From Streptacidiphilus rugosus AM-16 (GTDB lineage Bacteria > Actinomycetota > Actinomycetes > Streptomycetales > Streptomycetaceae), in assembly GCF_000744655.1 (NCBI RefSeq), contig NZ_JQMJ01000004.1, forward strand, positions 5,580,001 through 5,644,000: a stretch of 64,000 nucleotides of DNA, read 5' to 3'. Each line of letters opens with the position of its first letter. The first letter of the stretch is position 1. Shown here piece by piece: positions 1 to 64,000 of the stretch. The notes below the pieces were generated by a model. It was not told the origin of the DNA. It searched no databases and saw only the letters and a program-made list of their open reading frames with translations. The position numbers and the translations under genes were made by a program.

Positions 1-2043
1 GCACAGGCGCAGCAGCAGCTGCCAGCGCAGGGCGGGGTCCAGCTCGGGTCCGCCGGGAACCGCGCCGTCCTCCAGCCACTCGCGCAGTTCCGCCTGCTCG
101 GCGGGGGTCGTCGCGGAGCCGAGCAGGCCGCGCACGGCCACCAGGCGCAGGCCGGTCGTGGTCTCGTCGCCCTCGGTGCGGCGCAGCAGCGCCCGGCACA
201 CCTCGACGATCACCGCGAGCGCCCACGGGCGGCGGCTCGGCGGCAGGTACTGGTCGGCCACGACGGTGCGGGCGAAGGCGAGCACGTCCTGGACCAGGTG
301 GACGGAGTCCTCACCCGGCAGGTGCGCGGCGACGAGCTCGAGGTAGGCCGAACCCGCAAGCTCGCCGTCGCGGACCTGGTCGCGCGCGCTGTTCCAGAGC
401 ACGGCGCGGGCGAGCTCGTCCGGGATCCGGCCGAGCGACTCCCTGACGGCGGACCAGGACTTCTCGTCCAGACGGATCTTGGCGAAGGCGCGGTCGGTGT
501 CGTCGGGCACCAGCAGTTCGCCGCGCGGCTCGGGCAGCGGCGTCGGCGTGCCGGGGACCAGTTCCAGCTCCTTGCGGTGCCGCAGCGTCAGCGCACCGCC
601 CGGCAGCCGGTCGTAGCTGCCGACGGTGATCAGGTGCGGCCGCAGGCTGCCGTCCGCAGAGGTCTGCTGCAGGAAGCCGTCCACCGGCTGCAGGGTGTCC
701 ACCCCGGTCGTGCGCAGCCAGCTCTCCGCCCAGCCGTGCACGTCGCGCCCGCTCGCGCCGGCCAACGCCTGGAGCAGGTCGTCGAGCGTGGCGTTGCCGA
801 AGGCATGGGCCTCGAAGTGCCGGTTCACGCCCTCGAAGAAGGCCTCGTCGCCGAGCCAGGCGACCAGCTGCCGCAGGGCGGCGGCGCCCTTGGCGTAGGA
901 GATGCCGTCGAAGTTCTGGAGCGCGTCGGCGGTGTCCGCGACGCCCTCGGGTGCGACGGGGTGGGTCGAGGGGCGCTGGTCGGCGTCGCGGCCCCAGGCC
1001 TTGGTGCTCGCGAAGGCGGTCCAGGCTCCGGTGAATCTGGTGGAGTCGGCGACGACGCGGAAGCCCATGTACTCGGCGAAGGACTCGTTCAGCCAGAGGT
1101 CCTCCCACCAGCGCATGGTGACCAGGTCGCCGAACCACATGTGCGCCATCTCGTGGGCGACGATCATCGCCCGGTGCTCGCGCTCGGTCTCGGGCACGGC
1201 GGAGCGGAAGAGCAGGGTGTCCCTGAAGGTGACGCAGCCGGGGTTCTCCATCGCGCCGACGTTGAACTCCGGCACGAAGCACTGGTCGTAGCCGCCGAAG
1301 GGGTACCGCTGCCGGAAGAGGGCGTGGTACGCGTCGAAGCACTGCCGGGTGACGGTGAGCAGCTCCTCGGCGTCCGCGTCGAGGTAGGGCGCGAGCGAGC
1401 GGCGGCAGTGCAGGCCGAGGGGGATGCCGTCGTGCTCGGCGCGCACGGAGTGCAGCGGACCGGCGACGACGCAGACGAGGTAGCTGCTGATCGGGGCGGT
1501 CGGCGCGAAGCTCGTCCGCACGGCGGAGTCACCGGCCTGCTCGCGCTCGCCGGTGCCGTTGGCGACCACGGTCCAGGCGGCGGGCGCCGTGACGGCGACC
1601 TGGTAGGGCGCCTTCAGGTCCGGCTGGTCGAAGGCGGCGAAGACGCGCGGTCCGTCGTCGAGGAACGCCTGGGTGTAGACGTAGACCTCGCCGTCGGCGG
1701 GGTCCACGAAGCGGTGCATGCCCTCGCCGGTGCGGGAGTACGCCATGTCGGCGTCGACCACCAGCTCGTTGTCGGCGGCGAGCGCGTCCAGCGGGAACCG
1801 GCCGTCGTCCAGGGCGGCCCGGTCCAGCTCCCTGCCGTTGAGCACGACCCGACGCAGCGTGTCGGCCTTCACGTCCACGAAGGTGCGCGCGCCGGGCGTG
1901 CGGCAGCTGAACTTGATCACCGTCTCCGAGCGGAACACCTCGGCCCCGACGGTGAGATCCAGTTCGACGGACACGGAGCGGACGTCGAGCAGCCGCCGGC
2001 GTACCTCGGCTTCGGCGCGGGTGAGGGCAGACATGGGGATCAT
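1..2043 (-). CDS. pepN: Aminopeptidase N, M1 family (C-terminus cut by window edge)
   Basis: This is a zinc metallopeptidase that removes N-terminal residues from peptides in the cytoplasm. About 680 codons are visible; the family in streptomycetes is roughly 850 residues, so the C-terminal part lies beyond base 1. The M1 hallmarks are present: the GAMEN exopeptidase motif near residues 263-267, and the zinc site HEMAH at 297-301 followed by the third ligand in NESFAEY (Glu 320). I chose the ATG at 2041-2043 because a GGAG lies about 8 nt upstream; an in-frame ATG at 2032-2034 (MSALTRAE) is the alternative. It is transcribed away from the dehydrogenase at 2329-3825, with 285 bp between them, so it probably has its own promoter. 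The family assignment is secure; substrate preference is not visible. Confidence 0.95.
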   Translation of the reverse strand, partial: MIPMSALTRAEAEVRRRLLDVRSVSVELDLTVGAEVFRSETVIKFSCRTPGARTFVDVKADTLRRVVLNGRELDRAALDDGRFPLDALAADNELVVDADMAYSRTGEGMHRFVDPADGEVYVYTQAFLDDGPRVFAAFDQPDLKAPYQVAVTAPAAWTVVANGTGEREQAGDSAVRTSFAPTAPISSYLVCVVAGPLHSVRAEHDGIPLGLHCRRSLAPYLDADAEELLTVTRQCFDAYHALFRQRYPFGGYDQCFVPEFNVGAMENPGCVTFRDTLLFRSAVPETEREHRAMIVAHEMAHMWFGDLVTMRWWEDLWLNESFAEYMGFRVVADSTRFTGAWTAFASTKAWGRDADQRPSTHPVAPEGVADTADALQNFDGISYAKGAAALRQLVAWLGDEAFFEGVNRHFEAHAFGNATLDDLLQALAGASGRDVHGWAESWLRTTGVDTLQPVDGFLQQTSADGSLRPHLITVGSYDRLPGGALTLRHRKELELVPGTPTPLPEPRGELLVPDDTDRAFAKIRLDEKSWSAVRESLGRIPDELARAVLWNSARDQVRDGELAGSAYLELVAAHLPGEDSVHLVQDVLAFARTVVADQYLPPSRRPWALAVIVEVCRALLRRTEGDETTTGLRLVAVRGLLGSATTPAEQAELREWLEDGAVPGGPELDPALRWQLLLRLC

Positions 2044-2328
2044 GCTATGCGCTCCGCCCACGCCCGTACCCTCTCCGCAACGTCCCGCCACGGCTCCCCC
2101 GAGCCGCTCCCTGCCGGGCCCCGACCGCCGCGCCGACCGGCGCCCCGAGGCGCCGCCCGAGCGGCACCCCGGGCGGACCTGGAACGGAACCGTCCGCCGG
2201 AGCCCCCACGGCGGACCGGGCTCCGGGCCCAAACGTGACCGCTCGGGGCCGGCCCAGCCACCACGGGCCGGGCCCAGCCACCGACGGGAGCGACCGCCGC
2301 TCTCCGGCCTGCGGGCCGAACGGCGCGG
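2044..2328. other. Intergenic region upstream of pepN
   Basis: No convincing gene is present; open frames here are GC-driven shadows. A short direct repeat (GGGCCGG-CCCAGCCACC type) occurs twice around 2249-2290. The pepN promoter is expected in the left part, but I cannot point to clear -35/-10 boxes. Confidence 0.4.
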
Positions 2329-3825
2329 TTACGCCTGCGGGTGGAGCTGCGCGGGCAGGCTCTGGAAGGCCACCGGGCGGAGCCAGCGCTGGACCGCCGC
2401 GCCGCCGACGGAGGTGCCGGAGGAGGTCGCCGCCGGGTAGGGGCCGCCGTGCTGCATGGCGTCGGCGACCGCGACGCCCGTGGGCCAGCCGCCGAAGAGC
2501 ACACGTCCGGCGAAGGCGGCCAGCGTGCCGAGCCAGGCGGGGGCGTCCGGGTCGTCGGCCGTGGTGTGCAACGTCGCGGTGAGGCAGCCCTCCATCCGCC
2601 CGAGGACCGCCACCGCCTCGACCGCGTCGGCGTAGCGGACCAGCACCGTCGTCGGGCCGAAGCACTCCTCCAGCAGTTGCTCGTGGGAGCCGTGCAGCGC
2701 GGCCTCCGCGGGCACGCTGAGCACGCCGGCGCGCACCGCGAGCGGCGCCTCCGCCGTGCCCGCCGCTCCCGCGGGCGCGAGCGTCTGCACCTCGCTCAGC
2801 GCGGCGCGAGCCGCGAAGCCGTCCAGGAAGGCCTCGCGCATCCGCTCGTCGAGCAGGACGCCCGCCGGGACCTGCGCCGTCGCGTCGGCGACCGCCTTCG
2901 CGCAGGCGTCCCCCGCCGGTCCGGCCGGCAGCAGCACCAGGCCCGGCTTGGTGCAGAACTGCCCCATCCCGAGGGTGAACGAACCGACCAGTCCCGCGGC
3001 CAGCTGCTCCGGCGCGGCGGCGGACTCGGCGAGGGCGGCTGGAGTGACCAGGACCGGGTTCACACTGCCCAGCTCGCCGTGGAAGGGGATCGGCCGCGGG
3101 CGGGTGACCGCCAGGTCGAACAGGGCGCGGCCGCCGCGCGACGAGCCGGTGAAGCCGACGCCGGACAGCAGTGGGTGCCGGACCAGCTCCGGGCCCGCCG
3201 CGAAGCCGTGGACCAGCCCGATGACGCCCTCGGGCAGGCCGGTCCCGACGGCCGCCGCGCGCAGCGCCGCCGCCACGAGCTCGGAGGTCTCCGGGTGGTC
3301 GGGGTGGGCCTTGACGACCACCGGGCAGCCGGCCGCCAGCGCGCTCGCGGTGTCGCCTCCGGGGACGCTGAACGCGAAGGGGAAGTTGCTCGCCGCGAAG
3401 ACCCCGACGACGCCGAGCGGCAGCTGCACCCGGTAGAGGTCGGGACGGGGCGGGGTCAGGCCGGGGTCGGCGGTGTCCGTCCGGATGTCGAGGAAGCCCC
3501 CGGCGTCGGCGGCCCGGTCGACCAGGTCGGCGAAGTAGCGCAGTTGGAAGACGGTGCGGGCGAGTTCGCCGGTGAGGCGCACCGTGCCGAGACCCGTCTC
3601 CGCGTCCGCGGCCGCGATCAGCGACTCGCTGCGGGCCTGCAGCTGCGCGGCGGCGGCGCGCAGGAGTGCGGACCGGCGCGCGCGGTCGGCGAGCGCCGGC
3701 AGCGCGGCGTGCGCCGCGCGGACGGCGGCGTCGACCGCCGCCGGGCCCGCGGCCACGGCGACCGGCGCATCGCCGCGCCGCTCGCCCGTTCGGGGATCGA
3801 GACTCCAGACCGACTCGGCGCTCAT
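2329..3825 (-). CDS. NADP-type aldehyde dehydrogenase, alpha-ketoglutaric semialdehyde dehydrogenase-like
   Basis: This is a 498-residue aldehyde dehydrogenase superfamily enzyme. It most resembles the 2,5-dioxovalerate (ketoglutaric semialdehyde) dehydrogenase branch, which ends oxidative pentose, glucarate or hydroxyproline degradation by making 2-oxoglutarate. Visible catalytic features are Asn147 in SNFPF, the general base Glu251 in GELGSVNP, and the nucleophile Cys291 in GQFCTKPG. The early VWSLDPRTGE and late FGGWPTG motifs are those of this branch. A GGAGG lies about 8 nt before the ATG at 3825. No other sugar-acid or hydroxyproline gene adjoins it, so the exact aldehyde is uncertain. 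A perfect 10-bp palindrome sits about 33 nt upstream of the start and may be an operator. Confidence 0.87.
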   Translation of the reverse strand: MSAESVWSLDPRTGERRGDAPVAVAAGPAAVDAAVRAAHAALPALADRARRSALLRAAAAQLQARSESLIAAADAETGLGTVRLTGELARTVFQLRYFADLVDRAADAGGFLDIRTDTADPGLTPPRPDLYRVQLPLGVVGVFAASNFPFAFSVPGGDTASALAAGCPVVVKAHPDHPETSELVAAALRAAAVGTGLPEGVIGLVHGFAAGPELVRHPLLSGVGFTGSSRGGRALFDLAVTRPRPIPFHGELGSVNPVLVTPAALAESAAAPEQLAAGLVGSFTLGMGQFCTKPGLVLLPAGPAGDACAKAVADATAQVPAGVLLDERMREAFLDGFAARAALSEVQTLAPAGAAGTAEAPLAVRAGVLSVPAEAALHGSHEQLLEECFGPTTVLVRYADAVEAVAVLGRMEGCLTATLHTTADDPDAPAWLGTLAAFAGRVLFGGWPTGVAVADAMQHGGPYPAATSSGTSVGGAAVQRWLRPVAFQSLPAQLHPQA

Positions 3826-3857
3826 CGCGCACCCTCCTGCCGCTCGGCGAAAGCATC

Positions 3858-3867
3858 CAGTGCACTG
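3858..3867. promoter_or_regulatory. Candidate operator palindrome CAGTGCACTG
   Basis: A perfect 10-bp palindrome about 33 nt upstream of the dehydrogenase start codon, where a repressor would overlap a promoter. Short AGTGCACT-type palindromes are typical of GntR or similar dimeric regulators. No regulator gene is adjacent, so the assignment is inference only. Confidence 0.3.
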
Positions 3868-4095
3868 CTATGTCACATGACTCTACCTCGCCGCCCGGCC
3901 GCCGACGGCCCCGGCCGCCCCACCACCGGCCGTCCGTCGCACGAGCGGGCGACGGATCGCGGCCAGGTCGCTCGGCGAGCCGGACGGGAGGTGTGAGCCG
4001 GACGGTCGCCCACGGACGCTGTCAGTCCCAGCGGCTAGACCGGAACGCACGCACACCACGCGCAACGCACGGCACGACACCGCCAGGGGGTGGCC
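3868..4095. other. Divergent intergenic region between dehydrogenase and HTH/TerD pair
   Basis: No gene is recognised here. It must carry the promoters of the leftward dehydrogenase gene and the rightward HTH/TerD pair. I do not see a strong -35/-10 pair. Confidence 0.35.
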
Positions 4096-4917
4096 ATGAA
4101 CGCCGACACTCCACGCACGCCCCACACTCCCCCTACCCCGCTTTCTCGCGACACCCCACTTTCCGCTCCCTCCCCACGCCCTCCCCTCTCCCCGCCGACC
4201 GCCCCCGCCGACCACCGCTGTCTCTCCCTCGCCGGGCTGCGCCACCGCGGCTGGACGCCGAGCATGGTCGGCAAACTGCTCGGCGCGCCCGACAGGACCG
4301 TCCGCAATCCGCATTTCCACGGCGCGGCCCCGTCCCGCCTCTACGCCCTCGCACGGGTCGAGGCCGCCGAGGCCACGGACGCCTACGCCGCGCTGGCCTC
4401 CGCCGCCGCGCGCCGGGCCTCCTGTTCGCGCGCCGCCGCCGACCGCCGCCGCCGGGCCGTGCTCGCGGAGGTCGAAGGCCTCTGCATCCGGGTCCCTAGG
4501 CTCGCGCCGGACGCACTTACCTCCCGGGCGGTCGCCCACCGCAACCGCCGTGACGCGCAACGCGCCTGTCGCCGCGTCGACCACACGCCCGCGCCCGCCA
4601 GCCCCGACGCCGCGGAGCCCGGCGCGCTGCGCCGTTGGCAGGTCAACTACCTGCGTCACGCGCTCACCGACTACGACGCCGTCCTGGACGGTCTGGCGGG
4701 AACAACCGGGCGGGCCGAGGCGGAGCTGCTGCTGCGCCGCCGGGTCTACGAGGCCATCGGCGCGGCGTATCCGCACCTCGCGGCGGAGTGCCGCAGGCAA
4801 CTCAACGAGCGTCAACCCCCTCCGTCGGCCGCCCGCAACAGCTACGGTGTGGGCGAGGCCGGGCCCGTCGGCCCGCCCGACCCACGAGACCAGCAGCATC
4901 CATGGAGGCCCACGTGA
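4096..4917 (+). CDS. Actinobacterial HTH-domain protein coupled to a TerD gene
   Basis: This is a 273-residue protein with no recognised enzyme domain. Residues 1-40 are Pro/Thr/Ser-rich and look disordered. Residues about 43-92 (LAGLRHRGWT...VGKLLGAPDR...NPHF...RLYALARVEAAE) read as a helix-turn-helix-like module seen in streptomycete proteins of unknown role. The middle is very rich in Ala and Arg, with many Arg repeats near 105-120, and the C-terminal third is probably helical (ALRRWQVNYLRHALTDYD). The ATG at 4096 follows a GGGGG tract; an in-frame GTG at 4090 is an alternative start. Its stop overlaps the GTG of the following TerD gene by 4 nt (GTGA), so the two are translationally coupled and probably act together, perhaps in stress or metal response. 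Function is unknown. Confidence 0.8.
   Translation: MNADTPRTPHTPPTPLSRDTPLSAPSPRPPLSPPTAPADHRCLSLAGLRHRGWTPSMVGKLLGAPDRTVRNPHFHGAAPSRLYALARVEAAEATDAYAALASAAARRASCSRAAADRRRRAVLAEVEGLCIRVPRLAPDALTSRAVAHRNRRDAQRACRRVDHTPAPASPDAAEPGALRRWQVNYLRHALTDYDAVLDGLAGTTGRAEAELLLRRRVYEAIGAAYPHLAAECRRQLNERQPPPSAARNSYGVGEAGPVGPPDPRDQQHPWRPT
4904..4917 (+). promoter_or_regulatory. Ribosome binding site fixing the TerD-protein start
   Basis: GGAGG at 4904-4908 lies 5 nt before the GTG at 4914. This supports GTG 4914 over the in-frame ATG at 4902, and places the Shine-Dalgarno inside the upstream gene, as expected for coupled translation. Confidence 0.75.
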
Positions 4918-6278
4918 CCGCAGTACTCGGCTCCGGCGGCAACGTCCCGCTGAGCGCCCTCCGGGTCACCGTGGAGGTTTCCGCGCCGCGGGCGCTGGAC
5001 GTCTCCGCGCTTCTGGTCACCGCCTCCGGCAAGGTTCGTTCGGACGCGGATCTGATCTTCTTCAACGCCCCTGAGGGCCCCGGCGTCCGCTGGACGCCGG
5101 GCGGCGGGGTCACCGTCGAGACCGGCGCGGTCCCGGCGGAGATCGACAAGATCGTCGTCACCGCCAGCCTGGACGACCCCGCGGCGACCTTCGCGGGCAC
5201 GGAGCCGACGGCGACGGTGCGCGACGCGGCCTCGGGCGAGACCCTGGCCACCTTCACTCCCGCCCAGCTCGGCGTGGAGACGGCGCTGGTCGTGGTGGAG
5301 ATCTACCGGCGCGCCGGCGCGTGGAAGCTGCGCGCGGTCGGCCAGGGCTACGCGAACGGCCTGGCGGGCATCGCGACGGACTTCGGCGTCGAGGTCGACG
5401 ACCCGGGCCCGGCCACCGCCCAGGCCCCCGCCGCACCGGTCACCCCGGCCCCGGTCGCGCCGCCGGCGACCCAGGTCCGGGAGCCCGCCCCGGCACCCGC
5501 CGCTCCCCCGGCCTGGGAGCAGCAGCCGGCTCCGGTCGCGCCCCCCGTGTGGGAGCAGCCGCAGTCCCCTGCGCCCGTGACTCCCCCGGCCTGGGAGCAG
5601 CCGCAGTCCCCGACGCCGGTCACTCCGCCCGCCTGGGAGCAGCAGCCCGCGCCGGTGGCTCCGCCCGCTCCGCAGGCGCCCGCCGCGCCCGCGGGTCCGC
5701 CGCGGGTCACTCTCGACAAGGGCCGTGTCTCGCTCACCAAGGGCGGCTCGGTCTCCCTGGTCAAGGACGGCAAGCCGTTCCTGGCCTCGGTCCGGATGGG
5801 CCTCGGCTGGGAGCCCGCCCGGCATGCGCGCAGCATCGACCTCGACGCCTCCGTCATCGCCTACGACGGCCAGCGCAACGAGTTGGAGAAGGTCTGGTTC
5901 AGCCACAAGACCGCCTTCAACCACGCGATCCAGCACGCGGGCGACAACCTGACGGGCGAGGGCAGCGGCGACGACGAGACCATCGTGGTCCACCTGTCGG
6001 CCCTCCCGCCGCAGGTCTCCGGCCTGGTCTTCACCGTGAACTCCTACAGCGGCCAGAAGTTCACCGACATCAAGAAGGCCTACTGCCGCCTGGTCGACGC
6101 GACGACCAACGCCGAACTGGTCCGCTTCGACCTCACGCAGTCCGAGCCGCGCACCGGCGTCCTGATGTGCAAGCTGGTGCGCATGCTGACCGGCGAGTGG
6201 GTGATGACGGGTCTCGGCGTCTACGCCGACGGCAAGACCGTCAAGGAGATGATCCGGGTCGGGGCCGCCGCGCTCTGA
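4914..6278 (+). CDS. Tandem TerD-domain protein with WEQ/proline repeat linker
   Basis: This is a 454-residue protein with two TerD (TerZ/TerE/CABP1-like) domains. TerD proteins bind calcium and are linked to tellurite resistance, chemical stress and differentiation in Streptomyces. Domain 1 spans about 1-163 (GSGGNVPLSALRVTVEVSAP) and lacks several of the usual acidic residues. Residues about 165-262 form a Pro/Ala linker with repeated PPAWEQ(Q/P)...PV units, with four WEQ copies. Domain 2 spans about 264-454 and keeps the calcium-type acids: DLDAS near 309-313 and GDNLTGEGSGDDE near 343-355. No signal peptide or membrane segment is seen. It is coupled to the upstream HTH protein by a GTGA overlap. 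Duplication with one degenerate copy suggests one sensing and one scaffolding domain, which is inference. Confidence 0.9.
   Translation: MTAVLGSGGNVPLSALRVTVEVSAPRALDVSALLVTASGKVRSDADLIFFNAPEGPGVRWTPGGGVTVETGAVPAEIDKIVVTASLDDPAATFAGTEPTATVRDAASGETLATFTPAQLGVETALVVVEIYRRAGAWKLRAVGQGYANGLAGIATDFGVEVDDPGPATAQAPAAPVTPAPVAPPATQVREPAPAPAAPPAWEQQPAPVAPPVWEQPQSPAPVTPPAWEQPQSPTPVTPPAWEQQPAPVAPPAPQAPAAPAGPPRVTLDKGRVSLTKGGSVSLVKDGKPFLASVRMGLGWEPARHARSIDLDASVIAYDGQRNELEKVWFSHKTAFNHAIQHAGDNLTGEGSGDDETIVVHLSALPPQVSGLVFTVNSYSGQKFTDIKKAYCRLVDATTNAELVRFDLTQSEPRTGVLMCKLVRMLTGEWVMTGLGVYADGKTVKEMIRVGAAAL
5500..5660 (+). repeat. In-frame WEQ/proline-rich tandem repeats in the TerD-protein linker
   Basis: Four degenerate units of about 14 residues, each with a Trp-Glu-Gln core followed by a Pro/Val/Thr/Ala stretch, join the two TerD domains. 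Such linkers are prone to slippage and to copy-number change between strains. Confidence 0.75.
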
Positions 6279-6296
6279 CACGGGCCGGACGGAGCG

Positions 6297-6605
6297 TCAG
6301 TCGCCGAGGTGCGTCCACACCTCGGCCTCGACGCCCTTCTCCCGCAGCCACCGCCGGACACCGGGCGTGATCTCCTCGCTGCGGCCCTCCAGCCGCCGCA
6401 GCAGCTCGCGCCCGGTCGTGGCGCCGAGCACCCGCATCAGCTCCGGCACGTGCGCGGCGCGCACGGTGACGACGTACTCGTACTCGGGCAGCCCCGGCTG
6501 CAGATCCTGCCCCTCGAACACGAGATCTCCGTCGGCCCGCAGCACCGCGCTGAGGTACCGGTGCGGGGTCGCGCGCAGCCGCACGCGCCGCTCATCCCTG
6601 CCCAC
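6297..6605 (-). CDS. Conserved small protein of unknown function (102 aa)
   Basis: I do not recognise the family. The protein is soluble, charged and predicted alpha/beta (VRLRATPHRYLSAVLRADGDLVFEGQDLQPG ... in short pieces), with a C-terminal helical segment ending EVWTHLGD. The GTG at 6603-6605 is chosen because GGGAGGGGA lies just upstream on this strand, whereas further in-frame codons upstream have Arg/Ser-rich shadow composition. It converges on the TerD gene (19 nt between stops) and is divergent from the small gene at 6667 with 61 bp between starts, so those two may share a regulatory region. Confidence 0.7.
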   Translation of the reverse strand: MGRDERRVRLRATPHRYLSAVLRADGDLVFEGQDLQPGLPEYEYVVTVRAAHVPELMRVLGATTGRELLRRLEGRSEEITPGVRRWLREKGVEAEVWTHLGD

Positions 6606-6654
6606 CGAACTCCCCTCCCAAACAACTCGCGTGCCCGCTGTCAGTGGGACGCGA

Positions 6655-6660
6655 TAGGTT
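6655..6660 (+). promoter_or_regulatory. Candidate -10 element (TAGGTT) of a leaderless gene
   Basis: TAGGTT lies 6 nt before the ATG at 6667, the spacing expected when transcription begins at or next to the start codon. There is no Shine-Dalgarno sequence here and the -35 region is weak. Confidence 0.45.
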
Positions 6661-6666
6661 CGACTC

Positions 6667-6861
6667 ATGCTGAACGTGGACACGGTCACCGTCCTCTCCC
6701 CCGCCGACCTGGCGAACGCCCGCATCCGGGCGCTCCTCGCCGGCGCGTCCCGCCGTGGCCTCGACGCGGACGAACGCCTCCTGTACGGACGGCTGGTGGA
6801 CGAGTACCTGCTGGCCAGGCAGCGTGAGCGGCTGCCCGTCCAGATAGCCGTCGCGGCCTGA
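6667..6861 (+). CDS. Small hypothetical protein (64 aa)
   Basis: A 64-residue, mostly helical protein (ADLANARIRALLAG, DERLLYGRLVDEYLLA) with no signal peptide. I do not recognise a family. It is supported as a gene by normal high-GC third positions, a sensible amino-acid composition, and a TAGGTT -10-like box 6 nt upstream of the ATG that would give a leaderless message. It sits divergently from the 102-residue protein and converges on the methyltransferase gene 21 bp away. Confidence 0.6.
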   Translation: MLNVDTVTVLSPADLANARIRALLAGASRRGLDADERLLYGRLVDEYLLARQRERLPVQIAVAA

Positions 6862-6882
6862 CCGAGGGGGCCTGGGCCGGCC

Positions 6883-7644
6883 TCAGTCGGCCGGCTTCTC
6901 CCACACCGAGACATGCGCGGCACTGTCGTCGGCGAACGGGCGGCGGGACCAGCCCTCCCAGCGGTCGCGCAGCCGCAGCCCGGCGAGCCGGGCCATCAGG
7001 TCGAGTTCGGCCGGCCAGACGTACCGGAAGGGAATCTCACTGCGCGTCCCGCGACCGTCCGCGGAGATCTCGATGTAGTGGCAGGTCATCGCCTGGGTGG
7101 TGACGTCGTAGACGGAATAGGCCCACTCGGTCTCGCTCGCCTGGAACGGCACGACGTTCTGCCCGGCCGGGAGCTTGCGCAGCTCGGGGACCATGACCTC
7201 GACGACGAAGCAGCCGCCCGGTTCCAGGTGCTTCGCGACGTTGCGGAAGCAGGAGACCTGAGCCTCCTGGCTGGTGAGGTTCATGATGGTGTTGTAGACG
7301 AGATACGCCAACGAGAAACGACCACCGCCACGCGCCTCGGGTTCCACCTCGGTCGTGGCGAAGTCACCGATGGACACGCCGATCTCCGAGCCCCCGGGCT
7401 TGGCCCGCATCCGGGCCACCATCGCCCGGGACAGCTCGATGCCGTGGACCGGCACCCCGCGCCGCGCCAGCGGCAGCGCGATGCGCCCCGTCCCGACACC
7501 GAGCTCCAGCGCCCGGCCGCCGCCCGCGAGCTCGGCCAGCACGTCCACGGTCGCCTCGATCACGTCGTGGCGGAACTCGGGGTCCGACGCCCCGTCGTAC
7601 TGCTCGGCTACGGCCTCTCCGAAGAACCCGTTCTCATCGCTCAC
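6883..7644 (-). CDS. Class I SAM-dependent methyltransferase
   Basis: This 253-residue protein has the Rossmann-fold methyltransferase signature. Motif I is LELGVGTGRIALPLARRG (near residues 44-61), the acidic end of strand 2 is in HGIELS, and a later VEVMVPEL segment follows a GGCFVV strand. It resembles small-molecule O/N-methyltransferases of the Methyltransf_25 type; the substrate is not evident. The GTG at 7642-7644 (VSDENGFFGE) is preferred because upstream in-frame sequence is Arg-rich and unlikely to be coding. It stands alone on this strand, without an obvious partner gene. Confidence 0.85.
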   Translation of the reverse strand: MSDENGFFGEAVAEQYDGASDPEFRHDVIEATVDVLAELAGGGRALELGVGTGRIALPLARRGVPVHGIELSRAMVARMRAKPGGSEIGVSIGDFATTEVEPEARGGGRFSLAYLVYNTIMNLTSQEAQVSCFRNVAKHLEPGGCFVVEVMVPELRKLPAGQNVVPFQASETEWAYSVYDVTTQAMTCHYIEISADGRGTRSEIPFRYVWPAELDLMARLAGLRLRDRWEGWSRRPFADDSAAHVSVWEKPAD

Positions 7645-7807
7645 CGTCGGACCGTACCGCCGCGACGACCGACCCCGCCGGGATTTTCCACCCACCCCGC
7701 CAGACCTCGACGTCGAGGCCCTTCGTACACCCGGCGTTCGTCACCGCTACGGGGCAACACGGCGCTGAAACCGTCACCCCCGCAGCCTCCGCACGGTTGC
7801 TCCTGTC

Positions 7808-8002
7808 ATGACGCTCATGCTGCCCAAGCTCGGCACAGGCCTCGTGCCCGTCCAGTACAGCCGCCATCGCCGCCCCCACCCGGACGAGCCGCTCTTCGCC
7901 ACCCTCGCCGCCGAGTGGCGCACCGCCGGCCGCATGGTGCCGGGCGAACGGGACCGTGAATGGGCCGACCTGACCGTCCGCGCACCCGCGCCGCGCGGGT
8001 AA
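7808..8002 (+). CDS. Small hypothetical protein (64 aa), possibly degraded
   Basis: The 64-residue frame contains a segment (HPDEPLFATLAAEWRTAGRMVPGERDREWADLT) that looks like a genuine short actinobacterial protein, with a conserved-looking VPGERDREW core. I cannot assign a function. No Shine-Dalgarno precedes the ATG. The stop at 8000-8002 directly abuts the relict fragment on the opposite strand, so the last residues may not be the original C-terminus. Alternative reading: a chance frame in GC-rich DNA. Confidence 0.45.
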   Translation: MTLMLPKLGTGLVPVQYSRHRRPHPDEPLFATLAAEWRTAGRMVPGERDREWADLTVRAPAPRG

Positions 8003-8242
8003 CCCGAAGGTGCCCTGCGAAGGATCGTCCCAGACCATCGGGTCCTGGCCCGTCGCCGACCAGCCGGGAGTGGTGTCGTTGGACCAACCGTTGCAGCCGA
8101 GGTCGGCGACACAGGTCGTGTTGTTGTCCGCGTTGACCCGGTAGACCTGCATGCACACGTCGATCGGCATGCCGTTCGGGTTCTGGACATACGTGTTGCC
8201 CGTGATCACGTCGACGCCCTCCGGCGCCCAGCCCTCCGAGCA
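8003..8242 (-). pseudogene. Relict fragment of a cysteine-containing, probably secreted protein
   Basis: About 80 codons on the minus strand read as real protein sequence: CSEGWAPEGVDVITGN, then TYVQNPNGMPIDVC, VNADNNTTCVADLGC and NGWSNDTTPG. It is Asn/Thr/Gly-rich with four cysteines, unlike the Arg/Ala/Pro-rich shadow frames around it. It has no start codon with a ribosome binding site and no signal peptide, and the frame then runs into meaningless Arg/Gly-rich residues on both sides. I read it as the surviving C-terminal part of an extracellular protein gene whose ends were lost. Family unknown. Confidence 0.5.
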
Positions 8243-8526
8243 GGCTTGAGGAGAATGCCGCCCGGTTCTGGCCTCCCCCGCCAAAGGTCATGGACCCGCC
8301 ATGAACATGGAAGCCCGGCCACTTCGCGTGCCACCCGACCCACCGAAGCAGCACCGCCCACCCACCGTGGAAAGAGCCGCATCCAGTGCATTGTGAGCAG
8401 CCGCCAGGCGCAGGAGCCGAGTGGGCCCCGGCCCGGCGGGAAGCGATGATCAAGGGGGCGGCGGCCGGGGAGGCACTTTGCTCTTGTAGGCTCTGCCGCC
8501 GTTGACCAGCAAAGAAAGGGGCAGCC
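8243..8526. other. Intergenic region with no supported gene
   Basis: Nothing convincing is coded here on either strand. A TAGGCT box near 8487 lies about 40 nt before the secreted-protein start and could be its -10 element; no good -35 partner is seen. Confidence 0.35.
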
Positions 8527-9087
8527 GTGCGCGCAGCCCGTTACCTCGCGGCGAGCCTTCTCGCAGGCTCCGTCGGGATCGTCGGTGTGGTGCCGGCCGC
8601 TCATGCGACCGCAGCGAAACCGGCCGCTCTCGACCGCATCGTCGGCCAACTGCAGATGTGGGTCAACGGCCTGCCGCAGGCCGTGAGTCGCGGTCGCACC
8701 ATCGAGACGACCATCTGGTATCGACAGCAGTCACCGGACCGCCTGGCGGCGGACGCGTTCCTGCTGCACATCCAGAACGCGGCGTCGCCGGCCAACAGCA
8801 CTCCCCCGGGCGTGTCCGTCAGCTGGCTGGACCCGATCACCGGCAGCTGGACGAAGTCCACGTCCACGGCTGGGGGCTGGTACCAGTTGCACCTCCCGCA
8901 GTCGACTCCGGTCTGGGTGACCTCCGGGTATTTTGCCCATGTGCAGGCGCGGATCACGTTCAGCTCGAACGCGCGCCCGGGCACCTGGCACGTCACGCCC
9001 TACCTGGGCGAGTGGTGGCTGGCCGGTGGCAACGTGCTCGACGCGGTCACCTACACACCGGTCCAGCACACGCTCTCGCTTCGCTAG
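8527..9087 (+). CDS. Secreted protein of unknown function (186 aa)
   Basis: The protein begins with a Sec signal peptide: MRAARY, then a hydrophobic stretch, with cleavage predicted after AHA at about residue 27. The mature part of about 159 residues has no cysteine, is rich in Trp, Thr and Ser, and looks all-beta (SVSWLDPITGSWT, GGWYQLHLPQST, ARITFSSNARPGTWHVTPYL). This suggests a small extracellular beta-sandwich, but I do not recognise a family. The GTG start follows AAAGGGG with 5-nt spacing. A strong hairpin after the stop ends the transcript. Confidence 0.8.
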   Translation: MRAARYLAASLLAGSVGIVGVVPAAHATAAKPAALDRIVGQLQMWVNGLPQAVSRGRTIETTIWYRQQSPDRLAADAFLLHIQNAASPANSTPPGVSVSWLDPITGSWTKSTSTAGGWYQLHLPQSTPVWVTSGYFAHVQARITFSSNARPGTWHVTPYLGEWWLAGGNVLDAVTYTPVQHTLSLR

Positions 9088-9118
9088 CAGGCAGCAGGCC
9101 GAGGACCGGGAACACGAA

Positions 9119-9148
9119 TGCGGCGGAGCCGTGAGCAGCTCCGCCGCA
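9119..9148. terminator. Bidirectional hairpin terminator
   Basis: An 11-bp perfect stem (9119-9129 with 9138-9148) and an 8-nt loop lie between two convergent genes, the secreted protein and proline dehydrogenase. No clear T-tract follows, as is usual in streptomycetes. Confidence 0.75.
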
Positions 9149-9164
9149 CTTCAGGTGCCGCTGA

Positions 9165-10094
9165 TCAGTTCTTCGTCGCCAGCGCCCGCAGGAAGAACGT
9201 GAGGTTCGCGGGGCGCTCCGCCAGGCGGCGCATGAAGTAGCCGTACCACTCGGTGCCGTAGGGCAGGTAGACGCGCATCGTCGCGCCCTCGCCGACCAGG
9301 CGCTCCTGCTCCTCCGGGCGGATGCCGTAGAGCATCTGGTACTCGAAGGAGTCCGCCTTGCGGTCGTTGGCGGCCGCGAGCTCGCCGGCGATGCGGATGA
9401 GGCGCGGGTCGTGCGAGGCGACCATCGGGTAGCCCTCGCCCGCCATCAGCACCTTCAGGCAGCGGACGTAGGCCAGGTCGACGTCCGCCTTCTTCTGGAA
9501 CGCCACCGACGCGGGCTCCTGGTAGGCGCCCTTGCACAGGCGGACACGGCTGCCCGGGCCGCTGAACTCCGCGCAGTCGGCCTCGGTGCGGTGCAGGTAG
9601 GCCTGGAGGACGACGCCGAGCCAGGGGAAGTCCGCCCGCAGTTCCCTGGCGATGGCCAGGGTGGAGTCGGTGGTGGTGTGGTCCTCCATGTCGAGGGTCA
9701 CCGTGGTGCCCACGGCCGCGGCCGCCTCGCAGATGCGGCGGGCGTTGTCGAGGGCGACCTTCTCGCCCTCCTTCGGCAGGAACTGACCCACCGCCGACAG
9801 CTTCACCGAGACCTCGGCGCGGTCGGCCAGACCGGTCTCGCCGAGCGCGGCGAGCAGCTTCTCGTAGGCCTCGGCCGTGCCCGCGGCCTGCGCGGCGTCG
9901 GCGGTGTCCTCGCCCAGGTGGTCGAGGGTGATCCGGCGGCCGGTGGCGAGCATCCGGTCGGTGACGGCGACGCCCTGCTCCAGGGTCTCGCCGGCGACGA
10001 AGCGGTCCACGATGGCGCGGGTGGGCGGCAGCTGCTCGATGAGCTTGCGCGAGCGCGGGGAGCGCGAGGCCGCCAGAAGGGTGGTGCGGAGCAT
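9165..10094 (-). CDS. Proline dehydrogenase
   Basis: A 309-residue monofunctional, FAD-dependent proline dehydrogenase that oxidises L-proline to 1-pyrroline-5-carboxylate. The PRODH barrel shows the expected segments: VSVKLSAVGQF, TLDMEDHTTTDST, VLQAYLHRTEAD, RVRLCKGAYQEP and the substrate-binding C-terminal YGTEWYGYFMRRLAERP. The length matches the monofunctional bacterial enzyme. The gene lies 113 bp downstream of the P5C dehydrogenase gene and is probably co-transcribed with it, although a 12-bp hairpin sits in the gap. The divergent PucR-type gene is its likely activator. Confidence 0.95.
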   Translation of the reverse strand: MLRTTLLAASRSPRSRKLIEQLPPTRAIVDRFVAGETLEQGVAVTDRMLATGRRITLDHLGEDTADAAQAAGTAEAYEKLLAALGETGLADRAEVSVKLSAVGQFLPKEGEKVALDNARRICEAAAAVGTTVTLDMEDHTTTDSTLAIARELRADFPWLGVVLQAYLHRTEADCAEFSGPGSRVRLCKGAYQEPASVAFQKKADVDLAYVRCLKVLMAGEGYPMVASHDPRLIRIAGELAAANDRKADSFEYQMLYGIRPEEQERLVGEGATMRVYLPYGTEWYGYFMRRLAERPANLTFFLRALATKN

Positions 10095-10145
10095 GTCAAC
10101 CCCAGGGGTGGTGGGAGAAGCGACAGGAAAGTGAGGAGGCCCGGG

Positions 10146-10180
10146 CCGCGCCCCCTCCGAGGGGTGGTGAGGGGGCGCGG
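10146..10180 (-). terminator. Strong hairpin between P5C dehydrogenase and proline dehydrogenase genes
   Basis: A perfect 12-bp GC stem (10146-10157 with 10169-10180) and an 11-nt loop. Within an operon such a hairpin can attenuate transcription or protect the upstream message, giving unequal amounts of the two enzymes. Confidence 0.65.
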
Positions 10181-10207
10181 CGGCTCGGTCGGGCCGGACA
10201 GGGACCG

Positions 10208-11839
<1,632 letters not shown>

Positions 11840-11986
11840 GCGCGTGCTCCTCGTTGAGCTCTCTGGGACATCCCGGACGCAGAGCTCCCGCATACGTTGA
11901 TTCGTACGGGTAGGTCCGGAAACGCGGTTCTCGCGTCGGGACTCAACCTAGGCCTCGACGCCAGGGCTCCTCTTTGTCCAGTCGCA

Positions 11987-11992
11987 TAAGAT
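11987..11992 (+). promoter_or_regulatory. Candidate -10 element (TAAGAT) of the put regulator
   Basis: TAAGAT lies 6 nt before the regulator ATG at 11999 with no Shine-Dalgarno between them, so the message is probably leaderless. The -35 region is not clear. Confidence 0.4.
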
Positions 11993-11998
11993 CTGGCC

Positions 11999-13675
11999 AT
12001 GGAGCATGTCGGACCGGACAACCCGGAGGATCATCACCCGTTCGCCCTCACCCCTTCGGGTGGTTTGGCTGCGGGCCTTTCCGGGATCACCCTGCGGCAG
12101 CTGCTGATGTCGCTCGGCGAACCGGTCGTGGAACTCCAGTGCGCCCCGTCCGGGCTGGACGTGGAGACCGTCGACGTCGCCCTGCTCGACCCCGAGGATC
12201 CGCCGGACGCCCGCGCGGGCGAGCTGGTGCTGGCCATCGGCGTGCGCGGGCGCGCCGCGATCCCGGCGCTGCGGGCCGCGGCGCGGGCGGGCGCGGCGGC
12301 GGTCGCGGTGCGGATCGACTCGGCGGCCCAGCGCGAGACGCTGCGCGACTTCGCCGAGCAGGCGGGCGTCGCGCTGCTCTCGGTGCGCCGCGAGGTCCGC
12401 TGGGAGCACCTCGACGCGCTGGCGCGCGCCGCGCTCGGCAGCGGCCGCACCCTGCCGGCGGGCGAGACCGCCGAGGAGGGCGACCTGTTCGCGCTCGCGC
12501 AGACCACGGCGGTGCTCACCGGCGGCATCGTCAGCATCGAGGACACCGCCAACCGGATCCTCGCCTACTCCCGCTCGGCGGACTCGGACGAGATCGACGA
12601 CCTGCGCCGGCTGACCATCCTCGGCTGGCAGGGCCCGGAGCCCTACCTCTCCAAGCTGCGCGAGTGGGGCGTGTTCCAGAAGCTGCGCGCCGGGGACGCG
12701 GTGGTCGCCATTGACGAACACCCCGAGCTGGGGCTGCGCCGCCGGCTGGTGGTGGCGATCAGGTCCGGCGAGCGGCAGCTGGGCACGATCTGGGTCCAGG
12801 AGGGCGCGACGCCGCTGGCCGAACGGGCCGACCAGGCGCTGCTGGGCGCCGCGCGGGTCGCCGCGCTGCAGCTGATGCGGCGTCGCCGCGAGGTCAGCTC
12901 GGAGCTGAGACTGACCCAGAACCTGCTCTCCGGGGTGCTCCAGGGCACGACGGCCGCACAGTCGCTCGCCGTTCACCTGGGCCTGGACGCGAAGCGCCCA
13001 GCCGCGGTGCTGGGCTTCGCCCTGCCGGGCTCGGACGAGCTGCACCGCGAGGAGACGCTGAGCCTGATGGCCGTGCACGCGGCGGCGCGCCACCGCAGCG
13101 CGCTGGTCGCCTCGGCGGACGACCGCGTCTACGTGCTGCTGCCTGAGCTGCCGCGCGGGATCGCGCCCGCGACGCTGATCGGCTGGGCCCGCGAACTGGC
13201 CGACGCCGCGACCCGCCATCTCGCGCCCCCGCCGGCGACCTCACCGGTCCACGGCGCGGTGGGCTCGCTCGCCCCCGGCCTGCCGGGGACCGCGGCGTCG
13301 CGCCGCGAGGCGGACCGGATTCTCGACGCGATGGCCTCCGGCCTGGTCGACGCCGAGGTGGCGGACCTGGCCCAGGTCCAGGCCCAGGTGCTGCTCGCCG
13401 AGACGCTGTCCCTGCTGGCGGCCGCGCCTGCGGTCCGTGACCCCCGCCTCGGTGCGCTGCTCGCGCACGACGCCGAGCACGGCGGCCAACTGGCCGCGTC
13501 CGTCCTGGCCTGGCTGGACGCCTTCGGCGACGTCCGCGCGGCGGCGTCGGCGCTGCACATCCACCCCAACACCCTCCGCTACCGCGTCCGCCGGGCAGAA
13601 CAGCTGACCTCCCTTGACCTCTCCCGCCCGGAGGAACGGCTCCTCGCCATGCTCCAACTCCGCCTCCCGGCCTGA
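11999..13675 (+). CDS. PucR/CdaR-type transcriptional activator of proline catabolism
   Basis: This 558-residue regulator has the PucR layout. An N-terminal purine-catabolism-type sensor domain covers roughly residues 28-150, a GGDEF-like CdaR middle domain spans about 290-420, and a C-terminal helix-turn-helix (DVRAAASALHIHPNTLRYRVRRAEQL) sits near 505-530. Proteins of this kind adjoin proline dehydrogenase genes in streptomycetes and activate them in response to proline. Divergent orientation, with 160 bp between starts, supports direct control of the adjacent put operon. The start is probably leaderless. Confidence 0.88.
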   Translation: MEHVGPDNPEDHHPFALTPSGGLAAGLSGITLRQLLMSLGEPVVELQCAPSGLDVETVDVALLDPEDPPDARAGELVLAIGVRGRAAIPALRAAARAGAAAVAVRIDSAAQRETLRDFAEQAGVALLSVRREVRWEHLDALARAALGSGRTLPAGETAEEGDLFALAQTTAVLTGGIVSIEDTANRILAYSRSADSDEIDDLRRLTILGWQGPEPYLSKLREWGVFQKLRAGDAVVAIDEHPELGLRRRLVVAIRSGERQLGTIWVQEGATPLAERADQALLGAARVAALQLMRRRREVSSELRLTQNLLSGVLQGTTAAQSLAVHLGLDAKRPAAVLGFALPGSDELHREETLSLMAVHAAARHRSALVASADDRVYVLLPELPRGIAPATLIGWARELADAATRHLAPPPATSPVHGAVGSLAPGLPGTAASRREADRILDAMASGLVDAEVADLAQVQAQVLLAETLSLLAAAPAVRDPRLGALLAHDAEHGGQLAASVLAWLDAFGDVRAAASALHIHPNTLRYRVRRAEQLTSLDLSRPEERLLAMLQLRLPA

Positions 13676-13902
13676 CGCCCGGTCGCGCTCCCCCAGGGGG
13701 CGCCAGGCACTGCGCGCCCGGCGCGCGAACGCGAGCCTCTCAGAGGGCCACAAGCGAGCCCTACGCCCTTGTCGGCTTCGACAGGACGTGTGGTGTCGGC
13801 CCGGTGCGGCCGGGCGGCCGGCTCCGGACGTGCCGGGTGGCCTCGACGCAGACCTTCGGCCGGTCGGACAACCGACCCACCGGACGGCTGCGCAGCCGTT
13901 GT
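13676..13902. other. Intergenic spacer with degenerate dispersed-repeat sequence
   Basis: No gene is seen. A motif near 13693-13760 (GGGGGCGCCAGGC ... GCGAACGCGA ... AGGGCCAC) resembles sequence flanking the repeats near 23440 and 26770, so this is probably a decayed member of the same repeat family. Confidence 0.4.
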
Positions 13903-14667
13903 TCAGGAGGGCTCCGACAGGAAGGCGCCGACCTCGGCCGCGAACCGCTCGGGTGCGTCGTGGTGCACGACGTGGCCGGCCTCGAACTCGACCAGGCGCG
14001 CCGACGAGCCGCGGCGGGCGATCATCTCCCGCGCGTGTCCGGCATCCAACATGTCGCTGCGCACACCACGGAACAGCAGGGTGCGGCAGGTCACCGCGAG
14101 CCAGTCCGCCCAGTGGTCGCCGGCGAGAGCCTTCTCGGACGTCATGGCGTCGTCGATGTCGAAGGAGTAGGCCCAGCCCAGATCCGTCCGACGGAACGAG
14201 CACTCGAGGTAAGGCCCGACCCCGCCGAGCGCCGCCACCAGGGCCTCGCGCGACGGAGCGGTCGGGGGAAGACCGCGGGCGAAGCCCAGGTCGCAGTCGA
14301 CGACGGCGCCGATGTCCTCCACGATCAGCCTGCTGACCCGCTCCGGGTGTCGTGCGGCGAACTGGTAGGCGTTCACGCCGCCGAGCGAGTGGCCCAGCAC
14401 CGGGACCGCGCCGAGTCCGAGATGCCGGTGGAACGCGAGGAGGTCGGCGACGTAGTCGTCCCGCGCGTAGCCGGTCGGCCTGTCGGACTCTCCGTGCCCG
14501 CGCTGGTCGAGCGCGATCACCCGCCACCGCGGCGCCAGCGCGGCCGCGAGCGGCGCGAACGCGCTCGCCTCGTTGAAATGACCGTGCAGGGCGAGCAGCG
14601 GCTCGCCCTCGCCGCCGAAGTCGAGGTAGGACATCTTCCGCTCGCCCACCGTGAAGTACTCACGCAT
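13903..14667 (-). CDS. Alpha/beta-hydrolase
   Basis: This 254-residue protein has the alpha/beta-hydrolase fold and complete catalytic machinery. The oxyanion segment is LALHGHFNEAS (26-36), DQRGHGESDRP lies at 54-63, the nucleophile is Ser94 in GHSLGG, and the histidine is His232 in AGHVVHHD. The acid is probably in RGVRSDML (near 205). The architecture suits an esterase, lactonase or epoxide-hydrolase-like enzyme; the substrate is unknown. No signal peptide, so it is cytoplasmic. It lies 80 bp downstream of the 388-residue unknown protein on the same strand and may share its transcript. Confidence 0.88.
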   Translation of the reverse strand: MREYFTVGERKMSYLDFGGEGEPLLALHGHFNEASAFAPLAAALAPRWRVIALDQRGHGESDRPTGYARDDYVADLLAFHRHLGLGAVPVLGHSLGGVNAYQFAARHPERVSRLIVEDIGAVVDCDLGFARGLPPTAPSREALVAALGGVGPYLECSFRRTDLGWAYSFDIDDAMTSEKALAGDHWADWLAVTCRTLLFRGVRSDMLDAGHAREMIARRGSSARLVEFEAGHVVHHDAPERFAAEVGAFLSEPS

Positions 14668-14747
14668 GAGCGGATCATAGGAGCCGCCACCGACAATCCA
14701 GCCGCCCGCCGCCCGCCCACAGCAGCCTCGCGCCGCCGCGAAGCGCC

Positions 14748-15914
14748 CTAGCGGCCCGAGTGCCACGCGTGCCAGAGGCTGAGCCAGGAGTCGCGGGACT
14801 GGAGGCGGAGTTGGACCCAGAGGCGGCCCTCCTCCGGGGAGGGGGACCGGTCGGGGCGGGAGTCGAGGTGGTAGCGGAACCAGTCCGCGCGCCACGCGCG
14901 CTGCGCCGCCGCGCTGGAGACCTCGCTCTCGAACGCCGTGAAGCGGATGCTCTCCTCCATCGCCGCGCGTCCCGCAGGTGAGTCGGGGAACCAGTCCACC
15001 GCGCTGGCCAGCGTCGTCATCTGGTTCACCATCGCGGTCACCGCCTCGTTCGCCTCGTCGTGGTCCTCCCCCGCCAGCTTCATCTGCTGGCGCACCGCGT
15101 TCTCCCACAGCTCCCCGTGCCGGCCCGTCTCGCCGCGCGGCGTCCGCGGAACCCGGTGCTCGCGCAGCGCCGACTCGGTCCGCAGCGTGCCCGTCACGCA
15201 GAACTCGATCAGGCGACGATGGGCCGTCAGGCCCAGCGTCTGCTCTGCCGAGTCCCTCGGCTCGGCCGGGCGGCCGACGCCCGGGCTGCCCGCGCCGCCC
15301 TCGCGGCGCCTGCGCCGCAGCAGCAGGGCGCTGAGCAGTTCCTGACGGCCGTGGGCGTACGGGGCGAGGTCGTCGACCGCCCGGAGCGCCACCCGGTCGG
15401 GGTCGACGCCCCGGCCGGTGACCGTGAGGACCACGCCACCCGCCTCCGGCCGCGTCCTGGCGGCCCACAGCGGGCCCTCCCGGCGCAGCGTCGCGGCCAC
15501 CGGCACGCCGTCGACCGGGATCAGGATCTCCGCCTCGACCACCGGCCCGGCCGGCCCCGACTCGTCGATGCCCGCGTGCGTGAACAGCCGGTCGCGTTCG
15601 TCCTCGACCAGTTCGGCCAGGCCGTACCCCGGCCCCGCCGACGCGCAGGCCTCCGCGTCCTCGGTGACGACCAGCAGCCACGGGCCCTCGACCGCGAAGG
15701 GATCGCCGTGGCAGAGCACGACCTTCGTCAGCGTGCCGTTGGTGAGCTGCCACTCGGTCAGCGCAGGCGCGGGCAGCAGCGGCGCGGTCGGGGCGTAGAC
15801 GGGGAACCGGCCTCGCGACAGCGTGTCCAGGTCGGCCCGGATCGCCTGCCGCCACATGTCCTCCGGGCTCTCGAACCCTGGATCGTCGCCACCGGAACCC
15901 TCGCGATACCTCAC
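14748..15914 (-). CDS. Conserved hypothetical protein (388 aa)
   Basis: I do not recognise the family. The N-terminal half reads as a beta-rich domain (TKVVLCHGDPFAVEGPWLLVVTEDAE, PVVEAEILIPVDGVPVAATLRREGPLWAARTRP in short pieces), and the C-terminal half is helical and charged (ENAVRQQMKLAGEDHDEANEAV, then W-rich RAWRADWFRYHL). No signal peptide, membrane segment or catalytic motif is evident. The GTG at 15912-15914 is chosen because AGGGGAGG lies 4 nt upstream. Divergent from the secreted-protein gene at 16070. Confidence 0.75.
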   Translation of the reverse strand: MRYREGSGGDDPGFESPEDMWRQAIRADLDTLSRGRFPVYAPTAPLLPAPALTEWQLTNGTLTKVVLCHGDPFAVEGPWLLVVTEDAEACASAGPGYGLAELVEDERDRLFTHAGIDESGPAGPVVEAEILIPVDGVPVAATLRREGPLWAARTRPEAGGVVLTVTGRGVDPDRVALRAVDDLAPYAHGRQELLSALLLRRRRREGGAGSPGVGRPAEPRDSAEQTLGLTAHRRLIEFCVTGTLRTESALREHRVPRTPRGETGRHGELWENAVRQQMKLAGEDHDEANEAVTAMVNQMTTLASAVDWFPDSPAGRAAMEESIRFTAFESEVSSAAAQRAWRADWFRYHLDSRPDRSPSPEEGRLWVQLRLQSRDSWLSLWHAWHSGR

Positions 15915-16069
15915 CGCGCCTCCCCTTCTGTCGCGCGGTCCCACCCTACGGACCCTCAGGATCGCTGTGCACCATGCTGTCCGTTACCCGTACGCCGTTC
16001 GGTTGACGCCCCGCGAACGGGAGCGCACGTCTCCTGCGGGCGGCGCGGGCAAGGCCGCACGGTGTGAAC

Positions 16070-16957
16070 ATGACGCTCCTTCGACTCGTCCGGCGGCTCC
16101 TCGCCGCCGCCGCGCTCACCGCGGCGCTGGCGCCCGCCGGCACACCCGCCACGGCCGCCGCCCGCACCGCGGACCCGTACCACTGCACCACGCCCGCCCA
16201 CGTCGGGGCGGGCCGCCACATCGGCGTCGCCCTCGACTGGCCGTCCCGCCCGGTCGCGCCGGGGACGACGCAGGTGCTGCGCATCCACGTCACCAACCTG
16301 GGCCGCGTGCCGACGCGGCAGCCGACGCTCGTGGTCGTGCACAACTTCGTGCCGAACGGTTTCAGCGCGCCGCCCGACGTCGACCTGGACAACTTCGGGA
16401 CCGGCGTCTCCTTCACCGTTCCGGCCAGGATCCCGCCGCACAGGACCGTCACCACCCCGGTCAGGATCACGCTGGGCGCGTCGATCCCGCCGAGGGCGGC
16501 CGAACGCTGCGACGTCACCGCGTTCAACGGCGCCGACCAGGCCACCGCCGCGTACGAGGTGGTCACCGGCGACCCGGTGGTCCATCTGAAGGCGGCCGTG
16601 CTGCCCGCGCAGGGAAGGCCGGGGCAGACGATCAAGCTCCAGCTGGTGGCCGGCAACAGGGGCCCCTCGAACGAGTACGCCGGTCCCGCCGTCTACACGC
16701 TGAAGGCGCCCGAGCACACCACCTGGGCCACCCCGTCCGGCTACCGCTGCACCCCGGACGCCGCGGCGACCACGGTGACCTGCAGCTACGGCAGCGCACC
16801 GCTGACCTGGCACGACGTGCTGGAGGAGATTCCGCTCTGCATCGACCCCGACGTCCGGCCGGGCGCCGTCCTGACCGACGGCCGCGTCACCGCCACCGAC
16901 CCCTTCGACCCGGAGACCTTCGACGGCGCGAACTTCGACGTCAAGGTCACTTCCTGA
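16070..16957 (+). CDS. Secreted CARDB/DUF11-like beta-sandwich protein
   Basis: A 295-residue exported protein. It has an Arg-containing n-region and a hydrophobic core (LLAAAALTAALAPAG), with cleavage predicted near TAAA at about residue 30. The mature part contains two Ig-like, all-beta segments resembling the repeated domains of cell-surface proteins (QVLRIHVTNLGRVPT; TIKLQLVAGNRGPSNEYAG), and at least five cysteines that could form disulfides (YHC, ERCDV, YRCT, VTCSY, PLCID). An in-frame GTG at 16064 is an alternative start; no strong ribosome binding site is visible. Role unknown, probably wall or extracellular. Confidence 0.78.
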   Translation: MTLLRLVRRLLAAAALTAALAPAGTPATAAARTADPYHCTTPAHVGAGRHIGVALDWPSRPVAPGTTQVLRIHVTNLGRVPTRQPTLVVVHNFVPNGFSAPPDVDLDNFGTGVSFTVPARIPPHRTVTTPVRITLGASIPPRAAERCDVTAFNGADQATAAYEVVTGDPVVHLKAAVLPAQGRPGQTIKLQLVAGNRGPSNEYAGPAVYTLKAPEHTTWATPSGYRCTPDAAATTVTCSYGSAPLTWHDVLEEIPLCIDPDVRPGAVLTDGRVTATDPFDPETFDGANFDVKVTS

Positions 16958-16968
16958 ACCGCCGCCGC

Positions 16969-17634
16969 TCAGCCGGATGAGCCCGGTCGGCCTGGTCGTT
17001 CCGCCGTCCCTGCGCGGCCCGCGACGCCGTCGAGCAGCAGGCGCAGGCCCAGTTCGAAGCCGCGCCCGTCCAGGCCCTGCGCGCCGCCGCCGCGGGCGAA
17101 GGAGCCGTCCAGCGCGTCGGCCAGGGCCGGGTACGCGGGGCGGTAGTCCTCGGGGGTGCGGGTGAAGCCCGCGGTGAAGGTCTCCAGTGCGGAGCCGAGG
17201 ACGAGGTAGTCCAGCGCCGCCGCGGTCTCGGCGGCGTCCGCGGGGGTGAGCCCGGCCCGGCCGAGCAGGGCCAGCAGCGCGTCGTAGCCGCGCAGTGCGC
17301 GGTCGGCCTCGACCCGGCGCCGGGCCAGCAGCGCGATCGTGTTCGGGTGCCGCAGGAAGACCGCGCGGTAGCCGCGCGCGTAGGCGGTCAGCCCCTGCCG
17401 CCAGTCGGCGGCGGCCAGCGGCGTGTGGTCGATCTCCTCGTTGACCAGCTCGGAGACCGCGTCGACCAGCGCCTCCTTGTTGTCGACATGGTTGTAGAGC
17501 GAGGCGGCCTTCACGCCCAGCCGCTCCGCGAGCGCGCGCATGGTGAGGCCGTCCGCGCCCAGCTCGTCCACCACCTGCAGCGCTGTCAGCGCGATCCGCT
17601 CACGCGTCAGCAGCGCCTTGCTCGGTCGGCCCAC
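16969..17634 (-). CDS. TetR-family repressor with tetracycline-repressor-like C-terminal domain
   Basis: A 221-residue regulator. The N-terminal TetR helix-turn-helix is LTMRALAERLGVKAASLYNHVDNKEAL, and the rest is a helical ligand/dimerisation domain of the TetR_C type (ADWRQGLTAYARGYRAVFLRHP). I prefer the GTG at 17632-17634 (VGRPSKALLT), which has GAGGGG 8 nt upstream and matches the usual beginning of this subfamily; an in-frame GTG at 17658 is the alternative. It is divergent from an APC permease, and a perfect palindrome lies between them, so it probably represses the permease and itself. Confidence 0.88.
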   Translation of the reverse strand: MGRPSKALLTRERIALTALQVVDELGADGLTMRALAERLGVKAASLYNHVDNKEALVDAVSELVNEEIDHTPLAAADWRQGLTAYARGYRAVFLRHPNTIALLARRRVEADRALRGYDALLALLGRAGLTPADAAETAAALDYLVLGSALETFTAGFTRTPEDYRPAYPALADALDGSFARGGGAQGLDGRGFELGLRLLLDGVAGRAGTAERPGRPGSSG

Positions 17635-17695
17635 GCCGGAGTCCCCTCTTCCGTTCACCGCTCTCGGCGGCTATCGTGCCAGACCATCAGCACTG

Positions 17696-17710
17696 ACTAA
17701 CTAAGTTAGT
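17696..17710. promoter_or_regulatory. TetR-type operator, ACTAACT-A-AGTTAGT
   Basis: A perfect 15-bp palindrome with 7-bp arms lies between the divergent TetR gene and the permease gene, and immediately upstream of the permease ribosome binding site (TTGGAGG, 17714-17720). Its AT-rich composition stands out in this DNA. It is the obvious binding site for the adjacent repressor. Confidence 0.75.
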
Positions 17711-17727
17711 TTTTTGGAGGCGCCGCC

Positions 17728-19224
17728 GTGACCGACACCGACCAGCACGACAGCGATCGGCTGGAAGCCCTCGGCTACCGCCAGGAACTCAGACGCAGCC
17801 TGAACATCCTCGGCAACATCTCCATGGGCTTCGCCGTCGTCTCCCCCGTCGTCGGCCTCTACGCCGCCGCCCAGGTCGGCATGAGCGTGGCCGGCGGGGC
17901 CTGGATCTGGGCGCTGCCGATCTGCCTGCTCGGGCAGTCCCTGGTCGTCGCGGTCTACTCCGAACTCGCCTCGCAGTGGCCCCTGGCCGGCGGCGCCTAC
18001 CAGTGGAGCCGCCGACTGGCGAGCCCCGCCGTCGCCTGGCTCAGCGGCTGGATGTGGCAGTTCGCGGTGATGTTCGGCAACACCACCGTCGCCTACCTCG
18101 CCTCGCCCTGGGTCTTCGCCCTGTTCGGCGCGGTCCCGACGCCGACCGAGCAGGTGCTGGTCTCGGTCGGCTTCATGCTCTTCTGCACGCTGGTGAACGC
18201 CTACGGGATCAACTTCCTGCGCTGGTTCGTCAGCCTCGGGATCGCCGCCGAGGGCATCGCGTCGGTCCTGGTCGGTCTCACCCTGCTGCTGGTCTTCCGG
18301 CAGCACGGCTTCTCCCTGCTGACCGACTTCCTCGGCGCGCCCGCCGGGCTCGGCGTCGGTGACCTGAGCGCCTTCCTCGCCGCGGTGGCCGTCGCCGGCT
18401 GGGCCTTCATCGGCTTCGACGCCTGCGTCTCCACCGCCGAGGAGACCAAGGACGCGGCCCGCCAGGTGCCCAGGGCGATGTGGTGGTCACTGCTCAGCGT
18501 CGGGCTGGTGGTCGTCCTCAACGCGATCTCGGTCGAACTGGCCCACCCGAACCCGGCCGACGTCGTCTCCGGCAAGGACCTCGACCCGGTGACCACCGCT
18601 GTGGTCGGCGCCTTCGGCGGCTGGGCCGACAAGCCCTTCGTGGTCGTGGTGCTGGTCAGCTTCACCGCCTGCCTGATGGCCTCCCAGGGCGGCGCCGCGC
18701 GCGGGCTGTACTCGCTGGCGCGCGACGACGTCTTCCCCTTCTCGAAGCACGTCCGCAGGGTCAACCGGCACAAGGCCCCGATCGGCGGCCTGGTCGCCGC
18801 GACGGTGATCAGCTGTGCGGCGCTGCCGCTGGGACTGAGCACGTCCGCGATGGGCAGCCTGATCACCTTCGGCAGTGCGGCGACCTTCGTGCCGTTCTTC
18901 CTGCTCAGCGTGGTCGCGCTGGTGGCGCGGGTGCGGGGGACGTGGACGCCGTCCGGCGCGGTCCGCTACGGGCGTCTGGGGACGCCGCTGAACGCGCTCG
19001 CGGTGCTGTGGACCGGCTTCGAGGTGGCGAACATCTGCTGGCCCCGCAGCATTCTCGCGCCGGCCGGCGCGCCGTGGTACCAGATCTGGGCCGCGCTGCT
19101 GGGCGTCGGCGTCGTCTCCGTGGCAGGCCTCGGCTACCTCCTCGCCCGCCGCCCCCACCTCCGCATGCGCTCGGCCGACGCGGACCACCCGACCACCGAC
19201 GAGCTGGCTCCGGCGGTGATCTGA
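17728..19224 (+). CDS. APC-superfamily amino acid/amine permease
   Basis: A 498-residue integral membrane transporter with about 12 membrane segments. It matches the amino acid-polyamine-organocation family: an early helix with ISMGFAVVSPVVGLY, the GGAYQWSRRL loop, and the EETKDAARQVPRAMWWS motif after helix 6. It resembles amino acid/GABA-type permeases of actinobacteria; the substrate cannot be read. The GTG start has TTGGAGG 7 nt upstream. The palindrome just upstream and the divergent TetR gene indicate induction by its substrate or a metabolite. Confidence 0.9.
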   Translation: MTDTDQHDSDRLEALGYRQELRRSLNILGNISMGFAVVSPVVGLYAAAQVGMSVAGGAWIWALPICLLGQSLVVAVYSELASQWPLAGGAYQWSRRLASPAVAWLSGWMWQFAVMFGNTTVAYLASPWVFALFGAVPTPTEQVLVSVGFMLFCTLVNAYGINFLRWFVSLGIAAEGIASVLVGLTLLLVFRQHGFSLLTDFLGAPAGLGVGDLSAFLAAVAVAGWAFIGFDACVSTAEETKDAARQVPRAMWWSLLSVGLVVVLNAISVELAHPNPADVVSGKDLDPVTTAVVGAFGGWADKPFVVVVLVSFTACLMASQGGAARGLYSLARDDVFPFSKHVRRVNRHKAPIGGLVAATVISCAALPLGLSTSAMGSLITFGSAATFVPFFLLSVVALVARVRGTWTPSGAVRYGRLGTPLNALAVLWTGFEVANICWPRSILAPAGAPWYQIWAALLGVGVVSVAGLGYLLARRPHLRMRSADADHPTTDELAPAVI

Positions 19225-19234
19225 AGCCCCGATA

Positions 19235-19361
19235 GGGGCGCGGGGAACTGCGCGAGCAACCACCCGGTGCGGATGGCCCTGTCCGATGGGGACCATCCGC
19301 ATGCCGGTGGCTTTTCGCGCCCATGCGCCGGAGGCGCATATCGGCAGAGCCCCGCGCCCCC
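19235..19361. repeat. Dispersed nested-palindrome repeat, copy 1
   Basis: The outer arms GGGGCGCGGGG and CCCCGCGCCCC enclose inner arms GTGCGGATGG and CCATCCGCA. Related sequence occurs at about 23.5, 26.75, 50.55 and 54.94 kb. This copy lies between the 3' ends of the convergent permease and zinc-ribbon genes and could fold as a terminator-like structure. Confidence 0.75.
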
Positions 19362-19369
19362 GAAGGGGC

Positions 19370-20038
19370 CTAGCGGCGCGTGCCGCAACTGGGGCAGAAG
19401 GCGGCGCCCTGGGGGACGTCGGCGCGGCAGGAGCCGCAGCTGTCGGACTGGGCGAGGCGGTAACCGCAGCCCGGGCAGAAGTTCGCGCCGTGGGTCTCGG
19501 TATGGCAGTGCGGGCAGACCAGCTGCGTCGAGCGATTCACGTCGTACTCCGCGCCCGAGCTTCCGCCGACGTCGTAGGCCCGCTGGGAGGCGACGTCGTT
19601 CAGACCGCGCTGACGGGCCGCGGCGACCTCTGCGGCGGTGTCGGGGGCGCAGTTCAGGCAGAGGCCCTGGCCCGCGTTCCAGCACCGGTCACAGACGTAA
19701 CTCGTGCACCGCGCACAGCGGTTGAAGTGCGCCTGGGCGTCGGTGATGGCCTTCCTGAAGGCGGCGTCCTTGGACGGACCCCAGTTCGCGCCGACCAGCC
19801 CGTCCAGCGCGCTGGACGCCTCACTGCCCGCCCGCCCGAACGCGCCCCACGCGCTGCTGACGGCGCGGTCCACCCAGCCGGCCATCCGGCCGCTGGTGTA
19901 GGGCTGGAACGCGGAGCGCCAGGTGTCGTGGCAGCGGGAGCAGTTGAACTCGAACTGGAATCCCGCACCTGTTCCCGACTGCTGGCAGAGATCGTGGTAG
20001 TTGCCGGCGAAGTAGATTTCGCCGCCCTGGCCGTTCAT
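19370..20038 (-). CDS. Multi zinc-ribbon protein
   Basis: A 222-residue cytoplasmic protein dominated by cysteine pairs. CSRC lies in the first third, CARCTSYVCDRCW and CLNC in the middle, and two C-terminal double zinc ribbons (CPHCHTETHGANFCPGC; CGSCRADVPQGAAFCPSC) follow. At least five zinc-binding sites are likely. Between them is a helical, uncharged segment (SSAWGAFGRAGSEASSALDG). Proteins of this build are usually scaffolds or nucleic-acid/protein-binding adaptors; no enzyme motif is seen. The ATG at 20036-20038 has GAGGGGG 9 nt upstream; the in-frame extension to about 20155 is unlikely to be translated. Confidence 0.78.
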   Translation of the reverse strand: MNGQGGEIYFAGNYHDLCQQSGTGAGFQFEFNCSRCHDTWRSAFQPYTSGRMAGWVDRAVSSAWGAFGRAGSEASSALDGLVGANWGPSKDAAFRKAITDAQAHFNRCARCTSYVCDRCWNAGQGLCLNCAPDTAAEVAAARQRGLNDVASQRAYDVGGSSGAEYDVNRSTQLVCPHCHTETHGANFCPGCGYRLAQSDSCGSCRADVPQGAAFCPSCGTRR

Positions 20039-20231
20039 TCCTTTTTGCCCCCTCTTCGGATCCGCGCACACTGTGGCACAGGGCCCGAAGCCCAGGAAAG
20101 TCCTTGTCGACATTTTGTGTCGGACGACCTGCCGGGCCGCCCTCGCAGCCTGCACAACCTTCGACGCGGCAACCGGAAACGCCGGTTCCAGGACGGGAAC
20201 GAACGACCCTGCGGGGGCCCGGCGGGCCCCC

Positions 20232-21860
20232 TCAGCGCCCCTGGGACTTGGCCTTGAACGCGGCCTTGCGGGCCTGCTTGGCCACCGACTTGTCCGGGTG
20301 CAGCTCGCCGACCGCCTCCAGCACCGCCCGGGTGTAGGTGTGGTCGACCCGCCACAGCTCCTCGAAGAAGTCGTCCGAAGCGCCGGGGCCGGGCAGCATC
20401 TCGACCAGCTCGCGCATCGAGTCCGCCTGGCCGCCGGTGTCGATCAGCTGCGCGGCCAGCGCGTCGACCGTCGTCCACAGCACGACCACCCGGCTCGGCA
20501 CCGGCAGGTCCGTCGCCCCGCGCTCGGTCAGCCACGCGCCGGCGATGCCCGCCAACTCGGGGTCGGCCAGCGCGTCCCGCGCGGCCGGCTCCGCGGACTC
20601 GCCGAGGTGACGCAGCGCCACCTGGGCGTAGAGGCGTCGGACCGGGGCGACCAGGTCGTCGCCCCGCGCGGCGGCGAGCAGCTCCGAGGCGGCCGTCAGG
20701 TTCTCGCGCCCGGCGAGCCACTCGATGATCTCCTGCTCGGGCAGCACGTTGGGCGACTCGCAGATGCCGCGCAGCAGTTCGACCGCGTCGCCCTGGGCGT
20801 GCGCGCCGATCAGCGGGGCGTCGTAACCGTCCTCCAGCAGCCACTCGCGGACGCCGAAGACCCCAAGGTCGGTCAGCCGGACGTGGCCGAAGCGCTCGAC
20901 GTCCTCCTCGTTCAGCTCGATCTCGCCGGACTCGTCCGCGTCGCCGTCGCTCTCCTCGAACAGGCTCGGGTCGATCGGCCGGTAGTCGAGCATGCCGAGG
21001 TCGGCCAGGTCCTGCAGCATCGGGTCGAGCAGCACCATGGTCTCGGTGATCTCGCCGAGCAGTTCGTCGGTCGGGTCCTCGCCCTCGGGAACCACCAGCA
21101 GCGCGGCGAGCACGCCCAGCGGGAGCGTCTGCTCGGCCTCGGTCGGGGCAAAGGCGCGGGTCTCGTAGAGGACCTGGAGGGCGTCGTCGAGCAGGCCCTG
21201 CGCCTCGTCGCGCGCCTCCTCCAGACGGGCGTACTCCTCCTCCGACTCGTCCTGCTCCTCCTCGGCCTCGGCGACGGCCTCGGCGTCCCCGTCCTCGTCG
21301 CCCTCCATGTCGTCGATCGCGGCCTCGACGGCCGTTCCCGCGATCACGGAGGCTGCGGTCAGCCAGTCGTCGAGGACGACGTCGGGGCCGCCCTCGTCGA
21401 GCCTGGCCAGCTCCGGACCGGCGATGCCGCGCTCCGGCGCGTCCGCGCCCTCCGTGGCCGACTCCAGCACGACGAGCTCCAGGTCGACGGCGAGCGCCCA
21501 GGCGCGCTCGATCTCGCCCACGTCCTCGGTGTCGACGCCGAGCGCGGCGGCCGCGTCGACGGCCTGCTCCTCGGGCAGCTCGCCCCACTCGTCCACCGGC
21601 TTGCCCTCGCCGACCCACCGGGCCAGACCCACGGCCTGCGCGAACAGCGGCGACGCCAACGCGGCCTTGGCCAGCGCCGCCGGCTCGGCCAGCCGGACCG
21701 GCGGGACCAGGATCATTTCGTCCGCCTCGTCGACGGCGTCGAGGTCGCCGGGGTCGCCCTCGCCCCCTCCGGTGGCGCCGTACAGGGTCTCCAGGTCGAG
21801 GTCCGCGGGCAGGGGCAGGCCCTGACCGGCGGTGCTGTCCTTACGACTGCGCGCTGCCAT
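20232..21860 (-). CDS. Large acidic conserved hypothetical protein (542 aa)
   Basis: I do not recognise a domain. The protein is strongly acidic and mostly helical, with an extreme run of Asp/Glu at about residues 183-218 (bases 21207-21314), which is probably a flexible or coiled-coil linker. The C-terminal half looks like an alpha-helical repeat array (DALADPELAGIAGAWL, ELLRGICESPNVL) and ends with a basic tail (KSVAKQARKAAFKAKSQGR). No signal peptide or membrane segment. The ATG at 21858-21860 is chosen because the upstream in-frame sequence is Arg/Ser-rich and improbable. It is divergent from the MFS gene. Confidence 0.78.
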   Translation of the reverse strand: MAARSRKDSTAGQGLPLPADLDLETLYGATGGGEGDPGDLDAVDEADEMILVPPVRLAEPAALAKAALASPLFAQAVGLARWVGEGKPVDEWGELPEEQAVDAAAALGVDTEDVGEIERAWALAVDLELVVLESATEGADAPERGIAGPELARLDEGGPDVVLDDWLTAASVIAGTAVEAAIDDMEGDEDGDAEAVAEAEEEQDESEEEYARLEEARDEAQGLLDDALQVLYETRAFAPTEAEQTLPLGVLAALLVVPEGEDPTDELLGEITETMVLLDPMLQDLADLGMLDYRPIDPSLFEESDGDADESGEIELNEEDVERFGHVRLTDLGVFGVREWLLEDGYDAPLIGAHAQGDAVELLRGICESPNVLPEQEIIEWLAGRENLTAASELLAAARGDDLVAPVRRLYAQVALRHLGESAEPAARDALADPELAGIAGAWLTERGATDLPVPSRVVVLWTTVDALAAQLIDTGGQADSMRELVEMLPGPGASDDFFEELWRVDHTYTRAVLEAVGELHPDKSVAKQARKAAFKAKSQGR

Positions 21861-22143
21861 GATCCGACCTGTCTCTCGTTCGCCCGAATCCACTGCCGAC
21901 CGCGTCGCAGCGCCGCGAAGAACGCCGTGGAGCCGACGCGGATCCGCTCCTGAGCCCGAGGGTAGTCCCTGGTGGGCCCGGTCGTCGTTTCCCTTGACAG
22001 TCGACCAGCACGTATCCTCCGCTGGGCTGATGCGCACACCCCCGCGCTGACGTTCCGCACATCCCCCGCACGCCTGCTCCACCCGGACCCTGCGGCCCAC
22101 CCTGCCGCACCGCCCGGAGCCCAGACGCCAGGAGACCCCTGCC

Positions 22144-23427
22144 ATGGCGGAACTCACCCCTGCCGGGACACGCCTCAGCGAGGCGCTGCTCCCACCCGAG
22201 CTCGCCCCCCGCGAGCGCCTGCGCACCCCGGCCCTGAGCCGCTGGAACGCGCTGCGCGGCGTCCGGGTCGGCCTGACGGTCGCGGTCCTGCTGCTCCTGC
22301 TGACCGGCGCCAACCTGGCGACGCCCCTCTACCCCGCGCTCCAGGCGCGCCTCGGCCTCACCCCGGTGGACACCACGCTGCTGTTCACCGCCTACGTCTT
22401 CGCGGTCGTCCCGGTCCTCGCCGCCGTCGGCCACTGGTCCGACCGGCTGGGCCGCCGGGCGCTGGTCCTGCCCGCCGTCGCCCTCGCCGCGGCGGGCGAC
22501 GCGGTCTTCGCCTCCGCCGGCACCCTCGGCGAGCTGGCCCTCGGGCGCGCCGTGCAGGGCCTCGCGGTCGGCCTGGCCACCGGCGCGGCGGGCGCGGCAC
22601 TGGCCGACCTGCTGCCCGACCGCCCCAGCCTCGCCGCGAAGCTGACGCTGGCCGCGTCCGCCGGCGGCGTGGCGCTCGGCCCGCTGCTGGGCGCTGCGCT
22701 GGCCCGCGGCGCGGACCCGCTGGTCACGCCGTTCGCGGTGCACGCCGTCGCGCTCCTGGCGCTCTGCGTCCCGCTGGCGCTGCTGCACCCGCGCTCCCCC
22801 GGCCACTATGCGGTCGTCCCGCCCAGGATCAGCCTCCGCCCGCGCGCGCTCAGCCTGCCGCGGCGCGGCCGGGCGGCGTTCCTGCTGGCAGCGGCGGCGG
22901 GCTTCGTGTCCTACGCGGTCTTCGGCGTCTACCTCAGCCTGGCCCCCGGCTACGCGGCGCTGTTGCTGCACACCCGCAATCCGCTCGGCGGCGCGGGCGT
23001 GGCGGCGCTGCTGCTCGGCTCCTCCGCGGTGGCCCAGCTCCTGGCCCGCCCCACGCGCTCACGCGCGGTGCCCGCCCTCGGCATGGCCGGCCTGGCGCTC
23101 GGCCTCGGCCTGGTCGTCCTGGCCGGCGGCGCGCAGTCGCCCGCCCTGCTGTTCGCCGGCAGCGTGCTGGCGGGCGGCTGTCAGGGGCTGGCCTTCCGGA
23201 CGCTGTTCACGACGGCGACGGCGGCGATGGAGCCGGAACACCGCGGCTCGCAGCTGAGCGCGCTCTGGGTGGTCGTCTACATGGGCAGCTCCCTGCCCAC
23301 CATCGCGGTCGGCTTCCTCGCTCGCGCGTACGGCATCCTCCCCGCCGTCAGCACGTTCGCGGCCGTGGCCGCGACCGCGTGCATCGCCCTGGCCGCGGCG
23401 TCCCTCCGCGTCGGCACCCAGCGCTAG
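22144..23427 (+). CDS. MFS efflux transporter
   Basis: A 427-residue major facilitator superfamily protein with about 12 membrane segments. The first helix is VGLTVAVLLLLLTGANLATP, and the loop 2-3 motif GHWSDRLGRRALVLP is the classic MFS GxxxDRxGRR signature. It resembles drug/sugar efflux permeases. The ATG follows AGGAG with 9-nt spacing. A copy of the dispersed repeat begins about 50 bp after its stop. The substrate is unknown, and no dedicated regulator adjoins it. Confidence 0.88.
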   Translation: MAELTPAGTRLSEALLPPELAPRERLRTPALSRWNALRGVRVGLTVAVLLLLLTGANLATPLYPALQARLGLTPVDTTLLFTAYVFAVVPVLAAVGHWSDRLGRRALVLPAVALAAAGDAVFASAGTLGELALGRAVQGLAVGLATGAAGAALADLLPDRPSLAAKLTLAASAGGVALGPLLGAALARGADPLVTPFAVHAVALLALCVPLALLHPRSPGHYAVVPPRISLRPRALSLPRRGRAAFLLAAAAGFVSYAVFGVYLSLAPGYAALLLHTRNPLGGAGVAALLLGSSAVAQLLARPTRSRAVPALGMAGLALGLGLVVLAGGAQSPALLFAGSVLAGGCQGLAFRTLFTTATAAMEPEHRGSQLSALWVVVYMGSSLPTIAVGFLARAYGILPAVSTFAAVAATACIALAAASLRVGTQR

Positions 23428-23480
23428 ACGCCTCCGGCGCGAACGCGACACGTCCCGTCGAAGGGCCACTTGCAACCCCC

Positions 23481-23651
23481 GGGGCGCGGGGAACTGCGCG
23501 AGAAACCACCCTGTGCGGATGGCCCTGTTACTGGAGGACCATCCGCACAGGGTGCTTGTCGCGCAGTTCCCCGCGCCCCTGGACAGTGCAACGTCCAGTG
23601 CTCGAAGTGACTCGCCCGCGCGGCGGAGCCGCGCAGTTCCTCGCGCCCCTG
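23481..23651. repeat. Dispersed nested-palindrome repeat, copy 2 (most complete)
   Basis: Outer arms of about 21 bp (23481-23501 with 23559-23580; GGGGCGCGGGGAACTGCGCG and its complement) enclose inner arms CCACCCTGTGCGGATGG and its imperfect complement around a loop of about 16 nt. A third arm copy (GCGCAGTTCCTCGCGCCCCT) follows at 23631-23650. The repeat overlaps the 3' end of the leftward membrane-protein gene and supplies its last codons and stop. Confidence 0.8.
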
Positions 23652-24133
23652 GAGGGTGCATCTGATCCGTCAGTGGAAACGGCGGCGCCGGCGGGGGCCG
23701 GGGCGGTGGTCGGGGGAGGCGGGACGACTTCGCCGCGGACGACCCAGGGACGGTCATGGCGCCAGGCCAGGCCCGCGCGGCGTTCCTCCGCCATCCGGGC
23801 GTGGATGACCAGCAGGTCCACGCCCGCGATCAGTGCCAGCAGCGCGCACAGCGCGGCAAAGCCGATGAACGTGTTGCGGCCGGTGACGTCGTCCGGCTTG
23901 GCGTTCGCGGCCATGAAAGCGAAGAGCGCCGCGCCCGCCAGATAGACCGGCCCGAAGATCGCCGCGAGCAGCCGCCGCGCCGGGAGGTCGCTCAGCGCGG
24001 TGGTCGGCTCGGTGCCCGTCCGTTCGCGGTGGTGACGGGTCCGGCGCGCGGGTGGGGCCTGTCCCCCGGCCGGCACGGGGGATGTGATCGCCCTGCGGCC
24101 CGGCAGGTTCGCCCGGCCGACACCGAAACGCAT
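23528..24133 (-). CDS. Small two-helix membrane protein with repeat-derived C-terminus
   Basis: This 201-residue protein has two predicted membrane segments (AAIFGPVYLAGAALFAFMAAN and TFIGFAALCALLALIAGVDLLVI). A basic N-terminal region precedes them, and a short conserved-looking cytoplasmic segment (WRHDRPWVVRGEVVPPPP) follows. The ATG at 24131-24133 has a near-perfect GGAGG 6 nt upstream. The last 40 or so codons are read from the dispersed repeat (SRGARNCAAPPRGRV... to the stop at 23528), so the ancestral protein probably ended soon after the Pro-rich stretch. Function unknown. Confidence 0.72.
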   Translation of the reverse strand: MRFGVGRANLPGRRAITSPVPAGGQAPPARRTRHHRERTGTEPTTALSDLPARRLLAAIFGPVYLAGAALFAFMAANAKPDDVTGRNTFIGFAALCALLALIAGVDLLVIHARMAEERRAGLAWRHDRPWVVRGEVVPPPPTTAPAPAGAAVSTDGSDAPSRGARNCAAPPRGRVTSSTGRCTVQGRGELRDKHPVRMVLQ

Positions 24134-24262
24134 GCGTCGCCTCCTGCCCTCGCCCCTACCCCGCTTCCGCGCCCCGAACGCACGTGCACGACCGGAACCC
24201 ACTAGCCTGATCCGCGCCGCGGCAGCAACCGCCGCGCGCACCACGGGGACAGGGGGACGGAC

Positions 24263-25579
24263 ATGAAGCAGAGGCGAAGGCGGGCGTTCGGCGTCGGGGC
24301 GGCCGCCGCCGTGCTCGCCCTCACGGCCGGAGCCTGCGCCGCGCCGGGCACCCCCGGCGCCGGCCCGAACGGCCCCGGCGGCTCGCCCGGCCCGCACGCC
24401 TCGCCGGACGACACCCATGGGACGCCTGCGGCGCAGCTGGGCTACGTCCGCCATGCGAACGCCGTGCAGTGGCCCGCCGCGGGCGACTACGTGCCACCGG
24501 GCGAGGGCCTGCAGATGCTGCTGCCCGACGGGAGCTGTGCTCTCGGCATCGGCACCTACGCGAACGGCTACCGCGATGTCCCCACCAACTGGCAGCGCGC
24601 GGCCGGCGCGACCGACTGCACCTCGCTGCGGCTCACCCCGGCTCCCGGCAGCGGCGACCCGGCCGTAGGTTCCGACCAACCGCCGGCGCGGTCGGGCGGC
24701 CGGAACGGCGGCGGGGTCTTCGGACAGGCCGTGCTTCGCTGGACCGACGGTTCGCTCGTCGCCGTCACCGACCGGATCACCCGGCTCCGCCTGGGCGGCG
24801 CGGAGAAGCAGCTCGCGACCCTGGACCTGCCGGTCCCGGAGAACCCGAACAGCGAGTCGGAGGACCAGGGCCGGGTCCACGCCGTCGCCCGGAGCGGCAA
24901 CCGGCTGCTGATCGCGGGAGAGCTGTTCCTGAACCGGGTCGAACATCCGGCGCTGTGGTCCTCGGACGACGTGGGCGCGACCGTCCACCGGATCGAACTG
25001 CCCACCCCGTCAGGCGTGTTCACGGCCAGTCCGATCCTCGGCCTGGGCACCGCAGGACACGAGGTCGTGGCCGTCGGCGCCACCGCGTCCAACTACGCCG
25101 ACAGGCGACCCGACGGCACGCTCCCGGTCTGGCACTCCGCCGACGGCGGCACGCACTGGACGCTGGCGACCGTCCAGGGGATCCCGCCGAGCGCGACCGT
25201 GATCGGCGTGATCCACGCGCAGGGGCGGTGGATAGCCTACGGCGGCGTCTACGGGGTCGGCGCGCCGGACCAGCCGATCGTGCTGACCAGCCCGGACGCG
25301 CGGCACTGGCAGCTCGCCGACGCGCGCCTGCTCGGCCGCGGCGACGTGGTCGCGGCGACCGTCGACGGCGGCGGCCGCCCGGTCCTGGTCGGCAGCGAGC
25401 CGATCCCGCAGGGCGTGGGCAAGCGGCCCCGGTACTGCGGTGTGCTCTGGCTGCCGGACGGAGCGGGCTGGCGGCGCGGCAGCCTCGGCTGCGGCGCGGA
25501 GCCCCCGACCGCCGCCACCACGCTGGCCGACGGGCGGGTCCTGATCGCGGGCAACCGGGATCTCTGGCTCGGTCGCTGA
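24263..25579 (+). CDS. Lipoprotein with beta-propeller-like repeats
   Basis: A 438-residue exported protein. The signal peptide is basic (MKQRRRR) with a hydrophobic core and an LTAGAC lipobox, so Cys25 should be lipidated. A Gly/Pro/Ser linker (residues 26-55) follows. The rest is a series of short beta-rich modules with recurring WSSDDVGATVHR, WHSADGGTHWTLA and TSPDARHWQLA segments, which are BNR/Asp-box-like signatures of a beta-propeller. This fits a surface-anchored binding or sensor protein; no catalytic residues are evident. The ATG follows AGGGGG with about 7-nt spacing. Divergent from the small membrane protein. Confidence 0.8.
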   Translation: MKQRRRRAFGVGAAAAVLALTAGACAAPGTPGAGPNGPGGSPGPHASPDDTHGTPAAQLGYVRHANAVQWPAAGDYVPPGEGLQMLLPDGSCALGIGTYANGYRDVPTNWQRAAGATDCTSLRLTPAPGSGDPAVGSDQPPARSGGRNGGGVFGQAVLRWTDGSLVAVTDRITRLRLGGAEKQLATLDLPVPENPNSESEDQGRVHAVARSGNRLLIAGELFLNRVEHPALWSSDDVGATVHRIELPTPSGVFTASPILGLGTAGHEVVAVGATASNYADRRPDGTLPVWHSADGGTHWTLATVQGIPPSATVIGVIHAQGRWIAYGGVYGVGAPDQPIVLTSPDARHWQLADARLLGRGDVVAATVDGGGRPVLVGSEPIPQGVGKRPRYCGVLWLPDGAGWRRGSLGCGAEPPTAATTLADGRVLIAGNRDLWLGR

Positions 25580-25583
25580 TCCC

Positions 25584-26675
25584 TCAGCGCTGCCGGGTCG
25601 GCTGGCGGTCCTGCGGCCGGCTCGGCGGGATGGGGGAGGCGACGAAGTCCCTCGGGCCGCTCCACAGCGCGGGCACCGCGTCGCTCCACCGGCAGAGCTC
25701 GTAGGCGATCGACTCGTAGTTCACCCGCCAGCCCCGGAAGTGCACCCACGCCTCCTCGACCGACCGCTCCTTGGCGAAGCCGCTCGCACAGACCATCGCC
25801 ACCGCCGCGTCGAACTCGGCGTAGGTGAGCCGGATCGGCGCGTTCGGCTCGGGGTCGGGGTCGAACGGGATCCGCGTGGTGCGGGCGATGTCGCGCAGGG
25901 AGGTGAACCCGGCCCGCAGGACGAGCCGCGCCTCGGGGGGCGCGGACTTGGGGGCGATGGCCAGCTGGATCGCGGCGGCGTCCAGCACGGCCAGCAGGCT
26001 GACGATCCAGCTGCGCTGCGGCTTGGGCGAGCGGAAGGAGAGCAGCAGGGGGTAGTTGGAGTGGCTCTCGCCGATGTCGGCGGCCAGCCGTTCCCAGTCG
26101 CGGTAGAGGGCGGGCAGCGCGGTCTGGGTGTCCACCAGCCACTGCCGTGCCAGCAGTTCCGGCCCCCACGCGGGCTCCCCGGCCCGCGACTCCAGCAGGG
26201 TGACCTCGGTCTCGCGGCGGTTGTACGCGCCGTAGAGGGTGGGCAGGTAGGCGATCTGCAGGGCGATGATGAGCGGGCCGGTGGCGGCGGCCACGAAGTC
26301 CAGCCCGGAGAGCCTGAGCCGCTCACCGCTGGCGAAGCCGAGGGTGAAGAGGCTGGATCCGGCCTCCCTGACGGCGCTGCTCCATCCGAGGTCAGAGAGC
26401 CCGCCGAGCAGCATGGAGTAGGCGACGAGCATCCCGCCGAGCCAGCAGGTCAGCATCCCCAGCAGCACGAGCGGCGCGAGCCACGCCTGCGCCCGGTCCG
26501 TCGCGCGGTACGTCCCGAGCGGCGCGGCGCTCGCCCGCAGCAGGAAGCGGAGGCCCTTCGTCAGCCGGAACACCAGCGCGGAGTACAGGCCTCTCGGCAC
26601 GACCAGCGTGCGCAGCACGCTGCTGACAATCAGTATCAGCAGCAACACGCCTGCCAGTACGAACATCCACCTCAT
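25584..26675 (-). CDS. Potassium-channel-like membrane protein with atypical pore motif
   Basis: A 363-residue protein. A membrane helix lies at residues 3-24, a second at about 66-90, and a short re-entrant-looking helix at about 98-110 precedes TLGFASGE (111-118). A further helix runs about 125-146 and a soluble helical C-terminal domain of about 210 residues follows. The layout M-pore-M resembles two-pore/ion channel family proteins, but the filter reads T-L-G-F-A-S-G-E instead of T-x-G-[YF]-G-[DE], so ion selectivity may differ or be absent. Cytoplasmic acidic residues could gate it. The ATG is at 26673-26675. Confidence 0.72.
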   Translation of the reverse strand: MRWMFVLAGVLLLILIVSSVLRTLVVPRGLYSALVFRLTKGLRFLLRASAAPLGTYRATDRAQAWLAPLVLLGMLTCWLGGMLVAYSMLLGGLSDLGWSSAVREAGSSLFTLGFASGERLRLSGLDFVAAATGPLIIALQIAYLPTLYGAYNRRETEVTLLESRAGEPAWGPELLARQWLVDTQTALPALYRDWERLAADIGESHSNYPLLLSFRSPKPQRSWIVSLLAVLDAAAIQLAIAPKSAPPEARLVLRAGFTSLRDIARTTRIPFDPDPEPNAPIRLTYAEFDAAVAMVCASGFAKERSVEEAWVHFRGWRVNYESIAYELCRWSDAVPALWSGPRDFVASPIPPSRPQDRQPTRQR

Positions 26676-26768
26676 GGGTCACATTGTGCTATGCGGCACC
26701 ACCCCGAGGGGCGCGAGGCTCTGCCCGCCTGCGGCGCCTCAGCTCACAGCAGAGGCCCGGTTGCAGAC

Positions 26769-26807
26769 ACCTCAGGGGCGCCAGGCTCTGCCCCGCGCCC
26801 CTGAGGT
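26769..26807 (-). terminator. Terminator of the suf operon (repeat-family hairpin, copy 3)
   Basis: A 12-bp perfect stem (26769-26780 with 26796-26807, ACCTCAGGGGCG type) and a 15-nt loop lie 20 nt after the sufT stop codon. Together with the neighbouring GGGGCGCGAGGCTCTGCC at 26709-26725 it is a member of the dispersed repeat family. Confidence 0.7.
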
Positions 26808-26826
26808 GGTACGACCGGCCCTTGGA

Positions 26827-27207
26827 TCAGACGTTGAAGCCCAGCGCGCGCAGCTGGTCGCGGCCGTCGTCGGTGATCTTGTCCGGGCCCCACGGCGGCA
26901 TCCAGACCCAGTTGATCCGCAGGTCGGACACCAGACCGTCGGTCGCCGTTCGCGCCTGGTCCTCGATGACGTCGGTCAGCGGGCAGGCCGCCGAGGTCAG
27001 CGTCATGTCGATGGTGGCCACGTCGGACTCGTCCACGTGGACGCCGTAGATCAGGCCCAGGTTGACCACGTCGATGCCCAGCTCCGGGTCGACGACGTCC
27101 ATCAGGGCCTCCATGAGGTCCTCGACGGCGACGCTGCCCTTGCTGACCGACTCGAAGGTCGCGGACTCCTCCGCCACGGCGGGGGTGTCGGAAGTCGTCT
27201 CACTCAT
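26827..27207 (-). CDS. sufT: SufT/MIP18-type Fe-S assembly factor (DUF59)
   Basis: A 126-residue protein of the MIP18/DUF59 family, which helps mature or deliver Fe-S clusters. Conserved family segments are DLMEALMDVVDPELGIDVVNLGLIYG, TLTSAACPLTDVIED (with its conserved cysteine) and the terminal WGPDKITDDGRDQLRALGF. Its ATG overlaps the sufU stop by 4 nt (ATGA), and AAGGAGAGCGC precedes it, so translation is coupled. It is the last gene of the suf operon, followed by a hairpin. Confidence 0.92.
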   Translation of the reverse strand: MSETTSDTPAVAEESATFESVSKGSVAVEDLMEALMDVVDPELGIDVVNLGLIYGVHVDESDVATIDMTLTSAACPLTDVIEDQARTATDGLVSDLRINWVWMPPWGPDKITDDGRDQLRALGFNV

Positions 27208-27659
27208 GCGCTCTCCTTGACGGGCGCTTCGGCCAGGGCCTTCGCCGTGGCGTCCTTCCAGGCCATCCAGCTCAGCAGCGCGCACTTCACGCGCGCCGGG
27301 TACTTGGAGACGCCGGCGAACGCGACCGCGTCCTCCAGCACCTCCTCGTCGCCGGCCTGCTGGCCCTTCGACTGCATCAGCTCCAGGAAGGCCTCCTGGA
27401 TGCGCTGGGCCTCGCCCAGCTCCTTGCCGACGAGCAGTTCGTTCAGCACGGACGCGCTGGCCTGGCTGATCGAACAGCCCTGGCCCTCGTACGACACGTC
27501 CTTCAGCACACCGCCGTCGAGCTTCACGCGCAGCGTGATCTCGTCCCCGCAGGTGGGGTTGACGTGGTGCACCTCGGCGTCGCCGTCGCGCAGGCCGCGC
27601 CCGTGCGGGTGCTTGTAGTGGTCCAGGATGATGTCCTGGTACAGCGAGTCGAGCTTCAT
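27204..27659 (-). CDS. sufU: SufU-type sulfur-transfer zinc protein
   Basis: A 151-residue IscU-like protein that accepts persulfide sulfur from SufS. Zinc ligands are visible: Cys37 and Asp39 (PTCGDE), Cys62 (GQGCSISQAS) and Cys126 (RVKCALLSW). The GCSIS site and spacing distinguish SufU from scaffold IscU. It lies 21 nt downstream of sufS and overlaps sufT. Its job follows from context: it receives sulfur from SufS and passes it to the SufBCD scaffold. Confidence 0.95.
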   Translation of the reverse strand: MKLDSLYQDIILDHYKHPHGRGLRDGDAEVHHVNPTCGDEITLRVKLDGGVLKDVSYEGQGCSISQASASVLNELLVGKELGEAQRIQEAFLELMQSKGQQAGDEEVLEDAVAFAGVSKYPARVKCALLSWMAWKDATAKALAEAPVKESA

Positions 27660-27680
27660 CGCGCCGCCGCTCCCTTTCCG

Positions 27681-28937
27681 CTATCCGAAGAAAGCGCGGA
27701 CGTGGTGCAGCCCGTCGATGAGGGCGTCCACCTCCGCCTCGGTGGAGTACAGATAGAACGACGCCCGCGTGGTCGCCGGAATTCCGTAGCGCAGGCAGAC
27801 CGGACGCGCGCAGTGGTGGCCGACGCGCACGGCGATGCCCTGCTCGTCCAGCACCTGGCCCACGTCGTGCGGGTGGATGTCGCCCAGCGTGAAGGAGATC
27901 GCCGCCGCCCGCTCCTCGGCCGTCGTCGGGCCGATCACGCGCAGGTCGGGGACTTCCTGCAGCCTGTTCATGGCGTACTCGGTGATGCGGTGCTCGTGCG
28001 CCCAGACGGCGTCCATGCCGACGCCGTTCAGGTACTCGATCGCCGCGCCCAGACCGACCGCCTGCGCGATCGGCGGGGTGCCCGCCTCGAACTTGTGCGG
28101 CGCCGGCGCGTACGTCGACGACTGCATCGAGACGGTCTCGATCATCTCGCCGCCGCCCAGGAACGGCGGGAGGTCCTCCAGCAGCTCCTGGCGGCCCCAG
28201 AGCACGCCGATCCCGGTCGGGGCCAGCATCTTGTGGCCGGTGAAGGCGACGAAGTCGGCCTCCAGCGCCTGCACGTCCAGCGGCATGTGCGGGGCGGCCT
28301 GCGAGGCGTCGATGACGACCAGCGCGCCCACGTCCTGCGCACGCCGGACGATCGCCTCGGCCGGGTTGACCGTGCCCAGGATGTTGGAGACCAGGACGAA
28401 GGAGACGACCTTCGTCTTCTCGGTGATGATCTGGTCGATGTTGGACAGGTCGAGCCGGCCGTCGTCGGTCAGCCCGAACCACTTCAGCTTCGCGCCGGTG
28501 CGCTGCGCCAGCAGCTGCCACGGGACGATGTTGGAGTGGTGCTCCATCTCCGTGATCACGATCTCGGAGTCGGCGTCGACCTTGTACGGCTCCTCGGCCC
28601 AGCCGAGCATGTTCGCGACCAGGTTCAGCGACTCGGAGGCGTTCTTGGTGAAGACGACCTCGTCGCGGCTGGGCGCGTTGATGAACGAGGCGACCGCGTC
28701 ACGCGCGCCCTCGTACAGCGCCGTGGCCTCCTCGGCGAGCGTGTGCACGCCGCGGTGGACGTTCGCGTTGTGCAGCTCGTAGTAGGCCGTCAGCGCGTCG
28801 AGGACCTGCTTCGGCTTCTGCGAGGTGGCCGCGTTGTCCAGGTAGATGAGCGGCTTGCCGTTGGGCAGCACGCGGTGCAGGACCGGGAAGTCCTTGCGGA
28901 TCGCGTCCACGTCCAGAGTGGTCGAGGTAGGGATCAC
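27681..28937 (-). CDS. sufS: Cysteine desulfurase SufS
   Basis: A 418-residue PLP-dependent group II cysteine desulfurase supplying sulfur from L-cysteine. Catalytic features: His133 in EMEHHSN, the PLP Schiff-base Lys236 in FTGHKMLAPTG, and the persulfide-carrying Cys376 in RVGHHCARP. The N-terminal YLDNAATSQKP motif is typical. The GTG start overlaps the sufC stop (GTGA), so expression is coupled to the ATPase gene. SufU downstream is its partner. Confidence 0.96.
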   Translation of the reverse strand: MIPTSTTLDVDAIRKDFPVLHRVLPNGKPLIYLDNAATSQKPKQVLDALTAYYELHNANVHRGVHTLAEEATALYEGARDAVASFINAPSRDEVVFTKNASESLNLVANMLGWAEEPYKVDADSEIVITEMEHHSNIVPWQLLAQRTGAKLKWFGLTDDGRLDLSNIDQIITEKTKVVSFVLVSNILGTVNPAEAIVRRAQDVGALVVIDASQAAPHMPLDVQALEADFVAFTGHKMLAPTGIGVLWGRQELLEDLPPFLGGGEMIETVSMQSSTYAPAPHKFEAGTPPIAQAVGLGAAIEYLNGVGMDAVWAHEHRITEYAMNRLQEVPDLRVIGPTTAEERAAAISFTLGDIHPHDVGQVLDEQGIAVRVGHHCARPVCLRYGIPATTRASFYLYSTEAEVDALIDGLHHVRAFFG

Positions 28938-29698
28938 TCGGCTGCACCGCCCTTCACATACTGCTCGTAGCCGTTCTCCTCCAGCTCGTCGGCGAGCTCG
29001 GGGCCGCCGGACGCGACGATCTTGCCGTTGGCGAAGACGTGCACGAAGTCCGGCTTGATGTAGCGGAGGATGCGCGTGTAGTGGGTGATCAGCAGGGCAC
29101 CGACGGTGCCGGTCTCGCGCACGCGGTTGACGCCCTCGGAGACGACGCGCAGGGCGTCGACGTCCAGGCCGGAGTCGGTCTCGTCGAGGATCGCGATCTT
29201 CGGCTTGAGCAGCTCCATCTGGAGGATCTCGTGGCGCTTCTTCTCACCGCCGGAGAAGCCCTCGTTGACGTTGCGCTCGGCGAAGGCCGGGTCCATCTGG
29301 AGGTCGGACATGGCCTCCTTGACCTCCTTCACCCAGGTGCGCAGCTTGGGGGCCTCGCCGCGGATCGCGGTGGCGGAGGTGCGCAGGAAGTTGGAGACCG
29401 AGACGCCGGGGACCTCGACCGGGTACTGCATGGCCAGGAAGACGCCGGCGCGGGCGCGCTCGTCGACCGTCATGGCCAGCACGTCCTCGCCGTCCAGCAG
29501 CACCTCACCGCTGGTGATGGTGTACTTCGGGTGGCCGGCCAGCGAGTAGGCCAGGGTGGACTTGCCGGAGCCGTTCGGGCCCATGATCGCGTGCGTCTCG
29601 CCCTGCTTGACGACGAGGTCGACGCCCTTCAGGATCTCGCGCGCGCCGTTCTCGGCCTCGACGGAGACGTGCAGGTCGCGGATTTCAAGCGTTGCCAT
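28934..29698 (-). CDS. sufC: Fe-S assembly ATPase SufC
   Basis: A 254-residue ABC-type ATPase that drives the SufBC2D scaffold. Walker A is GPNGSGKST at 40-48, the signature is FSGGEKKR, Walker B is IAILDETDSGLD, and the H-loop follows in LLITHYTRIL. Although it looks like an ABC transporter subunit, it is soluble and lies among suf genes. The ATG at 29696-29698 has AGGAG upstream; the short gap to the Rieske gene is 4 nt. Its stop overlaps the sufS start. Confidence 0.96.
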   Translation of the reverse strand: MATLEIRDLHVSVEAENGAREILKGVDLVVKQGETHAIMGPNGSGKSTLAYSLAGHPKYTITSGEVLLDGEDVLAMTVDERARAGVFLAMQYPVEVPGVSVSNFLRTSATAIRGEAPKLRTWVKEVKEAMSDLQMDPAFAERNVNEGFSGGEKKRHEILQMELLKPKIAILDETDSGLDVDALRVVSEGVNRVRETGTVGALLITHYTRILRYIKPDFVHVFANGKIVASGGPELADELEENGYEQYVKGGAAE

Positions 29699-29702
29699 GG
29701 AC

Positions 29703-30029
29703 TCAGGACTCCTGGGTGACGGAGACGAGCACATCGTCCCCTTCGATCTTTACGGGGTACACGGGGACGGGCCGGGTGGCGGGAAGGCCCGAGGGCTTGC
29801 CGGTGCGCAGGTCGAAGCGCGAGCCGTGGAGCCAGCACTCGATGGTGCAGTCCTCGACCTCGCCCTCCGAGAGCGAGACGTTGGCGTGCGAGCAGATGTC
29901 GTTGATGGCGAAGACCTCGCCCTCGGTCGACACCACGGAGACGGCGACGCCGCCGACCTCGACCCGCTTGGGGGTGTCGGCCTCCAGCTCGCTCAGCGCC
30001 GCGACGCGCACGAATCCGTTGTCGCTCAT
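29703..30029 (-). CDS. Rieske-type [2Fe-2S] ferredoxin in the suf operon
   Basis: A 108-residue soluble Rieske domain of the non-heme-oxygenase ferredoxin type. The cluster ligands are Cys46 and His48 in CSHANVSL and Cys65 and His68 in CWLHGSRF, followed by a proline-loop-like segment (PVPVYPVKIEGDD). Its ATG overlaps the sufD stop (ATGA). In actinobacterial suf operons this protein stands between SufD and SufC and may deliver electrons for cluster assembly; that role is inference. Confidence 0.93.
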   Translation of the reverse strand: MSDNGFVRVAALSELEADTPKRVEVGGVAVSVVSTEGEVFAINDICSHANVSLSEGEVEDCTIECWLHGSRFDLRTGKPSGLPATRPVPVYPVKIEGDDVLVSVTQES

Positions 30030-31231
30030 CCGACCGTCGCCTCCAGCTCGGCGTCGATCTTCTCGATCAGGCGCTCCTGGAGCTCCGGCAGGCCGATCTG
30101 CTGGACCAGCTCGGCGAAGAAGCCGCGGACCACCAGGCGGCGCGCCTCGTCGGCGGGGATGCCACGCGACTGCAGGTAGAAGAGCTGCTCGTCGTCGAAG
30201 CGGCCGGTCGCGGAGGCGTGTCCGGCGCCGACGATCTCGCCGGTCTCGATCTCCAGGTTCGGGATCGAGTCGACCCGCGCGCCGTCGGTGAGCAGCAGGT
30301 TGCGGTTGAGCTCGTAGGTGTCGGTGCCCTCGGCCTCGGCGCGGATCAGCACGTCGCCGACCCAGACCGCGTGCGCGTCCTGGCCCTGGAGCGCGCCCTT
30401 GTAGGCGACGTTCGAGCGGCAGTGCGGCGTGTCGTGGTCGACGAAGAGGCGGTGCTCCAGGTGCTGGCCGGCGTCGGCGAAGTACAGGCCGTAGAGCTCG
30501 GCCTCGCCGCCGGTGCCGCCGTAGATCACCCGCGGGTGCAGGCGGACGACGTCGCCGCCGAAGGTGACGACGACGGACTTGAAGCTCGCGTCGCGGCCGA
30601 CCAGCGCGGTGTGCTGGGCGGCGTGGACGGCGGTGTCCTCCCAGTCCTGGACCGAGACGACCGTCAGCTTGGCGCCGTCGCCGATCAGGTACTCGACGTT
30701 GGCGGCGAGCACGGCGTCACCGGTGTGCTCGATCACCACGACGGCCTCGGCGAACGCGCCGACCTCGATCACCTGGTGGCCGTAGGCGACGCCGCCCTGG
30801 CCGTGGATGGTGATCCGGACCGGCTCGGTCAGCTGCGCGTCCTTCGGGATGGAGACCAGGCCGGCCTTGCCGAAGCTGCTGAACGCCTGCGCGGCGACGC
30901 GGTCGACCGGCTTGCCGGCGGCGCCCACGCGGGCGTCGTCACGCTCGACGGCGGTGACGAGGACGCCCTCGGGGGCGGTCACGTCGACCTTGATCGCACC
31001 GGAGGTGGCCTCGGCGGTGCCGTCGTGCAGGCCCCTGAGGCGGTGCAGCGGCGTGAAGCGCCAGTTCTCCTCGCGGCCGCCGGGGACGGGGAAGTCCGCG
31101 ACGTCGTAGGAGGCGACGGCCTCGGTGCGCGCGTCCGTCGGCTGGGCGGCGGCGAACTCGCCGGGCACACCGGCGACCTGGATCGAGCCGGAGGTGGTGG
31201 ACCCTCCGGGGGTGGTGGTGACGTCAGCCAT
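30026..31231 (-). CDS. sufD: Fe-S scaffold subunit SufD
   Basis: A 401-residue SufB/SufD-family protein with the right-handed beta-helix core and helical ends. The C-terminal LYFLQSRGIPADEARRLVVRGFFAELVQQIGLPELQERL is the conserved SufBD tail (LQ...RG...A...V.GF). Unlike SufB it lacks the extra cysteines. It pairs with SufB and SufC to form the scaffold; 60 bp separate it from sufB and its stop overlaps the Rieske gene. Confidence 0.94.
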   Translation of the reverse strand: MADVTTTPGGSTTSGSIQVAGVPGEFAAAQPTDARTEAVASYDVADFPVPGGREENWRFTPLHRLRGLHDGTAEATSGAIKVDVTAPEGVLVTAVERDDARVGAAGKPVDRVAAQAFSSFGKAGLVSIPKDAQLTEPVRITIHGQGGVAYGHQVIEVGAFAEAVVVIEHTGDAVLAANVEYLIGDGAKLTVVSVQDWEDTAVHAAQHTALVGRDASFKSVVVTFGGDVVRLHPRVIYGGTGGEAELYGLYFADAGQHLEHRLFVDHDTPHCRSNVAYKGALQGQDAHAVWVGDVLIRAEAEGTDTYELNRNLLLTDGARVDSIPNLEIETGEIVGAGHASATGRFDDEQLFYLQSRGIPADEARRLVVRGFFAELVQQIGLPELQERLIEKIDAELEATVG

Positions 31232-31291
31232 GGCTGTCGTGCTACTCGCTTTCTGGAAGGGAATTCTGGCAGCTGTGCGGGCGGTCGGACG

Positions 31292-32704
31292 TCAGCCGAC
31301 AGCGCCTTCCATCTGCAGCTCGATCAGCCGGTTGAGCTCCAGCGCGTACTCCATCGGCAGCTCCTTGGCGATCGGCTCCACGAAACCGCGGACGATCATC
31401 GCCATGGCCTCGAACTCGGTGAGTCCGCGGCTCATCAGGTAGAAGAGCTGGTCGTCGGAGACCTTGGAGACCGTCGCCTCGTGACCCATGGAGACGTCGT
31501 CCTCGCGGACGTCGACGTAGGGGTAGGTGTCGGAGCGGGAGATCGTGTCCACCAGCAGGGCGTCGCAGAGCACGTTGGACTTCGCGCCCTTGGAGCCCTC
31601 GCCGATCTCGATCAGGCCGCGGTAGCTGGTGCGGCCGCCGCCTCGCGCCACCGACTTGGAGACGATGTTGGAGGAGGTGTTCGGCGCCATGTGGACCATC
31701 TTGGCCCCGGCGTCCTGGTGCTGGCCCTCGCCCGCGAACGCGATGGAGAGCGTCTCGCCCTTGGCGTGCTCGCCCATCAGGTAGACGGCCGGGTACTTCA
31801 TGGTGACCTTGGAACCGATGTTGCCGTCGATCCACTCCATGGTCGCGCCCTCGTAGGCCACGGCGCGCTTGGTGACCAGGTTGTAGACGTTGTTCGACCA
31901 GTTCTGGATCGTCGTGTAGCGGCAGCGGCCGCCCTTCTTGACGATGATCTCGACGACGGCGCTGTGCAGCGAGTCCGAGGAGTAGATCGGGGCGGTGCAG
32001 CCCTCGACGTAGTGGACGTAGGCGTCCTCGTCGACGATGATCAGCGTCCGCTCGAACTGGCCCATGTTCTCGGTGTTGATCCGGAAGTAGGCCTGCAGCG
32101 GGATCTCGACGTGCACGCCCTTCGGCACGTAGATGAACGAGCCGCCGGACCAGACCGCGGAGTTCAGCGAGGCGAACTTGTTGTCGCCGACCGGGATGAC
32201 CGTGCCGAAGTACTCCTGGAAGAGCTCCGGGTGCTCCTTCAGCGCGGTGTCGGTGTCCAGGAAGATGACGCCCTGGGCCTCGAGCTCCTTGTTGATCTGG
32301 TGGTAGACCACCTCGGACTCGTACTGGGCGGCGACACCGGCGACCAGGCGCTGCTTCTCCGCCTCGGGGATGCCCAGCTTGTCGTAGGTGTTCTTGATGT
32401 CCTCGGGCAGGTCCTCCCAGGACTCGGCCGTCTTCTCGGTCGACCGGACGAAGTACTTGATGTTGTCGAAGTCGATGCCGGTGAGGTCGGAGCCCCAGGT
32501 CGGCATGGGCTTCTTGTCGAAGAGCTTCAGGCCCTTGAGACGCAGCTTGAGCATCCACTCGGGCTCGTTCTTCTTCGCCGAGATGTCGCGGACGACGTCC
32601 TCGTTCAGACCGCGCTTCGCCGCGGCGCCGGCCTCGTCGGAGTCGGACCAGCCGAACTCGTAGTTGCCGAGGCCCTCGAGCTCCGGGTGAGCGGTGGTGG
32701 TCAT
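31292..32704 (-). CDS. sufB: Fe-S scaffold subunit SufB
   Basis: A 470-residue scaffold protein of the SufBC2D complex. Family segments are [20 protein letters not shown], the [18 protein letters not shown] region, the [14 protein letters not shown] segment with the conserved cysteine, and the C-terminal [24 protein letters not shown]. The ATG at 32702-32704 has GGGAGGAAC upstream and overlaps the sufR stop (ATGA). Expression is therefore coupled to the regulator. Confidence 0.96.
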
Positions 32705-33501
32705 GCGGGGTTCCTCCCGGATGCGGCGACGTCGTGAGTGGTGCGTGAGTCGGTCGAACGTGTGGTGGTCTCGGTGACGGGCGGTGCGGCCCGCGGCACG
32801 AAGGTGGTGCAGACACCGTCTCCGTGGGCGATGGTCGCCAGGCGCTGCACGTGGGTGCCCAGCAGCTGCGAGAAGACCTCGGTCTCGGCCTCGCAGAACT
32901 GGGGGAACTGCTCGGCGATGTGTGCCACCGGGCAGTGGTGCTGGCAGAGCTGCTCGCCGAGCGGGGCGCTGCGCACGGTGGCAGCGTAACCGTCCTCGCT
33001 GAGCGCTCCGGCCAGTGCCTGCGCCTTGGTCGGGGTGTCCGGGCACTCGTCCATCGAGCCGGCGTAGCGCTCGGCGTCGCGGGCGAGGCGGGCGCGGGCG
33101 AAGGCGGCCAGCGCCTCCTTGCCCTTCTCGCCGCCGCCGACGGACTCGGCCAGGAAGCTGAGCGCGTCGGCCGCGAGCTGGTCGTAGGCCTGGTAGAAGG
33201 TGCTTCGGCCGGAGTCGGTGAGCACGAACACCCGGGCGGGGCGGCCGCGGCCGCGGTGGCCGTAGACCTTCTGCTCCCGCGAGGTGACGAGGCCCGCGCC
33301 GGTCAGCGCGTCGAGCTGGCGGCGCACGGCGGCCTGGGTGATGCCGAGCCGCTCGGCCAGGTCGGCCGCGCTGGAGGGGCCGTGGTCCAGGATCGAGCGG
33401 GCGATCCGGTCGCGCGAGGAGGAGGCGTGGGCGTGCGTGGCGGAGGCAGTCGCGTCGACCGCCTCGCCGCCCGTCTCCAACATCTCGCGCATGTATTTCA
33501 C
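32701..33501 (-). CDS. sufR: Fe-S-responsive repressor SufR
   Basis: A regulator of about 266 residues. The N-terminal winged helix-turn-helix ([23 protein letters not shown]) is followed by the [19 protein letters not shown] wing. Three cysteines for cluster binding are at C186, C190 and C203 ([10 protein letters not shown] ... [12 protein letters not shown]), the pattern of SufR proteins that hold a [4Fe-4S] cluster and repress suf genes when clusters are plentiful. I take the GTG at 33499-33501 as start; ATG codons at 33492 and 33483 are alternatives. The operator sits directly at this start codon. Confidence 0.9.
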
Positions 33502-33514
33502 AACGCCATTGTTG
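33501..33514. promoter_or_regulatory. SufR operator CAAC-N6-GTTG
   Basis: The sequence is CAAC, six bases, then GTTG, exactly the inverted repeat recognised by SufR repressors in cyanobacteria and reported for streptomycetes. On the coding strand it overlaps the probable -10 region (17 nt downstream of TTGTTC at 33532-33537) and touches the sufR GTG, so bound SufR would block transcription of the operon. Confidence 0.8.
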
Positions 33515-33568
33515 CGTAATTCCTTCCGAGGGAACAAGCGCCGCTGGTCAGCGCCGGACGTGCGGTCC

Positions 33569-33587
33569 ATCACTAAGGGTTACCTAA
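33569..33587. promoter_or_regulatory. Possible DtxR/IdeR-type iron box (weak)
   Basis: The 19-mer matches the DmdR/IdeR consensus at about 12 of 19 positions, with a good right half (GGTTACCTAA). The left half is poor. It would add iron control to the suf promoter, but the match is marginal. Confidence 0.25.
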
Positions 33588-33805
33588 TCAGAGCGCCGCT
33601 CGCCCGCCCCGCGGCGGCCGGGACCGGTCTCCCCCAAGGCCGCGACCCAGGCCGTACGGCGGGCCCGGCGGCCCGCCACGGCGGACGGGCGGGGCTGGAC
33701 CGGGCGGGTGAATCCCGCGCCGCCGACGAGCTTCCTGCCCGCCAGGAACCGGGTCCGCCGCCCCCGTTGGCGGCGGCCGCGCCGCGGCTTCGTAGACTCG
33801 TCCGC
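33588..33805. other. Divergent promoter region between suf operon and ABC exporter genes
   Basis: No gene is seen. It is very GC-rich in the right part. The TAGACT box at 33793-33798 (7 nt before the ABC ATG) is the candidate -10 of the exporter operon and implies a leaderless message. Confidence 0.45.
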
Positions 33806-34750
33806 ATGCATGAGCACGCCGCCGCCGAGGAGACCCCCGCGGTATCGATCCGGGGCCTCGTCAAGCGCTACGGCGGCAAGACCGCCGTGGACGGCCTCGA
33901 CCTCACCGTTCGCCACGGCACGCTGACCGCCGTGCTCGGCCCCAACGGCGCGGGCAAGACCACGACCGTCGAGACCTGCGAGGGCTACCGCCGCCCCGAC
34001 GCCGGCACCGTCCGCGTCCTGGGCCTGGACCCGGTCGCCGAGGCCGCCGCGCTGCGCCCGCGGATCGGCGTGATGCTCCAGTCCGGCGGCATCTACCCGG
34101 GCGCCCGCGCGCTGGAGATGCTCAGGCACACGGCGAAGCTGCACGCCCACCCGCTCGACGTCGACGAGCTCGCCGAGCGGCTGGGCCTCGGCTCCTGCGG
34201 CCGCACCGTCTACCGCCGCCTCTCCGGCGGCCAGCAGCAGCGGCTCGCGCTGGCGATGGCCGTGGTCGGCCGCCCCGAGCTGGTCTTCCTCGACGAGCCC
34301 ACGGCCGGGCTCGACCCGCAGGCCCGCCGCGCCACCTGGGACCTGGTCCGCGACCTGCGCCGCGACGGCGTCAGCATCGTGCTCACCACCCACCACATGG
34401 ACGAGGCCGAACAGCTGGCCGACGACGTGGCCATCGTCGACGCCGGCCGGGTCATCGCGCAGGGCAGCCCGCAGGAGCTGTGCCGGGGCGGGGCGGGCAA
34501 CACGCTCCGCTTCCAGGGCCGCTCGGGCCTCGACCTCGGCACCCTGCTCAAGGCCCTGCCCGACGACTGCACCGCCGCCGAGCTGACGCCCGGCAGCTAC
34601 CTGGTCACCGGCGAGGTCGACCCGCAACTGCTGGCGACGGTGACCAGCTGGTGCGCGCAGTCCGGCGTCATGCCGGAGAACCTCGCGGTGGAGCGCCGAA
34701 CTCTCGAAGACGTCTTCCTCGACCTGACCGGAAGGGACCTGCGCGCGTGA
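33806..34750 (+). CDS. ABC exporter ATP-binding protein
   Basis: A 314-residue ATPase of the DrrA/Nod-type family. Walker A is GPNGAGKTT near 45-53, the signature is LSGGQQQRLALA, Walker B is LVFLDEPTAGLDP, and the H-loop is TTHHMDEAE. A C-terminal extension (YLVTGEVDPQLLATV ... LEDVFLDLTGRDL) is typical of this type. It pairs with the permease whose GTG overlaps its stop. In streptomycetes this pair lies between suf and ctaA; its substrate is unknown. TAGACT 7 nt upstream suggests leaderless translation. Confidence 0.93.
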   Translation: MHEHAAAEETPAVSIRGLVKRYGGKTAVDGLDLTVRHGTLTAVLGPNGAGKTTTVETCEGYRRPDAGTVRVLGLDPVAEAAALRPRIGVMLQSGGIYPGARALEMLRHTAKLHAHPLDVDELAERLGLGSCGRTVYRRLSGGQQQRLALAMAVVGRPELVFLDEPTAGLDPQARRATWDLVRDLRRDGVSIVLTTHHMDEAEQLADDVAIVDAGRVIAQGSPQELCRGGAGNTLRFQGRSGLDLGTLLKALPDDCTAAELTPGSYLVTGEVDPQLLATVTSWCAQSGVMPENLAVERRTLEDVFLDLTGRDLRA

Positions 34751-35526
34751 CGACCGTGGTGACCACCGACTACGCCCCGCAGCCGGGCGCGGCGCCCCTC
34801 GGCCGCATGCTGCGCGCCCAGACCGCCCTGGAGACCAGGCTGCTGCTGCGCAACGGCGAGCAACTGCTGCTCACCGTCGTCATCCCGAGCGTGCTGCTGG
34901 TTCTCTTCAGCGCGGTCGACATCGTCGCCGTGACCGGGCCCGGCAAGCGCGTCGACTTCCTCGCCCCGGGCCTGCTGGCGCTCGCCGTGATGTCGACGGC
35001 CTTCACCGGCCAGGCCATCGCGACGGGCTTCGAGCGCCGTTACGGCGTCCTCAAGCGGCTGGGCGCGAGCCCGCTGCCGCGCTGGGCGCTGATGACCGCG
35101 AAGACCGGCAGCGTCCTGGTCACCGAGGTCCTCCAGGTCGCCCTGCTGACCCTCATCGCCCTCGCCCTCGGCTGGCACCCGCACGGCAACCCGTTCGCCG
35201 TCCTGCTCCTCCTGGTCGCCGGCACCGCCGCCTTCTCCGGCCTCGGCCTGCTGATGGCCGGCACCCTCAAGGCGGAGGCGACCCTGGCCGCGGCCAACCT
35301 CGTCTTCATCCTGCTGCTGCTGGCCGGCGGCGTCATCGTCCCCCTCTCCAGGTTCCCCTCCGCCGTCCGCCCGGTCCTGGAAGCCCTCCCCATCAGCGCC
35401 CTCTCCGACGGCCTCCGCGCGGTCCTCCAGACCGGCGCCACCATGCCCTGGTCCGACCTCGGCATCCTCGCCGCCTGGGCCGTCGTGGGCCTGACCGCGG
35501 CGGCACGCTTCTTCCGCTGGGAGTAG
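34747..35526 (+). CDS. ABC-2 type exporter permease
   Basis: A 259-residue membrane protein with six predicted helices, beginning after an N-terminal cytoplasmic segment (LLTVVIPSVLLVLFSAVDI) and including the conserved ABC-2 loop GFERRYGVLKRLGASPLPRW between helices 2 and 3. It forms the transport channel for the preceding ATPase, to which it is coupled by a GTGA overlap. The function is probably export of a lipid, drug or heme-related compound given the neighbouring ctaA, but that is inference. Confidence 0.92.
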   Translation: MTTVVTTDYAPQPGAAPLGRMLRAQTALETRLLLRNGEQLLLTVVIPSVLLVLFSAVDIVAVTGPGKRVDFLAPGLLALAVMSTAFTGQAIATGFERRYGVLKRLGASPLPRWALMTAKTGSVLVTEVLQVALLTLIALALGWHPHGNPFAVLLLLVAGTAAFSGLGLLMAGTLKAEATLAAANLVFILLLLAGGVIVPLSRFPSAVRPVLEALPISALSDGLRAVLQTGATMPWSDLGILAAWAVVGLTAAARFFRWE

Positions 35527-35713
35527 CAACCTCGGGCCGGTCACGAAAAGTGCAGCAGGCTGCCGCGCAGGTGAGCGGCGCAGACTGTCGGCCGGCAGGC
35601 CGCAGCCCGACCGCCCCGGCCTGCGGCCCTCGCCGCGGCGGCGGCCCGGCTCCCGAGTGAGATGGGCCCCATCACGGCCCCCCGGTCCGGAGGGCGGGAG
35701 GGCGCGAACTACC

Positions 35714-36682
35714 ATGAATCGCGTGCGTACCCCCTTCTCCCTTCTCGCCGAGCGCGTCACCGTCCCGGACCAGTGGGTCCGGCGTGCGGCGCTGGCGACG
35801 CTGGTGTGCAGCGTCCTGATCATCGTCACCGGTGGTGCGGTGCGGCTGACCGGCTCCGGTCTCGGCTGCCCGACCTGGCCCACCTGCACGTCGTCGACGC
35901 TCGCGCCGACGTCGGCGATGGGCGTCCACGGCCTGATCGAGTTCGGCAACCGGATGCTGACGGACGTGATCTGCGTCGTCGTCGGTCTGGCGATCATCGC
36001 CGCGCGCTGTGCGAAGCCGCACCGCAAGGACGTGACGCGGCTCGGGTGGTACCAGTTCTGGATCATCGTGGCCGAAGCCGTCATCGGCGGGATCACCGTG
36101 CTGACGCACCTGAACCCCTACGTGGTCTCGCTGCACTTCCTCAGCTCGATGCTGCTGATCCTCACCTCGCTGGCCATGTGGCAGCGCACCCGTGAGGGCG
36201 ACGGCGCGCCGGTACGCACGGTCGGCCGCCCGATCATCCACCTCTCCCGCGTCACGGTCGCCATGACCGCCCTGCTGGTCGTCGCGGGCACCCTGGTCAC
36301 CGGCACCGGCCCGCACCCGGGCGACAGCAGCGACGTGAAGCGGATGCCGTTCGACTGGGACAAGATCACCCAGTTCCACGCCGACTTCGCGATGATCAGC
36401 GTCGGCCTCGCCGTGGCCATGCTCTTCGTCCTGATGGCCGTCGACGCCCCCCACGCGCCCCGCCGCGCGGCGAAGGAGTTCCTGGCCGTGCTCCTCGCCC
36501 AGGGCGTCCTCGGCTTCGTCCAGTACTTCACCCACGTGCCCGAGCTGCTGGTCGGCATCCACCTGCTGGGCGCCGCCCTGTGCTGGATCGCGGTGCTGCG
36601 CCTGCACCTCTCGCTCCGCGTCCGCCCCGCAGCCGACGCGCTGCCCCGCCCGGCCGACATCGAGGCCCTGGCCGTCGCCTGA
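35714..36682 (+). CDS. ctaA: Heme A synthase CtaA (COX15 type)
   Basis: A 322-residue membrane protein with about eight helices that hydroxylates and oxidises heme O to heme A for cytochrome c oxidase. Seen are GGAVRLTGSGLGCPTWPTC near the N-terminus (with the conserved cysteines and heme-binding glutamate/histidine pattern), EFGNRM, HFLSSMLLI, TGPHPGD and HIHADF-like FHADFAM, and LLVGIHLLGAAL. The ATG at 35714 has GGGAGGG upstream. It converges with the small conserved protein and ends at a strong hairpin. CtaB nearby makes its substrate. Confidence 0.95.
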   Translation: MNRVRTPFSLLAERVTVPDQWVRRAALATLVCSVLIIVTGGAVRLTGSGLGCPTWPTCTSSTLAPTSAMGVHGLIEFGNRMLTDVICVVVGLAIIAARCAKPHRKDVTRLGWYQFWIIVAEAVIGGITVLTHLNPYVVSLHFLSSMLLILTSLAMWQRTREGDGAPVRTVGRPIIHLSRVTVAMTALLVVAGTLVTGTGPHPGDSSDVKRMPFDWDKITQFHADFAMISVGLAVAMLFVLMAVDAPHAPRRAAKEFLAVLLAQGVLGFVQYFTHVPELLVGIHLLGAALCWIAVLRLHLSLRVRPAADALPRPADIEALAVA

Positions 36683-36699
36683 GCGGCACGACCACGGAC

Positions 36700-36746
36700 G
36701 CACGAAGAACGCCCCCGGCCGGTCGGCCGGGGGCGTTCTTTCGTGC
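36700..36746. terminator. Strong bidirectional terminator after ctaA
   Basis: A 15-bp perfect stem (36707-36721 with 36724-36738) with a 2-nt loop extends, with one bulged base, to about 21 bp, and has a short TTT on the ctaA strand. It separates ctaA from the convergent 110-residue gene and would stop transcription from both sides. Confidence 0.85.
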
Positions 36747-36759
36747 GTTCCTGGGAGCG

Positions 36760-37092
36760 TCAGCTGCCGAGCTGGATGCCGGCCATCCGGCGCCACTCGT
36801 AGGCGCCGGTCTTCACCCTGAGGCCCAGCTCGCCCTCGAAGTTCTCCGCGCGGTTGACGCCGGACAGCTCCACCGCCCGCTCGGCCACCGCGTAGCTGGG
36901 GGCGACCTGGTCGCCCCACGCGCCGTCCGCGCCGACCAGGGCGATCCGGGTGGCGAGCGTGCCGACGTACTCGACGACACCGTCCGCGCTGCCGCCGTGG
37001 GCCGCGGCGAAGGCCTTGACGTTCTTGGCGATGCGCGCGGCGCGCTTCTCGTCACGCGGGGACAGGGCGGTGGCGGTGGTCTCTTCGGTCAT
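36760..37092 (-). CDS. Conserved small protein next to ctaB (110 aa)
   Basis: A 110-residue soluble protein with no recognised catalytic motif; it reads as helix-beta (RDEKRAARIAKNVKAFAAAHGG, VEYVGTLATRIALVGADGAWG, ELGLRVKTGAYEWRR). It is found beside ctaB in streptomycetes, so a link to heme or oxidase assembly is possible but unproven. It lies on the same strand as ctaB, downstream of a terminator-like hairpin. The start ATG at 37090-37092 gives a typical acidic N-terminus. Confidence 0.75.
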   Translation of the reverse strand: MTEETTATALSPRDEKRAARIAKNVKAFAAAHGGSADGVVEYVGTLATRIALVGADGAWGDQVAPSYAVAERAVELSGVNRAENFEGELGLRVKTGAYEWRRMAGIQLGS

Positions 37093-37128
37093 GGACAGCA
37101 GATTACTCAGGGGTAGCCGGACATACGA

Positions 37129-37166
37129 CCGGGCCCCGGTGTGCGGTAAGGCACATCGGGGCCCGG
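37129..37166 (-). terminator. Hairpin terminator after ctaB
   Basis: A 16-bp stem with one mismatch (37129-37144 with 37151-37166) and a 6-nt loop lies 23 nt past the ctaB stop. It should end the ctaB message, so the 110-residue gene downstream probably has its own promoter or relies on read-through. Confidence 0.75.
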
Positions 37167-37188
37167 AGGAGCGCGAACGGAGTCGGGA

Positions 37189-38130
37189 CTACTTCAGGAA
37201 GGGGTCGATCGCGATCTCGACGAAGAGCAGCGTCAGATAGGTGATCGACCAGTGGAACAGTCGCATCTCCTTGAGCTTCGCGCCCGTGACCCCCGCCTTG
37301 GCGCGGGAGAGCAGGCCGTGGGCCTCCTTGAGCCACAGCGCGCCGAGCGCCACCGCGGTCGCCGGGTAGACGACACTCGTGTGGCCCAGCGGCCACAGCG
37401 CGAGCGAGACGGCGACCATCACCCAGCTGTAGGCGACGATCTGCTTCGCCACGGCCTCGTTCGTGGCCAGCACCGGCAGCATCGGCACGCCCGCGTTGGC
37501 GTAGTCCTCCTTCACCTTCATCGACAGCGGCCAGTAGTGCGGCGGCGTCCAGAAGAAGATGACCAGGAAGAGCACCAGCGGGGCCCAGCCCAGCGAGTTC
37601 GTCACCGCCGACCAGCCAATGAAGACCGGCATGCAGCCCGCGATCCCGCCCCAGACGATGTTCTGCGCGGTGCGGCGCTTGAGGCCCAGTGTGTAGACGA
37701 AGACGTAGAAGAGGAGCGCCGCCAGCGACAGCGCCGCGCTCAGCGGGTTGACCAGGAGCGCGAACCACGCCGTCGACCCGACGGCGAGGGAGATGCCGAA
37801 GACCAGGGCCTCGCGCGGCGAGACGATGCCGGTCACCAGCGGGCGCTGCTCGGTCCGGTGCATCAGCGCGTCGATGTCCCGGTCGATGTACATGTTGAGC
37901 GCGTTGGCGCCGCCCGCCGACAGGTAGCCGCCGACCACGACGGTCAGGACCAGCAGCAGGTCGGGAACACCGCGCTGGGCCAGGAACATCACCGGAACGG
38001 TGGTGATCAGCAGCAGCTCGATGATCCGCGGTTTGGTCAGTGCGATGAAGGCCCCGACACGGGCCTTCAGCGGCCGATGCCCGGGGTTCCCCTTGACCAG
38101 ACCGGCCGGACGTGTTTCGACGGCGGTCAC
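37189..38130 (-). CDS. ctaB: Heme O synthase (protoheme IX farnesyltransferase)
   Basis: A 313-residue polytopic prenyltransferase with about nine helices that adds farnesyl to heme B. The UbiA-family prenyl-diphosphate motif is [12 protein letters not shown] followed by [11 protein letters not shown] (near residues 80-100), and the second motif lies in [17 protein letters not shown]. The GTG at 38128-38130 (VTAVETRP) has CAGGGG about 6 nt upstream; an in-frame GTG at 38136 is an alternative. It is divergent from tkt, with about 300 bp between starts. Its product feeds CtaA. Confidence 0.94.
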
Positions 38131-38428
38131 GAACACCCCTGGTTGATGAAGCTCAGCAGTACCACGCCACCTTAGACGCTCCGTATCTCCGGCTCGGCGG
38201 CGGGGCCCCGTGTCGGGGCAAAGCCCGTCGTAAGCGCACCGAAAACCCCTCGTCGGGCAGCTGTCGGGCCTCGGTAACCGGGTTGCCTCGTTCAGCGGGA
38301 ACGCTTGCTCGTATGAGCGGTAGGCTCGCTTTTGTAAAGCGGGTCAACGCTCTGAGCCCAGAAACCGCCGCCGTTGTCGGCTCCTCGGGCCGGGTCGAAA
38401 GACGTTACGGAAGGAGCCCTGATTCAGG
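38131..38428. other. Divergent promoter region ctaB/tkt
   Basis: No gene is seen. On the tkt strand, TAGGCT at 38321-38326 is a possible -10 with GGAACG 17 nt upstream, which looks like an ECF-sigma type promoter. GGAAGGAG at 38409-38416 is the nearest Shine-Dalgarno but lies 12 nt from the start. Confidence 0.4.
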
Positions 38429-40504
38429 GTGAGCACGACGCCGAGCAACACCTTCGAGTGGACCGAGCTTGACCAGAGGGCGGTCGACACCGTCCGCGTC
38501 CTGGCGGCGGACGCAGTGCAGAAGGTCGGAAACGGCCACCCCGGTACGGCGATGAGCCTGGCTCCGGCCGCGTACCTGATCTACCAGCGCTTCCTGCGCC
38601 ACGACCCCTCCGACGCGCAGTGGGTCGGCCGCGACCGCTTCGTGCTGTCGCCGGGCCACACCTCGCTGACCCTCTACATCCAGCTCTACCTCTCGGGCTA
38701 CGGCCTGACCCTGGAGGACCTGGAGTCCTTCCGCACCTGGGGCTCGCTGACCCCGGGCCACCCCGAGCACGGCCACACCGTGGGCGTCGAGACCACGACC
38801 GGTCCGCTGGGGCAGGGCGTCGGCAACGCCGTCGGCATGGCGATGGCCAGCCGCTACGAGCGCGGCCTGTTCGACCCGGAGGCTCCCCAGGGAGCCTCCC
38901 CCTTCGACCAGACCATCTGGGCGATCGTCTCCGACGGCGACCTGGAGGAGGGCATCTCCTCCGAGGCGTCCTCGCTGGCCGGCCACCAGAAGCTGGGCAA
39001 CCTGGTCTTCCTGTACGACGACAACCACATCTCGATCGAGGGCGACACCGAGACCGCCTTCTCCGAGGACGTGCTGAAGCGCTACGAGGCCTACGGCTGG
39101 CACATCCAGCGCATCGAGCCCGCCGCCTCCGGCGACGTGGACGTGCACGCGCTGAACGCCGCGCTGACCGCCGCCAGGAACGAGACGGGCAGGCCGTCCA
39201 TCATCGCGATGCGCACGATCATCGCCTGGCCCGCGCCGAACGCGCAGAACACCGAGGCCGCGCACGGCTCCGCGCTCGGCGCGGACGAGGTCGCGGCCAC
39301 CAAGCGCGTGCTCGGCTTCGATCCGGAGAAGTCCTTCGTCGTCGCGCCCGAGGTGCTGGCGCACGCCCGCAAGGTCGGCGAGCGCGGCGCGCAGGCCAAG
39401 GCCGAGTGGGAGAAGCAGCTCGCGGACTGGCGCACCGCCAACCCGCAGCGGGCCGCCTCCTTCGACCGGATCACCGCGGGCGAGCTGCCCGAGGGCTGGG
39501 AGCAGAGCATCCCCTCCTTCGAGACCGGCTCCTCGATCGCGACCCGCGCCGCCTCCGGCAAGGTCCTGGTCGGTCTGGGCGGCGTGCTGCCGGAGCTGTG
39601 GGGCGGCTCGGCCGACCTGGCCGGCTCCAACAACACCACCATCGACGCCTCCTCGTCCTTCCTCCCGGTGGGCAACCCGCTGCCCGAGGCCAGCCCGTAC
39701 GGCCGCACGGTGCACTGGGGCATCCGCGAGCACGCCATGGGCTCGACCATGAACGGCATCGCGCTGCACGGGAACACCCGGATCTACGGCGGCACCTTCC
39801 TGGTCTTCTCCGACTACATGCGTCCGGCGGTCCGCCTGGCCGCGCTGATGAAGCTGCCGGTCACCTACGTGTGGACGCACGACTCCATCGGCCTGGGCGA
39901 GGACGGCCCGACCCACCAGCCGGTCGAGCACCTCGCCGTGCTGCGGGCCATCCCCGGCCTCAACATCGTCCGTCCGGCCGACGCCAACGAGACGGCCGTG
40001 GCCTGGGCCGAGATCACCCGCCGCCACACCGCCAACCCGGCCCCGCACGGTCTGGCGCTGACCCGCCAGGGCGTGCCGACCTACGCCCGCAACGAGGACG
40101 CGGCCAAGGGCGGCTACGTGCACACCGAGGCCGAGGGCGGCGAGGCGAAGGTCGTCCTCATCGGCACCGGCTCCGAGCTGCAGCTCGCCGTCGCGGCCCG
40201 CGAGGCGCTGCAGGCCGAGGGCGTCCCGACCCGCGTCGTGTCGATGCCGTCGATCGAGTGGTTCGAGGAGCAGACCAAGGAGTACCGCGACAGCGTGCTG
40301 CCGCCCTCGGTCAAGGCGCGCGTCGCGGTCGAGGCCGGCATCGCGCTGACCTGGTACCGCTTCGTCGGCGAGGCCGGACGCATCGTCAGCCTGGAGCACT
40401 TCGGCGCGAGCGCCGACGCCAAGGTGCTGTTCCGCGAGTTCGGGTTCACGCCCGAGGCCGTCACCGCCGCCGCCAGGGAATCTCTGGCCGCCGCCGGCAG
40501 CTGA
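38429..40504 (+). CDS. tkt: Transketolase
   Basis: A 691-residue thiamin-diphosphate enzyme that moves two-carbon units between sugars. The TPP-binding segment is SDGDLEEGISSEAS with the following NLVFLYDDNHISIEGDTE; HPGTAMSLAPAAYL and the C-terminal THDSIGLGEDGPTHQP and RPADANETAVAW segments are typical. Length matches the family. It starts the pentose phosphate operon (tkt-tal-zwf-opcA-pgl); the tal start follows its stop by about 31 bp. Confidence 0.96.
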   Translation: MSTTPSNTFEWTELDQRAVDTVRVLAADAVQKVGNGHPGTAMSLAPAAYLIYQRFLRHDPSDAQWVGRDRFVLSPGHTSLTLYIQLYLSGYGLTLEDLESFRTWGSLTPGHPEHGHTVGVETTTGPLGQGVGNAVGMAMASRYERGLFDPEAPQGASPFDQTIWAIVSDGDLEEGISSEASSLAGHQKLGNLVFLYDDNHISIEGDTETAFSEDVLKRYEAYGWHIQRIEPAASGDVDVHALNAALTAARNETGRPSIIAMRTIIAWPAPNAQNTEAAHGSALGADEVAATKRVLGFDPEKSFVVAPEVLAHARKVGERGAQAKAEWEKQLADWRTANPQRAASFDRITAGELPEGWEQSIPSFETGSSIATRAASGKVLVGLGGVLPELWGGSADLAGSNNTTIDASSSFLPVGNPLPEASPYGRTVHWGIREHAMGSTMNGIALHGNTRIYGGTFLVFSDYMRPAVRLAALMKLPVTYVWTHDSIGLGEDGPTHQPVEHLAVLRAIPGLNIVRPADANETAVAWAEITRRHTANPAPHGLALTRQGVPTYARNEDAAKGGYVHTEAEGGEAKVVLIGTGSELQLAVAAREALQAEGVPTRVVSMPSIEWFEEQTKEYRDSVLPPSVKARVAVEAGIALTWYRFVGEAGRIVSLEHFGASADAKVLFREFGFTPEAVTAAARESLAAAGS

Positions 40505-40535
40505 ACCCTTCGAGACTTGAGGAAAGTGATTCATC

Positions 40536-41654
40536 ATGACCGACTCTCTTGCGCGCCTCAGTGACGAGGGCGTGGCGATCTGGCTGGACGACCTGTCCCG
40601 CAAGCGGCTGACCTCGGGCAACCTGGCCGAGCTGGTCCGCGACAAGCACGTGGTGGGCGTGACCACCAACCCGTCGATCTTCCAGAAGGCGATCGGCTCC
40701 GGCGACGGCTACGAGGCCCAGCTGGCCGACCTGGCCGTGCGCGGCGTCACCGTCGACGAGGCCGTGCGGATGATGACCTCCGCCGACGTCCGCGACGCGG
40801 CCGACGTGCTGCGCCCGGTGTACGACGCGAGCAACGGCCGCGACGGCCGGGTCTCCATCGAGGTCGACCCGCGCCTGGCGCACGAGACGGCGCCGACCAT
40901 CGCCGAGGCCAAGCAGCTGTGGTGGCTGGTCGACCGCCCCAACACCTTCATCAAGATCCCGGCCACCCTCGCGGGCCTGCCGGCGATCAGCGCGGTGCTC
41001 GCCGAGGGCATCAGCGTCAACGTGACGCTGATCTTCTCGCTCGACCGCTACAAGGCCGTCATGGACGCCTTCCTGACCGGTCTGGAGCAGGCGAAGGCCA
41101 ACGGCCACGACCTCTCCACGATCGAGTCGGTCGCCTCCTTCTTCGTGTCCCGCGTGGACACGGAGATCGACAAGCGGCTGACGAAGATCGGCACCGAGGA
41201 GGCGCTCGCCCTCAAGGGCCGGGCGGCCGTCGCCAACGCGCGGCTCGCCTACGAGGCCTACGAGGAGGTCTTCGGCAGCGAGCGCTGGAACGCCCTGGCC
41301 GCCGCCGGCGCCAAGCCGCAGCGTCCGCTGTGGGCCTCGACCGGCGTCAAGGACCCGAACTACGACGACACCATGTACGTCGTGGACCTGGTCGCCCCCG
41401 GCACCGTCAACACCATGCCCGAGGCCACCCTGGACGCCGTCGCCGACCACGGCGTCGTCCGCGGTGACACCGTCACGGGCGAGTACGCGGACGCGAAGGG
41501 CGTGCTCGACAAGCTCGAAGCGCTCGGCGTCTCCTACGACGACGTCGTCCAGCTGCTCGAGGACGAGGGCGTCGACAAGTTCGAGGTCTCCTGGAAGGAA
41601 CTGCTGGAGACGGTGCAGCAGTCCCTCGACGCGAAGGGCGGCTCTGACAAGTGA
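40536..41654 (+). CDS. tal: Transaldolase
   Basis: A 372-residue class I aldolase-type enzyme exchanging three-carbon units. The Schiff-base lysine is Lys140 in NTFIKIPAT, and the N-terminal [13 protein letters not shown] motif is diagnostic. The ATG follows a GAGGAAAG sequence. The stop overlaps the zwf GTG (GTGA), so the two genes are coupled. Confidence 0.96.
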
Positions 41655-43279
41655 CCGATCCAGCGGCGGTGGGGGACGACCCCGCCCTCGACGGCTTCAC
41701 GCCGGACGACGAGTCCGGCGAGACGAACGTGTGGATCAACCCGCTGCGTGACCCGGCGGACCGACGGCTCCCGCGCATCGCGGGGCCGTCCGGCCTCGTC
41801 ATCTTCGGTGTCACCGGCGACCTGTCGCGCAAGAAACTGATGCCGGCCATCTACGACCTCGCCAACCGCGGCCTGCTGCCGCCGGGCTTCTCGCTCGTCG
41901 GCTTCGCCCGCCGCGACTGGGAGGACGAGGACTTCGCCCAGGTCGTGCACGACTCCGTCAAGGAGCACTCGCGCACGCCCTTCCGTGAGGAGGTCTGGCA
42001 GCAGCTGGCCAAGGGCATGCGCTTCGTCCAGGGCGAGTTCGTGGACGACGCGGCCTTCGAGAAGCTGCGCGAGACCATCGAGGAGCTGGACAAGGCTCAG
42101 GGCACCGGCGGCAACTTCGCCTTCTACCTGTCCGTGCCGCCCAAGTTCTTCCCGCAGGTGGTGCAGCAGCTCAAGGCGCACGGCCTGGCCGACCCGCCCT
42201 CCTTGCCCGCCAACGGGCAGGAGGGGCCCAGGGCCTCCTGGCGCCGGGCCGTCATCGAGAAGCCGTTCGGGCACGACCTCGCCTCCGCGCAGGAGCTGAA
42301 CAAGGTCGTCCACGAGGTCTTCCCGCGGGACGAGGTCTTCCGGATCGACCACTACCTCGGCAAGGAGACGGTCCAGAACATCCTGGCGCTGCGCTTCGCC
42401 AACTCGATGTTCGAGCCGATCTGGAACCGCGGCTACGTCGACCACGTGCAGATCACCATGGCCGAGGACATCGGCATCGGCGGTCGCGCGGGCTACTACG
42501 ACGGCATCGGCGCGGCGCGCGACGTCATCCAGAACCACCTGCTGCAGCTGATGGCGCTGACCGCGATGGAGGAGCCCGCCTCCTTCCACCCGAAGGCGCT
42601 GGTCGGCGAGAAGCTCAAGGTGCTCTCCGCGGTCAGGATCCCCGAGGACCTGGGCAAGCACACCGTGCGCGGCCAGTACGCGCACGGCTGGCAGGGCGGC
42701 GAGGAGGTGCTCGGCTACCTGGAGGAGGAGGGGATCGACCCCAAGTCCAAGACCGACACCTTCGCCGCGGTGAAGCTGGAGATCAACAACCGGCGCTGGG
42801 CCGGCGTCCCGTTCTACCTGCGCACCGGCAAGCGTCTGGGCCGCCGCGTCACGGAGATCGCGGTCGTCTTCCAGCGCGCCCCCTACCTGCCCTTCGACGC
42901 CGCGGCGACGGAGGAGCTGGGCCAGAACGCGCTGGTCATCCGGGTGCAGCCGGACGAGGGCGTCACCGTCCGCTTCGGCTCCAAGGTGCCGGGCACCTCG
43001 ATGGAGGTGCGGGACGTGACGATGGACTTCGCCTACGGCGAGTCCTTCACCGAGTCCAGCCCCGAGGCCTACGAGCGACTGATCCTGGACGTGCTGCTCG
43101 GGGACGCGAACCTGTTCCCGCGCCACCAGGAGGTCGAGGAGTCCTGGCGGATCCTGGACCCCATCGAGCAGTTCTGGGACAAGCACGGGCGCCCCGCGCA
43201 GTACCAGGCGGGCACCTGGGGCCCCGAGGAAGCGGACGAGATGCTCGCACGAGACGGCAGGAGCTGGCGTCGGCCATGA
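41651..43279 (+). CDS. zwf: Glucose-6-phosphate 1-dehydrogenase
   Basis: A 542-residue NADP-linked enzyme for the first oxidative pentose phosphate step. The coenzyme loop is [15 protein letters not shown] near residue 57, the substrate-binding motif is [13 protein letters not shown] near residue 233, and the conserved FYLRTGKRL segment follows. The N-terminal 40 residues before the Rossmann fold are a short acidic extension. It is coupled upstream to tal and downstream to opcA (ATGA overlap). OpcA, encoded next, is a known allosteric/assembly partner of this enzyme. Confidence 0.96.
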
Positions 43280-44301
43280 AGATCGATCTGACGGACACCA
43301 ACTCCAGCAAGATCAACGCGGCGCTGATCGACGCGCGCCGGGCCATCGGCACGGCGACCGTCGGCATGGTGCTGACCCTGGTCATCGTCACCGACGAGGG
43401 CAGCGCCTACGACGCGCTCAAGGCCGCCTCCGACGCCTCGCGCGAGCACCCCTCGCGCATCCTGGCCGTCATCAAGCGTCCGGGGCGCTCGCCCCGGGCC
43501 CGGGCCGAGGCCCGGCTGGACGCCGAGGTGCGGGTCGGCTCGGACTCGGGCACCGGCGAGACGGTCGTGCTGCGGCTGCACGGCGAACTGGCCGCGCACG
43601 CCCAGTCGGTCGTGCTGCCGCTGCTGCTGCCGGACGCCCCCGTCGTCGTCTGGTGGCCGGAGAACGCGCCGAAGAGCCCGTCCGAGGACCCGCTCGGCGC
43701 GCTGGCCCAGCGTCGGATCACCGACGCCGTCACGGCGGAGAACCCGGTCACCCAGCTCGCCGCCCGGGCCGACTCCTACGCCCCCGGCGACACCGACCTG
43801 GCCTGGACCCGGATCACCCCGTGGCGCTCGATGCTGGCGGCGGCGCTGGACCAGCGCCACGTGGCGGTCGAGTCCGCCTCGGTCGAGGGCGAGTCGTACA
43901 ACCCGAGCACCGAACTGCTGGCGCTCTGGCTGGCCGAGCGGCTGAAGATCAAGGTGGAGCGGACGGTCAGCGAGGGCCCCGGCATCACCGCGGTCCGGAT
44001 GCACACCGCCGACGGCGACGTCTGCCTGGACCGTCCGGACGGCCTGCTGGCCAAGCTGTCCATGCCGGGCCAGCCGGACCGGATGGTGGCGCTCAAGCGA
44101 CGCGAGACCTCGGAGCTGATCGCCGAGGAGCTGCGCCGCCTGGACCCGGACCTGATCTACGCCTCGGCGGTCCGCTACGGCGTGGACAACCTGCACTCGC
44201 AGTCCTCCACCAGCGAGGTCGTCGACCCGCCGGCGAACAAGCCGGCCGCGAAGCCGGCCGCCAAGAAGGCGACGGCGTCCTCCTCCCGGACCCAGAAGTG
44301 A
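43276..44301 (+). CDS. opcA: G6PDH assembly protein OpcA
   Basis: A 341-residue protein needed for full activity of the actinobacterial and cyanobacterial Zwf. Conserved segments are IGTATVGMVLTLVIVTDEGS, VVWWPENAPKSPSEDPLG, DLAWTRITPWRSMLAAALD and EGPGITAVRMHT. The C-terminus is Lys/Ala-rich (KPAAKPAAKKAT) and probably disordered. No enzyme motif is seen. ATGA overlap with zwf and GTGA overlap with pgl show tight coupling. Confidence 0.94.
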   Translation: MKIDLTDTNSSKINAALIDARRAIGTATVGMVLTLVIVTDEGSAYDALKAASDASREHPSRILAVIKRPGRSPRARAEARLDAEVRVGSDSGTGETVVLRLHGELAAHAQSVVLPLLLPDAPVVVWWPENAPKSPSEDPLGALAQRRITDAVTAENPVTQLAARADSYAPGDTDLAWTRITPWRSMLAAALDQRHVAVESASVEGESYNPSTELLALWLAERLKIKVERTVSEGPGITAVRMHTADGDVCLDRPDGLLAKLSMPGQPDRMVALKRRETSELIAEELRRLDPDLIYASAVRYGVDNLHSQSSTSEVVDPPANKPAAKPAAKKATASSSRTQK

Positions 44302-45077
44302 CCGCGCCGCAACTGGTCGTGCACCGCGACAAGGAGCTCATGGCCCTTGCCGCGGCTGCCCGGCTGATCACCAGGATCGTGGACGCCCAGTCCGCACGCG
44401 GCTCCGCCTCGGTGGTGCTGACGGGCGGGCGCAACGGCAACGCGCTGCTGGCCGCGCTCGCCGCCTCCCCGGCGCGGGACGCGGTCGACTGGTCCCGGCT
44501 CGACCTGTGGTGGGGCGACGAGCGGTTCCTCCCCGAGGGGGACCCGGAGCGCAACTACACGCAGGCGCGCGCCGAGCTGCTCGACGCGGTCCCGCTGGAC
44601 CCGGCCCGGGTGCACCCGATGCCGGCCTCCGACGGCCCGGACGGCTCCCCGGAGGCGGCCGCCGCCTCCTACGCCGCCGAGCTGGCCAAGGCCGCGAGCC
44701 CGCAGGAACGCCTGCGGGTGCCGACCTTCGACGTGCTGCTGCTGGGCGTCGGCCCGGACACGCACGTGGCCTCGCTCTTCCCCGAGCACCCGGGGGTCCG
44801 CGAGACCGAGCTGACCGTGATCGGGGTCCGGGGCGCTCCCAAGCCCCCGCCCACCCGCGTCTCGCTCACCCTCCCGGCGATCCGGGCCGCCCGCGAGGTC
44901 TGGCTGCTCGCCGCCGGCGAGGACAAGGCCGCCGCCGTCGCCATGGCCCTCTCCGGCCCCGGCGAACTCCAGGCCCCGGCCTCGGGCGCGACCGGCCGCC
45001 AGCGCACCCTCTGGCTCCTCGACCGCCCGGCCGCCGCACGGATCCCCGCACAGCTCTACCCGCCGGACGTGGCCTGA
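44298..45077 (+). CDS. pgl: 6-phosphogluconolactonase
   Basis: A 259-residue glucosamine-6-phosphate-isomerase/lactonase-fold enzyme that hydrolyses 6-phosphogluconolactone. Signatures: VVLTGGRNGNALLAAL, LWWGDERFLPEGDPERNYTQAR, and LLGVGPDTHVASLFPEHP. The start GTG overlaps the opcA stop. In many streptomycetes a pgi gene follows here; it does not in this window. A strong hairpin follows its stop. Confidence 0.94.
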   Translation: MTAPQLVVHRDKELMALAAAARLITRIVDAQSARGSASVVLTGGRNGNALLAALAASPARDAVDWSRLDLWWGDERFLPEGDPERNYTQARAELLDAVPLDPARVHPMPASDGPDGSPEAAAASYAAELAKAASPQERLRVPTFDVLLLGVGPDTHVASLFPEHPGVRETELTVIGVRGAPKPPPTRVSLTLPAIRAAREVWLLAAGEDKAAAVAMALSGPGELQAPASGATGRQRTLWLLDRPAAARIPAQLYPPDVA

Positions 45078-45097
45078 GCGGCACCGTTCGACCTCTT

Positions 45098-45128
45098 GAT
45101 GGGGACCGGCGCCGTGCCGGTCCCCATC
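45098..45128 (+). terminator. Hairpin terminator after the pentose phosphate operon
   Basis: A 13-bp perfect stem (45098-45110 with 45116-45128) and a 5-nt loop lie 21 nt after the pgl stop. It closes the tkt-tal-zwf-opcA-pgl operon. Confidence 0.8.
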
Positions 45129-45132
45129 GACG

Positions 45133-45161
45133 TTCCCCGGTCCTCGGACGGGGCCTAGACT
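45133..45161 (+). promoter_or_regulatory. Candidate promoter of the GNAT gene
   Basis: TTCCCC at 45133-45138 and TAGACT at 45156-45161 are 17 nt apart. TAGACT is 8 nt before the ATG at 45170, so the transcript is probably leaderless. Confidence 0.5.
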
Positions 45162-45169
45162 CGTGCCCC

Positions 45170-45787
45170 ATGGCAGACATGACGGTGCGTCAGGCATTTC
45201 GGGCGGATCGGGTCGAGCTCGCGGGGGTGTTGGCGCGGGCGTTCTACGACGATCCGCAGTTCCTCTGGTCGCTGCCGGATCAGCGCAGCCGGCTGCGGCG
45301 GATCGAGCGGATCTTCGACACCATCCTGCGGCACGAGGCGCTGCGGCACGGCACGGTGCAGCTCGCCGAGCGGGACGGCGTCGTCCTGGGCGGCACGGTG
45401 TGGCTGCCGCCGCACCACTGGCGTGATCCGCTGCACCGGCAGTTGCTCAGCGCGCCCGGGTTCCTGCGCGGCTACGGCCGCCGGATCCGCTACGGCGAGG
45501 CGTTCCAGCGCGCCAGTTGGGCGGTGCACCCGCGGGAGGCGCACTGGTACCTGTACATCATCGGCGTCGAGCCGGACCAGCAGGGCCACGGCGTCGGCGC
45601 GGCCCTGCTGCGGGCCGGGCTGGAGCGGGCGGACGCCGCCGGACTGCCCGCGTACCTGGAGTCCAGCGACGTCGCGAACGTGCCGCTGTACGAGCACTTC
45701 GGCTTCGAGGCGACCGGCTCGCTGACGCTGCCGGCCGGTGCGCCGGAGGTGCCGACCATGTGGCGTGCCACGACAGGGTGTCAATGA
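45170..45787 (+). CDS. GNAT-family N-acetyltransferase
   Basis: A 205-residue acetyltransferase of the GNAT superfamily. The acetyl-CoA P-loop is GVEPDQQGHGVGAALLRAGL (GQGxGxA type, near 137-150), preceded by a strand (WYLYIIGVEP) and followed by the C-terminal AYLESSDVANVPLYEHFGFEATG. It is like uncharacterised streptomycete GNATs; the substrate is unknown. No Shine-Dalgarno; a TAGACT box 8 nt upstream implies leaderless translation. Confidence 0.88.
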   Translation: MADMTVRQAFRADRVELAGVLARAFYDDPQFLWSLPDQRSRLRRIERIFDTILRHEALRHGTVQLAERDGVVLGGTVWLPPHHWRDPLHRQLLSAPGFLRGYGRRIRYGEAFQRASWAVHPREAHWYLYIIGVEPDQQGHGVGAALLRAGLERADAAGLPAYLESSDVANVPLYEHFGFEATGSLTLPAGAPEVPTMWRATTGCQ

Positions 45788-45898
45788 GGTGTACGGACGA
45801 TTGACGCAGTGCCAGGTGTGTTGAGCTGCGGAAACACCGAGACTCAAGTGACTCCGGATCCCCGGAGATGATCGTTCCGCTTGTAGATCGGGGTGGGA

Positions 45899-47407
45899 AT
45901 GCCGCCGACCGCCGCTGTCCCGGCCGTGCAGAGACAGACCGCCCCGCGCCGGGTGAAGCTGATGCCCCTGGTGGCGCTCATCTTCTTCAGCGTCTCCGGC
46001 GGCGCCTACGGCATCGAGGGGCTCTTCTCCACCTCGGGGCCCGGCATGGGCCTGCTGCTGATCGTGGTCACCCCGCTCATCTACAGCATCCCGCACGCCC
46101 TGGTCTGCGCCGAGCTCGGCACCGCCATCCCCGTCGACGGCGGCTTCTACCACTGGGTCCGCCGCGGTCTCGGCACCTTCTGGGGCTTCCAGCAGGGCGT
46201 ACTGCGCTGGGTCTGCAGCTTTGTCGACATGGCGGTCTACCCGGTCCTCTTCACCAGCTACCTGCAGAGCATGGCCGCCGCCGTCGCGCCGGGCAAGCAC
46301 GTGCTGTTCAGCCTGGGCAGCTTCCAGTTCGACCTGAACTGGTTCATCTGCCTGGCGGTCATCGTCGTCTTCACCCTGGTGAACCTGCTCGGCGCGGCCT
46401 GGGTCGGCGACTCCTCGGTGGTCTTCGCGATCATCTGCCTCACACCGATGCTGCTGCTCAGCGTCGTCGGGTTCGCCCACCTGATCGGCCACGGCGCCGA
46501 CCCGGTCGGCCAGTTCACCACCGGCCCGGACCAGTCCACCTGGAACGCCTTCGGCGCCGGGCTCTTCCTGGCCATGTGGAACTACAGCGGCTGGGACAGC
46601 GTCTCGACCGTCGCCGGTGAGATGGAGAACCCGCGCAAGCACCTGCCCAAGGCGCTCGGCGTCTCGGTCGTGCTGATCGCGATCGGCTATCTGCTCCCCT
46701 CCCTCGCCTCCCTGGCCGTGGGCAGGGACGGCCACGCCGGATGGGCGAACTGGGACAGCGGCTCCTTCTCGGACGTGGCCAAGGCGCTGGCCGGGCCGTG
46801 GCTGCAGTGGACGGTCACCATCGGCGGCATGTTCGCCTCGGTGGCGATGTTCTCCGCGCTGCTGGCCTCCAACGCGCGGCTGCCCTTCGTGCTCGCCGAG
46901 GACGGCTACTTCCCCGGCTGGGTGGCCAAGAAGAGCGCCCGGCGGCAGGTCCCGCTGGTGTCGATCATCGGCTCCTCGGTGATCTACGCGCTGTTCTGCC
47001 TCAGCAGCTTCAGCAACCTGATCATCGTGGACGTCTTCCTGACCAACATCAGCCTGCTGCTCCAGGTCGCCGCGCTGATCGCGCTGCGGATCCGCGAGCC
47101 CGAGCTGGAGCGCCCCTACCGGATTCCCGGCGGCTGGTTCTCGCTGTCGGCGATCACGCTGAGCCTGCTCGGGGTCTGCGCGTGGGCCGCCTGGAACCAG
47201 TACGTGGACAGCGGCACCCAGGCCGTCACCTACTGCCTCTACGTCGTCGGCGGCTCGACCCTGCTGTACCTGCCGCTCGCCTGGCGCCGTCGCCGGCTCC
47301 AGGCCCGGCGGCCCAGCCTGGTCGCCGCCGTCGGCACGGGCGAGCACCCCGCCGGGCCGCAGCTCGTCACCGCCGCGTCTGCCACCGCCGGCCGGCCTCA
47401 GGACTGA
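45899..47407 (+). CDS. APC-family amino acid permease
   Basis: A 502-residue membrane transporter with about 12 helices. APC signatures are FSVSGGAYGIEGLFSTSGPG in helix 1, ELGTAIPVDGGFYHWVRRGLG (GGxYxW loop), and the WNYSGWDSVSTVAGEMENPRKHLPKAL region after helix 6. The ATG at 45899 is preferred over the GTG at 45893. The C-terminal 45 residues are cytoplasmic and basic. It converges on a PfkB kinase gene, with a 10-bp overlap of 3' ends. Substrate unknown. Confidence 0.9.
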   Translation: MPPTAAVPAVQRQTAPRRVKLMPLVALIFFSVSGGAYGIEGLFSTSGPGMGLLLIVVTPLIYSIPHALVCAELGTAIPVDGGFYHWVRRGLGTFWGFQQGVLRWVCSFVDMAVYPVLFTSYLQSMAAAVAPGKHVLFSLGSFQFDLNWFICLAVIVVFTLVNLLGAAWVGDSSVVFAIICLTPMLLLSVVGFAHLIGHGADPVGQFTTGPDQSTWNAFGAGLFLAMWNYSGWDSVSTVAGEMENPRKHLPKALGVSVVLIAIGYLLPSLASLAVGRDGHAGWANWDSGSFSDVAKALAGPWLQWTVTIGGMFASVAMFSALLASNARLPFVLAEDGYFPGWVAKKSARRQVPLVSIIGSSVIYALFCLSSFSNLIIVDVFLTNISLLLQVAALIALRIREPELERPYRIPGGWFSLSAITLSLLGVCAWAAWNQYVDSGTQAVTYCLYVVGGSTLLYLPLAWRRRRLQARRPSLVAAVGTGEHPAGPQLVTAASATAGRPQD

Positions 47408-48327
47408 GCGAGCGCCGCCGCCAGCTCGGCACGGGTCGGCGGCTGCGCGCCGGGGCGGGTGCAGGCCAGCGCGCCCGCCACCACGCAGCGCCGCAGCAGC
47501 GCCGTCAGCTCGTCGGCGCTCTCCGGCAGCCGGATCCCCGCCGCGTCGAAGAGGCCGTCCAGCAACGACGACTGGAAGGCGTCGCCCGCACCGATGGTGT
47601 CCACGACGGCGACCCGCGGCGCCGGGATCTCCGCCCGGTGCCCGGCGGTGAGCGCCAGCGCACCGGCGCCGCCCCTCGTCAGCACGACCAGGCGCGGGCC
47701 GAGCGTGAGCAGGCCGCGGGCCGCCTCCTCCGGGGTGCGGTCGGGCCAGAGCCAGGTCAGGTCCTCGTCGCTGGCCTTGACCACGTCCGCCGCCTCCACG
47801 ACCCGCGCGGCGGCGGCGCGGTAGGCGTCCCGGTCCGGCTGGACGGCGGGGCGGACGTTGAGGTCGACCGAGACCGCGCGGCCGGGCTCGCCACGGAAGG
47901 CGGCGCAGGTCTCCGCGACGAGGGTCGCGCCCGGCTCGATCACGACCGCGAGGGAACCGGTGTGCAGCAGGGTGACCTCGGGCTCCAGCGGGAACGCGAC
48001 CGGATCCCAGGCGGTGAGGAAGTCGTAGTCGGCAGCGCCCGTCCCCGGGTCGAGGTGGGCCAGCGCGATCATCGTCCGCCCCGAGGCGTCGGGCGCGCGG
48101 CGCACCCGCAGTCCGGCGGCGGCGAGGTGCTCCGCGACCAGGCCCCCGGGGGCGTCCTCGCCCCAGCTGGTCAGCAGGGTGACCGGCCGGTCCAGCCGCC
48201 GCAGCCCGAGCGCGACGTTCGCGGGGCTGCCCCCGGCGTGGGCGCTGAGCGTCGTGGCCCCGTTGGGCCAGACGAGATCGACCAGCGCCTCGCCGATCAC
48301 CGCGACACTGCGACCGTCCACCGCCAT
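47398..48327 (-). CDS. PfkB-family sugar kinase
   Basis: A 309-residue ribokinase/fructokinase-fold kinase. N-terminal IGEALVDLVWPNG, the sugar-binding HAGGSPANVALGLRRL motif (residues near 30-45) and the ATP/catalytic signature VVDTIGAGDAFQSSLLDG near 240-256 (base Asp in GAGD) are all present. It looks like a fructokinase or 2-keto-3-deoxygluconate kinase; without a sugar-uptake neighbour this cannot be settled. The ATG has AAGGAGG about 8 nt upstream. Confidence 0.88.
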   Translation of the reverse strand: MAVDGRSVAVIGEALVDLVWPNGATTLSAHAGGSPANVALGLRRLDRPVTLLTSWGEDAPGGLVAEHLAAAGLRVRRAPDASGRTMIALAHLDPGTGAADYDFLTAWDPVAFPLEPEVTLLHTGSLAVVIEPGATLVAETCAAFRGEPGRAVSVDLNVRPAVQPDRDAYRAAAARVVEAADVVKASDEDLTWLWPDRTPEEAARGLLTLGPRLVVLTRGGAGALALTAGHRAEIPAPRVAVVDTIGAGDAFQSSLLDGLFDAAGIRLPESADELTALLRRCVVAGALACTRPGAQPPTRAELAAALAQS

Positions 48328-48373
48328 GGCGGGGGCCTCCTTCTGATGACTCGTCGGACCCGTCGACCCCTGC

Positions 48374-48934
48374 TCAGTGATCGGACGGCGGCTGGGTGAT
48401 GTGGGCCAGATCGGCGAGCATGGCGTCGATCCGGTCCCGCTCGTCGGTGTAGTACCGCACCGCCCAGCGCAGGGTCAGCGCGGGGAACGTCCACTCCGGC
48501 GTCCCCGCGGCGGCCGCCACGTCGGCCTCCGCCTCGGCCCGGCGCTTCTCCGCGGCCGCCCGCTGCGCCACCAGCAACTCCCGCAGCCGCTCGGACTCCT
48601 GGAGGTGCCCCAGCCACAGACGCAGCATCGGCCCGTGCTTCAGCACGACCGGCTCGACCGGCGTCTCCCGCGCCCAGGCGCGCAGCGCGTCCTCGCCGGC
48701 CGGCGTGATCCGGTACAGCCGCTTGGCGCGGATGTCCCCGGCCACCTCCTCGGAGGCGGTGTACCCGCACGACTCCAGCCGTCTGAGCTCGCTGTAGATC
48801 TGACTGTAGGAGGGGCTCCAGTAGAAGAAGCCCAGACTCTGGTCCGCCCACTTCTTGAGGTCGTAGCCGGAGAGCTCCCGCCCGAAGGACAGCAGCCCCA
48901 GCACCGCCCAGCTGGTGATCGGCAGAGGGTTCAT
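48374..48934 (-). CDS. PadR-family regulator
   Basis: A 186-residue repressor. The winged helix (SWAVLGLLSFGRELSGYDLKKWADQS...SQIYSELRRLE) is that of PadR, and a C-terminal helical dimerisation domain follows (LLVAQRAAAEKRRAEAEADV, a probable coiled coil). Divergent from a flavin-dependent monooxygenase gene with two operators between, it probably represses that gene and itself, responding to a small aromatic or lipophilic ligand. Confidence 0.9.
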   Translation of the reverse strand: MNPLPITSWAVLGLLSFGRELSGYDLKKWADQSLGFFYWSPSYSQIYSELRRLESCGYTASEEVAGDIRAKRLYRITPAGEDALRAWARETPVEPVVLKHGPMLRLWLGHLQESERLRELLVAQRAAAEKRRAEAEADVAAAAGTPEWTFPALTLRWAVRYYTDERDRIDAMLADLAHITQPPSDH

Positions 48935-48978
48935 CCCGGCAGTGTACGTGCTCCGACAAGACGCCTTCCGTTCTTCGG

Positions 48979-49012
48979 ATATGACTGCTAGTCATATACC
49001 TGTTAGGCATAT
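48979..49012. promoter_or_regulatory. Twin PadR operators
   Basis: ATATGACT-GCT-AGTCATAT at 48979-48997 is a perfect 8-bp-arm palindrome. An imperfect copy with the same arm spacing (ATATACCT...AGGCATAT) overlaps its right ATAT at 48994-49012. Both lie between the divergent PadR and LLM genes and are strikingly AT-rich. The second ends about 32 nt before the LLM start. Confidence 0.75.
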
Positions 49013-49044
49013 CGGAGGCGGAGACGTCAGGTCGGAGGCAACCC

Positions 49045-50163
49045 GTGAAGTTCTCCATGATCTTCGAGGCGCAACTCGCCCACCCCACCCCCGAACGCGA
49101 GCACGCCCTGCTCCACGACAGCGTCGAGCAGGCGGTCCTGGCCGAGGCCGTCGGCTTCGACCGCGTCTGGGCGGTGGAGCACCACTCCCTGCTCCGCTAC
49201 GCGCACATGAGCGCCTCGGAGATCTTCCTGACCTGGGTCGCCGCGCGCACCTCGCGGATCAGGATCGGCCACGGCGTCGTCACCATGCCCTTCGGCTACC
49301 AGCATCCGCTGCGCGTGGCCGAGCGCAGCGCGATGCTGGACGCCCTGTCGGGCGGCCGGGTCGACGTCGGGGCGGGCCGCGGCGCGACGGCCCAGGAGAT
49401 GGCCATGTTCGGCGTGCGCGCCGAGGACACCTACCCTCAGGTCGAGGAGGCCCTGCGGATCATCGCGGCGGCCTGGTGCAAGGAACAGTTCGAATGGCAC
49501 GGCTCCCTCGACATCGGCCCCGGCGCGGTCCTCCCCCGCCCCGCCCAACTGCCGCACCCGCCCCTGTTCATGGCCTGCAGCAAGCACGACACGCTGCGCA
49601 CCGCGGCGGAGTACGGCGTGGGAGCCCTGGTCCTGGGCTTCGCCGGCGCGCAGGACGTCCGCGAGATGCGGGCGGTCTACGACGCCGCCCTGGCCTCACG
49701 CGACGGCTCCCGCCTGGTCTCCACCGAGGTCAACGACCACTTCGCGGCGCTCTGCCCGACGATCGTCCTCGACGACGCGGCGGAGGCCTACCGGATCGGC
49801 ACCCGGGGCCAGCGCTTCTTCGCCGAGTCCATCGCCCACTGGTACGGGGGCGGCCCGGAACCCGCCGAGGACGCCCCCGACGAGGACCACGCGGCGGTGA
49901 TGGCCACCCACGAACGGCGGTTGGTCGCCGAACTCCACGAGTCCCGGGTCCCGGTCCGTCCCAGCGCGACCGGCACCTTCAACGTCGACCACGCCTACGG
50001 CGACGCCGCGACTGCCCTGGCCTACGTGGAGCAGCTCGCCGCCATCGGCGTGGACGAGGTCATCTGCCTCGTCCAAATGGGCACGGTTCCCCAGGAGGCC
50101 TGCCTGGAGACCATCCGGCAGTGGGGAGAACACGTCATCCCGCGGTTTCCCGACCGGGGGTGA
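49045..50163 (+). CDS. LLM-class flavin-dependent oxidoreductase
   Basis: A 372-residue bacterial-luciferase-family monooxygenase (TIM barrel). Typical segments are GFDRVWAVEHHSL near 32-44, TSRIRIGHGVVTMPFGYQHPLRVAE, SGGRVDVGAGRGATAQEM and the C-terminal VDEVICLVQMG. It uses FMN (or F420) to oxidise an unknown small molecule. Controlled by the divergent PadR. Its 3' end overlaps the 3' end of the small convergent membrane protein by 29 bp. Confidence 0.92.
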   Translation: MKFSMIFEAQLAHPTPEREHALLHDSVEQAVLAEAVGFDRVWAVEHHSLLRYAHMSASEIFLTWVAARTSRIRIGHGVVTMPFGYQHPLRVAERSAMLDALSGGRVDVGAGRGATAQEMAMFGVRAEDTYPQVEEALRIIAAAWCKEQFEWHGSLDIGPGAVLPRPAQLPHPPLFMACSKHDTLRTAAEYGVGALVLGFAGAQDVREMRAVYDAALASRDGSRLVSTEVNDHFAALCPTIVLDDAAEAYRIGTRGQRFFAESIAHWYGGGPEPAEDAPDEDHAAVMATHERRLVAELHESRVPVRPSATGTFNVDHAYGDAATALAYVEQLAAIGVDEVICLVQMGTVPQEACLETIRQWGEHVIPRFPDRG

Positions 50164-50425
50164 CGTCCGCCGAGGACTCCGTCCGAGGGGGGTTCTGGGC
50201 GCGGCGGATGATCCAGGACAGCAACGGAACGCCGATCACGGTGGCCGGAAGCGACTGCCACGTCTCCGGCAGCAGGATGACGCCGCCCGCCGCGAGAGGG
50301 ACCGTCACCGCAAGGACCAGCAGGAGCAACGGCGGCCGGCGGAGCAGGCGGAGCAGGCGGAGGTTCCTGGCGAACGTCCAGCCGGAGCTGGGCTCTTCGG
50401 CGTCCTCGCGTCCCCGTGGACTCAT
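50135..50425 (-). CDS. Small membrane protein (96 aa)
   Basis: A 96-residue protein with two predicted membrane segments (PPLLLLVLAVTVPLAAGGVILL and SLPATVIGVPLLSWII), flanked by basic residues (RNLRLLRLLRRP before, RRAQNPPR after). I do not recognise a family. The ATG at 50423-50425 is the first sensible start after Arg/Ser-rich shadow sequence. Its 3' end overlaps the convergent monooxygenase gene by 29 bp. Confidence 0.55.
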   Translation of the reverse strand: MSPRGREDAEEPSSGWTFARNLRLLRLLRRPPLLLLVLAVTVPLAAGGVILLPETWQSLPATVIGVPLLSWIIRRAQNPPRTESSADVTPGRETAG

Positions 50426-50546
50426 GACGCCATGGTGCCACCGCGGAGCCCGCCCGGAAACGCCCCAGGGGCGCGAGACTCTGCCGATCTGCGCCTCCGG
50501 CACACGGGCGCGACACCCCACCGCGAAAGCCGTCCCCGGAAACGCC

Positions 50547-50653
50547 CCAGGGGCGCGAGGAACGGCGCGACAAGCCACCCACAGGGGGGATGGCCCTCAA
50601 CGTAAAGGGCCGTCCGTACAGGGTGGTTGCTCGCGCAGTTCCTCGCGCCCCTG
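50547..50653. repeat. Dispersed nested-palindrome repeat, copy 4
   Basis: The outer arms CCAGGGGCGCGAGGAAC and GTTCCTCGCGCCCCTGG are complementary, with inner arms around GCCACCC and GGGTGG. A partial arm (CCCAGGGGCGCGAGACTCTGCC) precedes it at 50464-50485. It lies between the small membrane gene and the RbpA-type gene and may act as the latter's terminator. Confidence 0.75.
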
Positions 50654-50679
50654 GAGGCGGTGCAACTGGGCGGCGAAGC

Positions 50680-51015
50680 TCAGATCTCGCCGCGGAGCTT
50701 GGCGAGGGCCTCGGCGAGGATCGCCTCGCCGTCGGCGTCGCTGCGGCGCTCGCGGACGTAGGCGAGGTGGGTCTTGTAGGGCTCGGTCCGCGGCGGGGCC
50801 GGCGGGTTCTCCTCGTCCTGCCCTGCGGGGAACCCGCAGCGCGGGCAGTCCCAGGTCTCGGGGATCTGCGCGTCCGACGCGAAGCTCGGCTTCGTCTCGT
50901 GCCCGTTGGCGCACCAGAAGGAGATGCGCAGGCGCGGAGCGGACTCGCCGCGCTCGGCCTCACCCATCGGGCCTGCCCCGACCCTGCTGCCACGGATGGC
51001 GTTGCCACTTGCCAC
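50680..51015 (-). CDS. RNA polymerase-binding protein of the RbpA family
   Basis: A 111-residue zinc protein of the RbpA family. These actinobacterial proteins bind the principal sigma factor and RNA polymerase and stimulate transcription. Zinc ligands are Cys35, His39, Cys57 and Cys60 (WCANGHETKP ... WDCPRCGFP). The C-terminal sigma-interaction helix is KTHLAYVRERRSDADGEAILAEALAKLR. It lies by secG and probably is the second RbpA paralogue of streptomycetes rather than the main RbpA. The GTG at 51013-51015 has AGGGAG upstream. Confidence 0.85.
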   Translation of the reverse strand: MASGNAIRGSRVGAGPMGEAERGESAPRLRISFWCANGHETKPSFASDAQIPETWDCPRCGFPAGQDEENPPAPPRTEPYKTHLAYVRERRSDADGEAILAEALAKLRGEI

Positions 51016-51160
51016 GGTCTGACTCCCTGCGTGATGGTGCGGTACTGCGACCGACCCGGTCGGACTCCGCCCGGGCGAAGGTCGTCCTAGTGTACGGAAC
51101 GCATAAGCGTCGCCCCACACCCCCATCGGTGACGACCGTCACCATGATAGGCGCGGAGGC

Positions 51161-51189
51161 GACGCTCCGTCAGAACTCCTGACAGCGTC
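51161..51189 (-). terminator. Hairpin downstream of secG
   Basis: A stem of 11 pairs (GACGCT and GTCAG with CTGAC and AGCGTC) with a 2-nt bulge and a 5-nt loop lies 16 nt after the secG stop. It should end the secG transcript ahead of the RbpA-type gene. Confidence 0.6.
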
Positions 51190-51205
51190 CCGCTGACCTG
51201 CGATG

Positions 51206-51445
51206 TCAGCCGTTCTTGGCCTTCATCAGGAGCGACAGGATGATGATGCAGGCGAACCAGCCCACGCCCATGAAGATGGTGATGCGGTCGAGGTTGCGCT
51301 CGGCGACCGCGGAACCGCCACCCGTGGAGGACATACCACCACCGAACATGTCGGAGAGGCCGCCGCCCTTGCCCTTGTGGAGCAGGACCAGAATGATCAT
51401 CATCACGCTGAAGAAGATCAACGCGATAGAGAAGCCGAGGATCAC
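51206..51445 (-). CDS. secG: Preprotein translocase subunit SecG
   Basis: A 79-residue membrane protein of the Sec translocon. Two helices (GFSIALIFFSVMMIILVLL and IFMGVGWFACIIILSLLM) flank the conserved cytoplasmic loop HKGKGGGLSDMFGGGMSS. The GTG start at 51443-51445 has only a weak ribosome binding site. It follows tpiA by about 140 bp on the same strand, separated by a hairpin. Confidence 0.93.
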   Translation of the reverse strand: MILGFSIALIFFSVMMIILVLLHKGKGGGLSDMFGGGMSSTGGGSAVAERNLDRITIFMGVGWFACIIILSLLMKAKNG

Positions 51446-51485
51446 AGCCGGACCAATCTTTCAGGTGAGTGTCAGCGAGCAGTAA

Positions 51486-51511
51486 GGCCCAGCACCACGG
51501 GGTGCCGGGCC
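51486..51511 (-). terminator. Hairpin between tpiA and secG
   Basis: An 11-position stem with one mismatch (51486-51496 with 51501-51511) and a 4-nt loop. It probably terminates or attenuates transcription from tpiA into secG. Confidence 0.6.
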
Positions 51512-51587
51512 CTACCACCTTAGGCGTGCGACAGCCTACGGGGAAACAGCTGCGCTGGACAGCTCCGACCGAAGCGGTCGGAGGCGA

Positions 51588-52391
51588 TCAGGAAACGCCC
51601 TGGTCCCGGTAACGGACGATCCGGACGAACTCCTCCGGGTCCAGCGAGGCGCCGCCGATCAGCGCGCCGTCCACGTCGGGCTTGGCCATGATCCCGGCCG
51701 CGTTGCTGCCCTTCACCGAGCCGCCGTAGAGAACGCGCACCTTGTCCGCGACCTCCTGCGAGTACAGCTCGGCCAGCCGCACCCGGATCGCGCCGCAGAC
51801 CTCCTGCGCGTCCTCGGGGGTGGCCACCTCGCCGGTGCCGATCGCCCAGACGGGCTCGTAGGCGACGACGATCTTCTCGACGTCCTCGGCGGAGACCTCG
51901 ACGAGCGCGCCGTCGAGCTGGGCCAGGGTGTAGGAGACCTGGTTGCCGGCCTTGCGGACGTCCAGGCCCTCGCCGACGCAGAGGATCGGCACGATGCCGT
52001 TCCTGAACGCGGCCTTGACCTTGCCGTTGACGATCTCCTCGTTCTCGCCGTGGTACTGGCGGCGCTCCGAGTGGCCGATCACGGCGTAGGTGCACTTCAG
52101 CTTGGACAGCATCGGGCCGGAGATCTCGCCCGTGTACGCGCCGGAGTCCTGCGCGGAGATGTCCTGGGAGCCGTACTTGATCTTCAGCTTGTCGCCGTCG
52201 ATCAGGGTCTGCACCGAACGCAGGTCGGTGAAGGGCGCGAGGACCGCGACCTCGACCGCGTCGTAGTCCTTGTCGGTGAGCGCGAAGGCGAGCTTCTGGG
52301 TGTGGGCGATGGCCTCGAGGTGGTTGAGGTTCATCTTCCAGTTGCCGGCCATGAGCGGCTTGCGAACGTCGGTCATGTCAGTGGTACTCAC
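51588..52391 (-). CDS. tpiA: Triosephosphate isomerase
   Basis: A 267-residue TIM-barrel enzyme interconverting dihydroxyacetone phosphate and glyceraldehyde 3-phosphate. Catalytic residues: Lys19 (NWKMN), His107 (IGHSERR) and Glu179 ([11 protein letters not shown]). GTG start overlapping the pgk stop (GTGA). Part of the gap-pgk-tpi glycolytic cluster. Confidence 0.97.
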
Positions 52392-53605
52392 TTCTCCAGT
52401 GCGGCGAGGCCGGGCAGGGTCTTGCCTTCGAGGTACTCGAGGCTGGCGCCGCCACCCGTCGAGATGTGTCCGAACTTGGTCTCGTCGAAGCCCAGCAGGC
52501 GCACGGCCGCGGCCGAGTCGCCGCCGCCGACGACGGTGAACGCGTCCGAGTCGAGCAGGCCCTGCGCCACGGCGCGGGTGCCGTCGGCGAAGGCCGGGTG
52601 CTCGAAGACGCCCATCGGGCCGTTCCAGAAGACCGTCTTCGCGTCCGCCAGCTTGGCCGCGAACAGCTCCTCGGTCTTCGGGCCGACGTCCAGGCCCATC
52701 TTGCCCGCGGGCATGGCGTCCACGCCGACGACCTCGACGTCCTCGACCGGGGCCTTGGCCTTGAGGTCGGGGAAGCTGCCGGATACGCGCGCGTCGACGG
52801 GCAGCACGAACTCCACGCCCTCGCGCTCGGCGCGGGCCAGGTACTCCCGGACGACCGGGATCTGGTCCTCCTGCAACAGCGAGCTGCCGACCTCGTGGCC
52901 CTGGGCCGCGAGGAAGGTGAACATCATGCCGCCGCCGACCAGGATCCGGTCGGCCTTGCCGAGCAGGTTGTCGATCACGGCGAGCTTGTCGGAGACCTTG
53001 GCTCCGCCGAGCACCACGACGTAGGGGCGCTCGACGTCCTCGGTGAGGCGCTTGAGCACGCCCACCTCGGTGCCGATCAGCAGGCCCACCGCGTGCGGCA
53101 GCCGGGCCGGCAGGTCGTAGACGGAGGCGTGCTTGCGGTGCACCGCACCGAAGCCGTCGCCGACGTAGAGGTCGGCCAGGGCGGCCAGCCGGTCGGCGAA
53201 CTCGCCGCGCTCGGCGTCGTCCTTGCTGGTCTCCCCCGCGTTGAAGCGGAGGTTCTCGATGACGGCCACCTGGCCGGGCTCCAGCCCGTCCACGGCGGCG
53301 TGGGCGGCCGGACCCACGGTGTCGTCGGCGAAGGCGACCGGGCTGCCCAGCAGCTCGGCCAGCCGCTCGGCGGCCTGGAGCAGCGAGAACGCCGGGTCCG
53401 GCGCGCCCTTCGGGCGGCCCAGGTGCGAGGCGACGATCACCTTGGCGTCGGCCTCGACCAGCTTCTTCACCGTCGGCAGGACGGCGCGGATGCGGCCGTC
53501 GTCGGTGATCACACCGTCCGACATGGGCACGTTGAGATCGGCGCGGACGAAGACGCGCTTGCCGGCGACTCCCGGGCCGGCGATCAGGTCGTCGATGGTC
53601 TGCAT
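52388..53605 (-). CDS. pgk: Phosphoglycerate kinase
   Basis: A 405-residue kinase making ATP from 1,3-bisphosphoglycerate. N-terminal [24 protein letters not shown], and the C-terminal nucleotide-binding [14 protein letters not shown] and [17 protein letters not shown] are diagnostic. The ATG at 53603-53605 is chosen over in-frame upstream codons that give a non-family N-terminus. Lies 132 bp downstream of gap, past a hairpin. Confidence 0.97.
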
Positions 53606-53680
53606 GATGCGAGTACTTCCCTTTTCGGGTGGACAGGCCACTTCATCTGGTGAGGCGAGCGAGGTGGGATGCGACACGGA

Positions 53681-53709
53681 CAGGGTCCGGACGACACGTC
53701 CGGACCCTG
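53681..53709 (-). terminator. Hairpin between gap and pgk
   Basis: A perfect 12-bp stem (53681-53692 with 53698-53709) and a 5-nt loop lie 28 nt after the gap stop. It may let gap be expressed at a higher level than pgk-tpiA, as expected for an abundant enzyme. Confidence 0.75.
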
Positions 53710-53737
53710 CCTGCTCACACGTGCTTGTGCCAACTCG

Positions 53738-54926
<1,189 letters not shown>

Positions 54927-54962
54927 CGCACAGGGGCGCGGGGTTCCCCGCGCCCCTGTGCG
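54927..54962 (-). terminator. Perfect 17-bp hairpin terminator after whiA (repeat-family arm, copy 5)
   Basis: CGCACAGGGGCGCGGGG at 54927-54943 pairs perfectly with 54946-54962 around a 2-nt loop, 28 nt after the whiA stop. Its arm matches the outer arm of the dispersed repeat. It should end the uvrC-rapZ-yvcK-whiA message. Confidence 0.85.
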
Positions 54963-54990
54963 TACTGCAACGTCCCGGCTGCCGGAACGA

Positions 54991-55971
54991 TCAGCCGACG
55001 ACCATTTCCTCGGTGAGGCTCTGCTCCGTGTTCGGCATGCCCAGCTCAATCGCCCGCTTGTCGGCCATCGCCAGCAGGCGCCGGATCCGGCCGGCCACCG
55101 CGTCCTTCGTGAGCGGCGGGTCGGCGAGCGAGCCCAGCTCCTCCAGGGAGGCCTGCTTGTGCTCCATCCGCAGCCGGCCGGCGGCAGCCAGGTGCTCGGG
55201 GACCTCCTCGCCGAGGATCTCCAGCGCCCGCTGCACCCGCGCGCCCGCCGCGACCGCGGCCCGCGCGGAACGCCGCAGGTTCGCGTCGTCGAAGTTGGCC
55301 AGCCGGTTCGCCGTGGCCCGCACCTCGCGGCGCATCCGGCGCTCCTCCCAGGCCAGCACCGACTCGTGCGCGCCCAGGCGCGTCAACAGCGCGCCGATCG
55401 CATCGCCGTCACGGATGACCACCCGGTCCACGCCGCGGACCTCCCGCGCCTTCGCGGGGATGCCGAGCCTGCGCGCCGCGCCGACCAGGGCCAGGGCCGC
55501 CTCCGAGCCGGGGCAGGTGATCTCCAGGGAGGAGGACCGTCCGGGCTCGGTGAGCGAGCCGTGCGCCAGGAACGCGCCACGCCACGCGGCCTCCGCGTCA
55601 CAGGTGGCACCGGAGACCACCGCCGGGGGGAGACCCCGGATCGGGCGTCCGCGCCCGTCCACCAGCCCCGTCTGCCGGGCCAGCAGATCGCCGTCCTTGA
55701 CCACCCGCACCACGTACCGGCTGCCTCGGCGCAGCCCGCCGGGGGCCATCACCACCAGGTCCGAGGAGTGTCCGAAGATCTCCAGCAGGTCCTTGCGCAG
55801 CCGCCTCGCCGCGACTCCGGTGTCGAGTTCCGCCTCGATCACGATGCGTCCGCTCACAATGTGCAGACCGCCCGCGAAGCGCAGGATCGCCGACACCTCC
55901 GCCTTGCGGCAGCAAGCCCGGGTGACGGGAAGCCGACTGATTTCGTCCTTCACAGCTGCCGTCATCGCCAT
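54991..55971 (-). CDS. whiA: Sporulation regulator WhiA
   Basis: A 326-residue DNA-binding protein with a degenerate LAGLIDADG-type N-terminal fold and a C-terminal HTH. With WhiB it starts aerial-hypha septation in Streptomyces. Recognisable segments: [20 protein letters not shown] at the start, [49 protein letters not shown], and [24 protein letters not shown] (HTH). The start ATG overlaps the yvcK 3' end. Highly conserved. Confidence 0.97.
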
Positions 55972-57002
55972 GGCGCGATCCTTCCATGCGTTCTGAAGAT
56001 CCGGTCGTACGCTGCGGCCAGAAGCTCCGGGTCGTGTCGCGCGCCGTCACCGGCCGCGACGGGTGCCAGCACCAGTTCGGCGCCGAGGCGCTTGGCCGCC
56101 TCGCGGAGCGCCTCGATGTCGGTGGCGGCGCCGACGGCGTCGGCGTCCGCCAGCACGAAGTCCAACTCGACGCCGCGGGCGTGCTCCAGGAAGACCTCCA
56201 GGTGCCGCTGCGGCGAGAAGCCCTCCGTCTCCCCCGGCTGGGCGACCAGGTTGAGCGCGAGGACCTTGCGGGCCTGGGTCGTGCTCACCGCGTCACGCAG
56301 CTGAGGGACCATCAGATGCGGAAGCACGCTGGTGAACCAAGATCCGGGGCCGAGGACCACCCAGTCCGCGGCGTGCACCGCCGCCACCGCCTCCGGCACC
56401 GCGGGCGGGTCCTCGGGCAGCAGCCTGATCGCTTCCACGGTACCCGGTGTCACGGCCACCTCCGCCTGGCCCCTGACCAGGCTCAGCTCCTGCGGGAGCT
56501 CCGGGTTCAGGCCGCGCACGGTCGCCTCGATGTGCAGCGGGACCGCCGACATCGGCAGCACCCGCCCGTGCGCGCCCAGCAGCCGGCCGACCCACTCCAG
56601 CGCGGCGACCGGGTCGCCCAGCTTCTCCCAGAGCGCGACGATCAGCAGGTTGCCGACGGCGTGACCGTGCAGTTCGCCGTCGCTCTGGAAACGGTGCTGG
56701 ATCACCTCGGACCAGGTCCGGCCCCACTCGTCGTCGCCGCAGAGCGCGGCCAGGGCCTTGCGCAGATCCCCCGGCGGCAGCACGCCGAGCTCGTCCCGCA
56801 GCCGACCGCTGGAGCCGCCGTCGTCGGCGACGGTGACCACGGCGGTGAGCTCGCCGGTGAGCCGGCGCAGCGCCGAGAGCGAGGCGGAGAGGCCGCGGCC
56901 GCCGCCCAGGGCGACGATCCGCGGTGCCCGCCTGCCTCGGCGTCGCGACTGCCGGAACGGTCCGCCCGAGCCGCCGGACGAACCGCTGTAGGATCCCGCC
57001 AC
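55962..57002 (-). CDS. yvcK: YvcK/CofD-like protein (gluconeogenesis factor family)
   Basis: A 346-residue Rossmann-like protein of the CofD/YvcK family, which binds UDP-sugars and in Bacillus supports gluconeogenic growth and wall synthesis. Conserved segments: [82 protein letters not shown] start at 57000-57002. Its 3' end overlaps whiA. The genomic trio rapZ-yvcK-whiA is a common conserved unit. Confidence 0.95.
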
Positions 57003-57055
57003 CCGCGCCCCTATCGTTCCGTGAGGCGCCCGGACGTCATCCGCGTCCGTGCCTC

Positions 57056-58021
57056 TTATTCACGCCCCATGTCCCGGTGGACCAGCACCGTTTCCAGGCC
57101 GTCGGCGATCAGGCGCTTCGCCAGCCGTTCCGACATCGCCACACTGCGGTGCTTTCCTCCGGTGCAGCCTACGGCAATCGTCATATAGCGCTTGCCCTCG
57201 CGGCGGTACCCCTCGGTGACGATCCGCAGCAGCTCGGCGTAGCCGTTGAGGAACTCCTTGGCGCCCGGCTGGTCGAACACGTACCGGGCCACCTCCTCGT
57301 CCGTGCCGGTGTGGGCGCGCAGCTCCGGGACCCAGTGCGGGTTCGGCAGGAACCGGCAGTCCACGACCAGGTCGGCGTCGACCGGCAGGCCGTACTTGAA
57401 GCCGAAGGACATCACCGTGGCCCGCAGCTCGGGCTCGGCCTCGTCGGCGAAGTGCGCGTCCATCTTGGCGCGCAGTTCGTGGACGTTGAGGTTGGAGGTG
57501 TCGATCACCAGATCGGCCTCGCCGCGCAGCTCGCGCAGCAGCTCGCGCTCGCGCTCGATGCCGTCCACGATCCGGCCTTCGCCTTGGAGCGGGTGCGGGC
57601 GGCGGACGTTCTCGAAGCGACGGACCAGGGCGTCGTCGGAGGCCTCCAGGAAGACCACGCGAAGCCGGACGCCGCCCTTCTCCAGATCGTCCAGGGCGGT
57701 GCGCAGGTCGTCGAAGAAGCTGCGGCCGCGGACGTCGACGACGGCGCTTATCCGGGCCACCGCACCCTGGGAGCGGGCGCCGAGGTCGACCATGGTCGGT
57801 ATGAGGGCGGGCGGCAGGTTGTCGACGACGAACCAGCCGAGGTCCTCCAGACACTTGGCGGCGGTGCTGCGACCGGCGCCGGACATGCCGGAGATGATCA
57901 CGAGCTCCGGCACCTCGGAGGTCTCCTGCGGCTCCTTCGGCCCGGCGGCCTCGTGCGTCCCGTGCAGCGCGTCGCCCGGCTCCGGGGCTGCTGCTTCGGT
58001 TCGCCTTTCAGGCGTGCTCAC
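57056..58021 (-). CDS. rapZ: RapZ-type nucleotide-binding protein (P-loop)
   Basis: A 321-residue protein. The N-terminal P-loop is SGMSGAGRST near 44-53, and the C-terminal domain resembles phosphofructokinase folds. Conserved segments: GWFVVDNLPPALIP, VVDVRGRSFFDDL, SFGFKYGLPVDADLVVDCRFLPNPHW, and IAVGCTGGKHRSVA. In enterics RapZ directs RNase E to a small RNA; its role in streptomycetes is not settled. Only 2 nt separate it from uvrC. It ends in TAA. Confidence 0.94.
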   Translation of the reverse strand: MSTPERRTEAAAPEPGDALHGTHEAAGPKEPQETSEVPELVIISGMSGAGRSTAAKCLEDLGWFVVDNLPPALIPTMVDLGARSQGAVARISAVVDVRGRSFFDDLRTALDDLEKGGVRLRVVFLEASDDALVRRFENVRRPHPLQGEGRIVDGIERERELLRELRGEADLVIDTSNLNVHELRAKMDAHFADEAEPELRATVMSFGFKYGLPVDADLVVDCRFLPNPHWVPELRAHTGTDEEVARYVFDQPGAKEFLNGYAELLRIVTEGYRREGKRYMTIAVGCTGGKHRSVAMSERLAKRLIADGLETVLVHRDMGRE

Positions 58022-58023
58022 TT

Positions 58024-60036
58024 CTACTCCCCGCTTTCGGTCGCATCAGTACAAACAACGCTCGCGGTCGTCTGCGGCTTCCCGATGTCACTCTCTCGAG
58101 TGACTGGTCCTGCTGACTCTTCCATAATCTCCCCCGTCGCCATGTTGACCGCCGGAGCGGTCGGTGTACGCGAGGCCAACGCCGCGGCAACGGCCTCCGC
58201 CGTGCGTCGGCCGACCCCCGGAACCTCGCAGATCTCCTCGATCGTCGCCGCTTTCAGCTTCTTCAGCGAGCCGAAGTGCTTGATCAGCGCCTGCCTGCGG
58301 GTCTCCCCGAGCCCCGGAACAGTGTCGAGGGCGCTGCTTGTCGCACGCTTGGCCCGCTTCTGGCGCTGGTAGGTGATCGCGAAGCGGTGCGCCTCGTCGC
58401 GGACCCGCTGGAGAAGGTAGAGCCCCTCGCTCGAACGCGGAAGCACAACCGGGTCGTCCTCCTCCGGAAGCCAGACCTCCTCCAGCCGCTTCGCGAGCCC
58501 GCACAGGGCGACGTCGTTGACGCCGAGCTCCATCAGCGCCTGCTGTGCCGCGGCCACCTGCGGCTGCCCGCCGTCGACGACGATCAGCTGCGGCGGGTAG
58601 GCGAAACGCCTGGCCTTGCCGGTCTCCTCGTCCTTGAGCGGGGCGCTCTCCTGGTGCCGGAAGCGGCGGGTGATCACCTCGCGCATGGAGCGGACGTCGT
58701 CCTGGCCCTCGAAACCCTTGATCGCGAAGCGCCGGTACTCGCTCTTGCGGGCCAGCCCGTCCTCGAAGACGACCATGGACGCGACCACGTCCTGGCCCTG
58801 CAGGTGGGAGATGTCGTAGCACTCGATCCGCAGCGGCGCGCTCTCCAGCCCGAGCGCGTCGGCGATCTCCTGGAGCGCGACGCTGCGGGTGGTGAGGTCG
58901 GCGGCGCGCTTGGTCTTGTGCAGCGCCAACGCCTGGAGCGCGTTGCGCTCGACCGTGGCCATCAGCTCGCGCTTGTCGCCGCGCTGGGGCACCCGCAGGT
59001 CGACCTTGCTGCCGCGCCGCTCGGCGAGCCACGCCAGCACCGGCTCGACGGGCTCCGGCAGCGCGGGCACCAGCACCTCGCGCGGCACGCCCTCGCCGCT
59101 CTCCTCGCCGTACAGCTGCAGCAGCGCGTGCTCGACCAGTCCGGCGGTGTCGACCTGCTCGACCTTGTCGGTCACCCAGCCGCGCTGCCCGCGCACCCGG
59201 CCGCCGCGCACGTGGAAGATCTGGACGGCCGCCTCCAGCTCGTCCTGCGCGAACGCGAGGAGGTCGGCGTCGGTGCCGTCGCCGAGGACGACGGCGTTCT
59301 TCTCCATGGCGCGCTTCAACGCCTCTATGTCGTCGCGCAGGCGACCGGCCTTCTCGTACTCCATCTCGGCGGCGGCCTCGCGCATCTGCGTCTCCAGCCG
59401 CTTCAGGTACGCGCCCGCGTGGCCGGCCATGAAGTCGCAGAACTCCTCGGCGAGCTCGCGGTGCTCCTCGGCGCTGACGCGCCCGACGCAGGGCGCGGAG
59501 CACTTGCCGATGTATCCGAGCAGGCAGGGCCGGCCGATCTGCTCGGCCCGCTTGAACACCCCGGAGGAGCAGGTGCGGACCGGGAAGACGCGCAGCATCA
59601 GGTCGACGGTCTCGCGGATCGCCCAGGCATGGCCGTAGGGACCGAAGTAGCGCACGCCCTTCTTCTTGGGCCCGCGCATCACCTGGACCCGGGGGAACTC
59701 CTCGTTGAGCGTGACGGCGAGGGAGGGGTAGCTCTTGTCGTCGCGGTACTTGACGTTGAACCGCGGGTCGAACTCCTTGATCCAGCTGTACTCCAGCTGC
59801 AGCGCCTCGACCTCGGTGCCGACCACGGTCCACTCGACGGACGCGGCCGTGGTGACCATCGTCCTGGTGCGCGGGTGCAGGCTCGCCAGGTCCTGGAAGT
59901 AGTTGGCGAGCCGCTGCCGCAGGCTCTTGGCCTTCCCGACGTAGATCACACGGGAGTGCGCGTCCCGGAACTTGTAGACCCCGGGCGAATCCGGAATCTG
60001 CCCGGGGGCGGGACGGTAGGTGGACGGGTCAGCCAT
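58024..60036 (-). CDS. uvrC: Excinuclease ABC subunit C
   Basis: A 670-residue nuclease that makes the two incisions in nucleotide excision repair. GIY-YIG domain at about 17-95 ([23 protein letters not shown]), UVR domain around 200-240 ([23 protein letters not shown]), the RNase H-like domain ([15 protein letters not shown]), and C-terminal helix-hairpin-helix pairs ([38 protein letters not shown]). The ATG at 60034-60036 is preceded by 73 bp without a gene. It heads the rapZ-yvcK-whiA unit. Confidence 0.97.
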
Positions 60037-60109
60037 GCCTCACAGGTTATCGATCGCCTGTGACGGACGGGGTGACCTGCGCGGATTTGGACATGAGAGG
60101 CACGGTCGC

Positions 60110-60328
60110 TCAGCTCCTGCCCTCCGGCCCCTGCTCCGCCTTCGTCGAGGCACCGCGCCGCCGGACCCATCGGACGGTCTCCCCCACCAGCCACACCGTG
60201 CCCAGGCAGGCCGCCAGAAGCCAGAAGACGTGGTGCGAGAGCCAGCCGGGAAGTTTCGCGATCACGATGATCACCGCGACGTAGCCGCAGAAGATCAGGA
60301 GCGGCCGCTTGGACACCGAACTCCTCAT
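60110..60328 (-). CDS. Small membrane protein adjacent to the RHS gene (72 aa)
   Basis: A 72-residue protein with two predicted helices (PLLIFCGYVAVIIVIAKLPG and HHVFWLLAACLGTVWLVGET) and a charged C-terminal tail (RWVRRRGASTKAEQGPEG). GAGGACCTTGA precedes the ATG at 60326-60328. It is the first gene after the RHS protein on the same strand, 117 nt past its stop, with a hairpin between. RHS toxins are often followed by a cognate immunity protein, and a small membrane protein would suit a membrane-acting tail; this is inference. It could equally be an unrelated streptomycete membrane protein. Confidence 0.65.
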   Translation of the reverse strand: MRSSVSKRPLLIFCGYVAVIIVIAKLPGWLSHHVFWLLAACLGTVWLVGETVRWVRRRGASTKAEQGPEGRS

Positions 60329-60409
60329 TCAAGGTCCTCTCGTAACGTTGCACGTGTGGCGGGGTCCGCCCACCCCTTGGCTGGACGGACCCCGGCCCTT
60401 GTCGGGCGA

Positions 60410-60439
60410 CCGCCGTAGCCCCGGGTGAGGCTACGGCGG
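60410..60439 (-). terminator. Hairpin terminator after the RHS gene
   Basis: A perfect 11-bp stem (60410-60420 with 60429-60439) and an 8-nt loop lie 6 nt after the RHS stop codon. A second, looser palindrome (GGGGTCCG and CGGACCCC at 60361-60368 and 60386-60393) follows. Confidence 0.75.
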
Positions 60440-60445
60440 GGACGC

Positions 60446-63400
60446 CTACAGGTACCTGGAGAGTGCCAACACGAGGCCGGCGACCCTGCTCCAGAGAGCG
60501 TTGGACACCTGTCGGCGGATCGCAACGGGAATCCAGCGGGTGAATCCGGCGGTGAAGAGTCCTATGACGAACGCCTCCACCCCGGTGTACACGTAGTCCC
60601 AGAACCCGTGGTGCCCCGAGCTCATCCAGAGATCGAAGACCGCGACGGCAGCCGCCGTCGCCGCGTGCCAGAACAGGTAGCCGAAGAGAGTCCCGCACAG
60701 CCCGCCGGTCTCTCCGGTGCAGAGGGCCAGGACGACGCCCGCAACTGCGTTGAAGGCGACCATGAGCGCCCAGCGGACGGCACCCTTGACGTAACACTTC
60801 CAGTTCCAGCCGCACCACTTGCCATCGATGTCGAAGTTGGTGAGCGGGTTCTGGTACACGTAGTCGTACGGGTTGGCGTTGCCGCCGCTGACCGGGTCCA
60901 CCTGGTTGAAGCGGCCCGTGTTCGGGTTGTAGACCCGGACGCCCATCAGGATGGTGCCGCCGAGCGGGGTCGAAGCCCGCTGCGCACCACCGAGCCAGCC
61001 GTACGTGGATGCGGCGGCGGTCTCCTGGGCGCCGAACTCGGTGTAGGTGTACGTCGCCGTCGGGCCCAGATCGCTCGTCCCGGCGACCTCGGCCGCCATC
61101 ACGTCGCCGTGGAGATCGACGAGTTGCAGCGTGGTGCCGGCGCCGGAGACCTCGGCCGCGAGCGAACCGAAGGCGGTCACGTTCCGGGTCGAGGTGCCGT
61201 CCGAGGCCGTCGTGAGGAACGGGTTGTCGCTGTCGTCGGCGTAGTAGTCGGTCGTGGTGACGCCGGTGACGCTGTCCGTGGAGGACCCGAAGCGCTCCCC
61301 CTGCGGGTCGAGCTGGTAGCTCACGGTGTCGCCGGCCTGGCTCTGGGAGGCGACGAGCCCGTTGTCGTAGTAGGAGGCGGTCAGGGCGCCCGTTCCGCCG
61401 GCGTCGACCGCCGGCGTGGTGGTGATGTCCCCCAGGGTGTCGTAGGTGTAGCCGGCGTCGGTGATCCGGTCGGCGGCGTCGTAGGCGTGGGACTGCGAGG
61501 TCGTCGACGTGGTCTGGCAGGAGCCGTCCGTGGCCGGTGCGCCCGTGGTCCGGGCCGTCCGGTTGGAGTCGGCGTCGTAGCTGTAGCTACGGGTGGTGCA
61601 CTGTCCTGCCTGGGTGTCGGCGACGGTGGCGAGCCTGTCGTTGGCGTCGTAGGTGTAGGCCTGGCTGCTGCCCAGAACCGTCCGCGCCGCCCAGTCGTCC
61701 GCGCTGTTCAGCGTGACGGAGTCGCTGAGCGATCCGGCCCACTGGCTGTTGGCGTAGGTCAGTCCGGTCGCGGTGCCCGTGGCGTCGTAGCCGTACGTGC
61801 CGGTGGTGCCACCCGGGTACGCCTCCTGGGCCAGGCGGCCGTCGGGGTTGTAGGAGGCGGTGAAGGTCCCGGCGAGGGTGTCCGTCTCCGAGGTGACGTG
61901 GTCGCTGTGGTCGCTTCCCTCGTCGTAGGTCAGCGTGGTCGTGTTGCCGCCGGAGCTGCGACTGGTCAGGGCACCGGCGAGGCTGTAACCGAAGCTGGTG
62001 GTGCGGCTGTTCGCGTCGGTGTAGGTGCTGGTCTGGCCCCAGTCGTCGTAGGTGGTCCTCAGGTCGGCGCTGACGTTGCCGGATCCGTCCAGACTCTGGC
62101 TGTCGGTGGTCAGGCCGGTGGTCGGGTCGTAGACGGTCTGGGTCGGCGCGACGGCCGCGCCCATGCCCGTGCCGGTCGTGCCGATCACGTTCTTGATCTG
62201 ACGGCCGGCGGCGTCGTAGGTGACGGTGGTGGTGCGCACGGCCGAGGTGCCGTCGGCGGCGGTGTACGAGTCCGTCTTGGTGACCGGCTCGAGGTAGGTG
62301 TTGTAGGTGTACTGGACGACCGGCAGGCCGGCGAGTCCGGTGGTGACGGGCTGTGCGGCGGGCTCGGTCTTGCAGACCAGGTCGGTCCAGGCCGGCTGGT
62401 TGCCACAGGCCGAGTCGGCGCTGTTGGAGCCCGCCGTGTAGTAGACGGTCCTGGTCGTTCCGACCCCGGCGCCCCCGCTGTCACTGGGCTGGCTGCTGGA
62501 GGTCTGCAGCGGTTCGCCGCCGTAGAGCGAGGAGTCCTCGTTGAAGGCGACGGCCTTGGTGATGTCGAGCTTTCCGGTGCCCGGGTCGGTGATGGTCTGG
62601 AGCGGGTTGTGCAGGGTCCAGCCGATGTTGTCGGTGCCGTCGTTGTAGACGTTCTGGGTGGTGCGGACGTCGACGTCGCTGCCGCCGGTCACCGAACTGC
62701 CGATGCTGGCACCGACGGTGACGGTGGTCACCAACTGGTAGGGGTTGCCGTTGGCGTCCTTGTCGCCGTTGGGCGCGCCCTGGTCGTAGACGTTGTGGGT
62801 GTGGTCACGGACGGTCTGGATGGCCCCCGCGGCCAAGGCCTGGTGGGCCGGCCCGTAGGTGTCGGTCAGCTCGGTCCCGTCGGAGCTGTAGAGGACCTGG
62901 GTGTCGAGCTGGGCCGCGACGGCGGCGGACTGGGTGCCGGCGGCCAGGGCGGTGGCCCGGTTGGCGGCGGTCAGTTCGCGGACGGTGTTGCCGAACTGGT
63001 CGTGCTCGGTGGTGGAGATGTTCCAGCCGCCGTTGTACGTGGCGGTGTTCACCTGACGGCCCTGCGCGTCGAAGTACAGGATCTGGGCGTAGGTCCAGTC
63101 CGTGATCGTGCCGGACGGAGCGTGGTCGGCCGGGAAGACCGCGACGGCCGAGGTCGGCACGTCCTCCTGACCCCAGGTGGCCACGGTGTTCGAGTCCATG
63201 TCCGCAGGGCCGCCTGCGGCGATCGTGAGCGGCACGCTGTAGGCGATGACGGTCTTGGCGCTGCCGCCGCCGTTGGTGGCGTTGTGGGTGCGCGTGACCG
63301 AGACGAGCTTGCCGTAGTTCGCGTCGGAGGCGTTGTAGTCGTAGGCGAGCTGCCACGGCTGGAGCACGTTGGCGGGCTGGCCGCGGTCCTGGGCCGGGTA

Positions 63401-64000
63401 GACGGAGGAGATGCGGCCGTAGTCGGAGTCGCTCTGCGTCTCGTCGTACAGGTACATGGCCTTGAGCGGGGTGGTGATGCGCGGGTCCCACTCGTACTTG
63501 AGACGACCGGTCGAGTCGTAGGTGTAGTCGGCGACCGGAGTCTTGGTGAGGGTGGTGCCGTCCGAGGTCAGGAAGTCGATCTCGGAGATGTTGCCTGTGG
63601 TGCCGTCGTAGGCGAACTGCAGACCGCGGCAGCCGACCGCCCAGGAGGCGGAGGTGGCCGGGTAGGGGCACGCCGTGGTGTTCGGGGCGCTGGTCGCCGC
63701 GTCGGGCGCGACCATGAGCATCAGCTTGCCCTGCGTGGCGCCGCTGTTCGGGTCGTAGACGAATCCGGTCGACTTGCCCGAGCCGGGCTGGGTGACCGTG
63801 GACGGCAGGTACAGGCCGCCGACTCCGCCGGTGGGCAGGACGAAGGTGACCTGGGTTCCGGTGGTGTCGGTCAGGGTGAAGCCGGCCGATCCCTTCGACA
63901 GCGTCAGACCGTCGGCCGCGGCCTCGCCCTGACCCGTGTAGGGGGTGGTGCCGTTGCTCGCGGTGCCCGCGGCGAAGGTCAGCGTGGAGCCGTCCCTGCC
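60446..64000 (-). CDS. RHS/YD-repeat protein with hydrophobic C-terminal tail (5' end cut by window edge)
   Basis: At least 1184 residues are visible and the frame stays open to base 64000, so the N-terminus lies outside. Most of it is a YD-repeat array (repeated YDxxGR-type units such as YTYDANDRLATVADT, YSYDADSNRTARTTG, QYDPTTGLTT) forming an RHS shell. The RHS core ends in GRFNQVDPVSGGNANPYDYVYQNPLTNFDIDGKW, after which a variable tail of about 125 residues begins. The tail has three hydrophobic segments (ALMVAFNAVAGVVLALC; LFGYLFWHAATAAAVAVF; VEAFVIGLFTAGF) and two to three cysteines. Such tails are the toxin or anchoring part in RHS proteins. No nuclease motif is seen. Confidence 0.92.
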   Translation of the reverse strand, partial: GRDGSTLTFAAGTASNGTTPYTGQGEAAADGLTLSKGSAGFTLTDTTGTQVTFVLPTGGVGGLYLPSTVTQPGSGKSTGFVYDPNSGATQGKLMLMVAPDAATSAPNTTACPYPATSASWAVGCRGLQFAYDGTTGNISEIDFLTSDGTTLTKTPVADYTYDSTGRLKYEWDPRITTPLKAMYLYDETQSDSDYGRISSVYPAQDRGQPANVLQPWQLAYDYNASDANYGKLVSVTRTHNATNGGGSAKTVIAYSVPLTIAAGGPADMDSNTVATWGQEDVPTSAVAVFPADHAPSGTITDWTYAQILYFDAQGRQVNTATYNGGWNISTTEHDQFGNTVRELTAANRATALAAGTQSAAVAAQLDTQVLYSSDGTELTDTYGPAHQALAAGAIQTVRDHTHNVYDQGAPNGDKDANGNPYQLVTTVTVGASIGSSVTGGSDVDVRTTQNVYNDGTDNIGWTLHNPLQTITDPGTGKLDITKAVAFNEDSSLYGGEPLQTSSSQPSDSGGAGVGTTRTVYYTAGSNSADSACGNQPAWTDLVCKTEPAAQPVTTGLAGLPVVQYTYNTYLEPVTKTDSYTAADGTSAVRTTTVTYDAAGRQIKNVIGTTGTGMGAAVAPTQTVYDPTTGLTTDSQSLDGSGNVSADLRTTYDDWGQTSTYTDANSRTTSFGYSLAGALTSRSSGGNTTTLTYDEGSDHSDHVTSETDTLAGTFTASYNPDGRLAQEAYPGGTTGTYGYDATGTATGLTYANSQWAGSLSDSVTLNSADDWAARTVLGSSQAYTYDANDRLATVADTQAGQCTTRSYSYDADSNRTARTTGAPATDGSCQTTSTTSQSHAYDAADRITDAGYTYDTLGDITTTPAVDAGGTGALTASYYDNGLVASQSQAGDTVSYQLDPQGERFGSSTDSVTGVTTTDYYADDSDNPFLTTASDGTSTRNVTAFGSLAAEVSGAGTTLQLVDLHGDVMAAEVAGTSDLGPTATYTYTEFGAQETAAASTYGWLGGAQRASTPLGGTILMGVRVYNPNTGRFNQVDPVSGGNANPYDYVYQNPLTNFDIDGKWCGWNWKCYVKGAVRWALMVAFNAVAGVVLALCTGETGGLCGTLFGYLFWHAATAAAVAVFDLWMSSGHHGFWDYVYTGVEAFVIGLFTAGFTRWIPVAIRRQVSNALWSRVAGLVLALSRYL

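Follow-up and report, generated by a model that had tools for sequence, protein, structure and literature searches.

A family of nested inverted repeats, built on a constant 20-nt arm (GGGGCGCGGGGAACTGCGCG), is dispersed at the 3' ends of genes in the genome (G000, 9.0 Mb in four contigs) that contains the analyzed window, a stretch of 64,000 nucleotides (G000:C4:5580001-5644000). The family is real: across the whole genome the arm occurs at 435 sites with at most two mismatches and at 359 with at most one, compared with 6 and 1 for the reversed pattern, far above the handful of copies that the initial annotation had set as a lower limit. We consider it likely that these are Streptomycetaceae-specific, REP/BIME-like repeats, probably not spread by a RAYT, which most likely end or protect transcripts in place of ordinary terminators. 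To our knowledge, little is known of the origin and turnover of terminators, and the Streptomycetaceae are makers of many antibiotics. On a more tentative reading, a RAYT-independent REP system whose arm is recognized by a Streptomycetaceae factor would supply ready-made bidirectional terminators and thereby rewire gene ends. The question arises of how hundreds of copies of an identical 20-nt arm are spread and preserved, given that most carriers tested lack RAYT, the known REP mobilizer.

Within a sample of 1.984 Mb, comprising 96 stretches of 20 kb and the window, arm sites with 0, 1, 2 and 3 mismatches numbered 44, 37, 18 and 7, against averages of 0, 0, 0.1 and 3.4 for permuted patterns, and the usual arm context in this genome is CA-GGGGCGCGGGGAACTGCGCG-A. 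Arms with up to three mismatches form 57 clusters in the sample, of which 21 are simple inverted pairs, 26 are single arms and 10 are composites. Spacing in inverted pairs is mostly 78-82 nt, with one pair at 23 and one at 168, while direct units are spaced 70-74 nt apart; two arrays, of 7 and 8 arms, show spacings of 81, 72, 73, 72, 73, 72 and 81, 72, 72, 72, 72, 72, 72. Other genomes carry the arm unchanged with different spacers, and inside-out pairs are present there too, at 25-65 nt in G003 and at 59 and 94 nt in G018, beside 105 nt for the usual order; the recurrent spacings of G018 are 59, 73, 94 and 105. A separate array, L258 (G137 contig 2, 6050 onward), consists of ten arms in the same orientation, with spacings of 79, 80 and 99 repeated three times over, near-exactly. 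Mosaic structure, alternating or repeated orientation and recurrent spacer lengths are the features of a BIME; the 435 arms, forming short intergenic palindromes with none of 46 clusters in called genes, agree with a REP, and the 39 two-arm copies possess the terminal inverted repeats of a MITE. Rfam yielded no match at gathering score within the window.

Table 1. Members of the repeat family and related structures in the window (positions counted from the first letter of the 64,000-nt stretch).
Feature	Position	Strand	Details
Putative relic, doubtful	13693..13760		One 3-mismatch arm, 13697-13716
Composite element	19235..19361	+	Exact arm 19235-19254, inner module, small hairpin ATGCGCCGGAGGCGCAT, variant closing arm 19341-19360
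Canonical arm-inner-arm nested hairpin	23481..23579	+	Both arms exact
Direct unit, 70-nt spacing	23580..23651	+	Small hairpin and third arm 23630-23649 (1 mismatch)
Related plain hairpin, peripheral member	26703..26807		ACCTCAGGGGCGC...GCGCCCCTGAGGT, diverged arms
Spacer and variant arm of composite	50464..50549	-	At rbpA 3' end
Arm-inner-arm nested hairpin	50550..50651	-	Arms with 2 and 1 mismatches
Short member, perfect hairpin	54918..54971	-	Half-arm GGGGCGCGGGG, GTTGCA flank, downstream of whiA

Exact arms in the window lie at 19235 and 23481 on the plus strand and at 23560 on the minus strand, arms with one mismatch at 23630 and 50632 (both minus), and an arm with two mismatches at 50550 (plus); the third arm of the 23481 cluster is oriented like the arm at 23560. 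The two strands of 23481-23579 fold at -92 and -95 kcal/mol (z -13.7 and -15.6), those of 50550-50651 at -76 and -80 kcal/mol (z about -10), and the minus strand of 54918-54971 at -56.5 kcal/mol (z -11), with a z of -6.6 against dinucleotide shuffles for 19235-19361. Exact arms and nested folds far beyond dinucleotide shuffles bear out the nested inverted repeat family that was initially proposed. Six places had been listed for it, and those at 19235, 23481 and 50464 are real copies, but 26709 is a diverged plain hairpin, 54927 a half arm, and 13693 doubtful, the fold of 13690-13760 being no better than chance (z +0.3 and +0.7). The arms at 26709-26807 carry 4-5 mismatches, the fold of 26703-26807 is modest to marginal (z -2.8 and -3.0), and a plain hairpin stands at the orthologous tandem gap in all five compared congeners, so this structure is regarded as a related plain hairpin and not a full copy. 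Its GGGGCGCGGGG-like stems, and those of the congener hairpins, resemble half an arm, and such hairpins might be either precursors of the repeat or what is left of it.

All six places lie at 3' ends of genes, as the initial annotation had stated: convergent genes flank 13693, 19235 and 50464, tandem gaps hold 26709 and 54927, and 23481 has a convergent arrangement in which a minus-strand ORF enters the element. The 127-bp element at 19235 occupies the space between an amino-acid permease gene (17728-19224) and a convergent gene whose end is at 19370, leaving about ten bases free on each side. The nested hairpin at 50550 separates another convergent pair, rbpA on the minus strand (50680-50967) and a gene for a luciferase-like monooxygenase on the plus strand (49045-50163). 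Convergent to an MFS transporter gene (22144-23427) is the minus-strand ORF that ends at 23528; it is in the same frame as its relatives but lacks their stop and continues into the element, whereas in G002, G008 and G007 the ORF ends earlier. Between 23528 and 23660 it has gained about 50 residues, some 40 of them repeat-encoded, and its stop lies within the element. Genes were called with a codon-usage caller written for this analysis, which missed at least one gene, that convergent to 22144-23427.

An arm profile (E below 0.001) served to find the clusters in the 1.984-Mb sample whose placement was tallied. Among 46 clusters, 27 were convergent, 13 tandem, 4 divergent and 2 at stretch edges, with none in called genes, the 23481 cluster being counted as tandem because its convergent gene was missed by the caller. 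The 27 convergent clusters among 44 placed compare with 8.5 expected by gap length and a maximum of 18 in 2000 draws, and 10 of the 13 tandem-gap clusters lie closer to the upstream stop. Nineteen of 20 further stretches chosen for holding arms, from eight other genomes and with the G002 stretch excluded, gave 40 clusters: 19 convergent, 19 tandem, none divergent, 1 at an edge and 1 in a called gene. Such placement is not by itself remarkable, since a preference for convergent gaps is shared by bacterial hairpins in general according to the available part of PMC1590033, and the 4 of 44 clusters in divergent gaps, where a terminator makes little sense, count against a terminator reading. Along the chromosome, no profile match fell in the 24 stretches sampled from C1 and from C4 0-1.55 Mb, and 2 fell in the 20 sampled from C4 3.6-5.4 Mb, although these regions do contain convergent gaps; the whole-genome arm search placed at least a few exact arms in C4 0-1.55 Mb and 3.6-5.4 Mb. 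Arms are thus scarce in parts of C4, but dnaA lies on another contig, C3, and no ori-related pattern is claimed. A strand bias along contigs, suspected in G018, was withdrawn on a fuller site list.

Convergent gaps occupied by an element seldom contain a second hairpin. Of 19 occupied convergent gaps, 3 held a further hairpin of at least 10 bp, whereas a hairpin of this size was present in 70 of 122 free gaps (Fisher p=0.0009), the free gaps measuring 40-400 nt and the occupied ones being the 19 of 26 in the sample with at least 40 nt left; length-matched coding sequence gave such a hairpin in 15 of 122 cases. This scarcity suggests that the elements are probably bidirectional U-less terminators or 3'-end protectors. 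The contrast is not clear in tandem gaps, where 2 of 9 occupied gaps (those of the 13 with at least 40 nt left) and 190 of 613 free gaps held a hairpin, and divergent free gaps resemble their control (49 vs 51 of 214). TTTT was found within ten bases of none of 78 element ends and none of 140 plain hairpin ends, which is consistent with the U-less or I-shaped terminators of Streptomyces, described in the available parts of PMC8269248, PMC8780764 and PMC12207403 as long, stable GC hairpins that lack a U-tract and coincide with transcript 3' ends. The elements share the form of stable GC hairpins shortly after stop codons, although these available parts describe U-less terminators as single sites and not as a repeat family. 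One TERMITe annotation pipeline accepts stem-loops of at most 59 nt, and two-arm copies of about 100 nt would therefore be excluded. More generally, such 100-nt structures would escape any annotation or Term-seq pipeline restricted to short hairpins.

Comparison of single loci reveals turnover of sites. The element is absent from the 19224/19370 gap in G008, G007, G002 and G006, where 6, 12, 22 and 34 nt, respectively, separate the stops; G006 has a 10-bp hairpin there, and G002, G007 and G008 have none of at least 9 bp, and with three relatives lacking a hairpin of that size, the element is not needed at this locus. G004 carries its own copy behind the amino-acid permease gene, and the second gene of the pair gave no match. 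At the rbpA 3' end, inspection by eye of 14 genomes identified the element in G000 and, rearranged, in G004; a similar plain hairpin is present in 6 of 8 Kitasatospora-like named loci, and Kitasatospora sp. CB01950 has three other hairpins behind rbpA, followed by an exact arm. One clean terminator replacement was observed, at 36682/36760, where G000, G002, G006, G007 and G008 possess a plain hairpin (stem 16-27 bp) and G004 has a two-arm element without any other hairpin, the dispersed repeat occupying the place of a plain terminator common to close relatives. Downstream of whiA, elements occur in G002, G004 and G006 (a two-arm form in two of these genomes, a variant closing arm in the third), a half-arm hairpin in G000, a 16-bp plain hairpin in G008, and a plain hairpin, seen by eye, in G007. 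The rule of either an element or a plain hairpin, never both, was dropped for this less clean locus, as G006 carries a 10-bp hairpin next to its element and the G007 hairpin was seen by eye only. The whiA-gap interval measures about 3.7-3.8 kb in G006 and G007 vs 0.25-0.5 kb, and adjoins the terminator position.

The initial annotation held that the fold, not the exact sequence, seems selected, which the data do not support: across 39 aligned inverted pairs, variation is 3.2% and 3.7% in the two arm blocks, compared with 15.7% in the inner part, and other genera carry these 20 nt unchanged around different spacers. As these 39 copies were found via their arms, an extra search was conducted with the inner module alone, its profile being derived from these very 39 copies (27 of them located within the sampled sequence). 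It returned 49 places (strands merged) with 97 arm positions, 70 showing at most 3 mismatches, 2 showing 4-7, and 25 showing 8 or more and hence no arm, whereas 500 random windows gave 5-13 mismatches, mostly 8-11. An arm next to the inner module is thus either intact or absent altogether, and rarely half-decayed. Pairing across the 39 copies amounts to 96.6% in the outer helix and 80.1% in the inner helix. Compensatory change in the inner arms, also proposed initially, is hinted at by 16 cells with both-sided changes vs 9.3 in shuffles (4 of 500 shuffles reach 16), but 7 of the 16 fall in one outer pair (G-C to A-U, with G-U in 5 further copies) and 7 in four inner pairs; pairs with a both-sided change number 7 vs 5.1 in shuffles (74/500), and pair types are no different (327/500). 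Strong covariation was rejected on these mixed pair counts and an RNAalifold covariation term of -0.17. The inner part beats mononucleotide shuffles (z below -2) in only 25 of the 39 copies. No pair among the 39 copies exceeds 95% identity, and no recent burst is seen. Plain hairpins at orthologous places change letters between congeners, so the identity of the arm across genera exceeds the apparent need of the fold, and a sequence-specific factor or continuing homogenization may maintain it.

Of 297 Streptomycetaceae genomes, 171 carry exact arms; they represent 9 of the 17 genera, one of them through a single site, and the number of exact arms ranges from 0 to 471 per genome, with many carriers below 10. 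Searching 24 of the 126 genomes without an exact arm at up to two mismatches gave 0-4 sites each and 48 in total vs 16 for the reversed control, which is close to background. A phylum-wide draw of 396 genomes contained 8 matching genomes, all among its 12 Streptomycetaceae, and exact arms in none of the 384 outside the family. Among 80 named whiA loci retained for comparison, the best match of WhiA from the window is in Kitasatospora (96%), which places the host in that genus or close to it. Arms with at most 3 mismatches were found at 11 of these 80 loci, and exact arms in Kitasatospora sp. CB01950, S. bambusae, S. griseocarneus, S. smyrnaeus and Streptomyces sp. ASQP_92. Carriage by phages, plasmids or viruses was rejected, as viral contigs held no exact arm and one 99-nt copy had no blastn match in phages or plasmids, a search in which the low-complexity filter may hide some matches. 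The literature search returned no text containing 16- or 20-mers of the arm, its 13-mers matching one mouse paper, and no title or opening of an abstract naming such a Streptomyces repeat family, within a scope that covered few subscription papers, so an earlier note is possible.

Several known systems offer points of comparison. The REP and BIME of Enterobacteriaceae and Pseudomonas, as described in the available parts of PMC2817692 and PMC3733652, are hundreds of short, palindrome-forming intergenic repeats, single, paired or arrayed, located mainly between convergent and unidirectional genes and downstream of coding regions. The present family resembles that description in copy number, in its single, paired (both orientations) and arrayed forms, and in placement; it differs in having no GTRG tag and no CGTC tag visible in the consensus, in the absence of RAYT from most carriers tested, in its confinement to Streptomycetaceae in the searches made, and in a 20-nt arm that pairs with a second arm instead of with itself. 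Untagged REP-like families of M. tuberculosis, D. radiodurans, Bordetella, Brucella and cyanobacteria, as outlined in the accessible part of PMC3733652, are likewise palindromes without conserved terminal motifs, a likeness of description and not of sequence; the element differs from them in one arm common to nine genera and in the site turnover and terminator replacement seen here. Palindromes in S. coelicolor 3' UTRs with short transcripts, likened to REP and read as decay intermediates in the portion available of PMC4681348, share the stable stem-loops in 3' UTRs, and cutoRNAs are overlapping 3' ends of convergent Streptomyces genes (PMC3765725, available part), an overlap that the elements would be expected to limit. 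The available parts of these two sources name no repeat family.

The constant unit of the family would be the 20-nt arm, arranged in pairs of either orientation around species-specific spacers, as singles, or in short direct arrays. Copies would be dispersed over the chromosome by a mechanism probably other than RAYT and would persist at 3' ends, where either strand, when transcribed, is predicted to form a very stable hairpin without a U-tract, at -76 to -95 kcal/mol for the two-arm copies of the window. Such an element most likely ends or protects the transcripts of a single gene, or those from both members of a convergent pair, in place of ordinary hairpin terminators. The letter-for-letter identity of the arm in nine genera, with spacers, flanks and sites turning over, might reflect a Streptomycetaceae factor recognizing the sequence, either a mobilizer or an arm-binding protein, a suggestion that we hold tentatively and would sooner doubt than adopt.

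Regarding mobilization, the linked RAYT-type transposase that the initial annotation suggested looking for is not supported, and a classical REP/REPIN mobilized by such an IS200-like Y1 transposase is largely refuted, despite the BIME-like mosaic architecture and the copy number that would suit it. PF01797 (Y1, IS200/RAYT family) had no match in 11 of 17 genomes with at least 100 exact arms, including the genome with 471; matches were present in the remaining 6, in 3 of the 4 genomes with low copy number and in 1 of the 7 lacking exact arms, the latter with 18 matches. G000 itself contains three IS200-like genes plus a split PF01797 match, next to a frame that we take to be TnpB-like, and its Y1 genes have no arm with at most 4 mismatches in about 1.5 kb; a GTRG (GTAG/GTGG) head was absent within about 8 nt from all 78 element flanks. 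A MITE moved by a DDE transposase would fit the size of about 100 bp, the long terminal inverted repeats and the existence of both occupied and empty sites, but is very improbable: the flanks of 39 copies show direct repeats no more often than with shuffled partners, so that the target-site duplication envisaged for a MITE is not seen, inside-out pairs, single arms and direct arrays exist as well, and no two of the 39 copies are more than 95% identical. These membership tests indicate that the family is neither a RAYT-type REP nor a strict MITE, and 'BIME-like, untagged' is a fair label; of the initial REP/MITE-like reading, a REP/BIME-like nature and the position at gene ends are supported, on copy number, mosaic architecture, site polymorphism and a terminator replacement.

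Two further explanations concern function. It is unlikely, though deserving of weight, that the copies are selfish repeats tolerated at 3' ends, where they escape the cost of insertion into genes or promoters, and have no role in termination. Their absence from called genes in the 46-cluster sample, their rarity in divergent gaps, the hairpin-free relatives at 19224/19370, the variation from 0 to 471 copies between species of one family and the unclear hairpin scarcity in tandem gaps all accord with tolerance; yet per base, convergent gaps are enriched over tandem gaps, occupied convergent gaps hold few other hairpins, the plain terminator common to five genomes is missing where the element stands, and the inner part drifts while the arms stay intact. 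A DNA-level binding site, serving a nucleoid protein, gyrase or a replication or segregation factor with incidental 3' placement, draws on the conservation of the arm sequence across genera beyond pairing and on the uneven distribution along the chromosome; the convergent and 3'-end preference, the replaced plain terminator and the absence of the arm from many near-complete genomes make it improbable. As a separate observation in the window, three imperfect repeats of about 60 nt are located at 5488-5667, within a called gene (4902-6278).
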